Shown one piece after another: positions 1-49,407 of a stretch of DNA of 49,407 nucleotides. The notes under the pieces were generated by a model. That model made no database searches. It was not told where the DNA came from and saw nothing but the letters and a program-made list of their open reading frames with translations. Position numbers and translations under genes: made by a program. The DNA comes from Polaromonas sp. (GTDB lineage Bacteria; Pseudomonadota; Gammaproteobacteria; Burkholderiales; Burkholderiaceae_C): assembly GCA_030650875.1 (NCBI GenBank), contig JAUSDK010000091.1, forward strand, positions 1-49,407, written 5' to 3'. The stretch's first letter is position 1. Each line of letters begins with the position of its first letter.

Positions 1-243
1 GTGGTGGTGGCCTACAACCGGCTCAATGACAAGCGTGCGGTCAACGCCGACACGGATTCCTACGGCGCGACCTACACCTATGCGCTGTCCAAGCGCACCA
101 ACCTGAATGCCGTGCTGACGCGCTTCAACAACAAGGGCGCCGGACAAGTTGCGCCTGGCGGTAACGGCTTCCTGGGCGGCGTCACGTCTTCCGCGGGCAC
201 CGACTCGACCAACGTGGCATTTGGCATTCGCCACTACTTCTGA
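1..243 (+). CDS. Outer-membrane porin, C-terminal end (partial)
   Basis: The window opens inside this gene; only the last 80 residues are present. They show alternating polar and hydrophobic beta-strand segments (SYGATYTYALSKRTNLNAV, NVAFGIRHYF) and end in a C-terminal phenylalanine, the signature that outer-membrane beta-barrels present to the BAM complex. The strand pattern and the GIRHYF ending fit the trimeric general porins of Burkholderiales. The protein would let small hydrophilic solutes diffuse across the outer membrane. The start, signal peptide and constriction loop lie outside the window, so substrate preference cannot be judged. A clear intrinsic terminator follows. Confidence 0.88.
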   Translation: MVVAYNRLNDKRAVNADTDSYGATYTYALSKRTNLNAVLTRFNNKGAGQVAPGGNGFLGGVTSSAGTDSTNVAFGIRHYF

Positions 244-297
244 TCGACTACTGCGTATTGCGGTCTTGCGGTCTTGCGGCTTGAGACGCCGCATCTG

Positions 298-323
298 AAA
301 GCCTCCTGCCCGGGGGCTTTTTT
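298..323 (+). terminator. Intrinsic terminator after the porin gene
   Basis: AAAGCCTCC (298-306) pairs with GGGGGCTTT (312-320), nine pairs with one G-U, around a five-base loop, and runs into six T residues (318-323). It lies 55 bases past the porin stop and 42 bases before the coq7 start, so it should separate the two transcripts. Confidence 0.85.
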
Positions 324-365
324 CTTGCCTTTTTATTTTTGCGTGTCGGCGCTACCATTGTGCCC

Positions 366-995
366 ATGACACTTTCACTTGATCTTGCACTGAACGCCGC
401 AGACAGCGCGCTGCGCACGCTGTTTGCCAAACCCCGGGCCTCCAGGGCCTGCCCGACGCTGGCGGACCAGGCCACCGCGCTAAGCACCGCAGACAAGGCG
501 CTGTCAGGGGCGCTGATGCGGGTCAACCACGTGGGCGAGGTGTGCGCGCAGGCGCTGTATGCGGCGCAGGCACTGGGCACACGCGACGCAGCGCTGCGCC
601 AGCATTTCCTGCAAGCCAGCCGGGAGGAAGGCGACCACCTGGCCTGGACCAAGGACCGGCTGGACGAACTGGGCGCGCGCCCTTCCCTGCTCAACCCGCT
701 CTGGTACGCGGGCGCGTTTGGCCTGGGGCTGGTCGCCAGCCGGCTGGGCGACCGCGTGAGCCTGGGCTTTGTGGTGGAAACGGAGCGCCAGGTGGAAGCG
801 CACCTGGCCAGCCACATGGAACGCCTGCCTGAAGGCGACCATGCGTCGCGCGCCATCGTGGCGCAGATGAAAGACGACGAAGCGCAGCATGCGCGCGAGG
901 CCCAAGATGCGGGTGCCATGGCGCTGCCGGCGCCGGTTCAGGGCCTCATGAAGGCTGCGGCGAAGTTCATGACGACAACGGCGCACTACGTCTGA
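366..995 (+). CDS. coq7: Demethoxyubiquinone hydroxylase Coq7
   Basis: Di-iron monooxygenase that hydroxylates C6 of 2-polyprenyl-3-methyl-6-methoxy-benzoquinol, the next-to-last step of aerobic ubiquinone synthesis, at the inner face of the cytoplasmic membrane. The 209 residues carry the full ligand set of the family: E58 (in NHVGEVC), E88-x-x-H91 (EEGDH), E140 (ETERQ) and E172-x-x-H175 (DEAQH). Hydrophobic stretches around 112-125 fit its interfacial membrane attachment. The ATG at 366 is chosen over an in-frame upstream start at 339 because the conserved protein begins MTLSLDLAL and the upstream residues are unlike the family. It stands alone between the porin and a toxin-antitoxin pair. 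Confidence 0.93.
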
Positions 996-1108
996 ACGGT
1001 GACGAGCGACTGCTCGCCATCCGGTTCCCGGGATACTCCATTACGACCAGACTTCAAGCCCCTTGTTTGAATGCATTTAAATTGCCTTAGAGTCGCCATT
1101 AACGCCGG

Positions 1109-1137
1109 TTGATTGGCATTTAATTTGGTGCTTTAAT
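1109..1137 (+). promoter_or_regulatory. Candidate sigma-70 promoter of the toxin-antitoxin pair
   Basis: TTGATT (1109-1114) and TTTAAT (1132-1137) are separated by 17 bases and lie 24 bases before the antitoxin ATG. The stretch is distinctly AT-rich compared with its surroundings. RelB/Phd antitoxins usually bind over such a promoter and repress it with their toxin; no clear operator palindrome was picked out by eye. Confidence 0.6.
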
Positions 1138-1160
1138 AAGCATCTTTTAAAGGAGGCTGC

Positions 1161-1406
1161 ATGGATACAGTTCTTTCTCATTTCACAGTTAGCGTGACAG
1201 AACTCAAGCGGAACTACGCCGAAATTCTGAAGCAAGCTGATGATGCCCCGGTCGCTGTGCTCAACCACAATCGGCCTGAGGCCTACCTGCTGCCAGCGGG
1301 GCATTACGAGCGATTGATGGCGCACCTCGAAGATCTGGAAGATGCCAAGCTCGCGAGCGAGCGCGCCAACGGGCCGTTTGTAGAAGTCGATTTTGATGCC
1401 CTATAA
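1161..1406 (+). CDS. RelB/Phd-family antitoxin (StbD-like)
   Basis: An 81-residue protein whose N-terminal half (SVTELKRNYAEILKQADDAP) is the DNA-binding fold of Phd/YefM/RelB antitoxins, followed by the typical strand VAVLNHNRPEAYLLPAGHYE. The acidic C-terminal tail (about 55-81) would be the disordered segment that wraps the toxin. A strong ribosome site AGGAGG (1151-1156) sits four bases before the ATG, as expected for an antitoxin made in excess. The next gene starts inside this one (11-base overlap). Base composition is lower in GC than the flanking housekeeping genes, consistent with transfer. Confidence 0.88.
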   Translation: MDTVLSHFTVSVTELKRNYAEILKQADDAPVAVLNHNRPEAYLLPAGHYERLMAHLEDLEDAKLASERANGPFVEVDFDAL

Positions 1407-1680
1407 GCTGCGCTTTCATGAAAAAGCCTTGCAGGAATGGCAACGACTGGATGCCAGCGTCCGGGAGCCGCTGAAGAAAAAACTGGCTGAGCGGCTGGCG
1501 ACTCCCCGTGTACCCGCAGCGGCACTTCATGGCATGGCCGACTGCTACAAAATAAAACTGCACAGCATAGGCTACCGGCTTATTTACCGAGTGGACGACG
1601 CTGAGGTCTTTGTGACGGTGATTGCCGCCGGAAAACGCGACAAGAGCAGGGTTTACCTAAGCGCGTTGGGGCGCTTGTAA
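1396..1680 (+). CDS. RelE/ParE-superfamily toxin
   Basis: A basic 94-residue protein with the RelE fold pattern: MPYKLRFHEKALQEWQRLD at the start, a Lys/Arg-rich helix (EPLKKKLAERL), then GYRLIYRVDDAEVFVTVIAAGKRDKSRVY, where the Arg-Leu-Ile-Tyr-Arg strand and the C-terminal Lys, Arg and Tyr residues correspond to the mRNA-cleaving surface of RelE toxins. It probably cuts mRNA in the ribosomal A site when its antitoxin is degraded. The start at 1396 (ATG) is used; a TTG one codon upstream is less likely. It is translationally coupled to the antitoxin. It seems intact, with no internal stop. Confidence 0.88.
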   Translation: MPYKLRFHEKALQEWQRLDASVREPLKKKLAERLATPRVPAAALHGMADCYKIKLHSIGYRLIYRVDDAEVFVTVIAAGKRDKSRVYLSALGRL

Positions 1681-1802
1681 GAGAGTGGATCGGCTTGCGC
1701 CTCAGCAATCACGCGTACTACCGCCTCGGCTTGTTCGGCGGTAAAGCCTGAAGCTTTCAGCTTATCTCTGAAATTGCGTGTATCAAAGGTGATCGTGACC
1801 AT
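1653..1802 (-). pseudogene. Truncated DUF1640-like (coiled-coil) protein remnant
   Basis: A 49-codon reading frame, ATG at 1802 and TAA at 1653-1655, encodes MVTITFDTRNFRDKLKASGF followed by TAEQAEAVVRVIAEAQADPL. I recognise this as the start of DUF1640-type proteins (small membrane proteins with a coiled coil, normally about 100 residues or more), which begin with a similar TFDT-x-x-F-x-x-x-LK-x-x-GF-x-x-x-QAEA segment. After about 39 residues the match stops, and the remaining codons lie close to or over the end of the toxin gene. It sits 9 bases behind the OsmC-family gene and reads the same way. Most likely its 3' part was lost when the toxin-antitoxin pair arrived; a functional micro-protein cannot be excluded. 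Confidence 0.5.
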
Positions 1803-1811
1803 GCCGCTTCT

Positions 1812-2276
1812 TCAACCAGAAATATCCACCAACTCAAAACTGGTCGTGATTTCTGCCGTCTTGCCCAGCATGATCGTGGCCGAGCAGTACTTGTCATGGC
1901 TCATGGCAATGGCGCGCTCCACGGCGCCGGCTGACAGTGCCCGCCCGGTCACGACAAAGTGCATATGGATTTTGGTGAACACCTTGGGATCTGCCGGTGC
2001 CCTTTCAGAACTGAGCTTGACCGAGCAGCCCCGCACGTCATGGCGGCCGCGCTTGAGAATCAGCACCACGTCATAGGCGGTGCAGCCGCCGGTGCCGGCC
2101 AGCACGGTTTCCATGGGGCGGGGGGCCAGGTTGGCGCCGCCATTCTCGGGTTTGTCGGCATCGGGGGCACCGTCCATGACCAGCGTGTGGCCGCTGCCGG
2201 TTTCGGCTAAAAACGTCATGCCTGAGCGCGACCCGGTTGCCGCGCTCGTGCCTGTCCAGCTCACTGTGCATTCCAT
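1812..2276 (-). CDS. OsmC-family peroxiredoxin-like protein
   Basis: A 154-residue OsmC/YhfA-type protein. Members reduce organic hydroperoxides with a pair of cysteines. Cysteines are present in the two expected places: the helix after the ETVLAGTGGCTAYDV segment (first Cys) and the SHDKYCSATIML segment (second Cys), the latter being the classic OsmC C-terminal motif. The start at 2276 (MECTVSWTG) is preferred to the ATG at 2285 because the ribosome site AAGGA abuts the upstream ATG directly but is nine bases from this one. It diverges from the small RNA and ilvA on the other strand; the intervening AT-rich stretch (2277-2345) should hold its promoter. Confidence 0.85.
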   Translation of the reverse strand: MECTVSWTGTSAATGSRSGMTFLAETGSGHTLVMDGAPDADKPENGGANLAPRPMETVLAGTGGCTAYDVVLILKRGRHDVRGCSVKLSSERAPADPKVFTKIHMHFVVTGRALSAGAVERAIAMSHDKYCSATIMLGKTAEITTSFELVDISG

Positions 2277-2348
2277 GTTTGACATTCCTTATACAAAAAA
2301 GCTTATACGCAAAATTTGCGGATATGGTTAATATTTACTAAAAATATG

Positions 2349-2376
2349 TTGCGCCGCAGCATGATCGCGCTATACT
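2349..2376 (+). promoter_or_regulatory. Promoter of the candidate small RNA
   Basis: TTGCGC (2349-2354) and a near-consensus TATACT (2371-2376), 16 bases apart. The inferred start at about 2383 precedes a 125-base stretch without an ATG that ends in a strong terminator, so the promoter appears to drive a small RNA rather than directly serving ilvA. Confidence 0.6.
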
Positions 2377-2382
2377 AAAGTC

Positions 2383-2507
2383 ATCGCATCACTACGGGTA
2401 AGTACTAGCAGTTACTAGCAACTTCCCTTATTTTTGCACTGGTTGTCTCCTCCACCTCCTCAAAGGGTGGATTTATAGGCCCAGACCGCAAGGTCTGGGT
2501 CTTTTTT
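2383..2507 (+). ncRNA. Candidate small RNA with anti-Shine-Dalgarno motif
   Basis: Between a good promoter and a strong terminator lies a stretch with no start codon and clear structure. A 10-base period repeat (TACTAGCA at 2403-2410 and 2413-2420) is followed by a pyrimidine run with GTCTCCTCC and CACCTCCTC (about 2446-2462), complementary to Shine-Dalgarno sequence. A small hairpin (CCACC near 2453 with GGTGG near 2466) comes next, then the terminator hairpin. From memory this arrangement resembles the Betaproteobacteria toxic small RNA family of Rfam; the identification rests on memory of the motif, not a search. It could act by pairing with ribosome-binding sites. Confidence 0.62.
2480..2507 (+). 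terminator. Intrinsic terminator of the small RNA
   Basis: CCCAGACC (2480-2487) and GGTCTGGG (2492-2499) pair perfectly across a GCAA tetraloop and run into TCTTTTTT (2500-2507). It ends only 34 bases before the ilvA ATG, so ilvA transcripts from the upstream promoter would need read-through. No leader peptide rich in Ile, Val, Leu or Thr codons is present, which argues against classical attenuation. Confidence 0.85.
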
Positions 2508-2541
2508 CTTGCCCTTTATGATGTCAGGCTGCGAGAAAACC

Positions 2542-4188
2542 ATGCCAACCTCCAAAAAACCAAGCCCGACCCCAGCCTCTTCAACGGCGCCTTCCGCCGC
2601 CAAAGCCCCCGCAAAACCTGCCAAAAAGCCTTCTGGCAAGGTGCTCAAGCCTGCGGACTACCTGAAAAAAATCCTCACCGCACGGGTCTATGACGTGGCG
2701 GTGGAGTCAGCGCTGGAGCCGGCCAAGAACCTGAGCCTGCGCCTGAACAACACGGTGCTGCTCAAGCGGGAAGACCAGCAGCCGGTGTTCAGTTTCAAGC
2801 TGCGCGGCGCCTACAACAAGATGGCGCACCTGAGCCCTGCCCAGCTCAGGAAAGGCGTGATTTGCGCCTCGGCCGGTAACCACGCGCAAGGTGTGGCGCT
2901 GAGCGCGCAAAAGCTCGGCACCCGCGCCGTGGTGGTCATGCCCACCACCACGCCACAGCTCAAGATTGACGCGGTGAAAGCCTGGGGCGCCGAAGTGGTG
3001 CTGGCCGGCGACAGCTACTCCGATGCCTATGCCCATTCGGTCGAACTGCAGAAAAAGGAAGGGCTGACCTTTGTCCATCCGTTTGACGACCCGGACGTAA
3101 TTGCCGGCCAGGGCACGATTGCGATGGAAATCCTGCGGCAGCTGCAAACCCTGGGTTCGCGCCGGCTCGACGCGGTGTTTGTGGCGATTGGCGGCGGCGG
3201 CCTGATTGCCGGCGTGGCCAACTACATCAAGGCGGTGCGGCCCGAGATCAAGGTGATTGGCGTGCAGATGAACGACTCCGACGCCATGATGCAGTCGGTG
3301 GCCGCCAAAAAGCGCGTGACGCTGCCCGACGTGGGTCTGTTTTCAGACGGCACGGCGGTCAAGCTGGTGGGCGAGGAAACCTTTCGCATCAGCCGCGCGC
3401 TGGTCGACGAGTTCATGACGGTGGACACCGATGCGGTCTGCGCGGCCATCAAGGATGTGTTTGTCGACACCCGCAGCATCGTGGAGCCGGCCGGCGCGCT
3501 GGCCGTGGCAGCGATCAAGCAGTATGTGGCCACGCACAAGACCAAAGGCGAGACCTACGCGGCCATTTTGTGCGGTGCCAACATGAACTTCGACCGCCTG
3601 CGCTTTGTCGCCGAGCGGGCCGAAGTGGGCGAGGAGCGCGAGGCGCTGTTTGCCGTCACGATTCCCGAGGCGCGCGGCAGCTTCCGGCGGTTTTGCGCGC
3701 TGATCGGCGAGTTGCCGGGCGCGCCGCGCAGCGTGACCGAGTTCAACTACCGCATCAGCGACGATGCCAAAGCCCACGTATTTGTGGGCCTGACCACCTC
3801 GGCCAAGGGCGAAAGCAGCAAGATTGCCGCCATCTTTTCCCGCCACGGCTTTGAGGCGCTGGACCTGACGCATGACGAGCTGGCCAAGGAACACATACGC
3901 CATATGGTGGGCGGCCACAGCGCGCTGTCGGGCGGGGAGCGGGTGCTGCGCTTCATCTTTCCCGAGCGGCCAGGCGCGCTGCTGAAGTTTTTGAGCCTGA
4001 TGCGGCCAGGGTGGAACATTTCCTTGTTCCATTACCGTAATCAGGGCGCCGACTACGGCCGTATTCTGGTGGGACTGCAGGTGCCCGAGGCCGACAACCA
4101 GGCCTTCAAGTCATTTCTGGACACGCTGGGCTACCCCCATGTCGAAGAAACCGACAACCCGGTGTACCGGCTGTTTCTTCAAAAATAA
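2542..4188 (+). CDS. ilvA: Threonine dehydratase, biosynthetic
   Basis: PLP enzyme converting L-threonine to 2-oxobutanoate and ammonia, the first committed step of isoleucine synthesis, in the cytoplasm. In the 548-residue product, K86 in FSFKLRGAYNK is the Schiff-base lysine, the SAGNHAQG loop binds substrate and the glycine loop IGGGGLIAG (about 215-223) holds the PLP phosphate. Residues from about 375 on form two ACT-like regulatory domains (RGSFRRFCALIGELPG, then GGERVLRFIFPERPGALLKF), as in isoleucine-inhibited, full-length enzymes. The first 35 residues are an Ala/Pro/Lys-rich extension not found in E. coli IlvA. The ATG at 2542 is preferred; in-frame starts at 2518 and 2521 exist. Confidence 0.93.
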   Translation: MPTSKKPSPTPASSTAPSAAKAPAKPAKKPSGKVLKPADYLKKILTARVYDVAVESALEPAKNLSLRLNNTVLLKREDQQPVFSFKLRGAYNKMAHLSPAQLRKGVICASAGNHAQGVALSAQKLGTRAVVVMPTTTPQLKIDAVKAWGAEVVLAGDSYSDAYAHSVELQKKEGLTFVHPFDDPDVIAGQGTIAMEILRQLQTLGSRRLDAVFVAIGGGGLIAGVANYIKAVRPEIKVIGVQMNDSDAMMQSVAAKKRVTLPDVGLFSDGTAVKLVGEETFRISRALVDEFMTVDTDAVCAAIKDVFVDTRSIVEPAGALAVAAIKQYVATHKTKGETYAAILCGANMNFDRLRFVAERAEVGEEREALFAVTIPEARGSFRRFCALIGELPGAPRSVTEFNYRISDDAKAHVFVGLTTSAKGESSKIAAIFSRHGFEALDLTHDELAKEHIRHMVGGHSALSGGERVLRFIFPERPGALLKFLSLMRPGWNISLFHYRNQGADYGRILVGLQVPEADNQAFKSFLDTLGYPHVEETDNPVYRLFLQK

Positions 4189-4235
4189 GGCAAGGACTCG
4201 GGGTCGTCTTGCGCGAAATCGCTATTCACACCCAA

Positions 4236-4326
4236 CGTCATCCTCGCAAAAGCGGGGATTCAGAGCGGCGGGAAGGTCCGGTGAACGTGATGATTCTCGC
4301 TGGATTCCCGCCTTCGCGGGATGACG
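4236..4326. repeat. Dispersed palindromic repeat, GTCATCC / GGATGAC type
   Basis: An imperfect inverted repeat of about 31 bases per arm. The left arm begins CGTCATCCTCGC and continues into a GCGGGGATTC block; the right arm holds CTGGATTCCCGCC and ends CGCGGGATGACG. The centre is about 30 bases. It has no coding capacity and lies between the convergent ilvA and gspC genes, the usual place for such elements. Similar palindromes built on 'GTCATTCCCGCG...GGGAATCC' are known to me as intergenic repeats of many proteobacteria. Confidence 0.7.
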
Positions 4327-4366
4327 GCCGTGGCAGGCTTTCCATGCGCTGGCGCAATCCACCGCT

Positions 4367-4443
4367 GTCATTGCGAACGCAGTGCGGCAATCCATGGCTG
4401 CGCTGTTTCTACGATAGATCGCCGCACTGCGTTCGCGATGACG
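4367..4443. repeat. Dispersed palindromic repeat, GTCATTGCGA type, copy 1
   Basis: GTCATTGCGAACGCAGTGCG at the left pairs with an almost exact reverse complement at the right ending GCGTTCGCGATGAC, around a core with CAATCCATG and GATAGATCG. A diverged second copy lies at 15499-15580. Together with the 4236 element it fills the 306-base gap between ilvA and gspC, which otherwise holds only a 17-base hairpin (4473-4489). Confidence 0.8.
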
Positions 4444-4472
4444 AATCGGTCGGCGACGTTCAGGCGCTGGCA

Positions 4473-4489
4473 GCTATATGCAAGATAGC
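4473..4489. repeat. 17-base AT-rich micro-palindrome GCTAT-N7-ATAGC
   Basis: GCTAT and ATAGC flank seven bases. The same size and ends recur at 10758-10774 inside gspD, and a close relative (GCTA-N9-TAGC) at 20426-20442 inside the ABC transporter gene. This copy lies six bases past the gspC stop and might act as a transcript end for that gene, although it lacks a T tract. Confidence 0.5.
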
Positions 4490-4494
4490 AAATA

Positions 4495-4950
4495 CTACTT
4501 GCCGGGCAGCGGCAACTCCAGCGTGACTTCAGCGGGCGCGCTCAGGCTGGCGGCCAGCACCGCACGGCGCGCCGCCACCGACTGCAGCACCAGCCGGCCG
4601 TCCACCGCCGCCCCGATGCGGTAAGGCTTGGCCGGCTTGCCATCGACTGCAATCAGGGCCGCACCGCCATGGGCGCTGTCTGCCACCACCCCGGCCAGCA
4701 CAAAACGACTGCTGGCCGGCGGCCCCTGGCCGGGATCCGCTTGCGCCACCGCCAGGCCGCCGCCCAGCGCACGGGCCACGGCTTGGGGGTCTGCAGGCGG
4801 CGCAGGGGCCAGGGCCACAGGCGGCGCAACCGACAAAGTGGCCGTGCCCATGCCCTTCAGCGCCCAGTACGCAACACTGCCCGCCGCCAGGGCGGCCAGG
4901 ACGAACGTCACGATCCGGGTTGACCATAGGCTGTAAGCGTTTATCTGCAT
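4495..4950 (-). CDS. gspC: Type II secretion protein C (short form)
   Basis: Inner-membrane clamp of the type II secretion system, linking the GspL/M platform to the GspD secretin. The 151-residue product has a short cytoplasmic start, one membrane segment (about 12-32, IVTFVLAALAAGSVAYWAL), a proline/alanine linker, then an HR-type domain (SSRFVLAGVVADSAHGGAAL ... KPYRIGAAVDGRLVLQSVAARRAVL), the part that contacts the secretin N0 domain. The C-terminal PDZ or coiled-coil region of longer GspC proteins is absent. It diverges from gspG with only 24 bases between the two start codons, so the two promoters must overlap each other or the coding sequences. Confidence 0.8.
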   Translation of the reverse strand: MQINAYSLWSTRIVTFVLAALAAGSVAYWALKGMGTATLSVAPPVALAPAPPADPQAVARALGGGLAVAQADPGQGPPASSRFVLAGVVADSAHGGAALIAVDGKPAKPYRIGAAVDGRLVLQSVAARRAVLAASLSAPAEVTLELPLPGK

Positions 4951-4974
4951 GGCTGGATTATCATTGATCGAACC

Positions 4975-5436
4975 ATGATTACACGACCATCCTCCCCCCT
5001 ATCCGGCCTGCGCAGCGTGCGGCGCCGCTTCTCGGCCGGCTTTACCCTCATCGAGCTGATGGTGGTGCTGGTGATCATTGGCGTGCTGGCCGCGCTGATC
5101 GTGCCCAACGTGCTGGAGCGCGCCGACGATGCGCGCGCCACGGCCGCAAAAACCGACGTCAATAACTTGATGCAGGCCCTGAAGTTGTACAAACTGGACA
5201 ACCAGCGCTATCCCGCGGCCGAGCAGGGTCTGCAAGCCCTGCTGGCCAAGCCCACCACGGGGCCGATTCCGACCAACTGGAAAAGCTATCTGGACAAGCT
5301 GCCCAACGACCCGTGGGGCCGCCCGTACCAGTACCTGAACCCTGGCGTCAAGGGTGAGATTGATGTGATGTCTTTCGGCGCCGATGGGCAGCCGGGCGGT
5401 GAGGGCAAAAATGCGGATGTTGGCAGCTGGGACTAG
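4975..5436 (+). CDS. gspG: Type II secretion major pseudopilin G
   Basis: Main subunit of the periplasmic pseudopilus that pushes folded exoproteins through the secretin. The 153-residue precursor has a basic leader with the prepilin peptidase site G22-F23 (AGFTLIELMVV); E27 is the conserved Glu5 of the mature protein. A long hydrophobic helix follows (about 23-46). The globular part has the family motifs YPAAEQGLQALLAKP, DPWGRPYQY and the C-terminal FGADGQPGGEGKNADVGSWD, whose Asp residues bind the structural calcium. It is the first gene of the G-to-F run. Confidence 0.95.
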   Translation: MITRPSSPLSGLRSVRRRFSAGFTLIELMVVLVIIGVLAALIVPNVLERADDARATAAKTDVNNLMQALKLYKLDNQRYPAAEQGLQALLAKPTTGPIPTNWKSYLDKLPNDPWGRPYQYLNPGVKGEIDVMSFGADGQPGGEGKNADVGSWD

Positions 5437-5443
5437 AGATATA

Positions 5444-5570
5444 GCCCCCACGCTTGCCACTTCGTGTGCTGCGCTGCCCCCCGAGGGGGCTGTGCCTGCT
5501 TGGGGCGGCCCGGCGCTGCTGCTGATTGCCCCCACGCTTGCCGCTAAAGGCGCTTCGCCGCGTTGGTTGA
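5444..5570. repeat. Comamonadaceae-type dispersed repeat between gspG and gspH
   Basis: The 15-base word GCCCCCACGCTTGCC occurs at 5444-5458 and again at 5528-5542. Between the copies lies a hairpin-forming block GCCCCCCGAGGGGGC and the tract CTTGGGGCGGCCCGGC. From memory such blocks are scattered in many Comamonadaceae genomes. Here it separates gspG from gspH, which in this type of operon usually abut, and it stays open in the gspH frame. Confidence 0.6.
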
Positions 5571-6022
5571 CAACCAAACGCCGCCACGGCGGCTTTACGC
5601 TGCTGGAGCTGCTGATTGTGGTGGCCATCATGGCGGTGGCCACAGCGGGGGTCGGACTGTCTTTGCGCGACTCGTCGGCCACGGCGCTGGAGCGTGAAGC
5701 GCAGCGGCTGGCGGCCTTGCTGGAGTCGGCCCGGGCGCAGTCGCGCATGACGGCCATCCCGGTGCGCTGGCGGGCCACGCCGACGGGCTTCGCCTTTGAA
5801 GGCCTGCCCGATTCGGCCCTGCCCTCGAACTGGCTGGGCCACGACGTGCAGGTGGCAGCCGATTCTGGCACGGTGGTGCTGGGCCCCGAACCGGTGATCG
5901 GGCCGCAGCAGATCCGCCTGGTATCGATCTCGAACCCGGGGCGCAGCCTCACGCTGGCGACCGACGGCGTTCGGCCTTTTTCAGTGCAGGCGGGCGCGGC
6001 AGCGACACCCGCAACACCATGA
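5567..6022 (+). CDS. gspH: Type II secretion minor pseudopilin H
   Basis: Minor pseudopilin of the pseudopilus tip complex. The peptidase site GG-FTLLELL is clear, with Glu at mature position 5. A TTG at 5567 gives a nine-residue basic leader (MTTKRRHGG) and a 151-residue precursor, a normal size. The same frame is open further upstream (to 5384) but that part overlaps gspG and the dispersed repeat and would give an oddly long leader, so 5567 is chosen although no good ribosome site precedes it. Translational coupling to gspG may have been lost through the repeat. The stop overlaps the gspI start by four bases. Confidence 0.82.
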   Translation: MTTKRRHGGFTLLELLIVVAIMAVATAGVGLSLRDSSATALEREAQRLAALLESARAQSRMTAIPVRWRATPTGFAFEGLPDSALPSNWLGHDVQVAADSGTVVLGPEPVIGPQQIRLVSISNPGRSLTLATDGVRPFSVQAGAAATPATP

Positions 6023-6381
6023 GCCCGAAAAAATCCCTGGGCTTTACGCTGGTGGAGGTGCTGGTGGCGCTGGGCATTGTGGCCATCGCGCTGACGGCGG
6101 GCGTGCGCGCCACGGCGTCGCTGACCCGCAATGCCGAGCGTCAGTCTGACCAGTTGCTGGCTCAGTTGTGCGCCGAAAACGCGCTGGTCAATATGCGCCT
6201 TGCGCGGCAAATGCCCCCGGTGGGGGACAACACGACAAGCTGCGAACAGGCTGGCAGGAGCCTGGCGGTCAAGCTGTTGGTGCAAGCCACGCCCAACCCG
6301 AATTTCTTGCGGGTGGAAGCACAGGTTTTTGATGGCGCGGGCTACCTGCTGGGCCTGTCCACCGTGGTCGGGAGGTTCTAG
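6019..6381 (+). CDS. gspI: Type II secretion minor pseudopilin I
   Basis: Minor pseudopilin that starts assembly of the I-J-K tip. The 120-residue product has the short leader MSPKKSLG, cleavage before FTLVEVLVAL (E13 is mature Glu5) and a small globular domain with RVEAQVFDGAGYLLGLSTVV at the end. ATGA overlap with gspH indicates coupled translation. Confidence 0.92.
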   Translation: MSPKKSLGFTLVEVLVALGIVAIALTAGVRATASLTRNAERQSDQLLAQLCAENALVNMRLARQMPPVGDNTTSCEQAGRSLAVKLLVQATPNPNFLRVEAQVFDGAGYLLGLSTVVGRF

Positions 6382-6382
6382 G

Positions 6383-7084
6383 GTGGCCGCGACCAGACAC
6401 ATGCGGGGTTTCACACTGATCGAGCTGCTGGTGGCCATCGGCGTGATGGCGCTGATGGCGGGCTTGAGCTGGCGCGGGCTGGACGGCATGGCGCGTACGC
6501 AGTCGCAGGTCCAGCAGCGCTCCGACGGGGTGTTGACGCTGCAGGCGGGGCTGGCGCAATGGGCTGCCGACCTGGACGCGATGGTGGACTTGCCCGCCGC
6601 GCCGGAACCGCTGACTGCGCAATTGCCACCGATGAACTGGGACGGGCGCGGCCTGCGCATCATCCGGCGCAGCACCGTGGCGCCGGGCAGCGAGCTGCTG
6701 GTGGTGGCCTGGGCGCAGCGCAACGTGGAGGGCGCCGGCCAATGGCTGCGCTGGCAGTCGCGGCCGCTGCAAACGCGCGCCGAGCTGCAGTCGGCCTGGG
6801 ACCGCGCCGCCCAGTGGGCGCAAAACCCCGGCGACGAGGAAAAAAGGGACGAGGTGCGCATCTCGCCGCTGGCGCAGTGGCAGGTTTTTTATTTCCGCAG
6901 CGACGCGTGGACCAACCCGCTTTCCAGCGACAGCGCCGCAACCACCCCCGAGCAAGCCACGGCCAGCGCACTGACCCTGCCCGCGGGCGTGCGCCTGGTG
7001 CTGACGCTGCCGCCCGGCCAGGCCATCAGCGGCACCCTGACGCGCGACTGGGTGCGGCCGACGGTGGGAGGCGGTAAATCTTGA
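6383..7084 (+). CDS. gspJ: Type II secretion minor pseudopilin J
   Basis: Minor pseudopilin of the tip complex. GTG at 6383 is chosen because GGAGG (6371-6375) lies seven bases before it and it begins one base after the gspI stop; ATG at 6401 would leave a two-residue leader. The 233-residue precursor is cleaved before FTLIELLVAIGVMALMAGLS (after G9). The globular part contains SELLVVAWAQRN and QWQVFYFRSDAWTNP, and the C-terminal region LPAGVRLVLTLPPGQAISGT is typical of GspJ. Confidence 0.9.
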   Translation: MAATRHMRGFTLIELLVAIGVMALMAGLSWRGLDGMARTQSQVQQRSDGVLTLQAGLAQWAADLDAMVDLPAAPEPLTAQLPPMNWDGRGLRIIRRSTVAPGSELLVVAWAQRNVEGAGQWLRWQSRPLQTRAELQSAWDRAAQWAQNPGDEEKRDEVRISPLAQWQVFYFRSDAWTNPLSSDSAATTPEQATASALTLPAGVRLVLTLPPGQAISGTLTRDWVRPTVGGGKS

Positions 7085-8133
7085 AGGCCCGGCACTCCGG
7101 CGCCGCACTGCTGACGGCGATGCTGACCGTCGCGCTGGTGGCGACCATGGCCGCGACCGCGCTGTGGCAGCAGTGGCGCAGCGTGGAGGTGGAGACGGCC
7201 GAGCGGGCGCGTGTGCAGGCGCTCTGGGTGCTCACGGGCGCGCTCGACTGGTCGCGGCTGATTTTGCGCGAGGACGGGCGTTCGGGCGGAGCCGATCACC
7301 TCGGCGAGCCCTGGGCCGTGCCGCTTGAAGAAGCCCGGCTATCGAGCTTTCTGGCGGCGGGTAAAGACAACACCGTGGACAACGCAGAGTCGCTGCAACA
7401 GGTCTTTCTGTCGGGCCGCATCAGCGACCTGCAGGCGCGCATGAACGTGCTCAACCTGGTGGACCTGGTCAGCAAAACGAGCCCCGCGCCGCCCCCTGGA
7501 ACGGGCGCCGTCGCGCCCCCCCCCGCAGGCGGCCAGCAGCCCGGCGCGGCAATGGCCGCCACAGTATCGGAGCCCGCCCTGCAGGCTTTTGCGCGGCTGT
7601 TTGAACGGCTGGGACTGCCGCCTGACGAGCTCACCGCGCTGGCCGAAAACCTGCGTCTGGCCCTGGACACCAGCGCGGGCAGTGGCGCTGTCTCACGGGC
7701 GCCCCTGTTGCCGCAGCGGGTGGACCAGCTGGTCTGGCTCGGCCTGTCGGCGCGCAGCCTGGCACTGCTGCGCCCCTACATCACGCTGCTGCCCGTGCGC
7801 ACCCCGGTCAACATCAATACCGCCAGCGCGGTGGTGCTGTCGGCCAGCATTCCCCGGCTGGACCTGGCGCAGGCACAGCGGATGGTGAGCGCGCGCCAGG
7901 TCAGCCCGTTCCGCACGCTTGCCGATGCGGGCAAGCTGGCGGGCGAGGCCGCCGGGCCGATGAATGCCGCGCAGCACAGCGTGAACTCGCGCTTTTTTGA
8001 GGTGCGCGGGCAGCTGCGGCAAGCGCAAGGCGTGGTGGAGGAACATTCCGTGGTGCAGCGCGACGGGCTGAATGTGAAGACCTTGTGGCGCGACCGGGGC
8101 GCCCAGGCGCCGCAAGACGCCCCCCTACAATGA
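7081..8133 (+). CDS. gspK: Type II secretion minor pseudopilin K
   Basis: Largest minor pseudopilin, which caps the tip. It starts with TTG overlapping the gspJ stop (TTGA). The 350-residue protein has the leader MKARHSG, cleavage before AALLTAMLTVALVATMAATA, and lacks Glu5 as GspK proteins normally do. The long insert domain is present, with GRISDLQARMNVLNLVD and, towards the end, the helix-hairpin-helix-like segment PVNINTASAVVLSASIP characteristic of the family. A Pro/Gly-rich stretch around 135-160 (APPPGTGAVAPPPAGGQQPG) is a local expansion. Confidence 0.92.
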   Translation: MKARHSGAALLTAMLTVALVATMAATALWQQWRSVEVETAERARVQALWVLTGALDWSRLILREDGRSGGADHLGEPWAVPLEEARLSSFLAAGKDNTVDNAESLQQVFLSGRISDLQARMNVLNLVDLVSKTSPAPPPGTGAVAPPPAGGQQPGAAMAATVSEPALQAFARLFERLGLPPDELTALAENLRLALDTSAGSGAVSRAPLLPQRVDQLVWLGLSARSLALLRPYITLLPVRTPVNINTASAVVLSASIPRLDLAQAQRMVSARQVSPFRTLADAGKLAGEAAGPMNAAQHSVNSRFFEVRGQLRQAQGVVEEHSVVQRDGLNVKTLWRDRGAQAPQDAPLQ

Positions 8134-8149
8134 CACTCAAAAGCCACGC

Positions 8150-9382
8150 ATGACCACCCTGATCATTACCCTTCCCCAGGTGCTCCCCACAGCGGCCACG
8201 CCCTGCGACGGTGTGCTGAGCACGGACGGGCGCACCGTGATGCGCCATGTCGAGGCGCCCATGGCCTTGCTGCCCGCGCCAGCCGGCGTGGACATTGTGG
8301 CGGTGGTGCCCGTGCGCCGGCTGTCCTGGCACCGGCTGGCGCTGCCGCCGGGCACCCTGAACAAAGGGCTTTTCCAGGAAGGCAATGCCCCGCGCCTGCG
8401 GGCCGTGCTGGACGGACTGCTCGAAGACCGGGTGCTGGACGACCCGGCCCAGCTGCACTTTGCCATCGCGCCGCAGGCCCAGGCCGGCGCGCCGATCTGG
8501 GTCGCCGCCTGCGACCGGGCCTGGCTGCACGCCTGGCTCGCGGCGCTGGAACAAGCCGGGCGGCCGGTCGCGCACATCGTGCCCGAAATGACGCCGCCCG
8601 CCGAAGAAGCTGGCCGCGCCTCGCTGCACGTCATCGGCAGCCCCGACCAGGCCCACGTGGTGCTGAGCGGTGCGGACGGCGTGAGCGTGCTGCCGCTGTG
8701 CGCCGCCAGCGCCGCGCTCATCGACTGGCCCGAAGGCGCCGAGGTGATGGCCGAGCCCGCTGTCGCCGCGCTGGCAGAACAATACTTCAAGCGCCCCGCC
8801 ACCTTGCAGACCGGCCCCGAACGCTGGCTGCTGGCCGCGCAGTCGGCGTGGGACATGGCGCAGTTCGACCTGCTCTACACGCGCCGGGCGCGCACCCGCA
8901 AGCGCCTGTCCGCGCTGGCCAAAACCCTGCTCCAGGCACCCCGCTGGCGTGCCGCACGCTGGGCCGCCCTGGCCCTGGTCGCCGTCAACCTGGCGGGCCT
9001 GCAGGCGTGGGCCTGGCAAGAAAAAGCGGCGCTCGCGGCAAAGCGCTCGGCCATACGGGACACCCTTACCGCCACCTTTCCGGAGGTCCGCGTGGTCGTC
9101 GATGCGCCGCTGCAAATGGCGCGTGCGCTGGCTGATCTGCAGCGCCGCAGCGGCACCGCTTCAAGCGCCGACCTGGAAACCATGCTGACACAGTTTCAGG
9201 CGTCAGTGCCTGACGCGCGCGTGCCATCGGCGATGGAGTTCACAGCCGGCGAGTTGCGCCTCAAAGGCCTGGATGCTGCAAGCCAGGGGCTGCGCGATGC
9301 CCCCGCCCGCCTGCAGGCCCGGGGCTACAACGCACGCCTGGAAGGCGACAGCCTGCTGATCAAACTGGAACGCCAACCATGA
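8150..9382 (+). CDS. gspL: Type II secretion protein L
   Basis: Inner-membrane platform protein that recruits the GspE ATPase through its cytoplasmic actin-like domain. The 410 residues show that domain first (about 1-250), one membrane segment (about 266-290, WRAARWAALALVAVNLAGLQ) and a periplasmic ferredoxin-like domain at the end (LRDAPARLQARGYNARLEG). It overlaps gspM by four bases (ATGA). Confidence 0.9.
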   Translation: MTTLIITLPQVLPTAATPCDGVLSTDGRTVMRHVEAPMALLPAPAGVDIVAVVPVRRLSWHRLALPPGTLNKGLFQEGNAPRLRAVLDGLLEDRVLDDPAQLHFAIAPQAQAGAPIWVAACDRAWLHAWLAALEQAGRPVAHIVPEMTPPAEEAGRASLHVIGSPDQAHVVLSGADGVSVLPLCAASAALIDWPEGAEVMAEPAVAALAEQYFKRPATLQTGPERWLLAAQSAWDMAQFDLLYTRRARTRKRLSALAKTLLQAPRWRAARWAALALVAVNLAGLQAWAWQEKAALAAKRSAIRDTLTATFPEVRVVVDAPLQMARALADLQRRSGTASSADLETMLTQFQASVPDARVPSAMEFTAGELRLKGLDAASQGLRDAPARLQARGYNARLEGDSLLIKLERQP

Positions 9383-9888
9383 GCCTGCCCCCTTCGATCC
9401 AGTCGCTGCGGACCCGCTGGGCCCAGTTGCAGGCCCGCGAAAAAAACCTGCTGGCGCTGGCGGCCGGGCTGGTACTGGCCACCCTGCTGTGGCAGTTGAG
9501 CCTGGCGCCAGCGCTGACCACGCTGCGTACGGCCGATGCCCAGGCGCGCGCGCTCAATGCCCAGCTCCAGCAGATGCGGGCCATGCAGACCGAGGCCAAG
9601 TCCTTGCAACAGCAGCCCGCACTCGCATTTGACGAGGCGCTGCGCGCGCTCACCCTGGCGACCGAGCAGACGCTGGGCGCCACGGCCAAGCTCAACACAG
9701 CCGGCGACCGTACCAGCGTCACGCTGCAAGGGGCGTCCGCCGATGCCCTGGCCCAGTGGCTGGCGCAGGCGCGGCTCAATGCGCGGTCGGTGCCGGCCGA
9801 AGCCCGCCTGGTGCGCGCCGTGGCGCCCGGTGCGCCCGGCGGCGCAACCTGGAACGGCGTGCTGGTGATGCAATTGCCTGCGCGCTAA
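9379..9888 (+). CDS. gspM: Type II secretion protein M
   Basis: Partner of GspL in the inner-membrane platform. The 169-residue protein has a short cytoplasmic N-terminus, one membrane helix (about 22-42, KNLLALAAGLVLATLLWQLS), a coiled-coil stretch (RTADAQARALNAQLQQMRAM) and a small periplasmic ferredoxin-like domain. The size and layout match GspM. Confidence 0.88.
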   Translation: MSLPPSIQSLRTRWAQLQAREKNLLALAAGLVLATLLWQLSLAPALTTLRTADAQARALNAQLQQMRAMQTEAKSLQQQPALAFDEALRALTLATEQTLGATAKLNTAGDRTSVTLQGASADALAQWLAQARLNARSVPAEARLVRAVAPGAPGGATWNGVLVMQLPAR

Positions 9889-9900
9889 AGCCATGCATTC

Positions 9901-10707
9901 ATGAAGTACACGCCGACCCCGCGCACGCCCGCTGCAGCCGCTGCGCCCTGGCGCTGGGCGCTGGCGGGTGCGCTGAGCGGGCTGCTGCTGGCCACCCTGG
10001 TGTTCGCGCCGGCGCGCTGGCTGGCCGCCACCGTGCACCAGGCCAGCGGCCAGCAGGTCAGCCTGCTGGAGCCTCGCGGCAGCCTGTGGCAGGGTTCTGC
10101 CCAGCTGGTGCTGTCGGGCGGCGCAGGCAGCCGCGACGCGATGGCGCTGCCCGGTCAGCTGACCTGGCGCATCCGGCCGGCCTGGAACGGCGCCGTGGCC
10201 CACATTTCGGCCGCGTGCTGTACCCCGCAGCCGCTGCAGCTCAAGGCCGCCCTCGTGGGCTGGGGCGGCCTGCGGCTGACGCTGGCCGACGGCCAGTCCC
10301 AGTGGCCGGCCAGCCTGCTGGGCGGGCTGGGCACGCCCTGGAACACCGTGCAGCCGCAGGGCCAGCTCGTGGCCTCGACGCAGGGCTTTCATGCGGAATG
10401 GATCCAGGGACGACTGAACCTGGCAGGGCGCCTGCAACTCGATGCCACGCAGATTTCGTCGCGCTTGTCCACGCTCAAGCCCATGGGCAGTTACCGCCTT
10501 ACACTGCTGGGCGGGCCTACCGCCAGCCTGCGGCTCGAAACGCTGGAGGGCAGCCTGCAATTGACGGGCCAGGGCCAGTGGGTGGGGCAGCGGCTGCGCT
10601 TTGACGGCGTGGCCAGCGCCGCGCCTGAGCGCGTCGAAGCACTTTCGAATCTTCTGAACATCATTGGACGACGCAACGGCGCGCGCGCCATCATCAAAGT
10701 GGGCTAA
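9901..10707 (+). CDS. gspN: Type II secretion protein N
   Basis: A 268-residue GspN-type protein with a single N-terminal membrane segment (about 18-40, WRWALAGALSGLLLATLVFA) and a periplasmic part with repeated beta-strand segments (SLWQGSAQLVLSGGAG, GSYRLTLLGGPTASLRLETL). GspN is an accessory found in part of the type II systems; its exact role is unsettled. It sits 12 bases after gspM and 2 bases before the gspD start. Confidence 0.82.
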   Translation: MKYTPTPRTPAAAAAPWRWALAGALSGLLLATLVFAPARWLAATVHQASGQQVSLLEPRGSLWQGSAQLVLSGGAGSRDAMALPGQLTWRIRPAWNGAVAHISAACCTPQPLQLKAALVGWGGLRLTLADGQSQWPASLLGGLGTPWNTVQPQGQLVASTQGFHAEWIQGRLNLAGRLQLDATQISSRLSTLKPMGSYRLTLLGGPTASLRLETLEGSLQLTGQGQWVGQRLRFDGVASAAPERVEALSNLLNIIGRRNGARAIIKVG

Positions 10708-10709
10708 CC

Positions 10710-12824
10710 GTGAAATTACGCTGCATCAAACCTCTAGTGTCCAAACACCGTCCAATCGCTATACTTTCAATAGCTGGCTATACCCTTCTGACAGGGGTCA
10801 TGGGTCTTTTTTCTTTAAATATTCAGGCGCAAACTGCCGTTGAGGCGCCCGCCCCGGCGCCCCGGCGCGGCGAGCCGGTCACGCTGAACTTTGTCAATGC
10901 CGACATCGAGGCGGTGGCGCGCACCATGGCGGTCATCACCGGCCGCAACGTGGTGGTGGACCCGCGTGTCAAAGGCACGATCACGCTGACGACCGAACGC
11001 CCGGTGCCCCCGGCGGTGGCCTACAACCAGTTTCTGGCCGCGCTGCGGATGCAGGGTTTTACCTCCGTCAATGCGGCCGGTCTGGAAAAGATCGTGCCCG
11101 AGGCCGACGCCAAGCTGCAAAGCAGTGCCGTGTCCACCAATGTGCCGGTAGGCGGCGGCCAGATTGCCACCACCATCTTCAAGCTCAACTATGAGAACGC
11201 CAACAACCTGCTGCCCATCCTGCGCCCGCTGATCAGCCCCAACAACACCATCAACGTCAACCCCGGCAACAACTCGCTGGTGATCACCGACTACGCCGAC
11301 AACCTGAACCGCCTGGGCCGCATCATTGCCGCGCTGGATGTGGCGAACGCCACCGATGTGGAGCTGATTGCCCTTCGCCATGTGGCAGCCATCGACGTCG
11401 CGCCGCTGATCGCCCGGCTGCTGGAAAGCAGCGCGAGCGGCGGCCAGCCAAGCACCGAGGCCAGCTACAAGACCACCGTGCTCGCCGAGCCGCGCAGCAA
11501 TTCGCTGATCGTGCGCGCGGCCAATCCGGCACGGCTGGCACTGGTCCGGTCGCTGGCGGCAAAACTGGACCAGCCCGCCATGATCGGCCCCAACGGAGCG
11601 GCCGGGAATATTTATGTGGTCTACCTGAAGAACGCCGATGCCGCCAAGCTGGCCGTGGTGCTGCGCGCCGCGATGACCAGCGGCACCGCCGCTGGCGTCG
11701 GTGCCAGCACGGCCGGCGTGAGCGTGCCGGCAGCGGCGGCCATGCCGGTCAACCTGTCGGGCGCCAGCACCGCCGCCACCTCGCCGGTCACCCCGAGCGG
11801 CGCGCCCTCCACCGGCGGCGGCATCCAGGCCGATCCGGCCACCAACTCGCTGATCATCACGGCGTCCGAGCCGCAATACCGGCAACTGCGCGCCGTTATT
11901 GACAAGCTCGATGCCCGGCGCGCCCAGGTCTATGTCGAGAGCCTGATTGCCGAAGTCAACGTGGACAGGGCGGCAGAATTCGGCATCCAGTGGCAAGGCC
12001 CGCTGGGCGGCAAGGGCGACAGCCTGATCGGGCTGCTGGGCACCAACTTTGGCACAGGCGGCAAGAACATCATCACGCAGGCCACGCAGGCCGGCTCGGT
12101 GGCGCCCGGCACGGGGTTTAACGCGGGCGTGGCGGCGCGCAGCAACGGCGTCTACTTTCTCGGCTTTCTGGCCAACTTTCTGCAAAGCACGGGCGCTGGC
12201 AACATTTTGTCCACCCCCAACCTGCTGACGCTGGACAACGAAGAGGCAAAAATCGTCATCGGCCAGAACGTGCCTTTTGTCACCGGGCAGTACACCAACG
12301 CCGGCGGCGGCACCAACAACGGCAGCGTCAACCCGTTCCAGACCGTCGAGCGCAAGGACGTGGGCCTGACCTTGCGCGTCAAGCCCCAGATCAGCGAAAA
12401 CGGCACGGTCAAGATGGCCATCTTCCAGGAAGTTTCCAGCGTGCAGCCGGGTTCGGTCAACTCAGCCACCGGCCTGATCACCAACAAGCGCTCGATCGAG
12501 TCGAACGTACTGGTCGAAGACGGCTCCATCATCGTGCTGGGCGGGCTGCTGCAGGACGAGTACTCGGGCAACGAGGACAAGGTGCCGGGCCTGGGCGATG
12601 TACCGGTGTTTGGCAACCTGTTCAAGTCCGAGAGCCGCAGCCGCAAGAAAACCAACCTGATGGTGTTTTTGCGGCCGGTGGTGGTGCGCGACGCAGCGTC
12701 CACCGATGCGCTGTCGCTGGACCGCTACGACCTCATGCGCACGACCCAGCAACGGGCCCAGCCCCTGCCCAGCACGCTGGCCCCTATCAACGACTCGCCG
12801 GTGCTGCCGCCGTCTGAAAGATAA
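10710..12824 (+). CDS. gspD: Type II secretion secretin D
   Basis: Outer-membrane secretin that forms the exit channel. GTG start at 10710, then a signal peptide ending near AQA (residues 1-43), N0 (VTLNFVNADIEAVARTMAVI), three N-domains (FKLNYENANNLLPILRPLIS; IALRHVAAIDVAPLIARLLE; VVYLKNADAAKLAVVLRAAM) and the secretin core with VPGLGDVPVFGNLF and the closing LMVFLRPVVVRD. An Ala/Ser/Gly-rich insert lies in N3 (about 325-370). The signal peptide region is AT-rich and contains a 17-base palindrome (10758-10774), unlike the rest of the gene. The product has 704 residues. Confidence 0.95.
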   Translation: MKLRCIKPLVSKHRPIAILSIAGYTLLTGVMGLFSLNIQAQTAVEAPAPAPRRGEPVTLNFVNADIEAVARTMAVITGRNVVVDPRVKGTITLTTERPVPPAVAYNQFLAALRMQGFTSVNAAGLEKIVPEADAKLQSSAVSTNVPVGGGQIATTIFKLNYENANNLLPILRPLISPNNTINVNPGNNSLVITDYADNLNRLGRIIAALDVANATDVELIALRHVAAIDVAPLIARLLESSASGGQPSTEASYKTTVLAEPRSNSLIVRAANPARLALVRSLAAKLDQPAMIGPNGAAGNIYVVYLKNADAAKLAVVLRAAMTSGTAAGVGASTAGVSVPAAAAMPVNLSGASTAATSPVTPSGAPSTGGGIQADPATNSLIITASEPQYRQLRAVIDKLDARRAQVYVESLIAEVNVDRAAEFGIQWQGPLGGKGDSLIGLLGTNFGTGGKNIITQATQAGSVAPGTGFNAGVAARSNGVYFLGFLANFLQSTGAGNILSTPNLLTLDNEEAKIVIGQNVPFVTGQYTNAGGGTNNGSVNPFQTVERKDVGLTLRVKPQISENGTVKMAIFQEVSSVQPGSVNSATGLITNKRSIESNVLVEDGSIIVLGGLLQDEYSGNEDKVPGLGDVPVFGNLFKSESRSRKKTNLMVFLRPVVVRDAASTDALSLDRYDLMRTTQQRAQPLPSTLAPINDSPVLPPSER
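10758..10774. repeat. 17-base micro-palindrome inside the gspD signal-peptide region
   Basis: GCTAT-ACTTTCA-ATAGC, the same ends and length as the copy at 4473-4489. It lies in the AT-rich start of gspD and is translated as part of the signal peptide. Confidence 0.5.
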
Positions 12825-12827
12825 GCC

Positions 12828-14222
12828 ATGCAGCCGGTGCGCTACCCCCTGCCCTACGCGTTTGCGCGCAGCCAGCAGCTGCTGCTGGAAGACCATGACG
12901 GCGAACTCACGCTGTGGCTGCACCGCCTGGGCGCGAGCGGCGTCAGCGAGGTGATGCGCAAGTTTGACGTGCAGCAGGTGCAAAGCGAAGCACCCGAGCT
13001 GCTGCAGCAGCGCATCAGCGCCGCCTACGCACAGAGCGAATCCAGCGCCGCCACCGTGATCAGCGAAGTCGAGAGCGACGTCGATTTGTCGCGCATGATG
13101 CAGGCGCTGCCCGCGATCGAGGACTTGCTTGAAAATTCGGACGATGCGCCCATCATCCGCATGCTCAACGCGCTGCTCACGCAGGCCGCGCGCGACGGCG
13201 CCAGCGACATCCACATCGAGCCCTACGAGCGCCATTCGAGCGTGCGTTTCCGGGTCGACGGCTCGCTGCGCGACGTGGTGCAGCCCAACCGCGCGCTGCA
13301 CGCCGCGCTGATTTCGCGCCTGAAGATCATGGCCGAGCTCGACATTGCCGAAAAGCGCCTGCCGCAAGACGGCCGCATCAGCCTGCGCATTGGCACGCGG
13401 GCGGTCGACGTGCGCGTCAGCACCCTGCCCAGCGCCCACGGCGAGCGCGCCGTGCTGCGCCTGCTTGACAAGAGCGGCGAGCGCCTGAACCTGGAAGCCG
13501 TGGGCATGCAGGGCGAGGCGCTCACGCGCTTCGAGCAGCTGGTGGCGCAGCCGCACGGCATCATCTTGGTGACCGGGCCCACCGGCTCGGGCAAAAGCAC
13601 CACGCTGTACGCCGCGCTGGAGCGGCTGGACACGCGGCGCCAGAACATCATGACGGTCGAGGACCCGATCGAGTACGAGCTGCCCGGCGTCGGCCAGACC
13701 CAGGTCAACGCCAAGATCGACCTGACCTTTGCCAAGGCCTTGCGCGCCATCTTGCGGCAGGACCCGGACGTGATCATGATCGGCGAAATCCGCGACTTTG
13801 AAACCGCGCAAATCGCCATTCAGGCCTCGCTGACCGGCCACCTGGTGCTGGCCACGCTGCACACCAACGACGCGGCCAGCGCCGTGACGCGCCTGACCGA
13901 CATGGGCATCGAGCCCTTCCTGCTCAGTTCATCGCTGCTGGGCGTGCTGGCGCAGCGGCTGGTGCGCAAGGTCTGCACCCATTGCCATGGCGCGGGTTGC
14001 ACGGTGTGCGGGCAAACCGGCTACCAGGGCCGCACCGGCGTGTTCGAGCTGCTGGTGACCAACGACGCGATCCGTGAGCAGATCCACACCCAGGCGTCGG
14101 AGGCAGAGATTCGCGCCGCCGCCCTGCAAAGCGGCATGACGCTGATGCGCGACGACGGCGAGCGGCTGGTGCAGGCCGGCATCACGACGCGTGAAGAGCT
14201 GGTGCGCGTCACAAGAGATTGA
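12828..14222 (+). CDS. gspE: Type II secretion ATPase E
   Basis: Hexameric cytoplasmic ATPase that powers pseudopilus assembly. The 464-residue protein has a short N1 domain, then the N2/C-terminal core: Walker A GPTGSGKSTT (about 250-259), Asp box VMTVEDPIEYELPGVGQTQV type segment (IMTVEDPIEYEL), Walker B PDVIMIGEIRD and His box LTGHLVLATLHTNDA. The zinc-binding tetracysteine module is very short: CTHCHGAGCTVCG, four Cys within 13 residues, where GspE usually has about 25-35 residues between the two pairs. It overlaps no neighbour at its start (3 bases after gspD) and is followed by gspF. Confidence 0.95.
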   Translation: MQPVRYPLPYAFARSQQLLLEDHDGELTLWLHRLGASGVSEVMRKFDVQQVQSEAPELLQQRISAAYAQSESSAATVISEVESDVDLSRMMQALPAIEDLLENSDDAPIIRMLNALLTQAARDGASDIHIEPYERHSSVRFRVDGSLRDVVQPNRALHAALISRLKIMAELDIAEKRLPQDGRISLRIGTRAVDVRVSTLPSAHGERAVLRLLDKSGERLNLEAVGMQGEALTRFEQLVAQPHGIILVTGPTGSGKSTTLYAALERLDTRRQNIMTVEDPIEYELPGVGQTQVNAKIDLTFAKALRAILRQDPDVIMIGEIRDFETAQIAIQASLTGHLVLATLHTNDAASAVTRLTDMGIEPFLLSSSLLGVLAQRLVRKVCTHCHGAGCTVCGQTGYQGRTGVFELLVTNDAIREQIHTQASEAEIRAAALQSGMTLMRDDGERLVQAGITTREELVRVTRD

Positions 14223-14224
14223 GC

Positions 14225-15460
14225 ATGCCCGCCTATTCCTTTGAAGCACTGACCGCCGAGGGCGCCACCCGTAAAGGCGTGATCGAGGCTGACAACGCCC
14301 GGGCCGCGCGCGGCCTGCTGCGGACGCAGGCACTGGTGCCGCTGGCAGTCGAGCCGGTGGGCGCGGCGGGCGGCGGCGCCGGGGCCAAGCCTTCGGGCTG
14401 GTCCACCAATGTCTGGAACGCGCGCGTGTTCAGCAGCGCGGCACTGGCGATCTGGACGCGCCAGATCGCCGGACTGGTGACATCAGGCCTGCCGCTGGAA
14501 CGGGCGCTGACGGCCCTGGCCGACGAGGCCGACAAGGAAAACCAGCGCAACCTGGTGGCCGCGCTGCGCGCCGAAGTCAACGGCGGCGCGACCTTTGCCA
14601 CGGCGCTGGCGCAGTACCCGCGCGAATTCCCCAGCACCTACTGCGCCGTGGTGGGCGCGGGCGAGCACAGCGGCAACCTCGGGCTGGTGCTGGAACGCCT
14701 GGCCGACGACCTGGAGCAAAGCCAGGAACTCAAGGCCCAGCTGGTGGGCGCCGCGCTCTACCCGGCCATCGTGACGCTGGTGGCGGTGGTGATCGTGATG
14801 TTTTTGCTCGGCTACGTAGTGCCGCAGGTGGCCGAGGTGTTTGCCGGCAGCAAACGCGCGCTGCCAATGCTGACCATCATCATGCTGGGCCTGGGCAACT
14901 TTGTGAAAACCCAGGGCTGGCTGATCCTGCTCGCGATTATTTTGATGACGATTGGCGCCCGTATTGCCTGGACCAGCGCGGCTTTTCGTGAAAAGTTCGA
15001 TGCCTTCTGGCTGACGCTGCCGATTCTCGGCAAGCTCGCACGCGGCTACAACGCCGCGCGTTTTGCCGGCACGCTGGCCATGCTGGCGGCGGCCGGCGTG
15101 CCGATTTTGAAGGCGCTGCAGGCCGCAGCCGAGACGCTGTCCAACCGCGCCATGCGCACCGATGCAATGGACGCGCTGATCATGGTGCGCGAAGGCGCGC
15201 CGCTGGCGTCGGCGCTGGCGCAGAAAAAACGCTTTCCGGGCCTGCTCAGCATGTTTGCCCGGCTGGGCGAGCAAACCGGTCAGCTGCCGGTGATGCTGGA
15301 CCGCGCCGCGCGCCAGCTCAGCACCGAAGTGCAGCGCCGCGCGCTGCAGCTGGCCACGCTGCTGGAGCCGCTGCTGATCGTGGCGATGGGCGTGGTCGTG
15401 ATGCTGATCGTGCTGGCCGTGCTGCTGCCCATCATCCAGCTCAACCAACTCGCCAAGTAA
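14225..15460 (+). CDS. gspF: Type II secretion inner-membrane protein F
   Basis: Polytopic protein of the assembly platform, contacting GspE and the pseudopilus base. The 411-residue product has two repeated GspF domains (WTRQIAGLVTSGLPLERALT and KLARGYNAARFAGTLAMLAA) and three membrane helices (about 172-195, 221-240 and 377-400). The ATG at 14225 fits the MPAYSFEAL start of the family; an in-frame TTG at 14219 is less likely. The last gene of the run; a palindromic repeat follows. Confidence 0.94.
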   Translation: MPAYSFEALTAEGATRKGVIEADNARAARGLLRTQALVPLAVEPVGAAGGGAGAKPSGWSTNVWNARVFSSAALAIWTRQIAGLVTSGLPLERALTALADEADKENQRNLVAALRAEVNGGATFATALAQYPREFPSTYCAVVGAGEHSGNLGLVLERLADDLEQSQELKAQLVGAALYPAIVTLVAVVIVMFLLGYVVPQVAEVFAGSKRALPMLTIIMLGLGNFVKTQGWLILLAIILMTIGARIAWTSAAFREKFDAFWLTLPILGKLARGYNAARFAGTLAMLAAAGVPILKALQAAAETLSNRAMRTDAMDALIMVREGAPLASALAQKKRFPGLLSMFARLGEQTGQLPVMLDRAARQLSTEVQRRALQLATLLEPLLIVAMGVVVMLIVLAVLLPIIQLNQLAK

Positions 15461-15498
15461 GGAAGCGGTAAATTGCCAAAATACCATTCCGTCCCTCT

Positions 15499-15580
15499 CG
15501 TCATTGCGAGCGAAGCGCGGCAATCCATGCCCCCGCTTTTTCGACGATGGATCGCCACGGCCTGCGGCCTCGCAATGACG
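15499..15580. repeat. Dispersed palindromic repeat, GTCATTGCGA type, copy 2
   Basis: The left arm CGTCATTGCGAGCGAAGCGC, followed by GGCAATCCATG, pairs with the right arm ending CTCGCAATGACG around GATGGATCGCC. It shares the core words CATTGCGA, GCGGCAATCCATG and ATCGCC with copy 1 at 4367-4443. It fills most of the gap behind gspF. Confidence 0.8.
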
Positions 15581-15616
15581 AAGGGTTTGTGGTGAATTCC
15601 ACACCCGAAAGCCGCC

Positions 15617-15862
15617 ATGAACGCCCCCAGCGCTGACCTGCTCAACACCTCGCGCTGCCCGCGCTGCGGCGCCGGGCTGCGCTGCGGCATGGTGGCCGGG
15701 GACGCCGAATGCTGGTGCACCCAGCTTCCCCTGATCATGCCGGTGCCATCTTCCACCCCCGCAGGCAGCGCCGCTTCATGCTACTGCCCTGCCTGCTTGA
15801 AACACATCACCGATGACCGACTCCGCGCCTGCCAGCCCACGCCTGCAACTGCCCCCGATTGA
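15617..15862 (+). CDS. Cysteine-rich CWC family protein
   Basis: An 81-residue protein with eight cysteines in paired motifs: [18 protein letters not shown] and CYCPACLKH. The CWC-x-x-LP segment is the hallmark of the cysteine-rich CWC family, small presumed zinc-binding proteins of unknown function common in proteobacteria. The last 50 bases overlap the start of cobT in another frame, so the two are probably translated together. Confidence 0.8.
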
Positions 15863-16886
15863 GCCCACCGCCGACCCGGCCCTGGCGGCCCGGCTGCAGC
15901 ACAATATTGACCACAAGACCAAGCCGCTAGGCGCGCTCGGCCAGCTGGAAGCGCTGGCACTTCAGCTGGGCCTGATCCAGCGCAGCGACACCATTGCCCT
16001 GCACACGCCCCAGATGGTCGTGTTTGCCGCCGACCACGGCATAGCGGCCGAAGGCGTGTCGGCCTACCCGCAGGCGGTCACGGTGCAGATGGTCGCCAAC
16101 ATGCTGGCCGGCGGCGCCGCCATCAATGTGTTTGCGCGCCAGCACGGCTTTGCGCTGCAGGTGGTCGACGCCGGCGTGGCGGCCGAGTTGCCCGCTCACC
16201 CGCAGCTGCTGGCGCGCAAGATCGCGATGGGCACCAAAAACCTGTGCCACGCACCCGCCATGACACGCAGCGAGGCCCATGCTGCGCTCGCGGCGGGCAT
16301 GGCCGTGGTGCAGGTCCTGCCGGGCAATGTGGTGGCGTTCGGCGAAATGGGGATTGCCAACACCTCGCCCGCCGCGCTGCTGCTGGTGCGGCTGACCGGC
16401 GCCCGCCTGGAAGACGCCACCGGACGCGGCACCGGCCTGAACGACGCACAGCTGCTGGCCAAGCAGGCCGTGCTGGCGCGCGCGCTGCTGCGCCACCCGG
16501 CCAGCGCGCCGCCCGACGTGGTGGCCGAACTGGCCGCGCTGGGCGGCTTTGAAATCGCCATGATGGCCGGCGCCATGCTGCAGGCGGCCAGCGAGCGCCG
16601 CGTGGTGCTGGTCGACGGCTTCATTGCCGGCGTGGCCGCGCTGGTGGCGCAGCGCCTGGCGCCGCAAGCCCAAGACTACATGGTGTTTTGCCACCGCTCG
16701 GCCGAGCCCGGCCACCGTTTGCTGCTGGCGCACCTGGGCGCCCGGCCCTTGCTGGAACTCGACTTGCGGCTGGGCGAAGGCACGGGCGCGCTGCTGGCCT
16801 GGCCGCTGGTGCAGTCGGCGGCCCGCTTCCTGCATGAAATGGCGAGCTTCGCGTCGGCCGGCGTGAGCGGCCAGGACGCGGCCTGA
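15813..16886 (+). CDS. cobT: Nicotinate-nucleotide-dimethylbenzimidazole phosphoribosyltransferase
   Basis: Transfers phosphoribose from nicotinate mononucleotide to 5,6-dimethylbenzimidazole, giving alpha-ribazole phosphate for the lower ligand of cobalamin. The 357 residues show the family landmarks: [63 protein letters not shown] and, near the end, [15 protein letters not shown], whose Glu matches the catalytic base (Glu317 in the Salmonella enzyme). The start overlaps the CWC gene by 50 bases; no other ATG lies close downstream. It leads cobT-cobS-cobC. No cobalamin riboswitch was recognised upstream. Confidence 0.94.
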
Positions 16887-16902
16887 ACCGGCGCCGCCCC
16901 TG

Positions 16903-17715
16903 ATGCGCCAGTTCATCCGCGAATACCTGCTGGCGGTGCAGTTCTTCACCCGCATCCCGGTCACGGGCCGGCTGGCGGGCTGGGTCGGCTTCAGCCCCGC
17001 AATGCTGCGCGCCAGCGCCGCCCACTTTCCAGGCGTGGGCGTGGTGGTGGGCACGCTGGCAGCCACCGTGTTTGCGCTGCTGCAGGCCGCGCTGCCCGAC
17101 ACGCTGTTTGCGCCGCTGGTAGCGGCCGCGCTGTCGACCGTGGCGACGGTGCTGCTGACCGGCGGCTTTCATGAAGACGGCCTGGCCGATGTCACCGACG
17201 GCCTGGGCGGCAGCTACCACCGCGAGCGCGCGCTGGAGATCATGAAAGATTCGCGCGTGGGTGCCTTTGGCGCGCTGGCGCTGGTGCTGGTGCTGCTGTG
17301 CAAGGTTGCGCTGCTGGCGCTGCTGGGTTCGCAAGACCTGGGCACCGGGTACGCCTACATCTGCGCCGCGTTGCTGGCCGGCCATGTGGTGTCGCGCTTG
17401 GTGCCGCTGCTGCTGATCTACCGCCTGCCGCATGTGGGCGACACCGCACAGTCCAAATCCAAACCGCTGGCCGACCAGATCACGCCGGTCCGCCTGCTGA
17501 TCGCCTTTTTATGGTGTTTTGGAGCACTGGCACTCGCCAACATTGCGCTACCTGCTATTGATTTACTGGTAGCCTGCGCCGCCGCAGGGCTGGCGCTGCT
17601 GTGGATGGCACGGCTGTTCAGGCGCCGCCTGCAGGGCTTTACCGGCGACTGCCTGGGCGCCACGCAGCAGGTCTGCGAAGTCGCTTTCTATCTGGGGCTG
17701 GCAGTTTCCGTATGA
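16903..17715 (+). CDS. cobS: Adenosylcobinamide-GDP ribazoletransferase
   Basis: Joins adenosylcobinamide-GDP and alpha-ribazole (or its phosphate) to make adenosylcobalamin (phosphate); an integral membrane enzyme. The 270-residue product has the N-terminal AVQFFTRIPV motif, the conserved acidic loop GGFHEDGLADVTDGLGG and several membrane helices. A 27-base palindromic AT-rich stretch (17547-17573, ends GCTACC/GGTAGC) interrupts the otherwise high-GC sequence in a membrane segment. Its last bases overlap cobC (ATGA). Confidence 0.93.
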   Translation: MRQFIREYLLAVQFFTRIPVTGRLAGWVGFSPAMLRASAAHFPGVGVVVGTLAATVFALLQAALPDTLFAPLVAAALSTVATVLLTGGFHEDGLADVTDGLGGSYHRERALEIMKDSRVGAFGALALVLVLLCKVALLALLGSQDLGTGYAYICAALLAGHVVSRLVPLLLIYRLPHVGDTAQSKSKPLADQITPVRLLIAFLWCFGALALANIALPAIDLLVACAAAGLALLWMARLFRRRLQGFTGDCLGATQQVCEVAFYLGLAVSV

Positions 17716-18266
17716 AGCTCTGGTTGGTCCGCCACGCACAACCGCTGGTGGCCAGCGGCATCTGTTATGGCCGGCTCGACGTGGCGGCCGACGCGCCAGC
17801 CACTGCGCAATGCGCCCAGGCGCTGGCGGCGCTGCTGCCGCCCGGTACGCGCGTGCGCAGTTCGCCGCTACAAAGATGCGAGCAGCTGACATCCGCATTG
17901 CATGGGCTAAGGCCTGATCTGACTTATAAAATTGAGCCCCGCCTGCAGGAAATGGATTTTGGCCAGTGGGAAGGCCGGGCCTGGCAGCACATTGCCCCGG
18001 CCGAACTGGCAGCCTGGACCGATGACTTTGCCGGCTACGCGGCAGGCCACAGCGGCGAGTGCGTGCGCAGCTTCATGGCACGGGTGGGCGCGGTATTCGA
18101 CGGCCTGCCGGGCCCGTCCGACACGCTGTGGATCACCCATGCGGGCGTGATCCGCGCCGTCGACCTGCTGGCGCGGGGCCTGCGCCACCCCACGCAGGCC
18201 AGTCAGTGGCCGCTGGACGCGCCAAACTATGGACAATGGCGGACACTGGCGCTGCCAATTGGCTAA
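17712..18266 (+). CDS. cobC: Alpha-ribazole phosphatase (histidine phosphatase family)
   Basis: Removes the phosphate from alpha-ribazole 5'-phosphate or adenosylcobalamin 5'-phosphate. The 184-residue protein starts MKLWLVRHAQP, the RH motif with catalytic His8, continues with SSPLQRCEQL and EMDFGQWEGR (general acid region) and ends its core with WITHAGVIRA (second His). The start at 17712 overlaps the cobS stop by four bases; the open frame runs further upstream but those residues lie within cobS. The position after cobS supports the cobC role over other histidine phosphatases. Confidence 0.87.
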   Translation: MKLWLVRHAQPLVASGICYGRLDVAADAPATAQCAQALAALLPPGTRVRSSPLQRCEQLTSALHGLRPDLTYKIEPRLQEMDFGQWEGRAWQHIAPAELAAWTDDFAGYAAGHSGECVRSFMARVGAVFDGLPGPSDTLWITHAGVIRAVDLLARGLRHPTQASQWPLDAPNYGQWRTLALPIG

Positions 18267-18301
18267 CTGCAGAGACACAGCACACACAACAAGGCATTCC
18301 C

Positions 18302-19255
18302 ATGGCGGCAAATCTGGACGGGCAACTGGTGGTGGCGATTTCATCGCGCGCCCTGTTTGACTTTGAAGAAGAAAACCTGGTGTTTGAAGCCGGCCTGGAC
18401 CAGGACCCGGTGCACGGCGAGAAAAAAGACGGCGCCTACATGCAACTGCAGCTGGCGCGGCTGGACCTGCCGGCCCGGCCCGGCGTGGCGTTTTCGCTGG
18501 TCAAGAAGCTGCTGGCCTTCAACGACGCACCCGAGAACCCGGACGAGCCCGCCAGCCAGCGCGTGGAAGTCGTGATCCTGTCGCGCAACGACCCGGTCTC
18601 AGGCATGCGGGTGTTCCGCTCGGCCGACGCCAACCAGCTCAAGCTGGAGCGCGGCGTGTTCACCAAGGGGCGCGCGCCCTACAACTACCTGCGGCCCCTG
18701 AAGGCCAACCTGTTTTTATCGGCCAACCCCGAAGACGTGCGGGCCGCGCTGGACGCCGGCTTTGCGGCCGCCACCGTGGCCATGCATTCGGTGCACGCCA
18801 AAAGCACCTACCCCCACGAGGTGCGCATTGCCTTTGACGGCGACGCGGTGCTGTTTTCAGATGAAGCCGAGCGCGTGTTCCAGGCCCAGGGCCTGTCGGC
18901 GTTTCAGCAGCACGAGCGCGACAAGGCGGGGCAACCGCTGCTGGCCGGCCCGTTCAAGCCGCTGCTGCAGGCGCTGCACCGGCTGCAGCAGGCCGGCACA
19001 CCCCACATGCGCATACGCACCGCGCTGGTCACCGCGCGCAGCGCCCCGGCCCATGAGCGCGCCATCCGCACGCTGATGGACTGGAACATCGAGGTCGATG
19101 AAGCGATGTTTCTGGGCGGCCTGGCCAAGGGCGAGTTTCTGCGCGAATTCGAGCCCGACTTTTTCTTTGACGACCAGAGCGGCCATGTCCACTCGGCGGC
19201 CCAGCATGTGCCCTCGGGCCATGTAGCCAGCGGCGTTTCCAACCCGCTGCCCTGA
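18302..19255 (+). CDS. Cytosolic 5'-nucleotidase (cN-I type)
   Basis: A 317-residue protein of the bacterial 5'-nucleotidase family related to animal cytosolic nucleotidase I. Key stretches: VVAISSRALFDFEEEN at the start (the nucleophile site is degenerate, Ser in place of the usual HAD Asp pair, as in this family), VEVVILSRNDPVSGMRVF, and VRIAFDGDAVLFSDEAERVF, which supplies the acidic metal-binding motif. It would dephosphorylate nucleoside monophosphates. It follows cobC by 35 bases and may be cotranscribed; a link to cobalamin salvage is not established. Confidence 0.8.
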   Translation: MAANLDGQLVVAISSRALFDFEEENLVFEAGLDQDPVHGEKKDGAYMQLQLARLDLPARPGVAFSLVKKLLAFNDAPENPDEPASQRVEVVILSRNDPVSGMRVFRSADANQLKLERGVFTKGRAPYNYLRPLKANLFLSANPEDVRAALDAGFAAATVAMHSVHAKSTYPHEVRIAFDGDAVLFSDEAERVFQAQGLSAFQQHERDKAGQPLLAGPFKPLLQALHRLQQAGTPHMRIRTALVTARSAPAHERAIRTLMDWNIEVDEAMFLGGLAKGEFLREFEPDFFFDDQSGHVHSAAQHVPSGHVASGVSNPLP

Positions 19256-19273
19256 CAGCGCGAACCCGGTTTT

Positions 19274-21142
19274 ATGTCCATGCACCTGCTTGCCCGCCTA
19301 CGCCTCAAATTCAGCGCCTTCAGGGTGTTTGCCGCCCGTGTCTGGGCCCTGTCGGCGCCCTACTTCAGGAGCGAAGAAAAATGGAAGGCGCGCGGCCTGC
19401 TGGCCGCCATCGTGCTGCTCAACCTGGCTGCGGTCTACATGCTGGTGCTGCTCAATGAGTGGAACCGGGTGTTTTACGACGCGCTGCAAAACAAGGATGA
19501 AGCGGTGTTTTGGACCCAGCTGGCACGCTTTACCTACCTGGCCTTCGCCTTCATCCTGATTGCCGTCTACCGCTTTTACCTGACCCAGCTGCTGGAGGTG
19601 CGCTGGCGCGCCTGGATGACCACGCACTACCTGCAGCGCTGGCTGGCCGATCATGCGTTCTACAAGCTGGAACTGGCACGCTTTACCGGCGGCGACCTGG
19701 CCGCCGCCAACACCCTGAACACCGCCAAGACGCCGGACAACCCGGACCAGCGGATCCAGGAGGACATCAACCAGTTCACCACCTATAGCATTTCGCTGAG
19801 CATGGGCCTGCTCAATGCCGTGGTCACGCTGCTCAGTTTTGTCGGCATCCTGTGGACGCTGTCGGGCGCGTTTGCCTTCACGCTGGGCGGCACCAGCTAC
19901 AGCATCCCGGGCTTCATGGTCTGGATGGCGGTGCTGTACTGCACCGTGGGCAGCATCATCACGCACTACATCGGCCGGCCGCAGATCAAGCTCAACTTCC
20001 AGCAGCAGCGGGTCGAGGCCGACTTTCGCCACCACATGGTGCGGGTGCGCGAATACAGCGAGTCGATTGCGCTGGACAAGGGCGAAGCGGTGGAACGCAG
20101 CCACCTGGACACCCGTTTTGCCGCCGTGCTGGCCAACTACCTGCAGCTGATCAAAAAGCAGAAAAACCTGGTCTGGTTCACCAACTTTTTTGGCCAGGCG
20201 GCCGTGGTGTTTCCGTTCATCGTGGCCGCGCCGCGCTTTTTCAGCGGCGCGATCCAGCTCGGGCAGCTGATGCAGATATCGTCGGCGTTTGGCCGGGTGC
20301 AGGACTCGCTGAGCTGGCTGGTCGACAACTACAGCAGCCTGGCGGCCTGGCGCGCCACCACCGACCGCCTGACCAGTTTTGAAGACAATATTGCCGCACT
20401 GGCCCAGCAGGCACGGGAACAGGAAGCTACCAAAAAAATAGCAACCCAGCAGCACCCGCTGGCGGGCGCCGACACGCTGGCCGTCAGCGACCTGCGCCTG
20501 GCCCTGCCCACTGGCGCCACGCTGCTCAGCGGCCTGTCGCTGCAGGCCGGCCCCGGTGAAAGCGTGCTCGTCAAGGGGCCTTCGGGTAGCGGCAAGTCGA
20601 CGCTGTTCCGGGCGCTGGCGGGCATCTGGCCGTTTGCCACCGGCCAGGCGCAGCTGCCGCAAGACGCGATGTTCATTCCGCAGCGCCCCTATTTCCCCGA
20701 CGGCACGCTGCGCGATGCGCTGGCCTACCCGCTGCCGGCCGCGCAGTACAGTGACGCGGCGCTGCAGCAGGCGCTGAACGACGCGCTGCTGCCCAAGCTG
20801 GCCAGCCGGCTGGACGACCCCGACGCCTGGAGCCAGAAACTGTCGGGCGGTGAACAGCAGCGGCTGGCGATTGCCCGGGTGCTGCTGAAAAAGCCGCGCT
20901 GGATCTTTGCCGACGAAGCCACCAGCGCGCTGGACGAAGGCGCCGAAACCCAGCTCTACGGCAAACTGCTGGCGCACGTCAAGGCGGCCCAGGGCAGCAT
21001 CGTGTCGATTGCCCACCGCCCCAGCGTGGCCGCGTTCCACCGCACACTGTGGGAACTTGAAAAACTGCCCGAAGGCGCGCCAGCGCTGTACCGGATGCGC
21101 CAGCACCCGCAGATCAACAGCCCGCTGCCAGTCTCCCCATGA
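19274..21142 (+). CDS. SbmA/BacA-like ABC transporter, fused permease and ATPase
   Basis: A 622-residue half transporter with membrane domain first (about 1-340; helices near 36-60, 77-100, 176-205, 213-235, 297-320) and a nucleotide-binding domain after it. The ATPase part has Walker A GPSGSGKST, signature LSGGEQQRLAIARVLL and Walker B WIFADEATSALDE. The membrane part (NEWNRVFYDALQNKDEAVFW; NPDQRIQEDINQFTTYSISL) is typical of the YddA / Rv1819c group. Rv1819c of M. tuberculosis imports cobalamin and peptides, so a corrinoid substrate is possible given cobT-S-C next door; that is inference. A GCTA-N9-TAGC stretch (20426-20442) lies in the linker between the domains. Confidence 0.88.
   Translation: MSMHLLARLRLKFSAFRVFAARVWALSAPYFRSEEKWKARGLLAAIVLLNLAAVYMLVLLNEWNRVFYDALQNKDEAVFWTQLARFTYLAFAFILIAVYRFYLTQLLEVRWRAWMTTHYLQRWLADHAFYKLELARFTGGDLAAANTLNTAKTPDNPDQRIQEDINQFTTYSISLSMGLLNAVVTLLSFVGILWTLSGAFAFTLGGTSYSIPGFMVWMAVLYCTVGSIITHYIGRPQIKLNFQQQRVEADFRHHMVRVREYSESIALDKGEAVERSHLDTRFAAVLANYLQLIKKQKNLVWFTNFFGQAAVVFPFIVAAPRFFSGAIQLGQLMQISSAFGRVQDSLSWLVDNYSSLAAWRATTDRLTSFEDNIAALAQQAREQEATKKIATQQHPLAGADTLAVSDLRLALPTGATLLSGLSLQAGPGESVLVKGPSGSGKSTLFRALAGIWPFATGQAQLPQDAMFIPQRPYFPDGTLRDALAYPLPAAQYSDAALQQALNDALLPKLASRLDDPDAWSQKLSGGEQQRLAIARVLLKKPRWIFADEATSALDEGAETQLYGKLLAHVKAAQGSIVSIAHRPSVAAFHRTLWELEKLPEGAPALYRMRQHPQINSPLPVSP
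20426..20442. repeat. Micro-palindrome in the inter-domain linker of the ABC transporter gene
   Basis: GCTA-CCAAAAAAA-TAGC, a 17-base AT-rich element with the same ends as those at 4473-4489 and 10758-10774. It encodes the ATKKIA part of a low-conservation linker, where an insertion would be tolerated. Confidence 0.45.
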
Positions 21143-21154
21143 ACCGAGCCCTGT

Positions 21155-22780
21155 ATGCCTGAAGAAGCCGCCAAGATCACGGCCACGCCGTCCCTCTCGC
21201 CCTGGGAGCCGCTGAAGGTGCCGGTGTTCCGGCTGCTCTGGAGCACCTGGCTGGTGGCCAACATCTGCATGTGGATGAACGACGTGGCGGCCGCCTGGAT
21301 GATGACCTCCATGACCACCTCGCCGCTCTGGGTGGCGCTGGTGCAGTCGGCGTCCACCTTGCCTGTGTTTTTGCTGGGGCTGCCCAGCGGCGCGCTGGCC
21401 GACATCCTGGACCGCCGGCGCTACTTCATCATGACGCAGTTCTGGGTGGCCGGCGTGGCCACGCTGCTGTGCATCGCCGTGCTCTCGGGCGTCATGACGC
21501 CGGCGCTGCTGCTGGTGCTGACCTTTGCCAACGGCATCGGCCTGGCCATGCGCTGGCCGGTGTTTGCCGCCATCATGCCGGAGCTGGTCACGCGCTCCCA
21601 GCTGCCGGCGGCGCTGGCCCTGAACGGCATTTCGATGAACGCATCGCGCATCATCGGGCCGCTGGTGGCCGGCGCGCTGATTGCCAGCGCCGGCACCGAA
21701 TACGTGTTTGTGCTCAACGCCGTGCTGTCGGTGGTGTCGGGCTTTGCCGTCATGCGCTGGCGCCGCACCCATGTACCCAGCCCGCTGGGCCGCGAACGCC
21801 TGGGCAGCGCCATGCGCGTGGGCCTGCAGTACGTGCGCCAGTCGGCCCGGCTGCGCGCGGTGCTGCTGCGCGTGGCGCTGTTTTTTCTGCATTCCACGGC
21901 GCTGCTGGCGATGCTGCCGCTGGTGGCGCGCGGCCTGCATGGCGGCGACGCCGGCACCTTTACGCTGCTGCTGGCGTCGATGGGGGCGGGCGCGATCGGG
22001 GCGGCGCTGTTTTTGCCGCGCCTGCGCCAGATGATGACGCGCGACACGCTGGTGCTGCGTTCCACGGTGCTGCAGTCGGTGTCCATGGCCATGATGGCCT
22101 TTGCCCCCAACACCTGGGTGGCGGTGCCGGCCATGCTGCTCAACGGCGCGGCCTGGATCACCTGCGCCAACTCGCTCAGCGTGTCGGCCCAGCTGTCGCT
22201 GCCCGACTGGGTGCGCGCGCGCGGCATGTCGATGTACCAGATGGCCATCATGGGCGCCAGCGCGCTGGGCGCGGCGCTGTGGGGCCAGGTGGCCACGCTC
22301 ACCAGCGTCCAGACGGGCCTGGCGGTGGCCGCCGTGAGCGGCACCGTGAGCATGCTGATGGCGCTGCGCTGGGTCACCGACCGCAACATGGAAGAAGACC
22401 TGACGCCGTCCAGCGAATTCAAGACACCGGTGGCCAACGTGCCGCCCGGCGCCGGCAATCTGGTGGTGCGCATCGACTACCTGATCGACCCGGCACGGGC
22501 CGACGACTTCCGGGCGCTGATGCAGGAAAGCCGCCGCAGTCGCCTGCGCCAGGGCGCGCTGGAATGGGCGCTGCTGCGCGACGTCAACCAGCCCGGGCAC
22601 TTTACAGAGCAGATCGTGGACGAGTCCTGGACCGAGCACCTGCGCCGTTTTGGCCGCGTCACGGCCAGCGACGTGGCGCTGCGCGAGCGCAAACTGGCCT
22701 TTCACATCGGCGACGCGCCGCCGCAGGTCAGCCGCAGCGTGGTGGAAGGCCCGGGCCGCGCTCAGGTGCGTTCGGAATAG
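21155..22780 (+). CDS. MFS transporter (MFS_3/EntS-like) with C-terminal soluble domain
   Basis: A 541-residue membrane protein. The first 400 residues have about eleven to twelve helices with the motif-A loop [15 protein letters not shown] after helix 2 and the [19 protein letters not shown] segment seen in the enterobactin-exporter-like branch. After the last helix comes a soluble domain of about 110 residues ([20 protein letters not shown] ... [20 protein letters not shown]) resembling an antibiotic-biosynthesis monooxygenase/dimeric alpha-beta barrel. The fused tail is usual in this subfamily. Substrate unknown. It follows the ABC transporter by 12 bases and its end overlaps queC tail to tail by 19 bases. 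Confidence 0.85.
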
Positions 22781-23460
22781 CGCGCAAAACCGCGCGCCCG
22801 CAACTCGCAGGCCGGGCAGGTGCCGCAGCCGTAACCCCAGGCATGGCGGTGCACGCGGTCGCCCAGGTAGCAGGTGTGGGTGTGCTCCACGATCAGGTCC
22901 ACCAGCGGCTGCCCGCCCAGCGCATGCGCCAGCGCCCAGGTGCCCGCCTTGTCGATCCACATCAGCGGGGTTTCAATCAGGAAGCGCTTGTCCATGCCCA
23001 GCGACAGCGCCAGCTGCATCGCCTTCATGGTGTCGTCGCGGCAGTCGGGGTAGCCTGAAAAGTCGGTTTCGCACACGCCGGTGACCAGCACCTGCAGGTC
23101 GCGCCGGTAGGCCAGCGCGGCGGCCAGCGTCAGAAACAGCAGGTTGCGGCCCGGCACAAAGGTGTTGGGCAGGCCGGAGCTTTCCATCTTGAAGGCCACG
23201 TCGCGCGTCAGCGAGCATTCACTGACCTGGCCCAGTACCGCCAGGTCAAGCAGGTGGTCATCTCCCATCCTGGGGGCCCATTGCGGAAATTGGGTCTTGA
23301 ATTCGCGCAGCACATTGAGCCGCGCGTCGAGTTCCACCTTGTGGCGCTGGCCGTAATCAAAGGCGATGGTTTCGACGCGCTCGTATTTGGAAAGCGCCTG
23401 CGCCAGGCAGGTGGTGGAGTCCTGACCGCCGGAAAAGAGAACGAGTGCCGAAGTGTGCAT
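22762..23460 (-). CDS. queC: 7-cyano-7-deazaguanine synthase
   Basis: ATP-dependent enzyme converting 7-carboxy-7-deazaguanine to preQ0 for queuosine in tRNA. The 232-residue protein has the PP-loop [14 protein letters not shown] near the start, [41 protein letters not shown] and the zinc-binding cysteines in [17 protein letters not shown] close to the C-terminus. The ATG at 23460 ([12 protein letters not shown]) matches the family; an in-frame upstream ATG would add 13 unrelated residues. No other queuosine gene is in the window. Confidence 0.95.
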
Positions 23461-23532
23461 GTGAAGTGGGTAAAAATGAAAAAAGCTTGCGCCTGCCAAT
23501 GCTACACAATCGTTTGACGGGCGCCGGCAACG

Positions 23533-24564
23533 CTAAAAAACAGCCGTCTGCCAAGGCAACCCGGCCCATGCCGCCTGGATCTCTGCGCGCAGTTCGGCCT
23601 CGCGGCCGGCGTAGCGCGGCGAGAAATGAAAAGGAATGACAAGTCTGGCGCCAGCCTCCCGCGCAATATGGCCGGCCTGGCGGGCGGTGAGGTGGTGCTT
23701 TCGGGCGGCATGATCGGCGTCCTGCTCAAGAAACACGCATTCGATGAACAGCTGGGTGGCGCCGTCCGCCAGCGCCGTGATGCGCTGCACGTTGCCCGGG
23801 TTAAAACCCACGTCGGTCACGTAGCCAATCTTCTCACCCGGCACCAGTTGCAGCACCTCGGCCTTGAGCGCGCCCAGCGCCAAAACGCGTTCGTGCGCGC
23901 CGTCGCGGCCGCACCACGAAGCCCGCACCGGCGTGTCGTCAGGGGCGCCTCGCATCACCGCGTCCTTGACATCCTTGAGCCACGGCCCGACGGACAGCCC
24001 GCGTTCGGCCAGCCGGGTCTTCCAGACGTTGACGTGCTGCTTTTCCTCGACCGCGAAGCCGAGACAAGGCGTGCCGTGGTCCAGAAATGCGGCGCGAACG
24101 CGAAACGCCGGCTCATTTACCAGCACGCCGTCCTGCAGCTGCCGCGGCGCCAGCAGCTCGCCCTGAAAACGATTGCGGCAGCGCAGCCGCGTGCCGTGGG
24201 CTTGCCAGCCGGCATCGACCTCCCAGACATCGATCACAAAGTCGCCGGGATAGTTCTCAACCAGGTTCCAGGTGTAGGCGGCCAGCTTGTGCCCGACCTG
24301 GGCCGCAAAACCGGGCGGGCCGTAAAAGCGCATGGCCTTGTTGCGGCCCAGGCAAATGCGCAGCAGCCGGTCAAAGCCAAAAAAATGGTCCATGTGGGTG
24401 TGCGACACAAAGACATCGGAAATCCGTAGTATTTTTTTCGGCGGCAGCGCTGTGAGATCGCCAAGATCGAACAGCAGCGCGCGTTTTTCAAACATGAAAT
24501 CGACATAAAGCCCCGGGTCGCCGAAGGGCTCGTTGACAAGTTCGGGGCTAAAGGTTGAGCGCAT
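23533..24564 (-). CDS. RNase Z-like metallo-beta-lactamase-fold hydrolase
   Basis: A 343-residue protein with the metal motif SHTHMDHFFGFDRL (HxHxDH) at about 55, a second His in AFLDHGTPCLGF, an Asp in YVTDVGFNPGN and the final RLVIPFHFSPRY His. The order and the HxHxDH-FFG element resemble tRNA 3'-processing endonuclease RNase Z, but substrate-binding arm sequences are not obvious. It would act in the cytoplasm on RNA or a phosphodiester. It stands alone between queC and a small divergent membrane gene. Confidence 0.8.
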   Translation of the reverse strand: MRSTFSPELVNEPFGDPGLYVDFMFEKRALLFDLGDLTALPPKKILRISDVFVSHTHMDHFFGFDRLLRICLGRNKAMRFYGPPGFAAQVGHKLAAYTWNLVENYPGDFVIDVWEVDAGWQAHGTRLRCRNRFQGELLAPRQLQDGVLVNEPAFRVRAAFLDHGTPCLGFAVEEKQHVNVWKTRLAERGLSVGPWLKDVKDAVMRGAPDDTPVRASWCGRDGAHERVLALGALKAEVLQLVPGEKIGYVTDVGFNPGNVQRITALADGATQLFIECVFLEQDADHAARKHHLTARQAGHIAREAGARLVIPFHFSPRYAGREAELRAEIQAAWAGLPWQTAVF

Positions 24565-24772
24565 GGCGGGGCAGACCGGTCACGCGGGCAGCGCGTGGAG
24601 AGACGTCATGGACAAAAAGGGCGTAGCATCATTTCCAGCGAAGTATGGCGCCATCAGCGAAATTTTGCAGGTCCGCGCCCAAAACGCGCGGCCGGGTGAC
24701 GCAAGTCACAGACAGGGAGCGCAGCAACGCGTCCAATACAGCTTTCAACCATTTCTTCAAAGGGAAACAGCC

Positions 24773-24970
24773 ATGAAAAAAAACGTCGGCGGCATTGACC
24801 GCATCTTGCGCATTACGCTGGGCCTGGTGCTGATCGGCCTGGCCGCCACCCACACGGTGGGTGTGTGGGGCTGGATCGGCATTGTGCCGCTGGCCACCGG
24901 CCTGATTGGCTGGTGCCCGCCCTACGCGCTGCTGGGCTGGAGCACCTGCTCCATGAAAAACAAAGCCTGA
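24773..24970 (+). CDS. DUF2892 small membrane protein
   Basis: A 65-residue protein: a short amphipathic start (MKKNVGGIDRILRITLG), then two hydrophobic segments (LVLIGLAATHT; GWIGIVPLATGLIGWCPPYA) with the GWCPPYALLGWSTC motif of the DUF2892 (YgaP-like inner-membrane) family. Function unknown; relatives are often fused or linked to rhodanese domains, so the two cysteines may matter. The start follows AAAGGG by seven bases. It converges on the thioredoxin-fold gene. Confidence 0.85.
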   Translation: MKKNVGGIDRILRITLGLVLIGLAATHTVGVWGWIGIVPLATGLIGWCPPYALLGWSTCSMKNKA

Positions 24971-24986
24971 GTGCTGCCGAGCGGGT

Positions 24987-25331
24987 TTACCGGCTGGCGT
25001 CCTGCCACAGCCGGTAAACGCGCGCTATCTGCGCGCTCAGTTCCTGCAGGCTGAAGCTGCGCACCCGCTCCAGGCACAGCTGGCCTTCCATGAACAGCTG
25101 CACCACCGGCAGCGTGAAAACGCCGTGCTGCGCGCAGCAGCCGGGCAGCACGGCGCAGTCCACATAGGCCAGCGCGATGTCCGGGAACTGCTGCGCCATC
25201 AGGCTTTCGAGCTTGGGTTTGATGGCCTGGCAAACGCCGCAGTGCGCGCCGCCAAACAAAATCAGCAAGGCGGGCGCCGTCGGGTTCTGTTTCAGTGCGT
25301 CAAGTTGTTCGGCTGAGGTGATGTGGTGCAT
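24987..25331 (-). CDS. Thioredoxin-fold protein
   Basis: A 114-residue protein with the thioredoxin pattern: LLILFGGAHCGVCQAIKPKL holds the CxxC site (Cys-Gly-Val-Cys rather than Cys-Gly-Pro-Cys), YVDCAVLPGCCAQHGVFTLP has the cis-proline segment (TLPVV), then an amphipathic helix at the end. No signal peptide, so cytoplasmic. The three additional cysteines in the middle are unusual. Converges on the DUF2892 gene (16 bases) and diverges from the cytochrome c gene. Confidence 0.82.
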   Translation of the reverse strand: MHHITSAEQLDALKQNPTAPALLILFGGAHCGVCQAIKPKLESLMAQQFPDIALAYVDCAVLPGCCAQHGVFTLPVVQLFMEGQLCLERVRSFSLQELSAQIARVYRLWQDASR

Positions 25332-25422
25332 AGGCGCCCAAGCTTATGTCATTTCAAGCCACTTTCGCAGCGCAGGAACGCGGCCTATACTGATTCGGGT
25401 CAGCCCTCTTCAGGAGAAGGAC

Positions 25423-25773
25423 ATGCTTGCAAAAACAATGGTTGCCCTGTTGCTTGCCGCACTGGCCAGCCTGGCCCAGGCCCAAGCGCTCCCCACCGGG
25501 GATGCCGCACGCGGTGAGCTGCTTTACGCCACGCACTGCATGGCCTGCCACAGCGACCAGGTGCATTGGCGCGATGACAAACTCGTGACCGACTGGCGCA
25601 GTCTGCAGGCCGAAGTGGACCGCTGGCAAACCCTGTCAGGCCTCGGCTGGAACCCGCAAGACATTGCGGACGTGACGCGCTACCTGAACACCGTTTATTA
25701 CCGCTACCCCGCCGGGCTGCTCGGACGCACCAACGGAAACGGCGGCAAGCCCGCCAAAATGGCCGGCCCATAG
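25423..25773 (+). CDS. Small monohaem cytochrome c
   Basis: A 116-residue precursor: signal peptide of about 22 residues ending AQAQA, then a class I-like cytochrome c domain with the haem site CMACH (C39, C42, H43). The likely distal ligand is a Met near the end (PAKMAGP), although this region also overlaps the neighbouring gene. It would carry electrons in the periplasm. AGGAGAAGG precedes the ATG. Its last 70 bases overlap the 3' end of the DinG-type helicase gene on the other strand. Confidence 0.82.
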   Translation: MLAKTMVALLLAALASLAQAQALPTGDAARGELLYATHCMACHSDQVHWRDDKLVTDWRSLQAEVDRWQTLSGLGWNPQDIADVTRYLNTVYYRYPAGLLGRTNGNGGKPAKMAGP

Positions 25774-27959
25774 CGCATGGTGGCCAGCCGGGTGTCGCAC
25801 ACGGTGATCACGGCCCGGTCGGTCACGGTGCGCACGCCGCGCCCGGCCCACTGGGCCAGCTTCATGCCGGCGCGCGGCACAGACAATTCCGTGAAAGGGT
25901 CGCGCCCCTGGGCGTTCAGCCACTCGGCCAGCGCTTCTTCAACCGGCGAATTCGGCGGCGTGAACGGCAGTTTGTCGATCACCACATGCTCGCACAGCTG
26001 GCCCGGCAGGTCTATGCCTTCGCCGAAGGACTGCAGCCCGAAAATGATGCTGCGCTCGCCCGCCACCACGCGCCGGCCGTGCTCCTTGAGCAGTTCGGTG
26101 CGCGAGCGCGCGCCCTGCACCTGCACCTGGGCCAGCAAATCCCGGGGCAGCGCGGCATGGCAGGCCTGCATCTGGCGTTTGGACGTGAACAGCACCAGCT
26201 GGCCATGCAGGTGCTCGCGCAGCAAATCGGGCAGCTTCAGGCACAGCTCGTCTGAAAAGCCCGGGCTTTTGGGCGAATGCTGCATGGCGGCGATGCGCAG
26301 CTCGCCCTGCACCGCGTAGTCAAACGGCGACGCCACCACCAGCGCGCGCCGGTCCGGGAAGCGGTTCATGCCGCTCAGCCGGTCAAAAAAGTCAAAACTG
26401 CCGCAGGCGGTCAGCGTGGCCGAGGTGCAGACGGCGGCGCTGACGTTTTTCCACAGGCTTTTGGACAGCACCTGGGCCGCCGTCATGGGGCTGGCGCAGA
26501 GCCAGGCGTCGACCGACGTGCCGCCCGCGTCCTCGACCCATTCCAGCCACTTGGCCCAGGGCACCTTGTCGTGGGTGGCCCAGGCGCTGAAGAGTTTTTC
26601 AAGCGTGTCGAGCCGCGACAAAAACACGCCCAGCTCGACCCCGGCACGGGCCTGCTCGTCACGCTCGGACGGCGACTGCGACTCGTCGGGCTCCGTCAGC
26701 GCCGAGGCAATGCTGGACACCACCGACGTGATGGCGCGCAGCAGCGTGGCGAGCTGCTCGCACTCGGGGATCAGGGCTTCGGGGATCTGGCCCTGGGCAA
26801 AGCGGTGCACCGCCTTGTCGGCGCTGACCAGGCGGGCTTCTGTCCAGTAGCTTTCAATCAGCGCCAGCTTGTCGGTGCAGCCGGTAATGAGCTGCGCAAA
26901 CGCCACCGGGTCGGGCCGGGTCGAGGCCGGCAGCACACGGCCATGGCGCAGCGCCACGGTGCGCAGGCTGGCCAGCAACTTGATGCTGGTGCCCAGCCGG
27001 GCGCGGTACGAAAACTGGTCGGCCGCGATGCCGGGCAGGTGGTGGGCCTCGTCAAACACAAACAGCGTGTTACCGGGGTCGATCAGCGTGCTGTCGGTCT
27101 GCAGGGTGGCCAGAATCAGCGCGTGGTTGGCGACCTGCAGCGTGGCGCTGGCGGCCTGGCGGCGGGCCCTGAAAAAGGCGCAGCTTTTGAAATGCTCGCA
27201 GCGCCCGCCGTTGCAGGCATGGGCATTGGCCTGCACCTGGCGCCAGTCTTCGGGCTCGGGCGGCTGCGCCAGGCTGTCAATGTCGCCGTCCCAGCTGCCG
27301 GTGTGCAGCTTTTTGGCGGTGTTCTTGAACCAGCGCATGGCCTCGGCGCGGTCACGCGGAATGCCTTTGGCCTGATTCCGCGCGTCGGCAAAGGCGTCCT
27401 GGAATTCGCCCGTCATCAGCCCGTCCTGCGCTTCGTCGTTGATCACGCCGTCCAGCCGGCTTTCACAGACATAGCGGGCCCGGCCCTTGAGGATGTCGTA
27501 GCGCAGTTCGGGAATGATTTCAGCCAGGCGCGGCAAATCCTTCTGGAACAGCTGCTCCTGCAGGGCCACGGTGGCGGTCGATACGATCACGGTCTTTTTC
27601 AGCACCTCGGCGGCCACAATCGCCGCGAGGCAGTAGGCCACGGTCTTGCCGGTGCCGGTGCCGGCCTCCAGCTGCGCCAGGTTGTTGCCGCTGCGGTCCT
27701 CGTCGTCGGGCGCCTTGGCCGACAAAAACGTCAGCAGCGAGGCCTGCATCATCTGGTACTGGCCGGGGCGCGCAATAAAGCCGGGCCACGAAGCGGCGAC
27801 TTCGCCATACAAAAGCTCCAGGCGAATGCGGGCCGCCTCCAGCAGTTCGGGGTCAATGCCGCGCTCGGACGCATAGGCGGGCACGGCGGCGGTCGACGCA
27901 CCGGAGGAAACCGGTGGAGACAGCGGCAAAAGTACGGGTGGCAGGGCGGACAAACTCAT
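25704..27959 (-). CDS. dinG: DinG-type ATP-dependent DNA helicase
   Basis: Superfamily 2 5'-3' helicase of the XPD/DinG group, acting on R-loops and D-loops. The 751-residue protein has Walker A EAGTGTGKTVAY, four cysteines for the iron-sulphur cluster (RYVCESRLDGV, then CNGGRCEHFKSC), the DEAH box FVFDEAHHLPG and the C-terminal helicase motifs IIFGLQSFGEGIDLPG and QWAGRGVRTVTD. ATG at 27959 gives MSLSALPPVLL; upstream in-frame codons are not family-like. Its end overlaps the convergent cytochrome gene by 70 bases, so the two transcripts must form an antisense pair. Confidence 0.9.
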   Translation of the reverse strand: MSLSALPPVLLPLSPPVSSGASTAAVPAYASERGIDPELLEAARIRLELLYGEVAASWPGFIARPGQYQMMQASLLTFLSAKAPDDEDRSGNNLAQLEAGTGTGKTVAYCLAAIVAAEVLKKTVIVSTATVALQEQLFQKDLPRLAEIIPELRYDILKGRARYVCESRLDGVINDEAQDGLMTGEFQDAFADARNQAKGIPRDRAEAMRWFKNTAKKLHTGSWDGDIDSLAQPPEPEDWRQVQANAHACNGGRCEHFKSCAFFRARRQAASATLQVANHALILATLQTDSTLIDPGNTLFVFDEAHHLPGIAADQFSYRARLGTSIKLLASLRTVALRHGRVLPASTRPDPVAFAQLITGCTDKLALIESYWTEARLVSADKAVHRFAQGQIPEALIPECEQLATLLRAITSVVSSIASALTEPDESQSPSERDEQARAGVELGVFLSRLDTLEKLFSAWATHDKVPWAKWLEWVEDAGGTSVDAWLCASPMTAAQVLSKSLWKNVSAAVCTSATLTACGSFDFFDRLSGMNRFPDRRALVVASPFDYAVQGELRIAAMQHSPKSPGFSDELCLKLPDLLREHLHGQLVLFTSKRQMQACHAALPRDLLAQVQVQGARSRTELLKEHGRRVVAGERSIIFGLQSFGEGIDLPGQLCEHVVIDKLPFTPPNSPVEEALAEWLNAQGRDPFTELSVPRAGMKLAQWAGRGVRTVTDRAVITVCDTRLATMRYGPAILAGLPPFPLVRPSSPAG

Positions 27960-28191
27960 TGCACCGATTATTGACGACACCGAGCAGGCCGCGGCAAAAT
28001 CCCGCAGATTACACTTGCCGCGACGACGACCCGACAAACGGCACCAAGGGCTGGCCGTTTGACGCACAGCTCATCCATTCACGACCATTCGCGAACCTGG
28101 GAACTAACCACCTTGCTATGGCGCGATCCATTCAGGGGAAAGGCATCACTGACGCCTTCATCAAAACAATATTTACCTGAAGGAATACGGC

Positions 28192-29886
28192 ATGAGCCAG
28201 ACTTTACTTTCTCTATTGGCCTTTGTGCCGCTGGTACTGGCTGCCGTGCTGCTGGTCGGCTTTAACTGGCCGGCAAAACGCGCGATGCCGGTGGTGCTGC
28301 TGGTGACCATCCTGATTGCCTTGATGGCCTGGGGCATGTCGGTCAACCGCGTCGTGGCCTCCGGCCTTCAGGGCCTGATATTGACCGGGGCCATTCTCTG
28401 GATCATCTTCGGCGCGATCTTGCTGCTTAACACACTGAAACATTCCGGGGCCATCAAGGCCATTCGCGGCGGGTTTTCCAACATCAGCCCCGACCGCCGG
28501 GTGCAGGTCGTCATTGTGGCGTGGCTGTTTGGCTGCTTCATCGAGGGCGCATCAGGCTTTGGCACGCCGGCCGCCGTGGCCGCCCCGCTGCTGGTGGCGC
28601 TGGGTTTTCCGGCGATGGGCGCCGTGATGCTGGGCATGATGGTGCAGTCCACGCCAGTGTCGTTCGGCGCCGTGGGCACGCCGATTGTGGTGGGCGTCTC
28701 GGGTGGCCTCGACAAGGCCGGCATTTCGGCGCAGTTGATCGCCAAAGGCTCTGACTGGGAGACTTTTTACCGGCTGATCACGTCGGAGGTAGCGATCACG
28801 CATGCCATGATTGGCATCCTGATGCCGCTGTTCATGTGCGTGATGCTGACGCGCTTTTTTGGCCGCAACCAATCCTGGCGCGAAGGCCTGGCGATTGCCC
28901 CGTTCGCGCTGTTTGCCGGCCTGGCCTTCGTGCTGCCGTATGCCGCCGCAGGCGTCTTCCTGGGCCCTGAATTTCCGTCCATGATCGGCGCACTGGTGGG
29001 GCTGGTCATTGTGGTGCCGGCTGCCAAAGCGGGTTTCCTGCTGCCCAAAAAATCTTGGGACTTTGCCGATGCCAAGGATTGGCCGATCCAATGGATGGGC
29101 AGTATTGAAATCAAGCTCGACCAGCTGACCGCCAAAGCGCCCATGTCAGTGGGCCTGGCCTGGCTGCCCTACCTGCTGCTGGCGGGCCTGCTGGTGCTGT
29201 CGCGCGTCAATGCCGATGTCAAGGCTTTTTTCCTGAACAACCTGGTGCTGGGCTGGAAGAACATCCTGGGAGAAACCGGCTTGTCCGGCAGCATCGAGTT
29301 TCTCTACCTGCCGGGCGGCATCATGGTAATGGTGGTGCTGGCCACCTTTGTACTGCAGCGCATGAAGTTTTCAGAGCTCCAGGCTGCTATCAGCGAATCG
29401 TCACGCACCTTGCTGGGCGCGGGCTTTGTGCTGATTTTCACAATTCCCATGGTCCGCATCCTGATCAACTCCGGGGTCAACCTGGCCGGCCTGCCATCCA
29501 TGCCCCGGGCCATGGCCGAACTGGTCGCCAGCAGCGTGGGCGGCGTTTTCCCGTTTTTTGCGCCGGCGGTGGGCGCGCTGGGCGCGTTCATTGCGGGCTC
29601 CAACACGGTGTCCAACCTGATGATGGCGCAGTTCCAGTTTGACACGGCGCAGCTGATCGGCGTGTCGGGCGCGATGCTGGTGGCGGCCCAGGCGGTGGGC
29701 GCTGCGGCAGGCAACATGATTGCCATTCACAACGTGGTGGCCGCCTCGGCCACGGTCGGTCTGCTCGGGCGCGAGGGCCAGGTGCTTCGCATGACCATTA
29801 TTCCGACCACCTACTACCTGATCATGGCCGGCCTGCTGACGATGATTGCGATTCAGGTGCTGGGCGTCACTGATGCGTTGATGTAA
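28192..29886 (+). CDS. lctP: L-lactate permease (LctP family)
   Basis: A 564-residue inner-membrane symporter for lactate (and often glycolate) with about a dozen hydrophobic helices. Diagnostic segments: [40 protein letters not shown] and the C-terminal [20 protein letters not shown]. The ribosome site AAGGA is eight bases upstream of the ATG. It stands alone: no lactate dehydrogenase or glycolate oxidase genes are adjacent, so the physiological substrate is open. The 232 bases between it and dinG carry the divergent promoters, but I could not assign them with confidence. Confidence 0.92.
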
Positions 29887-29940
29887 GCGCTGACGCAGGC
29901 GCGGCCGCTGGCCGGACAGCCTGCGGCAAACCCTGCGCCC

Positions 29941-29981
29941 ATGACAAAGATCAAGCCGTTCGTAGCCTGTCACCCTAGCAT
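29941..29981 (+). promoter_or_regulatory. Weak FNR/Anr-like box and -10 before the PDZ gene
   Basis: ATGAC-AAAG-ATCAA (29941-29954) matches the FNR consensus in the right half and three of five bases of the left. TAGCAT (29976-29981) would be the -10, giving a start near 29988 and a box centre at about -40.5, the same spacing as the better boxes in this region. Confidence 0.35.
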
Positions 29982-30030
29982 GGTGTCTGGAGGCCTTGGC
30001 CTTGCGCCCCCTTTTTCGAAAGGACGTTCC

Positions 30031-30444
30031 ATGACACGCAAGAAATTGATCCTGGCGCTGATCGCCGCAGGCTTGGCGGTGGCGGCAACGTCTGTCGCGC
30101 TCACCATCTACCCCTCCTTCAGGCTGGGCGGGAACGACCCGGCCAGTACATCGGCCAGCGCCAGCACAGCCGCAAAACCCCGGCCCCTGGGCCTCACACT
30201 GCGCCACCTCACCCAGAGCGAAAAAGCCAGGGCCGCACGACAAGGCGGCCTGCTCATCCAGGGCGTGACCGGCGCTGCGGCACGCGCCGGACTGGTGCCG
30301 GGCGAGGTCCTGCTGGCCATCAACGGTGTGGCCGTCCAATCGGTGGAACAGGTGGCGAGCGCCATGAACAAAAACCCCGACGGTGTGGAACTGCTGATCC
30401 TGCGCCATGGCGAACAGGTCTTTGTGCCGGTGGCGCCGGGTTGA
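30031..30444 (+). CDS. PDZ-domain protein, membrane-anchored or exported
   Basis: A 137-residue protein beginning with a signal-anchor (MTRKKLILALIAAGLAVAAT), a low-complexity Ser/Ala linker (about 35-50) and a single PDZ domain (about 52-137): GLTLRHLTQSEKAR, GGLLIQGVTGAAARAGLVPG, EVLLAINGVAVQSVEQVASA. It looks like the second PDZ domain of DegP/DegQ proteases standing alone, without a protease domain, so it may bind unfolded periplasmic C-termini. Start chosen at 30031 because AAAGGA precedes it; upstream in-frame codons lack a signal. Converges on the DHH gene. Confidence 0.8.
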   Translation: MTRKKLILALIAAGLAVAATSVALTIYPSFRLGGNDPASTSASASTAAKPRPLGLTLRHLTQSEKARAARQGGLLIQGVTGAAARAGLVPGEVLLAINGVAVQSVEQVASAMNKNPDGVELLILRHGEQVFVPVAPG

Positions 30445-30506
30445 TGCAGCCAGCCTGAACGCAGCGCCAGGGTTCGGCCCCTGAAACACCCGGATCGGCA
30501 AGGCGT

Positions 30507-31466
30507 TCAAGAACTCCCCCAGCGGGCCCGGGAAAACGCATCAACGAAGCGCGCCAGCTGGTGCGCCGGCAGATGGTCTATGCCCGCTGCGCCGGCCCGG
30601 CCGTCGCCACCAAAACACCGGCAAAACGCCGCCGCCCCGCGAGGGGAACGCAGCGGCGCACGCACGCTGACCGACAAGTCGCCTTGGGCCGTGGGCGTCA
30701 GCACGGCGTGCGCGCGCAGTGGCTCCGCCAACGCCAGGCGATTGCCCAGGCTGCCGGACACGCGCCGGCTCCAGGGCGCATCGGGCAACAGGTAAACGCC
30801 CACCCGGGCGTCCTGAAAATGAGGCTGCAGCGCTTGTGCCCGCCGCAGGTCCTGCTGCCGCAGCGCGTCCAGTTCCTGGCCCAGCACCTCGCACGCCAGA
30901 AAACCCAGCGGGTCCGGGTAACGCACCAGTTTTTCATACAGCTGCGCGGGGCCGATGTAGACATCCTGCGCACTGTCGCCATAGGCGTTGTAGTTGATCG
31001 CCTCCCCCAGCGACTGCAAACGCCTGCGGTCCTCCGACGTCAAGCCCAGACCCACGGCCAGGCGCCCGGCCACTTCCGCCAGGTTGTCGCCGAAAGCCCC
31101 GACCACCGCCCAGGCCCGGTACTTTCCGCCCAGGTGGCGGTCCACCAGCAAGCTGGTGCAGGTGTCGCTGGCCAGGTCGATATGCGTCTGTAGCAGCGGA
31201 TGCACCGGGATTTCGCCCGCCTCGTGGTGGTCAAAGTAGCGCACCGACACGCCCGCGTCCAGCAGGCGCAGCAGCGGCAGGCGGTTGCGCCGCATCGACA
31301 CATCGCACACCAGCACGCTGTCACCGCGAACGGCCTGGACACGGCCGAGCAGTTCAATGTCGCGTTTGAGTCCGGTGACCAAACAGGCGGCCTGCGGATC
31401 ATGCAGCCGCCACTGCACGACGGCGCACAGGCCGTCGGCATCCCCATTGCATACGTCGATGTTCAT
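30507..31466 (-). CDS. DHH-family phosphoesterase
   Basis: A 319-residue protein with the four DHH metal motifs: NGDADGLCAVVQW (motif I), VCDVS (II), YFDHHEAGEIP (III, the Asp-His-His) and GAFGDN (IV), plus a C-terminal DHHA1-like glycine motif FGGDGRAGAAGIDHLPA. Such enzymes hydrolyse short oligonucleotides, pAp, cyclic dinucleotides or polyphosphate with Mn or Mg; the exact substrate cannot be read from the sequence. It lies 49 bases behind the Lon-like reading frame on the same strand and is probably cotranscribed with it from the FNR-type promoter. Confidence 0.78.
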   Translation of the reverse strand: MNIDVCNGDADGLCAVVQWRLHDPQAACLVTGLKRDIELLGRVQAVRGDSVLVCDVSMRRNRLPLLRLLDAGVSVRYFDHHEAGEIPVHPLLQTHIDLASDTCTSLLVDRHLGGKYRAWAVVGAFGDNLAEVAGRLAVGLGLTSEDRRRLQSLGEAINYNAYGDSAQDVYIGPAQLYEKLVRYPDPLGFLACEVLGQELDALRQQDLRRAQALQPHFQDARVGVYLLPDAPWSRRVSGSLGNRLALAEPLRAHAVLTPTAQGDLSVSVRAPLRSPRGAAAFCRCFGGDGRAGAAGIDHLPAHQLARFVDAFSRARWGSS

Positions 31467-31515
31467 GGGCGCTCAGATGACGCCCGGGGGCGCGCAAGAC
31501 CGCGTGCAGAAAAAA

Positions 31516-33851
31516 TTACTCCGCATCCTTCTGCACTTCGGGTTTTATGTCGGGCGGTCGCATGAATTTTTTCTGGATCCCGGCCAGATCAGCCATCCGC
31601 GCGGCAACCTTGTGGTTGATACTGCCCTCCGGATATCGGCCGCTGGCATCGGCATGGCCCGCGGGCACACCGGTGAGCAAGCCGGTGGCCTGGTCCACAT
31701 GGTCCACGGCATAAATATGAAACTGTCCGGCTTCGGCGGCAGCGACCACGTCCCGGCGCAGCATCAGGTGTTTGACATTGGCGGCAGGAATCAACATGCC
31801 CTGCTCCCCGCTCAATCCGCGCGCCAGGCAGATGTCGAAAAAACCCTCGATTTTTTCATTGACGGCCCCAATCGCCTGCACATGCCCCAGCTGATTCACC
31901 GAGCCCGTGACCGCCAGCGACTGCTTGACAGGCACATTCGACAAGTTCGACAGCAAAGCGCACAACTCCGCCAGCGAAGCGCTGTCGCCCTCGACCTGAC
32001 CGTAGGACTGCTCGAACACCAGGCTGGCGGACAGCGCCAGCGGCTGGTTTCTCGCATAGCGTGCGGCCAGAAAGGAGGACAGGATCAGCACGCCCTTGGA
32101 ATGAATGGCGCCGGAGAGCTTCACCTCGCGCTCGATGTTGAGCATTTCCCCGTCGCCCAGCCGGCTGGTGGCCGTGATCCGGGTCGGCTGGGCGAAGGCG
32201 AAACTGCCCAGCTCGATCACGGAAAGACCGTTAACCTGCCCCGCCACCGCCCCTTGCGTGTCGATCAGCAAGGTGCCGCGCAAAATGGCTTCGTGCAACT
32301 GGCCCCTCAAACGGTCCTGCCGGTGAATCTGGGTGTCGATTGCCTGCTGCACATGGCGCGCCACCACCGCCGCATGGCCCCCCTCGCGCGCCCAGTAGTC
32401 CGCTTCCTGGAGCAGGTCGGACACGCTGGCCATGTGCGTGGACAGTCTTTGCGCATCGCCGACCAGCCGCGCGCTGTGGTCGATCACCCTGGCCACCGCA
32501 CCGCGATCGAAGGGCAACAAATCTTCCTTGCGGGTCAGCGTTCCAATCAGGCGCGCATAGAGCAGATGCGTGTCGGCATTGCGTTCAATGCGGTCCTCGA
32601 AGTCCGCCGCCACCTTGAACAGCTCGCCAAAATCCGGGTCGTACTGCTGCAGCAGGTAGTAGACCAGCCGGTCGCCAAACAGGATGTTCTTGGCGCGCAG
32701 GGGGATCGGTTCTGGCTCCAGCGACACGGTGCTCACCAGGCTGTACATCTGGCCCTGCGACTCGATGCGAATCTCGCGCGCTTGCAAAGCGCGTTTCAGG
32801 CCGTCCCAGGCAAAGGGCTGCACCAGTACCTTGCGCACGTCCAGCAGCAGGTAGCCACCGTTGGCCCGGTGCAGCGCGCCGGCCTGCTTGCCGTTGGTCA
32901 CCAGCACATCACCTGGTAGCGGTGAAAGGTCTCGCGGGTGACGACCGTCAGGCCAGAGAGGCTGGTGGGCTCCTCCTGCCTGAGAAAGTCGTCCGCATGT
33001 TCGACCATGTCCTGCTGCACGATGTCGAGGTATTTCCGGATTGCAGGCAGGTCGGAAAAACGTGCGCGCATCTCGTCCATCACGCGCCTGACCGACGACA
33101 GCGTGGTGTCCCGGTTGAGCGGCTTGACCCGTTCGCTGCGCTCTTTGCCCCACTGCGGCAAATGGCCCAGGATTTTCTCCAGGCGTTCCTGCAAACCGGC
33201 AATGGCGCTGGCTATCTTTTCTTTTTCCTCTTCCGGCAGCTTGGCGAATTCGTCCGGTGGAATCACTTCCTGATTGCGGGTCGGGGCAAAGGCGAACCCG
33301 CTCGGCGTGCGCAGCAGGACGATTCCCTGCTTCCCGGCGTCAGCGCCCAGGGCCTTGAACGCGTCTTCCTGCCGTTTGCTGAACTCGTCCTGGATGGCGC
33401 CTGCCTTGGCGCGGTATTCATCGCTCTCGAACAATGCGGGGATGGCGCTGCGCAGATAGTCGACCAGTTGCGCCATGTGGCGGCACAGCTCTGCCCCCTT
33501 GCCCGACGGCAACCTGATCGCCTGGGGTTTATGGGGTTGGGTGAAATTGTTGAGATAGCACCAGTCGGCCGGCTCAGGCTCGGCCTCCACTTTTTTTGCG
33601 AGGAACTGCTGGACCAGGCTGCGTTTGCCCATGCCTGAGGGGCCCGGCACATAAATGTTGTACCCGTCATGGCCGATGCCGGTGCCGAATCGCACGGCGT
33701 CCATGGCCCGTACCTGGCCCATCAGCTCGGTCAGGCTCTCGAGCTCAGCCGTGGTCTGAAATCCGAATTGTTCAGGGTCACATGCATGGCGAAGCTGCTG
33801 CGGCGCAAGTGGCATTGAAAGGGGCAGCGAAAGCGGTTCGGACACTGTCAT
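31516..33851 (-). pseudogene. Lon-like (LonB-type) ATP-dependent protease gene, frameshifted with internal deletion
   Basis: Two overlapping frames together make one AAA-Lon protease. The first (ATG 33851 to stop 32898) has YNIYVPGPSGMGKRSLVQ (P-loop) and the helical insert of this family. It breaks after FHRYQV. The second frame resumes at LVTNGKQAGALHRANGGYLL and carries the protease domain, with the catalytic Ser in VEGDSASLAELCALLS and Lys in AIGAVNEKIEGFF. Family members have about 40 further residues between these points (NVLVDN, then EDNPTY and so on, to LVTNF), so a deletion of a non-multiple of three near 32905-32915 explains both the gap and the frame change. The protein, if made, would stop at 317 residues without its protease domain. 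Confidence 0.8.
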
Positions 33852-33897
33852 TTTTGAAGGCTGTTGTGCCCCTTTTTTTGATACCGCCTCGGGTCTG

Positions 33898-33933
33898 GTC
33901 AGAAGGTCGCTGGCAGGCCGGTGGCCTTCTGAC
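33898..33933 (-). other. Hairpin in the leader of the Lon-like gene
   Basis: GTCAGAAGG (33898-33906) is an exact inverted match of CCTTCTGAC (33925-33933), with 18 bases between. It lies in the inferred 5' untranslated region, 47 bases upstream of the start codon. No T tract follows on either strand, so it is more likely a transcript-stability or translation-control structure than a terminator. Confidence 0.45.
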
Positions 33934-33990
33934 GCAAGTTCCCGAAATGGACCGGAAGCATCCAGCGGACTACAGCCGATGAACAGCTCG

Positions 33991-34031
33991 ACTCTAAGAC
34001 GCAGGCGTCCTGGTCGCTTGATGTTTATCAA
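33991..34031 (-). promoter_or_regulatory. FNR/Anr/Dnr box and promoter of the Lon-like/DHH unit
   Basis: CTTGATGTTTATCAAG holds TTGATGTTTATCAA (34018-34031), an exact match to the FNR-family consensus TTGAT-N4-ATCAA. On the minus strand TAGAGT (33996 down to 33991) can be the -10, which puts the start near 33984 and the box centre at about -40.5, the class II activator position. It lies between the flavin reductase-like gene and the Lon-like gene, both on the minus strand. Confidence 0.78.
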
Positions 34032-34084
34032 GCCCCACGCCGTGCCAGGTGCCGGCGTCATGCCGTTGGGACTGCACAACCGGC

Positions 34085-34621
34085 TTATTTCATTTTTGAA
34101 GGCAAGCGGATCGTCTCGCCGGCCACCATGAACTGGCCCTTGCCTTGGTGGTGCAGGGTCTGCGGCTGTTTCTGCGCCGGGTCAATCCACGCCTTGAGCA
34201 CCTCAAGAATGAAGAAGTTGTAGGGGGCCACCATCCGGACATCAGCCACCCGGCATTCCAGATTCGCGTAGCACTCGCCGATGAGGGGCGCCTTCACGCA
34301 CTGCGCGGCCACGGGTGTCAGGCCGAAGGCCTCGAACTTGTCCAGCGTGCGGCCCGAGTGGTTCCCGCAGGCCACCACTTTTTCCGCCAGCCCGGCCGTG
34401 GGAATATTGATCACGCACTCTTTGGTCGCCTTCAGGATGCCAAAGGTGTAGTTCCGGTTGCTGATCACGCAGCCCACCAGCGGTGGCTCGAATTCCAGCA
34501 TGGTGTGCCACGACAGGGGCATGATGTTGGCCCGCCCCTTGTTGGCAGTGGTGACCATCACCACCGGCCCGGGCTCGAGCAGGCCATAAACCCGGGACAG
34601 GGGAAAGTTTCTCTTGGCCAC
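34085..34621 (-). CDS. Flavin reductase-like FMN-binding protein
   Basis: A 178-residue protein of the flavin reductase-like (DIM6/NTAB) family: RVYGLLEPGPVVMVTTANKG, ANIMPLSWHTMLEFEPPLVG and CVISNRNYTFGILKATKECV form the split-barrel FMN site. These proteins either reduce free flavin with NAD(P)H or hold FMN for their own reaction. GTG start at 34621 with a strong AAGGAGG (34631-34637) nine bases before it. It follows the FAD oxidoreductase by 33 bases in the same direction and may supply reduced flavin to that enzyme; this is inference. Confidence 0.85.
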   Translation of the reverse strand: MAKRNFPLSRVYGLLEPGPVVMVTTANKGRANIMPLSWHTMLEFEPPLVGCVISNRNYTFGILKATKECVINIPTAGLAEKVVACGNHSGRTLDKFEAFGLTPVAAQCVKAPLIGECYANLECRVADVRMVAPYNFFILEVLKAWIDPAQKQPQTLHHQGKGQFMVAGETIRLPSKMK

Positions 34622-34654
34622 CGCGCGACACCTCCTTGCAACGGTTGCCCCGGA

Positions 34655-36010
34655 TCAGGCGCGCAACACACATTTCTCATAAAGCCCGAGCATTCGCCCG
34701 CCCGGGTCGTACCTGGCTTTCAGGGCCTGATAGCGCGCCATGGCGTAGGTCTGCGCAAACGCATCCGGGGTAAAAAAGCTGTCCGAATAAAGCGACTTGA
34801 TACCGCCCAGGCGCAGTACTTCGTGCTCGACCAGCCGGTTGAAATGGCCAGGCGCATGCGCAACGGTGCTCTCCACCACATCCCAGAAACCGAAGTTGAC
34901 ATACAGGCTGCCGGGCGCCAGCGGATACAGCGTGAACTCCGCGCCCGGCGCAGGCCCGCGCACCGGACAGATCCAGACCGGCAGGATACCAATTTCGCGC
35001 ATCAGAAAATCCAGGAAAGCGGGCGCGCTGGCGATCGGGATGTCCACGTCCTGGATCACCGATTCGGTAAAGCGGCCACGCAAGCGGGCCAGGCGGCGCG
35101 TCAGGCCCCAGCGGGCGTTCCAGCGCATGACACGGGTGTAGGTGCGGGAATTGAGCCGGCCTTTTCCCAGCAGGCGGCGCACCAGCGGATGTTGCGCATA
35201 CAGGTTTTTGGAGCACCAGAACCAGTCGGTGTCCCAGCGCCAGATATAGTCCTGCACCGTCAGGTAGTCCACCGGCTTGTCCAGCAGGGAGCGGTAGTAA
35301 ATGTTCTTGAAGCTATAGTCGCTGAGCCAGGGTGCGGCATCCACAAAGCAGGCCCGGTTGATGACCTGCTGCTGCGGCCCGAACACCACGCCATCGACAA
35401 AGTCGGCGCTTCCCTGGCTTTGCGTGACCAGGTCGCCAAAAAATCGGCCGGGCAATTCGTGCCGCACATGCTCCACCCGTACATAGGGTTTGACCGGCAA
35501 GGTCCGCAAGCGCAGACGCAGCGCGTAGCCCAGCGTGCCGTAGGAATTGGGAAACCCGAAGAACAGGTCGCGGTGCGCGTTGTCGGGTGTGCAGTGCAAC
35601 ACCTCGCCATCCGGCAGCAGCACGTCGAGTTCCAGCAGGGTGTCATGCACCAGCCCGTGGCGAAACGACGTGGCCTCGATGCCCACGCCCGCCGCCGCGC
35701 CGCCCACGGTGATGGTTTTGAGCTGCGGCACCACCGCCGGCATGACGCCGCGCGGCAGCGTTTGCGCAACGAGCTGCTCATAGGTCGTCAGGCCTTCCAC
35801 ATCGACCCAGCCGGCGGCGGTGTCGATGTCCAGCACATGGCAAAAGCCGCTCAGGTCCAGCCGGTGCTTGGCGCCTTCGTGGCGGTCGCGAAACAGGTTG
35901 GAACTGCGCTTGCCCAGGCCGAGCGGCGCCGCGCTGCCGGCCGCGCCGGCGTGCAGGGCGGCAGCCAGTTCGGCGCGGCGCCTGGCATGGGCAAAGCCGT
36001 CAGGCGTCAT
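34655..36010 (-). CDS. FAD-binding oxidoreductase, DIM/DWF1 (TmsA/BfaA) type
   Basis: A 451-residue flavoenzyme of the vanillyl-alcohol-oxidase fold. The FAD domain has SSNLFR, DIDTAAGWVDVEGLTTYEQL, VVPQLKTITVGGAAAGVGIE and ELDVLLPDGEVLHCTP; the cap domain follows, ending with the RYDPGGRMLGLYEKCV segment. The branch is that of FAD/FMN dehydrogenases related to Delta24-sterol reductase. Its start overlaps the stop of the Cfa-type methyltransferase gene by 11 bases. This pairing is that of actinobacterial tmsB-tmsA (Rv3720-Rv3719 type), where the methyltransferase adds a methylene to oleate in phospholipid and the FAD enzyme reduces it to 10-methylstearate. The function here is inferred from that pairing. 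Confidence 0.82.
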   Translation of the reverse strand: MTPDGFAHARRRAELAAALHAGAAGSAAPLGLGKRSSNLFRDRHEGAKHRLDLSGFCHVLDIDTAAGWVDVEGLTTYEQLVAQTLPRGVMPAVVPQLKTITVGGAAAGVGIEATSFRHGLVHDTLLELDVLLPDGEVLHCTPDNAHRDLFFGFPNSYGTLGYALRLRLRTLPVKPYVRVEHVRHELPGRFFGDLVTQSQGSADFVDGVVFGPQQQVINRACFVDAAPWLSDYSFKNIYYRSLLDKPVDYLTVQDYIWRWDTDWFWCSKNLYAQHPLVRRLLGKGRLNSRTYTRVMRWNARWGLTRRLARLRGRFTESVIQDVDIPIASAPAFLDFLMREIGILPVWICPVRGPAPGAEFTLYPLAPGSLYVNFGFWDVVESTVAHAPGHFNRLVEHEVLRLGGIKSLYSDSFFTPDAFAQTYAMARYQALKARYDPGGRMLGLYEKCVLRA

Positions 36011-37214
36011 ACAGGTGCCCCCGGCTCATGGGGTAGCTGGTGCGGGTCACATTGCCCTTGCCAAAGACGATCTGGAACAAATGCGTGTAGCCCGCAGGTG
36101 AGCGAAACATCTCGGCGCAGCCCACCAGGTAAGTGCGCCAGACCCGGCGAAAGCGCTCGTCAAAGCGCTCCGGGCTGAGGGCCTGGATGGCGCTCCACTG
36201 CAACTCGAACCGCCGCGCCCACTCGTCCAGCGTCAGGGCGTAATGGCGGCGCAGGTTCTCGATGTCGAGCACCTCCAGCCCGCAGCGCTCCATCTCGACG
36301 ATGACCTCGGACAAGCCGGGAATCCAGCCGCCGGGAAAGACGTGCTTGCGGATGAACAGGTCGGTCTCGCGCGGCCCGATATGGCCAATGAAATGCAGCA
36401 TGCCCAGCCCGCCGGGCTTGAGCAGGTCGGCATGCGCCTGGACCACCGCGGCCAATTGGTCACGCCCGGCATGTTCCAGAACGCCAATCGACACCACCTT
36501 GTCATAGGGGCCATCGGCTACGCGGAAATCGGCCTCGCGCACACTGAGCTTGCCGTCCAGTCCCCGGCGCGTGATTTCCGCGCGCAACCAGTCCACCTGC
36601 TCGGTGGTGGTGTTGATGCCGGTGCCGATCGCGCCCAGCGTTTCCCAGGCACGGAACATGAAACCGCCAAAGCCGCAGCCGACGTCCACAAAGCGCTCGC
36701 CGCGTGCAAGCTGTATTTTTCGGCAGACATGGTCGATCTTGCGCTGCTGCGCCTGCTCCAGCGTCTGCGTGCCTTCGGGCCAGTAGCCGCAGGTGTACAT
36801 CATCAGCGGGTCGTCGAGCCACAGGCGGTAAAACGCGTCCCCCAGGCCGTAGTGCGCGCGGGCGTTGGCTTTGGCTTGTGCCAGGCTTTGATTGGAATAG
36901 CGCAGTTCATGGAAACCGTTCTCAACGGTGATCAAGGCCTTGCCGTGCGTATCCAGGCCGCTGAGCATGCCGGCGGCCAGTGCCGCGCCAAAATCGCCCT
37001 CGACGTCAACGCTCTGGTCAAAGTACGACTCCAGCAGCCCCATCTGCCCGCGCGTGAAGGCCTGCAGCAGCGCGGCGTCAGAACGTAACAAGACGGTGAA
37101 TGCCGGCGGACCCGTGCCGGCACGGTAGTCGCTGCCGTCCGGCAGCCCGATGGCAAACGGCACGCCGGTGCGGGACTGCAGCGTATCGACAATGTTCTGC
37201 ATGGGTAAAAGCAT
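36000..37214 (-). CDS. Cfa-type SAM-dependent fatty acid methyltransferase
   Basis: A 404-residue member of the cyclopropane-fatty-acid synthase family, acting on unsaturated acyl chains of membrane phospholipids. Landmarks: an N-terminal lipid-binding domain (about 1-110), MMYTCGYWPEGTQTLEQAQQ (active-site Cys of the family), the SAM loop FVDVGCGFGGFMFRAWE, VVSIGVLEHAG, and MLHFIGHIG with the His of the bicarbonate/active site, then PGGWIPGLSE. ATG at 37214 has AGGA upstream; further in-frame ATGs exist 5' of it. First gene of a three-gene unit with the FAD oxidoreductase and flavin reductase-like genes, preceded by two FNR-like boxes. Confidence 0.86.
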   Translation of the reverse strand: MLLPMQNIVDTLQSRTGVPFAIGLPDGSDYRAGTGPPAFTVLLRSDAALLQAFTRGQMGLLESYFDQSVDVEGDFGAALAAGMLSGLDTHGKALITVENGFHELRYSNQSLAQAKANARAHYGLGDAFYRLWLDDPLMMYTCGYWPEGTQTLEQAQQRKIDHVCRKIQLARGERFVDVGCGFGGFMFRAWETLGAIGTGINTTTEQVDWLRAEITRRGLDGKLSVREADFRVADGPYDKVVSIGVLEHAGRDQLAAVVQAHADLLKPGGLGMLHFIGHIGPRETDLFIRKHVFPGGWIPGLSEVIVEMERCGLEVLDIENLRRHYALTLDEWARRFELQWSAIQALSPERFDERFRRVWRTYLVGCAEMFRSPAGYTHLFQIVFGKGNVTRTSYPMSRGHLYDA

Positions 37215-37294
37215 GCGGCGTCCTTCCTGGGGGTGCATGCGCTTCGTGCCTGCCCATCTGGTGCACACATGAGGCGCTGCGGTTCCGTGCCACG

Positions 37295-37364
37295 ATTGAA
37301 CCTGTTCACGCGCCTCCTGGCTTGCGAAAGATCAAGCCACGCGGCGCATCTTGAGAAAAATCAA
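37295..37364 (-). promoter_or_regulatory. Two FNR/Anr-like boxes between the methyltransferase and ligT-type genes
   Basis: TTGAG-AAAA-ATCAA (37351-37364, one mismatch to consensus) and TTGCG-AAAG-ATCAA (37322-37335, two mismatches) are 29 bases apart. On the minus strand TTCAAT (37300 down to 37295) would be a -10 with start near 37288; the proximal box is then centred at -40.5 and the distal at -69.5. The distal box could also serve the divergent gene at 37420, with TCCAAT (37388-37393) as its -10. Confidence 0.65.
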
Positions 37365-37419
37365 GCGGCCGGGCAGCCCCCGTCAAGTCCAATGGGCTGA
37401 TTGAAAGACAGGAATTTTC

Positions 37420-37977
37420 ATGGCTATGGTCCCACCCGCGAACCAGACCGAACCAGGCCTGGATGCCCACGCAGAAACTGCTCGCCTTTTCATCGCCCTG
37501 TGGCCGGGGTCTGATCTGGCCAGCGCGCTGCACGCGCAGTGCGGCATCTGCACCACCGACCCGGGCGCCCGTGTGGTCACGCCGCAAAGGGTCCACCTGA
37601 CGCTGCACTTTTTGGGCGCTGTGCCGCGCCAGACACTGCCCGCGCTGGCGAACGCGCTGCGCGTGCCGTTTCAAGCGTTTGAGCTCCGCTTCAGCCACTG
37701 CGAACAATGGCCGCATGGTCTGCGCGTGGCGGTGCCCGACACGGCGGTGCCGCCACTCATGCGCTTGCACGCAGCGCTGGGCCAGGCGCTGCAAGGCCTG
37801 GGCCTGCCGGTGGAGGAGCGCCCGTTTCGGCCGCACCTCACGCTGGCGCGGCGCGCCACGGCGCCCTTGCCGACACCGGAAGGGCCACCTCTTCGCTGGC
37901 CCGTCAGCGGCTATGTGCTGGTGGAATCGCAGGCGGCGCGGGGCGGCACGTACCGGGTCATGCAGGCGTACAGCTGA
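37420..37977 (+). CDS. thpR: RNA 2',3'-cyclic phosphodiesterase (LigT/ThpR)
   Basis: A 185-residue 2H phosphoesterase with both catalytic motifs: HLTLHFLGAV (first HxT) and FRPHLTLARR (second HxT). Typical members open 2',3'-cyclic phosphate ends of RNA and can join 2'-5' ends in vitro. The first 20 residues (MAMVPPANQTEPGLDAHAET) precede the core ARLFIALWPG and are not conserved, so an internal start is possible but no ATG or GTG offers a better site. It converges on the dehydrogenase gene with 16 bases between stops. Confidence 0.88.
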   Translation: MAMVPPANQTEPGLDAHAETARLFIALWPGSDLASALHAQCGICTTDPGARVVTPQRVHLTLHFLGAVPRQTLPALANALRVPFQAFELRFSHCEQWPHGLRVAVPDTAVPPLMRLHAALGQALQGLGLPVEERPFRPHLTLARRATAPLPTPEGPPLRWPVSGYVLVESQAARGGTYRVMQAYS

Positions 37978-37993
37978 AGCGCTGGCGCGCCGG

Positions 37994-38851
37994 TCAAAGC
38001 CCCAGGGCGTAGCGGTGCGCGCCCTGGCGCAAGCCGGGCAGCTTGCGCACCGCATCCAGCATCACATGCGCCGAGAAGGTGGTGGGGTCATATCGCGCTT
38101 CGAGCAGCAAGCTCTGGTGCGGGCCTTGGACGGCATGGCCGCGGCGGTCCAGCACTGCGCCCAGCCCGTCGTCCTCTTCCATCTCGGAAAGATCCGCCAC
38201 CTGAAACACCTGCGTGACGTCACCGGCGAATAGCGGGTCGGCTGCAATGGCCGCCTGCACCCTGGACAGTTCGGCGCCGGGCTCCAGTTCAACGTATACG
38301 TAATGCGATGCGCCGTTGTCGCTGCGGTACTCACCGGTCAGCGCCCCCTTGACACCCCGAATCCCCGCGACGGCCGCGCTGTGGTGCAGGTGCAGTCCGG
38401 GGTGGCGATGGAAAACGGTGTTTCCACGGGGGATCAGCATCTCGAAGGTATGGCGCAGCAGCGGCAAAACGCCCGGGTCCCAGCCGGCACCGACCACCGC
38501 CGCCACACGGTGGAGGTCGGCCGCTTCGCCCAGCGCGGCGTAGTAGGCCTGCAACGCCTGGCCCTCGAAACAGGCGCATTCCACGACGGGAATGCGGGCC
38601 TGCAGCAGTTCGCGGGCCACGCCCAGCACGGCGTGGGCGGGCACGCACACCAGTGCGGCACGAACGCCCTGCAGTTCCCGTACGTGGGTAGCCACAGGAA
38701 AAAGCCGCAGGCGGCCGGGCAAGGCAGCGGGCGCCCCGGGCTGGCGCACCACACCGGCCAGGGCCAGTTCGCTGTCGCCCACCAGGGTATCGGCGCAGGC
38801 CAGCCCCAAACGACCCAGACCGATCACCGCCACCTGTAGTTTTGTCATCAC
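37994..38851 (-). CDS. Meso-diaminopimelate dehydrogenase-like oxidoreductase
   Basis: A 285-residue protein with an N-terminal NADP-type Rossmann fold (QVAVIGLGRLGLACADTL), a VVECACFEGQALQAYYAALG segment and the stretch AAVVGAGWDPGVLPLLRHTF; the GAGWDPG motif is the hallmark of meso-2,6-diaminopimelate D-dehydrogenase, followed by HHSAAVAGIRGVKGALTGEY. The family member from Corynebacterium is about 320 residues; this one is shorter. Such an enzyme would link tetrahydrodipicolinate and ammonia to diaminopimelate, or act on another D-amino acid. It lies 100 bases downstream of hsp20 on the same strand. Confidence 0.72.
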   Translation of the reverse strand: MMTKLQVAVIGLGRLGLACADTLVGDSELALAGVVRQPGAPAALPGRLRLFPVATHVRELQGVRAALVCVPAHAVLGVARELLQARIPVVECACFEGQALQAYYAALGEAADLHRVAAVVGAGWDPGVLPLLRHTFEMLIPRGNTVFHRHPGLHLHHSAAVAGIRGVKGALTGEYRSDNGASHYVYVELEPGAELSRVQAAIAADPLFAGDVTQVFQVADLSEMEEDDGLGAVLDRRGHAVQGPHQSLLLEARYDPTTFSAHVMLDAVRKLPGLRQGAHRYALGL

Positions 38852-38951
38852 CGCTCCAGTGTTCGGTCCCGAATGTTGTTCAGAGTTTCAAGGCCGGCAC
38901 CTGCACGGGTACAAACCCACCCGTTCGGCCTGCGCAAAGACATGGCCTGAC

Positions 38952-39455
38952 TCAGGACACCGCAATGGCTTTGGCATCGCCGCTGCCCGCCTTGGGCAGG
39001 CGCACCGTGAGCACGCCGTTTTTGCAGCGCGCCACGGCCTTGTCGATGTTGACCTTGCGCGGCAAGGCGATGTCACGCTGAAACGCCCCATAGGCGCGTT
39101 CCCTGACATGGCAGGCGCTGTCATGCGTTTCGCATTCAAAATGCTTTTCGCCGCTCAGATGAAGCACATTTCCCTGCAGGGTGATGCTGCAATCTTCCTT
39201 GTTCATGCCGGGCACGTCGATGCGCACGACGATATCCGTTGGCGTTTCTTCCACTTCCCCGGCCAGCAGGCTCCAGCGCGGAAAGGTGGACAGCGCACTG
39301 ACTTCACCCCGGTCTTCTTCCTTGCGGCGGGAAAAATCCGCGAGGGACTCGCTGCTTCGGCTGAGCCATTCGCACCAGCCTTCAGACATGTTTTTCCAGG
39401 CGAGACGGATCTCGTGGCCCATATTCCTTCCGGCCTGTTTCAAGGAGTTCAGCAT
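38952..39455 (-). CDS. Small heat-shock protein Hsp20
   Basis: ATP-independent holdase chaperone of 167 residues. The alpha-crystallin domain spans about 58-160: TPTDIVVRIDVPGMNKEDCS, ITLQGNVLHLSGEKH, RAYGAFQRDIALPRKVNID and the closing strand NGVLTVRLPKAG; the tail has AIAV in place of the usual Ile-x-Ile anchor. The N-terminal arm is short and rich in Trp and Arg. ATG at 39455 (MLNSLKQAG) is chosen over an upstream in-frame ATG whose residues are not family-like. An FNR-type palindrome, not an obvious heat-shock promoter, lies upstream. Confidence 0.88.
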   Translation of the reverse strand: MLNSLKQAGRNMGHEIRLAWKNMSEGWCEWLSRSSESLADFSRRKEEDRGEVSALSTFPRWSLLAGEVEETPTDIVVRIDVPGMNKEDCSITLQGNVLHLSGEKHFECETHDSACHVRERAYGAFQRDIALPRKVNIDKAVARCKNGVLTVRLPKAGSGDAKAIAVS

Positions 39456-39555
39456 GGTCAGCTTTCTGAAAATGAGTTGTTCCGCCGCCCGCCGCAGTGA
39501 TTTGCCAGCGCACATCACATTGCGACCAGACAAGCTGCAGCTTCAGCACAAACTA

Positions 39556-39596
39556 AATGTAGGACGCCCGGTAAATAGCGGCTTGAGATTTCTCAA
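39556..39596 (-). promoter_or_regulatory. FNR/Anr-like box and promoter of hsp20
   Basis: CTTGAGATTTCTCAAG holds the perfect palindrome TTGAG-ATTT-CTCAA (39583-39596), one mismatch per half to the FNR consensus. On the minus strand TACATT (39561 down to 39556) is a fair -10; the start would be near 39549 and the box centre at -40.5. The leader is then about 94 bases. Confidence 0.65.
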
Positions 39597-39624
39597 GCGC
39601 ATCCGCTGGCCGGTGCAAGTGATT

Positions 39625-40560
39625 TCAGGCTGGGGTCATGGAAAGGACCGCCGCAGCGCCCTCGCGGCCATGTTGATCGGTGCGCGCCTTGTCCAGCAAA
39701 AACTCGATGCAGGTGCGCACGGCGCGTGTCTGGTGCCGGTTGGGCATGTACAGCAGGTACATGCGCGTGCCAAAAATACTGAGGCGGTAGTCGTCCAGGG
39801 TAGTCAGCACCTCCCCGGACTCAATCGCGTCCATCACCACGTAGTCGGGCACCAGGCCCAGGCCCAGGCCGGCCAGGATGCCCTGGCGCAGGAACGGGAA
39901 GTGCTCGGAAATCAGCGTGGGTTCCAGCGTGACCTCGTGGCGTTCGTCACCCCGGTAGGCGCGCAGGCGCAGCTGCTGCCCGACCACGCCCGAGGTGATC
40001 AGCGGCGTGCTGCCCAGCTGCTCCAGGGAGGTGGGCAGGCCGTGCTGCTGCGCAAACGCGCGCGAGGCGCAGGCCAGGTAGCGCACGCTGCCCAGTTCAC
40101 GCGCAATCAGGGCGGGCGGCGGCTCGGGCATCACGCGGATGGAAATGTCCACCTCGTCCCGCAGGTTGTCGGCCCGGTTTTCAAACAGCACGTCCAGCAC
40201 GATGCCGGGGTACTGGCGCTTGAACGCGATCAGCCAGTCGGACATCACCATCTGCCCGTAGCCGCTGGGCACGCTCAAGCCCACGCGGCCCTGCAGGCCC
40301 TGGCCCAGCGTGGTAATGGTTTCGCGGGCGGCCTGCATTTCATTCTGGATGCTGCGGCCATGCGCGTACAGGCGCAGGCCGACCTCGGTGGGCTCGACGC
40401 GGCGCGTGGTGCGGCGTACCAGTTGCACGCCCACGGACTTTTCAAGCTGCTTGAGGTGGTAGCTGACGTTGGCGCGCGTCATCTTGAGCTTGCGCGCGGC
40501 CTGGCTCAGGTTGCCGGCGTCAATGATGTCGACCAGCAGGGTTAGCGAGGCGAGATCCAT
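39625..40560 (-). CDS. LysR-family transcriptional regulator
   Basis: A 311-residue LysR protein: N-terminal winged helix with MDLASLTLLVDIIDAGNLSQ and the recognition helix MTRANVSYHLKQLEKSVGVQ, a linker helix, then the two-lobed effector domain (GRVGLSVPSGYGQMVMSDWL ... LRQGILAGLGLGLVPDYVVM). It is divergent from the beta-oxidation operon with 117 bases between start codons, the classic arrangement for a LysR protein controlling its neighbour. The inducer is probably the acid or acyl-CoA degraded by that operon. Confidence 0.92.
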   Translation of the reverse strand: MDLASLTLLVDIIDAGNLSQAARKLKMTRANVSYHLKQLEKSVGVQLVRRTTRRVEPTEVGLRLYAHGRSIQNEMQAARETITTLGQGLQGRVGLSVPSGYGQMVMSDWLIAFKRQYPGIVLDVLFENRADNLRDEVDISIRVMPEPPPALIARELGSVRYLACASRAFAQQHGLPTSLEQLGSTPLITSGVVGQQLRLRAYRGDERHEVTLEPTLISEHFPFLRQGILAGLGLGLVPDYVVMDAIESGEVLTTLDDYRLSIFGTRMYLLYMPNRHQTRAVRTCIEFLLDKARTDQHGREGAAAVLSMTPA

Positions 40561-40572
40561 GGCGCTTGTATA

Positions 40573-40607
40573 AAAATACTTGACAGTCTGTCAACTGTTT
40601 ATGTAAT
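40573..40607. promoter_or_regulatory. Divergent promoters sharing a TTGACA-GTC-TGTCAA palindrome
   Basis: TTGACAGTCTGTCAA (40580-40594) is a perfect inverted repeat with a three-base centre. Its left half is a consensus -35 for the plus strand, with TGTAAT (40602-40607) as -10 after 16 bases. Its right half read on the minus strand is a consensus -35 for the LysR gene, with TATACA (40578 down to 40573) as -10 after 16 bases. A T-rich/A-rich inverted repeat is also what LysR proteins bind, so one regulator bound here would block or reposition polymerase in both directions. Confidence 0.65.
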
Positions 40608-40677
40608 TGTCAAGATAGTTTTACACAGCAACAATGCATTAAGTAAATTTCTATCCAATGAAACTGGAGACACGCGC

Positions 40678-42798
40678 ATGAACACTGAAGCCATCACCTC
40701 CGTCGTCACCACCACACGCCTGGGCAGCGTGCTGCTGGTGACCATCCACCACCCCCCGGTCAACGCGCTCAGCGTGGACGTACGCCGTGGCCTGCTGGCC
40801 GCCGCGCAAGCGGCCGATGCCGATGCCAGCGTGGCCGCGGTGCTGATCGTGGGCGCGGGCCGGGCCTTCATCGCCGGGGCGGACATCCGTGAATTCGGCA
40901 AGCCGCCCATGGCGCCCTCGCTGCCCGAAGTGTGCAACCGCCTTGAAGCCTGCAGCAAGCCCGTGGTGGTGGCCATCCACGGCCCGGCGCTGGGCGGCGG
41001 GCTGGAAGTGGCCCTGGCGGCCCACTACCGCCTGGCCATGCCGGATGCCAGGCTGGGCCTGCCCGAAGTGCTGCTGGGCCTGCTGCCAGGCGCCGGCGGC
41101 ACCCAGCGCGCCCCGCGCCTGATGGGCATCAAGCCTGCGCTGGACATGATGCTCAGCGGCCGCCACCTGGGCGCCAGTGAAGCCCTGGCCTTGGGGCTGG
41201 TCGACCGGCTGGGCGAAGGCAGCGACGTGCTGGCGGCGGGCCTGGCCTATGCCAATGAGTTGGTCGCCAGCGGCGCCGGCGTGCGCCCTACCCGTGCCGC
41301 AGAGGCGGCCCTGGCCGACAAGGCCGCCAGCCAGGCCACGCTTGCGGCGCTGAAGGCCGAGACGGCCAAAAAGACGCCCGGCCTGTTCTCGCCGCTCAAG
41401 ATCATCGACGCCGTGCAGGGCGCCCTGGACCTGCCTTTTGACGAGGCCGTGGCGCTGGAGCGCCAGCTGTTCCTGCAGTGCCTCGACAGCCCGCAGCGTG
41501 CCGGCCTGATCCATGCCTTCTTTGCCGAACGCGAGGTGGCCAAGTCGCCCGAGACGCGCAACGCCAAGCCGCGCGCCATAGACAGCGTGGGCGTGATCGG
41601 CGGCGGCACCATGGGCGCCGGCATTGCCGTGGCCGTGCTCAACGCAGGCTTGCCCGTCACCATGGTCGAGCGCGACGACGCCTCCATTGCCCGCGGCCGC
41701 GCCAACGTCGAGAAGGTGTACGACGGCCTCGTGGCCAAGGGCCGCATGACGCCCGACGCCAGGGCCGACGTGATGGCGCGCTTTGGCGGCAGCACCTCGT
41801 ATGACGCGCTGGCCCGGGCCGACCTCGTGATCGAGGCGGTGTTTGAGGAAATGGGCGTCAAGAAGGCGGTGTTCGCCGAACTGGACCGGGTGTGCAAGCC
41901 CGGCGCCGTGCTGGCCACCAACACCTCCTCCCTGGACATTGATGAAATTGCGGCCAGCGTGTCGCGCCCGCAAGACGTGGTGGGCCTGCACTTTTTTTCG
42001 CCGGCCAACATCATGAAGCTGCTGGAGATCGTGGTGCCCGCCCAGGTCAGCGCCGACGTGGTGGCCACCGCGTTTGACCTGGCCAAAAAGCTCAAGAAAG
42101 TGCCCGTGCGCGCCGGCGTGTGTGACGGCTTCATCGGCAACCGCATGCTGGCCGTTTACCGCGCCACCGCCGACCACCTGATGGAAGACGGCGCCTCACC
42201 CTACCAGATCGACGCCGCCGCGCGCGAATTCGGCTACCCCATGGGCCCGTTCCAGGTGGCGGACCTGGCCGGCGGCGACATTGGCTGGGCAACGCGTAAA
42301 CGCAAGGCCGCCACACGCAACCCCGAGGCGCGCTACGTGCAGATTGCCGACCGCCTCTGCGAGCGCGGCTGGTTTGGCCAGAAGACCGGCCGGGGCTACT
42401 ACCTGTACCCCGAAGGCGCGCGCACCGGCACCCCGGACGAAGAAGTGCTGGCCATTATCGACGCCGAGCGCCAGCGCGCCGGCACCACGCCGCGCGGCTT
42501 CAGCAACGAGGACATCATGCGCCGCTACCTGGCCGCCATGGTCAACGAGGGCGCCAGGGTCGTAGCCGAAGGCATTGCCTTGCGTCCGCTGGATGTGGAC
42601 GTGACGCTGGTGCATGGCTACGGCTTTCCGCGCTTTCGCGGAGGCCCCATGCAGTACGCCGACAGGGTCGGTTTGCCCACCATCCTGGCCGACATTCAGG
42701 CGTTCGCGCAGGAAGATCCGGTGTTCTGGCAACCTGCTCCGCTGCTGCTCCAGCTGGTTGAAGAAGACCGCAACTTCGGCAGCCTGAACCAGCCATAA
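40678..42798 (+). CDS. Enoyl-CoA hydratase / 3-hydroxyacyl-CoA dehydrogenase (FadB/PimF-like)
   Basis: A 706-residue bifunctional beta-oxidation enzyme. The N-terminal crotonase domain (about 1-190) has AGADIREFGKPP and HGPALGGGLEVALAAHYRLA, with LGLPEVLLGLLPGAGGTQR carrying the catalytic Glu. The dehydrogenase part starts at about 300 with the NAD loop VGVIGGGTMGAGIAVAVL, then TNTSSLDIDEIAASVSRPQD and GLHFFSPANIMKLLEIV with the catalytic His; its C-terminal domain is duplicated. It hydrates 2-enoyl-CoA and oxidises the 3-hydroxy product. GGAG lies nine bases before the ATG. First gene of the operon divergent from lysR; no thiolase is in the window. Confidence 0.94.
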   Translation: MNTEAITSVVTTTRLGSVLLVTIHHPPVNALSVDVRRGLLAAAQAADADASVAAVLIVGAGRAFIAGADIREFGKPPMAPSLPEVCNRLEACSKPVVVAIHGPALGGGLEVALAAHYRLAMPDARLGLPEVLLGLLPGAGGTQRAPRLMGIKPALDMMLSGRHLGASEALALGLVDRLGEGSDVLAAGLAYANELVASGAGVRPTRAAEAALADKAASQATLAALKAETAKKTPGLFSPLKIIDAVQGALDLPFDEAVALERQLFLQCLDSPQRAGLIHAFFAEREVAKSPETRNAKPRAIDSVGVIGGGTMGAGIAVAVLNAGLPVTMVERDDASIARGRANVEKVYDGLVAKGRMTPDARADVMARFGGSTSYDALARADLVIEAVFEEMGVKKAVFAELDRVCKPGAVLATNTSSLDIDEIAASVSRPQDVVGLHFFSPANIMKLLEIVVPAQVSADVVATAFDLAKKLKKVPVRAGVCDGFIGNRMLAVYRATADHLMEDGASPYQIDAAAREFGYPMGPFQVADLAGGDIGWATRKRKAATRNPEARYVQIADRLCERGWFGQKTGRGYYLYPEGARTGTPDEEVLAIIDAERQRAGTTPRGFSNEDIMRRYLAAMVNEGARVVAEGIALRPLDVDVTLVHGYGFPRFRGGPMQYADRVGLPTILADIQAFAQEDPVFWQPAPLLLQLVEEDRNFGSLNQP

Positions 42799-42865
42799 CC
42801 CATTCGCCATTCGCCACAGGCCGCCGGCCTGTTTGAAATTTCCTGAAAGAAACCGAGACATCGCC

Positions 42866-44062
42866 ATGGACCTGAGTTTTACCCCCGAAGAACAGGCGTT
42901 TCGCGCCGAAGTGCAGCGCTTCCTGGCCGACAAGGTGCCGGCCCGGCTGACCGCCAAGGTGCGGGACGGCAAGCACTTGGGCAAGGCCGACCTGCAAGCG
43001 TGGCATGCGCTGCTCAACGACCAGGGCTGGCTGGCCAGCCACTGGCCCGAGCAATACGGCGGACCGGGCTGGAACACGGTGCAAAAGTTCATCTTCGACC
43101 ATGAGTGCGCCCTGGCCTATGCCCCCCGCACCATTCCGTTCGGGGTCAACATGCTGGGCCCAGTGCTGATCAAGTACGGCAACGAAGCCCAGAAGCAGCA
43201 CTGGCTGCCGCGCATCCTCAGCGGTGCCGACTGGTGGTGCCAGGGCTATTCGGAGCCGGGCGCCGGCTCTGACCTGGCCTCGGTCAAGACCAGCGCGGTG
43301 CGCAGCGGCGACCACTACATCGTCAACGGCCAAAAGACCTGGACCACGCTGGGCCAGCACGCCAACATGATCTTTTGCCTGGTGCGCACAGACCGCGACG
43401 TCAAGCCGCAGGAAGGCATCAGCTTTTTGCTGATCGACATGGCCACGCCCGGCGTGGACGTGCGCCCCATCATCACGCTCGATGGCGAGCACGAGGTCAA
43501 CGAGGTCTTCTTCACCGACGTGAAGGTGCCGGTGGACAACCTGGTGGGCCAGGAGAACCGGGGCTGGACCTGCGCCAAGTACCTGCTGACCTACGAGCGC
43601 ACCAACATCGCGGGCGTGGGCTTTTCCGATGCCGCGCTGGCGCGCCTGAAGGTGATTGCGGCCAAAACCCTGAAGAACGGCCAGCCGCTGGCGCGGGACC
43701 CGCTGTTCGCGGCGCGCCTGGCGCGGGTCGAGATCGACCTGGAAAACATGAAGACCACCAACATGCGCGTGATCATGGCCGTGGCAGGCGGCGGCGTACC
43801 AGGCGCTGAAAGCTCCATGCTCAAGATCCGCGGCACCGAGATCCGCCAGGAACTCACCGCCCTGACCCGCCGCGCCATGGGCCCCTACGCCCTGCCCTTC
43901 ATCCAGGAAGCGCTGGAAGAAGGCTACGACCAGCCCGCCGTAGGCCCCGAGGAGGCGGCCTCGGCCTCGGCCCAGTACTTCAACAACCGCAAGCTGTCGA
44001 TCTTCGGCGGCTCCAATGAAATCCAGAAGAACATCATCTCCAAGATGATCCTGGGCCTGTAA
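42866..44062 (+). CDS. Acyl-CoA dehydrogenase (PimC-like)
   Basis: A 398-residue flavoprotein: helical N-domain (MDLSFTPEEQAFRAEVQRFL), middle domain with WWCQGYSEPGAGSDLASVKT and NGQKTWTTLGQHANMIFCLV for FAD and acyl-CoA, and C-domain ending KLSIFGGSNEIQKNIISKMI. It removes two hydrogens at C2-C3 of an acyl-CoA and gives the electrons to ETF. With the next gene it makes the two-subunit-like pair known as pimC/pimD in pimeloyl-CoA degradation, which suggests a dicarboxyl or bulky acyl substrate. The ATG at 42866 fits the family start. Confidence 0.93.
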   Translation: MDLSFTPEEQAFRAEVQRFLADKVPARLTAKVRDGKHLGKADLQAWHALLNDQGWLASHWPEQYGGPGWNTVQKFIFDHECALAYAPRTIPFGVNMLGPVLIKYGNEAQKQHWLPRILSGADWWCQGYSEPGAGSDLASVKTSAVRSGDHYIVNGQKTWTTLGQHANMIFCLVRTDRDVKPQEGISFLLIDMATPGVDVRPIITLDGEHEVNEVFFTDVKVPVDNLVGQENRGWTCAKYLLTYERTNIAGVGFSDAALARLKVIAAKTLKNGQPLARDPLFAARLARVEIDLENMKTTNMRVIMAVAGGGVPGAESSMLKIRGTEIRQELTALTRRAMGPYALPFIQEALEEGYDQPAVGPEEAASASAQYFNNRKLSIFGGSNEIQKNIISKMILGL

Positions 44063-44088
44063 AGAACAGCACGCACGAGGACCACCCC

Positions 44089-45219
44089 ATGAACTTCACC
44101 CATACCGAAGACCGCCGCATGCTGGCGGACGCGCTCGACCGCTACGTGGCCGAGCAGTACAGCCTGGAGACCCGCCACCAGATCAGCCAGTCGGCCCAAG
44201 GCTACAGCTCCGTCCAATGGGCCAAATTCGCAGAACTGGGCGTGATCGGCGCGCTATTCACCGAAGCGCAAGGCGGCTTTGGCGGCGATGGCTTTGACAT
44301 CGCCGTGGTGTTCGAATCGCTGGGCCGTGGCCTGGTGGTCGAACCCTTCCTGGCCAGCGCCGTGCTGGCGGGCAGCGCCCTGGCCCACGCCGGCAACGAC
44401 ACCCAGCAAGCGCTGCTGGCCAGCCTCATCGACGGCAGCCACATGGCCACGCTGGCCCATGAAGAAGCCGATGCGCACTATGAACTCCAGCGCGTCAGCA
44501 CCCGCGCCACGCGGGACGGCGAGCACTATGTGATCGACGGCTCCAAGGCGGTGGTGGCCCTGGGCGACCAGGCACAGACCGTGATCGTGTCCGCCCGCAG
44601 CAGCGGCGACGTGGCCAGCGAGGACGGCATCTCGCTGTTCGTGGTGCCCGCCGATACGGCCGGAGTCAGCCTGCGCGCCTACCCCAACATCGACGGCACC
44701 CGCGCCGCTGAAATCACCTTCACGCAGGTGCGCGTGCCCGCCTCTGCCCTGCTGGGCGCCGAAGGACAGGGCCTGGCCACGCTGGAGCATGCCGTGGGGC
44801 GCGGCATCCTGGCGCTGTGCGCCGAGTCGCTGGGCGCGATGGAAGTGGCCAAGAAGCAGACCATCGAGTACCTGCAAACGCGCAAGCAGTTCGGCAAAGC
44901 CATTGGCAGCTTCCAGGCCTTGCAGCACCGCATGGCCGATGTGCTGCTGGAGATCGAGCAGGCCCGCTCGGCCGTGATCAATGCCGCCGCCGCACTGCAG
45001 GCCAACCGCAGCACGCGGGAGCGCGCCCTGTCGGCCGCCAAGTACAGCATAGGCCGCATCGGCACGCTGGTGGCCGAGGAATGCATCCAGCTGCACGGCG
45101 GCATCGGCATGACCTGGGAGCTGCCCATGCCCCACTATGCCAAGCGCCTGGTCATGATCGACCACCAGCTCGGCGACGAAGACCACCACCTGGCGCGCTT
45201 CATTGCGCTGGGCCAGTGA
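44089..45219 (+). CDS. Acyl-CoA dehydrogenase (PimD-like)
   Basis: A 376-residue acyl-CoA dehydrogenase-fold protein, more divergent than its neighbour: MNFTHTEDRRMLADALDRYV at the start, QTRKQFGKAIGSFQALQHRM in the C-terminal helical domain and ECIQLHGGIGMTWELPMPHY near the end. The order large-then-small (398 then 376) and the 26-base gap match pimC-pimD type pairs, in which the second subunit may lack a full active site. It probably forms a heteromer with the preceding product. Confidence 0.9.
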   Translation: MNFTHTEDRRMLADALDRYVAEQYSLETRHQISQSAQGYSSVQWAKFAELGVIGALFTEAQGGFGGDGFDIAVVFESLGRGLVVEPFLASAVLAGSALAHAGNDTQQALLASLIDGSHMATLAHEEADAHYELQRVSTRATRDGEHYVIDGSKAVVALGDQAQTVIVSARSSGDVASEDGISLFVVPADTAGVSLRAYPNIDGTRAAEITFTQVRVPASALLGAEGQGLATLEHAVGRGILALCAESLGAMEVAKKQTIEYLQTRKQFGKAIGSFQALQHRMADVLLEIEQARSAVINAAAALQANRSTRERALSAAKYSIGRIGTLVAEECIQLHGGIGMTWELPMPHYAKRLVMIDHQLGDEDHHLARFIALGQ

Positions 45220-45273
45220 AGACGCTTTGCCGCCAGGCTGGGCGCTTCGGACTATTTTGAGAACGGATCCAAC

Positions 45274-46482
45274 ATGTCAGACCTGAATTCCGCACTGCCG
45301 CTGGCAGGCATCCGCGTCCTCGATCTTTCCCGCGTGCTGGCCGGCCCCATGTGCGGCATGGTGCTGGGCGACTTTGGCGCCGAGGTCATCAAGATCGAAC
45401 ACCCGGGCCGCGGCGACGACACGCGCGACTGGGGCTTGCGCGTGGGCAAAACCGAAACCGCCTACTTCAACAGCATGAACCGCAACAAGCGCTCCATCAC
45501 GCTGGACCTGCAGAAGCCCGAGGCGGTGCAGATCGTGCTGGACCTGGCGCGGCAGTGCGACGTGGTGATCCAGAACTTCAAGTTCGGCGGGGCCGAGAAG
45601 ATGGGCCTGGGTTACGAGCAGATCAAGGCCGTGCGGCCCGACATCGTCTACTGCTCGATCACCGGCTATGACCGCAGCGGCCCCGAGGCCGCGCGCCCCG
45701 GCTACGACCTGGTGGTGCAGGGCGAAGCCGGCCTCATGGCGATCAACGGCGAGGCCGACCAGCCACCGCTGAAGTTCGGCGTGGCGGCGGTGGACATGTT
45801 CACCGGCATGTATTCGGCCCAGGCCATCCTGGCGGCCTTGTTCGCGCGCCAAAAAACCGGGCAAGGCCGCCATGTCGAGATGGCGCTGTTCGACTGCGGC
45901 CTCATGATCACGGCCTACTACGGGCTGGAAGCCATGCTGATGCAAAAAGACCCGCCGCGCTACGGCAATGCGCATCCGTCCATCGTGCCCTACGGCGTGT
46001 TCAATGCCGAAGACGGCCCGCTGGTCATCACCGTGGGCAACAACGCCCAGTTTGAGCGCTTTTGCCGCGAGGTGATTGACCGCCCCGACCTGGCCGAAGA
46101 CCCGCGCTTCAAGACCAACCTGGACCGCGGCACCCACCGCGAGGCGCTGATGTCCGAGATCCTGCGCGAGCTGGGCTGCCGCTCGCGCCAGTTGCTGCTG
46201 CAACGCCTCAAGGCGGCCGGCATTCCGTGCGGTGAAGTGCTGGGCCTCTATGAAGCCCTGACCTCGGAGCGCGCCGTGCGCGGCGGGCTGGTGACCGAGC
46301 AGCCCCATCCGGTGGCCGGCAGCACGCACGTGATGGCGCCCCCCTACCGGCTCGACGGCGAGCGCCTGCCGGTGCGCCGCGCGCCGCCCGAGTTGGGCGA
46401 AGGCACCCGCGAAGTCTTGTCGAGCCTGCTGGGCCTGGGCGACGAGCGCCTGGCCGAGCTCAAGGCGCTTGGCGTGCTTTGA
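45274..46482 (+). CDS. CaiB/BaiF (class III) CoA-transferase
   Basis: A 402-residue transferase that moves CoA between carboxylates by acid anhydride and aspartyl intermediates. The start LPLAGIRVLDLSRVLAGPMC and GDFGAEVIKIEHPGRGDDTR are diagnostic, as are NRNKRSITLDLQKPEA and the catalytic Asp in RPGYDLVVQGEAGLMA. It could activate the substrate acid with CoA from succinyl-CoA, in parallel with the ligase three genes on. Confidence 0.93.
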   Translation: MSDLNSALPLAGIRVLDLSRVLAGPMCGMVLGDFGAEVIKIEHPGRGDDTRDWGLRVGKTETAYFNSMNRNKRSITLDLQKPEAVQIVLDLARQCDVVIQNFKFGGAEKMGLGYEQIKAVRPDIVYCSITGYDRSGPEAARPGYDLVVQGEAGLMAINGEADQPPLKFGVAAVDMFTGMYSAQAILAALFARQKTGQGRHVEMALFDCGLMITAYYGLEAMLMQKDPPRYGNAHPSIVPYGVFNAEDGPLVITVGNNAQFERFCREVIDRPDLAEDPRFKTNLDRGTHREALMSEILRELGCRSRQLLLQRLKAAGIPCGEVLGLYEALTSERAVRGGLVTEQPHPVAGSTHVMAPPYRLDGERLPVRRAPPELGEGTREVLSSLLGLGDERLAELKALGVL

Positions 46483-46526
46483 AACCGCCGCCGCATTCCA
46501 TTTTTTAAAACTATTCAGGAGACCCC

Positions 46527-47525
46527 ATGTCCAAGCCCGTTTCTTTCAAGCTTTCAGGCCCCACCCGCCGCGTCCTGCTGGCCTTGGCCCTGCCCATGCT
46601 GGCCGGCAGCGCCTTCGCGCAAGCCTGGCCCAGCAAGACCATCAAGCTGATCGTCCCCTTCCCGGCCGGCGGCCCGACCGACACCGCCTCGCGCATCATT
46701 GGCCAGAAGCTGGCCTTGCGCCTGAAGCAGCCAGTCATCGTCGAGAACAAGGCCGGCGCATCGGGTGCGATTGCGGCGGCGCAGGTGGCCAAGTCGCCGG
46801 CTGACGGCTACACCCTCATGATGCTGGCCACGCCGACCCTGCTGGCACCGCACCTGTACAAGACCACGGGCTACGACAGCGTGAAGGACTTCACCTCGAT
46901 TGCCACGGTGTACGACCTGCCCATCGTGGTGGTGGTCAACCCGTCGCTGATGCCCACCGTGACCGACCTGCAAAAGCTCGTGACCCATGCCAAGGCCCAG
47001 CCCGGCCGCCTCAACTACACCAGTTCAGGCGTCGGCAGCTTCGGCCACCTGAGCATGGAGCTGCTCAAGCAGATGGGCCAGTTCGACATGCAGCATGTGC
47101 CTTACCGGGGCGGTGTGCCGGCCATTACCGACACCCTGGGCGGCCAGGTGCCCATGATGTACGCCGACCTGGTGGCCGCCTTGCCGCACATCCAGTCGGG
47201 CAGCCTGCGCGCCATTGCCGTCGGGTCGCCCCAACGCGTGGGCGTGATCCCCGATGTCAAGACCATTGCCGAGCAGGGCTTCAAGGGCTTTGATGCCGTG
47301 TCCTGGGGTGGCCTGATGGCCCCTGCGGGTACACCCAGGGATGTGGTCGACCGCATCAGTTCAGAGGTCAAGGCCATCCTGGCCGAAAAAGACACGCAGG
47401 ACAAGCTGCTCCACGCCGGCGCCATTGCCAACTACCAGACCGCCAGCCAGATGGCCACCCGCGTGCAGCAGGACTACACCAAGTGGGGCAAGGTGATCCG
47501 CGACAAGGGCATCACGAACCAATAA
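46527..47525 (+). CDS. Bug/TctC-family periplasmic binding protein
   Basis: A 332-residue substrate-binding protein with signal peptide (about 1-31, basic start then LLALALPMLAGSAFAQA). The mature part begins WPSKTIKLIVPFPAGGPTDT, the classic Bug start whose loop binds the carboxylate; VENKAGASGAIAAAQVAKSP and NYTSSGVGSFGHLSMELLKQ follow. Bug proteins are vastly expanded in Burkholderiales and usually bind carboxylic acids. No TctA/TctB membrane genes are nearby, so it probably works with a transporter elsewhere or as a sensor. Placement in the operon suggests it binds the acid that is degraded. Confidence 0.93.
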   Translation: MSKPVSFKLSGPTRRVLLALALPMLAGSAFAQAWPSKTIKLIVPFPAGGPTDTASRIIGQKLALRLKQPVIVENKAGASGAIAAAQVAKSPADGYTLMMLATPTLLAPHLYKTTGYDSVKDFTSIATVYDLPIVVVVNPSLMPTVTDLQKLVTHAKAQPGRLNYTSSGVGSFGHLSMELLKQMGQFDMQHVPYRGGVPAITDTLGGQVPMMYADLVAALPHIQSGSLRAIAVGSPQRVGVIPDVKTIAEQGFKGFDAVSWGGLMAPAGTPRDVVDRISSEVKAILAEKDTQDKLLHAGAIANYQTASQMATRVQQDYTKWGKVIRDKGITNQ

Positions 47526-47551
47526 GCAATTGCAGTTTCCCGGACGCGCTC

Positions 47552-49102
47552 ATGCACACCCTCACGACACCGCCCGAAGCGACTTTTCGCACCGTCGCCG
47601 CGCTGATCCGCGCGCATGCGCAGCGCCAGCCGGAGCGACCGGCCCTGCGTGACGACCAGCATGAACTGAACTACGCCCAGCTGGACGCCCTCATGGACCG
47701 CATCGCCGCAGCCCTGCAGCGCGACGGGCTGCAGCCCGGCGACAGCATTGCGATTTGCGCCCATTCATCGGTGCAGTACGCTGCGCTGTTCCTCGGTGCG
47801 TTGCGGGCCGGCGTGGTGGTGGCGCCGCTGGCCCCCTCGGCCAACCGGGAAAGCCTGGCGTCCATGCTGCAGGACGCCGGGGCGCAGTGGCTGTTCCTCG
47901 ACAGCGCCGCGCAGGACCTGGTGCCACCGGACTTGGCAGCGACCCGCTGCGTCTGGCTGGACGGCGCTTCGGCGGGCATGCGCTTTGAAAACTGGCTCGC
48001 CGCCGAAGGCGCGCAGCCGCAAGCGGTCGATCTGCTGCCCGAAGCGCCGTTCAACATCATCTATTCGTCGGGCACCACGGGCACGCCCAAGGGCATCGTG
48101 CAGTCGCACGGCATGCGCTGGGCCCATGTCCAGCGGGGCAGCGCCTACGGCTACAGCCCTGAAAGCCGGACGCTGCTGGCCACGCCGCTGTATTCGAACA
48201 CCACGCTGGTGGTGTTCTTTCCCACGCTGGGCTTTGGCGGCTGCGTGCAACTGATGCCCAGGTTCGATGCGGCGCGCTATCTTCGCCTGGCTGAGCAGCA
48301 CCGCACAACGCACACCATGCTGGTGCCGGTCCAGTACCAGCGCATCATGGCGCTGCCGCAGTTCGGCGCGCACGACCTGTCGGCGTTCCAGTTCAAGTTC
48401 TGCACCAGCGCGCCGTTCAGCGCCGCGCTCAAGGCTGATGTGCTGGCGCGCTGGCCGGGCGGCCTGATTGAGCTCTACGGCATGACCGAAGGCGGCGGCA
48501 CCTGCATCCTGGTGGCGCATGCGCACCCCGACAAGCTCCACACCGTGGGCCAGCCCGTCGCCACCAGCGACATCCGGCTGATCGACGAGGAAGGCCGCGA
48601 ACTGCCCCTGGGCGCCACCGGCGAGGTGGTCGGGCATTCGCCCAGCATGATGACGGGCTACCACCGCCAGCCCGGCCTGACGCGCGAGGCCGAATGGTTT
48701 GACGCCGGGGGCAAGCGCTTCATCCGCACCGGCGATGTGGGGCGCTTTGATGCCGACGGATTCCTCACGCTGCTGGACCGCCGCAAGGACATGATCATCA
48801 GCGGCGGTTTCAACATCTACCCGTCCGACCTGGAGGCCGCGTTGCGCCTGCACCCGGCCGTCGAGGACGTGGCGGTGACCGGCGTGCCGTCCGAACAATG
48901 GGGCGAAACGCCGGTCGCCTTTGTGCGGCCCCGGCCTGGCACTCAGGGCGAGGCCGCGCAGATCATGGCCTGGTACAACGCCAGCGCCGGAAAGACGCAG
49001 CGCCTGGCGGCACTGCATTTCATCGACGAGTTGCCCCGCAGCGCGATTGGCAAAGTGCTCAAGCGCGAACTGCGGGCGCTGCATCTTCAAATTTCAACCT
49101 GA
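47552..49102 (+). CDS. Acyl-CoA ligase (AMP-forming)
   Basis: A 516-residue adenylate-forming enzyme that activates a carboxylic acid to acyl-AMP and then acyl-CoA. The P-loop-like motif [18 protein letters not shown], the adenine motif [14 protein letters not shown], the hinge [20 protein letters not shown] with the [20 protein letters not shown] segment, and the catalytic Lys in [12 protein letters not shown] are all present. ATG at 47552 is preferred; upstream in-frame codons overlap the Bug gene end. Together with the CoA-transferase it gives the operon two routes for activation. Confidence 0.92.
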
Positions 49103-49119
49103 CCCAAGAAAAGGAAGCC

Positions 49120-49407
49120 ATGAAAATCATTGTCCCCGTCAAGCGCGTCGTCGACTACAACGTGAAAGTCCGTGTCAAATCAGACGGCACCGGTGTCGAC
49201 ATCGCCAACGTCAAGATGAGCATGAATCCGTTTGACGAGATCGCCATCGAAGAAGCCGTTCGCCTGAAGGAAAAAGGCGTGGCGACGGAAGTCATCGCCG
49301 TCTCCTGCGGCGTGCTGCAGTGCCAGGAAACCCTGCGCACCGCCATGGCGATCGGCGCCGACCGCGCCATCCTGGTGGAAACGGCCGAGGAACTGCAGCC
49401 GCTGGCC
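49120..49407 (+). CDS. etfB: Electron transfer flavoprotein beta subunit (partial)
   Basis: The window ends inside this gene; 96 residues are present. [40 protein letters not shown] and [20 protein letters not shown] are the characteristic start of the ETF beta subunit, which with EtfA takes electrons from acyl-CoA dehydrogenases to ETF-ubiquinone oxidoreductase. AAAGGAAG precedes the ATG at 49120, 17 bases after the ligase stop, so it is read with the operon and serves its two dehydrogenases. Confidence 0.95.

Follow-up and report, generated by a model that had tools for sequence, protein, structure and literature searches.

Within the 49,407-nucleotide stretch of DNA analysed here (the window), from the environmental betaproteobacterium Polaromonas sp., a group of neighbouring stress genes, referred to below as the island, is distributed over both strands. 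On the reverse strand, the gene of an Hsp20 small heat-shock protein (38952..39455; PF00011) is followed by that of a diaminopimelate-dehydrogenase-like protein (37994..38851; TIGR01921, below cut-off), a 44% homologue of which lies close to hsp20 in Cupriavidus. The methyltransferase operon of the original prediction can be described, on the same strand, as a CFA-synthase-type methyltransferase (36000..37214; PF02353, with NF040703 and NF008686 matches below their cut-offs), an FAD-binding oxidase as second gene (34655..36010; PF01565) and a flavin-reductase-like protein as third (34085..34621; PF01613). A Lon-like protease (31516..33851) and a DHH-type protein (30507..31466), the second gene of its unit, are also encoded on the reverse strand, while the forward strand carries thpR, for RNA 2',3'-cyclic phosphodiesterase (37420..37977; TIGR02258, above cut-off), and the gene of a small protein that has a PDZ domain and, at its N-terminus, a hydrophobic stretch (30031..30444; PF17820).

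In this assembly a frame change near 32.9 kb breaks the Lon-like gene, which is open, with 827 aa, in the relative L179. In the window its open frame extends through its own upstream box, and the first start codon of the L179 frame is the ATG matching position 33851. The protein shows LonC helical, AAA_32, LonB lid and Lon_C domains, a composition (with a Lon protease domain) common to the LonC-type protease known as TTC1975 peptidase (PDB 4fwd), which we take to be from Meiothermus, and to archaeal LonB; it differs from the former in that the match is limited to residues 312-743 of 827, and from the latter in that TIGR00764 scores far below its cut-off. A further shared feature is a serine separated by 43 residues from a lysine; both are invariant in alignment A1 and presumably constitute the catalytic pair. 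The DHH motif of the second protein was recognized by eye; this protein has no match among Pfam or NCBIfam profiles and finds a 54% match across 196 aa in a Variovorax paradoxus locus.

FNR-like boxes were scored against the ten defined positions of TTGATN4ATCAA, and sites were called at two mismatches or fewer. Fourteen such sites are found in the window, compared with a mean of 5.72 and a maximum of 11 in 100 shuffles; the boxes are real and beyond chance. All five TTGAT-N4-ATCAA-like sites originally proposed are present, with 8-10 matches each to the palindrome typical of FNR/ANR class II promoters: TTGATAAACATCAA before the Lon-like/DHH unit (34018..34031, reverse strand) is exact, a second box between the CFA operon and thpR (37351..37364, no strand assigned) matches at 9/10, and the CFA-proximal box TTGATCTTTCGCAA (37322..37335, reverse), the hsp20 box TTGAGAAATCTCAA (39583..39596, reverse) and a weak box, ATGACAAAGATCAA, before the PDZ gene (29941..29954, forward) match at 8/10. 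The genome-wide ranking by box score that had been suggested as a check places 34018 high, among 12 exact sites, but not the other boxes. As the genome has 132 sites that deviate at no more than one position, and three of the five island boxes, with two mismatches each, are ordinary by box score alone, this ranking was dropped as a test.

Class II promoters of the FNR/ANR family, as known for Escherichia coli FNR and Pseudomonas aeruginosa ANR, combine a 14-bp palindrome located about 41 bp before the start with a -10 element 21-22 bp downstream of it. The original prediction had warned that its own -10 elements were partly guided by the expected distance. This worry is answered by a scan that set no distance in advance and read each of the 14 sites in both orientations (28 tests, spacers of 0-45, with the -10 weights of E. 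coli), which still places the best -10 at exactly 21 bp in four site-orientations, all of them facing genes: TAGAGT in the Lon-like unit (33991..33996, reverse), TACATT before hsp20 (39556..39561, reverse), TTCAAT before the CFA operon (37295..37300, reverse; also indicated by conservation) and TAGCAT before the PDZ gene (29976-29981, forward). Each of these hexamers ranks in the top 0.3% of the hexamers of the window. One further case is equally good, namely box 37322 read toward thpR, with its hexamer at 20 bp. With the start of the hexamer placed at -12, the box centre falls at -40.5, as first proposed. The constant spacing holds for the four units, each with a box near -41.5 of its inferred start and a -10 at a fixed distance, but not for box 37351: whichever way this box is read, a -10 at 20-22 bp is missing and TCCAAT at 23 bp toward thpR is all that is seen. 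It lies 29 bp from the proximal box here, compared with 91-98 bp in four relatives. The window contains four composites of box and -10 with spacers of 21-22, whereas 200 Markov shuffles yield 0.13 on average and never more than 2, at a score cut chosen post hoc, just under the lowest of the four promoters.

Across the genome, the pattern TTGAN6TCAA-N21/22-TANNNT is found 13 times in 3.23 Mb, and its reversed control is never found. Two of these composites are the Lon-like and hsp20 promoters, and others precede ccoN, the gene of a TmcC/HmcE-like membrane protein (below cut-off), a hemerythrin gene and an anaerobic benzoate regulator. Two standard low-oxygen genes of this genome that served as positive controls, ccoN and hemN, have a box with a hexamer at 22 bp, each with a better-scoring hexamer elsewhere in the range. 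The island promoters share the layout of the E. coli and P. aeruginosa class II promoters, with a spacer that is mostly 21 rather than 22 and otherwise no clear difference.

In relatives of the same genus, box and hexamer are mostly kept while gene order and flanking sequence differ. The Lon-like box and hexamer align in L179. The CFA promoter, compared in five genomes, has 13 of 14 box columns and all six hexamer columns invariant, as against 2 of 30 upstream columns, and box and -10 accompany the island CFA orthologues in 5/5 cases. Among the regions of CFA paralogues, a box of at least 9/10 is seen in 5/24 and of at least 8/10 in 7/24 (6/25 with at least 9/10 if L162, at a contig edge, is counted), and in none of the 24 is there a -10 at 20-23 bp from a box. 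The hsp20 box is kept in L180 and L181, a hexamer at 19 bp slightly outscoring the one at 21 in L181; the sole exception to the conservation is hsp20 of L179, with a degenerate 7/10 box and a spacer of 22. The PDZ promoter is the weakest of the four. Its box is seen in one close relative, L179, and comparison in further genomes was fruitless because the protein matches beyond G077 are at most 49% identical, begin no earlier than residue 29 and lie mostly inside longer frames, which are presumably those of HtrA-type proteases.

Across many genera, 14 of 87 regions preceding Lon-like genes carry a box that matches at 9/10 or better, the remaining 73 being without one; the corresponding figures are 0-2 of 87 for 19 permuted half-sites and 0-3 of 87 for ten other gaps. 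In the set of 13 boxes obtained after removing the own lineage and one duplicate, the best -10 lies at 21 or 22 bp in seven. Homologues in Variovorax and Cupriavidus replicons sit in loci of a low-oxygen type, among universal-stress, PHA-synthase (PhaC), hemerythrin, Hsp20 and nicotinate-salvage (NAPRT) genes, several of them with boxes, and in two Variovorax records Usp genes flank the CFA gene. No box of at least 8/10 was found close upstream of the Cupriavidus Lon-like gene. In L250, a site at 4126 lies inside a 55-aa hypothetical gene. ORF274 of L180 was discarded, as it overlaps a phosphoribosyltransferase match on the opposite strand.

The genome encodes an Fnr protein (P0013; 241.8 bits against the NF008365 cut-off of 228) beside hemN and the cbb3 oxidase (cco) genes. 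Alignment with FNR structures reveals C-x2-C-x5-C and a fourth cysteine, the ligands expected of a [4Fe-4S] regulator, the cluster itself being a prediction from sequence. Taken together, the box excess, the spacing, the conservation, the enrichment before Lon-like genes of other genera, the homologue loci and the presence of Fnr support the low-oxygen FNR regulon first proposed, and we put at about 85% the probability that the island is a set of class II promoters which an oxygen sensor of the FNR/ANR type activates.

Which member of the family would act here is a narrower question. It is possible, though we hold it only tentatively, that control of the island lies with a second FNR paralogue, comparable to Anr2 of Burkholderia, or with some other superfamily member, and not with the hemN-linked Fnr; this variant is compatible with the main reading. 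Burkholderia cenocepacia has two FNR/ANR proteins, of which BCAM0049 rises in micro-oxia, according to excerpts of one report (PMC3759415). A second FNR protein with N-terminal cysteines is present in all four island-bearing relatives (G077, G016, G070 and G035), in G077 within 10 kb of Usp, BON, Hsp20, ADH and PhaC genes, and the island spacer of mostly 21 differs from the 22 of ccoN and hemN, which adjoin the first Fnr. Against this, the paralogue was not found in the present genome (87.55% complete), the recognition helices of both paralogues are nearly identical, and Lon-like promoters elsewhere show spacers of both 21 and 22. Moreover, the paralogue, at 64% identity or more, occurs in 33/87 genus genomes and is thus far commoner than the island, whose CFA gene occurs in 5/87; a specific linkage between the two is for this reason unsupported. 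A division of the low-oxygen response by geometry, with the hemN-linked Fnr serving respiratory genes at 22 bp, the second paralogue serving stress-survival islands through CTTGA-N6-TCAAG at 21 bp, and the LonC/LonB-type protease as a widespread FNR-controlled low-oxygen protease, is a conjecture that we consider doubtful.

Chaperone and protease genes preceded by a CTTGA arm might also suggest a heat-shock island, in which this arm would serve as the -35 element of sigma-32 promoters, with the consensus CTTGAA-N12-17-CCCCAT. In P. aeruginosa, RpoH controls the Lon-like protease AsrA, according to excerpts of PMC9866376. This explanation is very improbable, since the palindrome is conserved in both arms and, of eight promoter regions, seven have best pairs scoring 7-9 of 12 (7, 8, 9 and 9 in the four of the window), with shuffled sequences averaging 8.0-8.4; in the remaining one, L180 CFA, a pair scores 11/12 but lies well downstream of the box. 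Least credible of all is that chance boxes were chosen through -10s sought at the expected distance: the two mismatches in three of the five boxes and the guided first search would fit this, but the unguided window tests (box excess, spacing scan and composites), the conservation in relatives and the enrichment in other genera all speak against it.

The FNR/ANR-type island recalls a known system. According to excerpts of PMC3759415, micro-oxia raises a CFA synthase in B. cenocepacia, together with Usp, proteases and small heat-shock proteins. The low-oxygen-activated locus of that species (Sass et al. 2013), as far as described in excerpts of PMC6127331 and PMC3759415, has in common with the island an Hsp20 and a flavin/nitro-reductase-type gene, a suspected Anr-type regulator and BON genes, the latter seen only in the relatives' stretches L180 and L182. 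In contrast to what those excerpts describe, the window has the Lon-like/DHH unit, a CFA-type operon and a diaminopimelate-dehydrogenase-like gene. Searches of the window with six universal-stress queries (at E 1e-4), two BON queries and one PhaC query gave no match, nor was a universal-stress cluster seen; the resemblance pointed out earlier is therefore one of kind. The comparison supports an island that resembles the Burkholderia locus without being the same system. A small heat-shock gene with a TTGA-N6-TCAA anaerobox is shared with Rhizobium leguminosarum, whose hsp20 (rlv_1399) is induced by low oxygen through FnrN, according to excerpts of PMC11784457; that case concerns an alphaproteobacterium and a single hsp20 with two boxes, not an island. 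Among the titles and opening parts of abstracts listed in a literature search, with most subscription papers and Sass 2013 outside its coverage, there was no account of this gene set as an FNR island.

These observations allow us to propose a model, in which binding, oxygen response, starts, operon structure and product function are all predictions from the DNA. Without oxygen, a [4Fe-4S] dimer of the FNR/ANR type, either of the two paralogues, would bind TTGA-N6-TCAA centred near -40.5 and contact RNA polymerase around the -35 position. This would switch on the small chaperone with the dehydrogenase-like gene, the Lon-like protease with the DHH protein, the membrane-lipid methyltransferase operon with its two flavin enzymes, and perhaps the PDZ protein, whose products may guard proteins and membrane during low-oxygen survival. 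Since several neighbouring stress genes carry the same FNR-typical promoter layout, they probably act together as a kit that allows the cell to survive when oxygen is absent. The low-oxygen stress loci of Burkholderia would thereby be extended to another betaproteobacterial lineage with a different cargo, the CFA-type operon and the Lon-like protease. As a minority of genomes outside the genus also show the link between FNR-type box and Lon-like protease, protein quality control under low oxygen may be more widespread than has been described.

The five FNR-like boxes of the original prediction are all present in the window, at 29941-29954 (PDZ gene), 34018-34031 (Lon-like/DHH unit), 37322-37335 and 37351-37364 (between the CFA-synthase-type methyltransferase gene, here CFA, and thpR) and 39583-39596 (hsp20). 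With up to two mismatches, TTGATN4ATCAA occurs 14 times in the 49,407 bases, against a mean of 5.72 (sd 2.24, largest 11) in 100 dinucleotide shuffles. Across the 291 contigs of the assembly (3.23 Mb in total, 87.55% complete), the exact motif is found 12 times, the 34018 site among them, and 132 times with at most one mismatch, versus 7 for the reversed control. TTGAN6TCAA is found 79 times (control, 25) and CTTGAN6TCAAG, an extension chosen post hoc once the sites had been seen, 13 times (control, 5); both sets include 34018, 37351 and 39583, all within 5.6 kb.

The distance from these boxes to -10-like hexamers was examined over 0-45 bp downstream of each of the 14 sites, read either way (28 tests), using E. 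coli -10 weights. In four site-orientations, each facing its gene, the best hexamer lies at exactly 21 bp and within the top 0.3% of window hexamers: TAGAGT for the Lon-like unit, TACATT for hsp20, TTCAAT for CFA and, as a candidate, TAGCAT for the PDZ gene. Box 37322, read towards thpR, has an equally good hexamer at 20 bp (one further case among the 28 tests). The constant spacing originally proposed stands for these four putative promoters and fails for box 37351, which has no -10 hexamer at 20-22 bp in either direction; the proposed box centre of -40.5 is recovered if the hexamer start is taken as -12. Composites of box and -10 with spacers of 21-22 number 4 in the window, versus a mean of 0.13 and a maximum of 2 in 200 first-order Markov shuffles, at a score cut set post hoc just below the lowest of the four promoters.

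The same arrangement is mostly preserved in relatives. CFA is found at 87% or more in 5 of 87 genus genomes, own genome counted, and hsp20 at 69% or more in 4 of 87. Across the five CFA promoters, invariant columns amount to 13/14 in the box and 6/6 in the hexamer, 11/21 in the spacer, 2/30 upstream and 10/33 downstream. In the case of hsp20, the window and relatives L180 and L181 keep 13/14 box, 8/21 spacer and 4/6 hexamer columns, with the hexamer at 21 bp (L181 also has a slightly higher-scoring one at 19 bp), and the fourth genome, L179, has a 7/10 box and a spacer of 22. At the Lon-like promoter, L179 has an aligned box of 9/10 followed by TAGAGT with a spacer of 21 bp. The Lon-like gene of L179 is open (827 aa), and that of the window (31516-33851) falls into two frames, with the break near 32.9 kb, through either an assembly error or a real loss. 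The 19-kb stretch L180 (G016) gave no match to the Lon-like gene; it carries radical SAM, phosphoribosyltransferase and BON genes, and boxes of 8/10 are found at positions 14766 and 17167; L182 (G035), with a different gene order, has boxes at 3054 and 3394, each with a -10 at 21 bp. The first and second boxes upstream of CFA are 91-98 bp apart in four relatives versus 29 bp here (37322-37364), so the window lacks about 65 bp of this interval.

Paralogues provide a control. A box of at least 8/10 plus a -10 at 20-23 bp precedes 5/5 island CFA orthologues; among 25 CFA paralogues, 8 have a box of at least 8/10, 6 of at least 9/10 and 1 a -10 at 20-23 bp (7, 5 and 0 of 24 without the wrongly cut region L162). 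Box and -10 accompany 3/4 island Hsp20 orthologues; among 16 other Hsp20 genes, 4 have a box and 1 a -10. Boxes alone are therefore not island-specific, and their combination with a -10 is rarer outside the island. Several CFA paralogues in the genus (L159, L164, L169, L175, L177) have upstream boxes such as TTGATACATGTCAA, lacking a -10 at the usual distance, which perhaps reflects a different mode of control.

Beyond the genus, 87 upstream regions of Lon-like genes (about 450 bp each, intergenic or not, including the window, one genome fetched twice and two distant paralogues) contain a box of at least 9/10 in 14 cases and of at least 8/10 in 33, with 0-2 and 4-16, respectively, for 19 permuted half-sites and 0-3 and 10-21 for ten other gaps; no box of at least 9/10 was found in 73 of the 87. 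For the 13 boxes of at least 9/10 left after removing the window, L179 and the duplicate, the mean -10 score over 46 spacers peaks at 21, then 22, and the best hexamer lies at one of these in 7. CFA homologues (69-70%) occur on three Variovorax replicons, two of which have gene tables. On both of these the gene sits among universal stress, zinc alcohol dehydrogenase and PRC-barrel genes; the V. paradoxus locus adds FAD oxidase, hemerythrin, PHA synthase and a DHH homologue. On these incomplete gene tables, none of nine V. paradoxus sites of at least 8/10 lies wholly within a gene and two overlap a gene end; of seven in V. boronicumulans, one falls within a hypothetical gene of 55 aa and another overlaps the end of a gene. 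On the CFA side, V. boronicumulans and PDNC026 have a box with its -10 at 21 and 22 bp, respectively; no 8/10 site was found on that side in V. paradoxus. The plasmid of Cupriavidus sp. USMAHM13 groups NAPRT, Lon-like, Hsp20, alanine dehydrogenase and diaminopimelate dehydrogenase genes. Boxes lie 75 bp upstream of hsp20 and 423 bp upstream of diaminopimelate dehydrogenase, each with a -10 at 21 bp; none was found close upstream of the Lon-like gene.

Genome-wide, TTGAN6TCAA-N21/22-TANNNT occurs 13 times, versus 0 for the control. The Lon-like and hsp20 promoters account for two of these; others lie upstream of ccoN (cbb3 oxidase), hemerythrin, an anaerobic benzoate regulator, a sulphur transporter, a LysR gene and a Kelch protein, and two more precede a TmcC/HmcE-like membrane protein (below cut-off) and a regulator of the ArsR family that resembles BigR but falls short of the BigR cut-off. 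For sites on contigs C150, C256 and C285, the nearest downstream frames tested had no Pfam match. Part of the 13 fall within other open frames and may be chance matches. A promoter-like site at G000:C285:12728-12769 (L284) has a box identical to that of hsp20, TTGAGAAATCTCAA, with a -10-like hexamer at 22 bp; its nearest downstream frame tested (102 aa) had no Pfam match. Elsewhere, a gene for a flavohaemoglobin-like protein and one for a NorR-like regulator are separated by an exact box, TTGATTTATATCAA (L011 1501-1514), which has a -10-like hexamer 20 bp away on either side.

As to the regulator, the genome has eight PF13545 matches, four of which read as CRP/FNR-type proteins from their translations. 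Only one of these bears the N-terminal C-x2-C-x5-C cysteines; it scores 241.8 bits (Fnr cut-off, 228), among solved structures it is closest to FNR-type regulators (9qll and the 5cvr/5e44 group), and its gene adjoins hemN, ccoG and ccoP. Boxes upstream of ccoN and hemN have TACGCT and CATAGT, respectively, at 22 bp, with a higher-scoring hexamer at another distance in each. A second FNR paralogue is present in 4/4 island relatives and, at 64% identity or more, in 33/87 genus genomes; it was not found in the window's own, incomplete (87.55%) assembly. In relative G077 (L238, G077:C150, 6784-7563) it lies near Usp, BON, Hsp20, ADH and PhaC genes, surroundings that resemble the Burkholderia low-oxygen locus.

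That locus, in B. cenocepacia, is described as encoding six universal stress proteins, a heat-shock protein and a BON protein (PMC6127331). The same species is reported to raise CFA synthase, small heat-shock proteins and Usp under micro-oxia and to have two FNR/ANR proteins (PMC3759415), with Anr1 and Anr2 named in PMC11742914; in R. leguminosarum, low-oxygen induction of an hsp20 gene is described as acting via FnrN and an anaerobox (PMC11784457). Taking the product functions as those predicted from their families, we consider it very probable (roughly 85%) that the island comprises low-oxygen stress genes under FNR/ANR class II activation, through either of two FNR paralogues.
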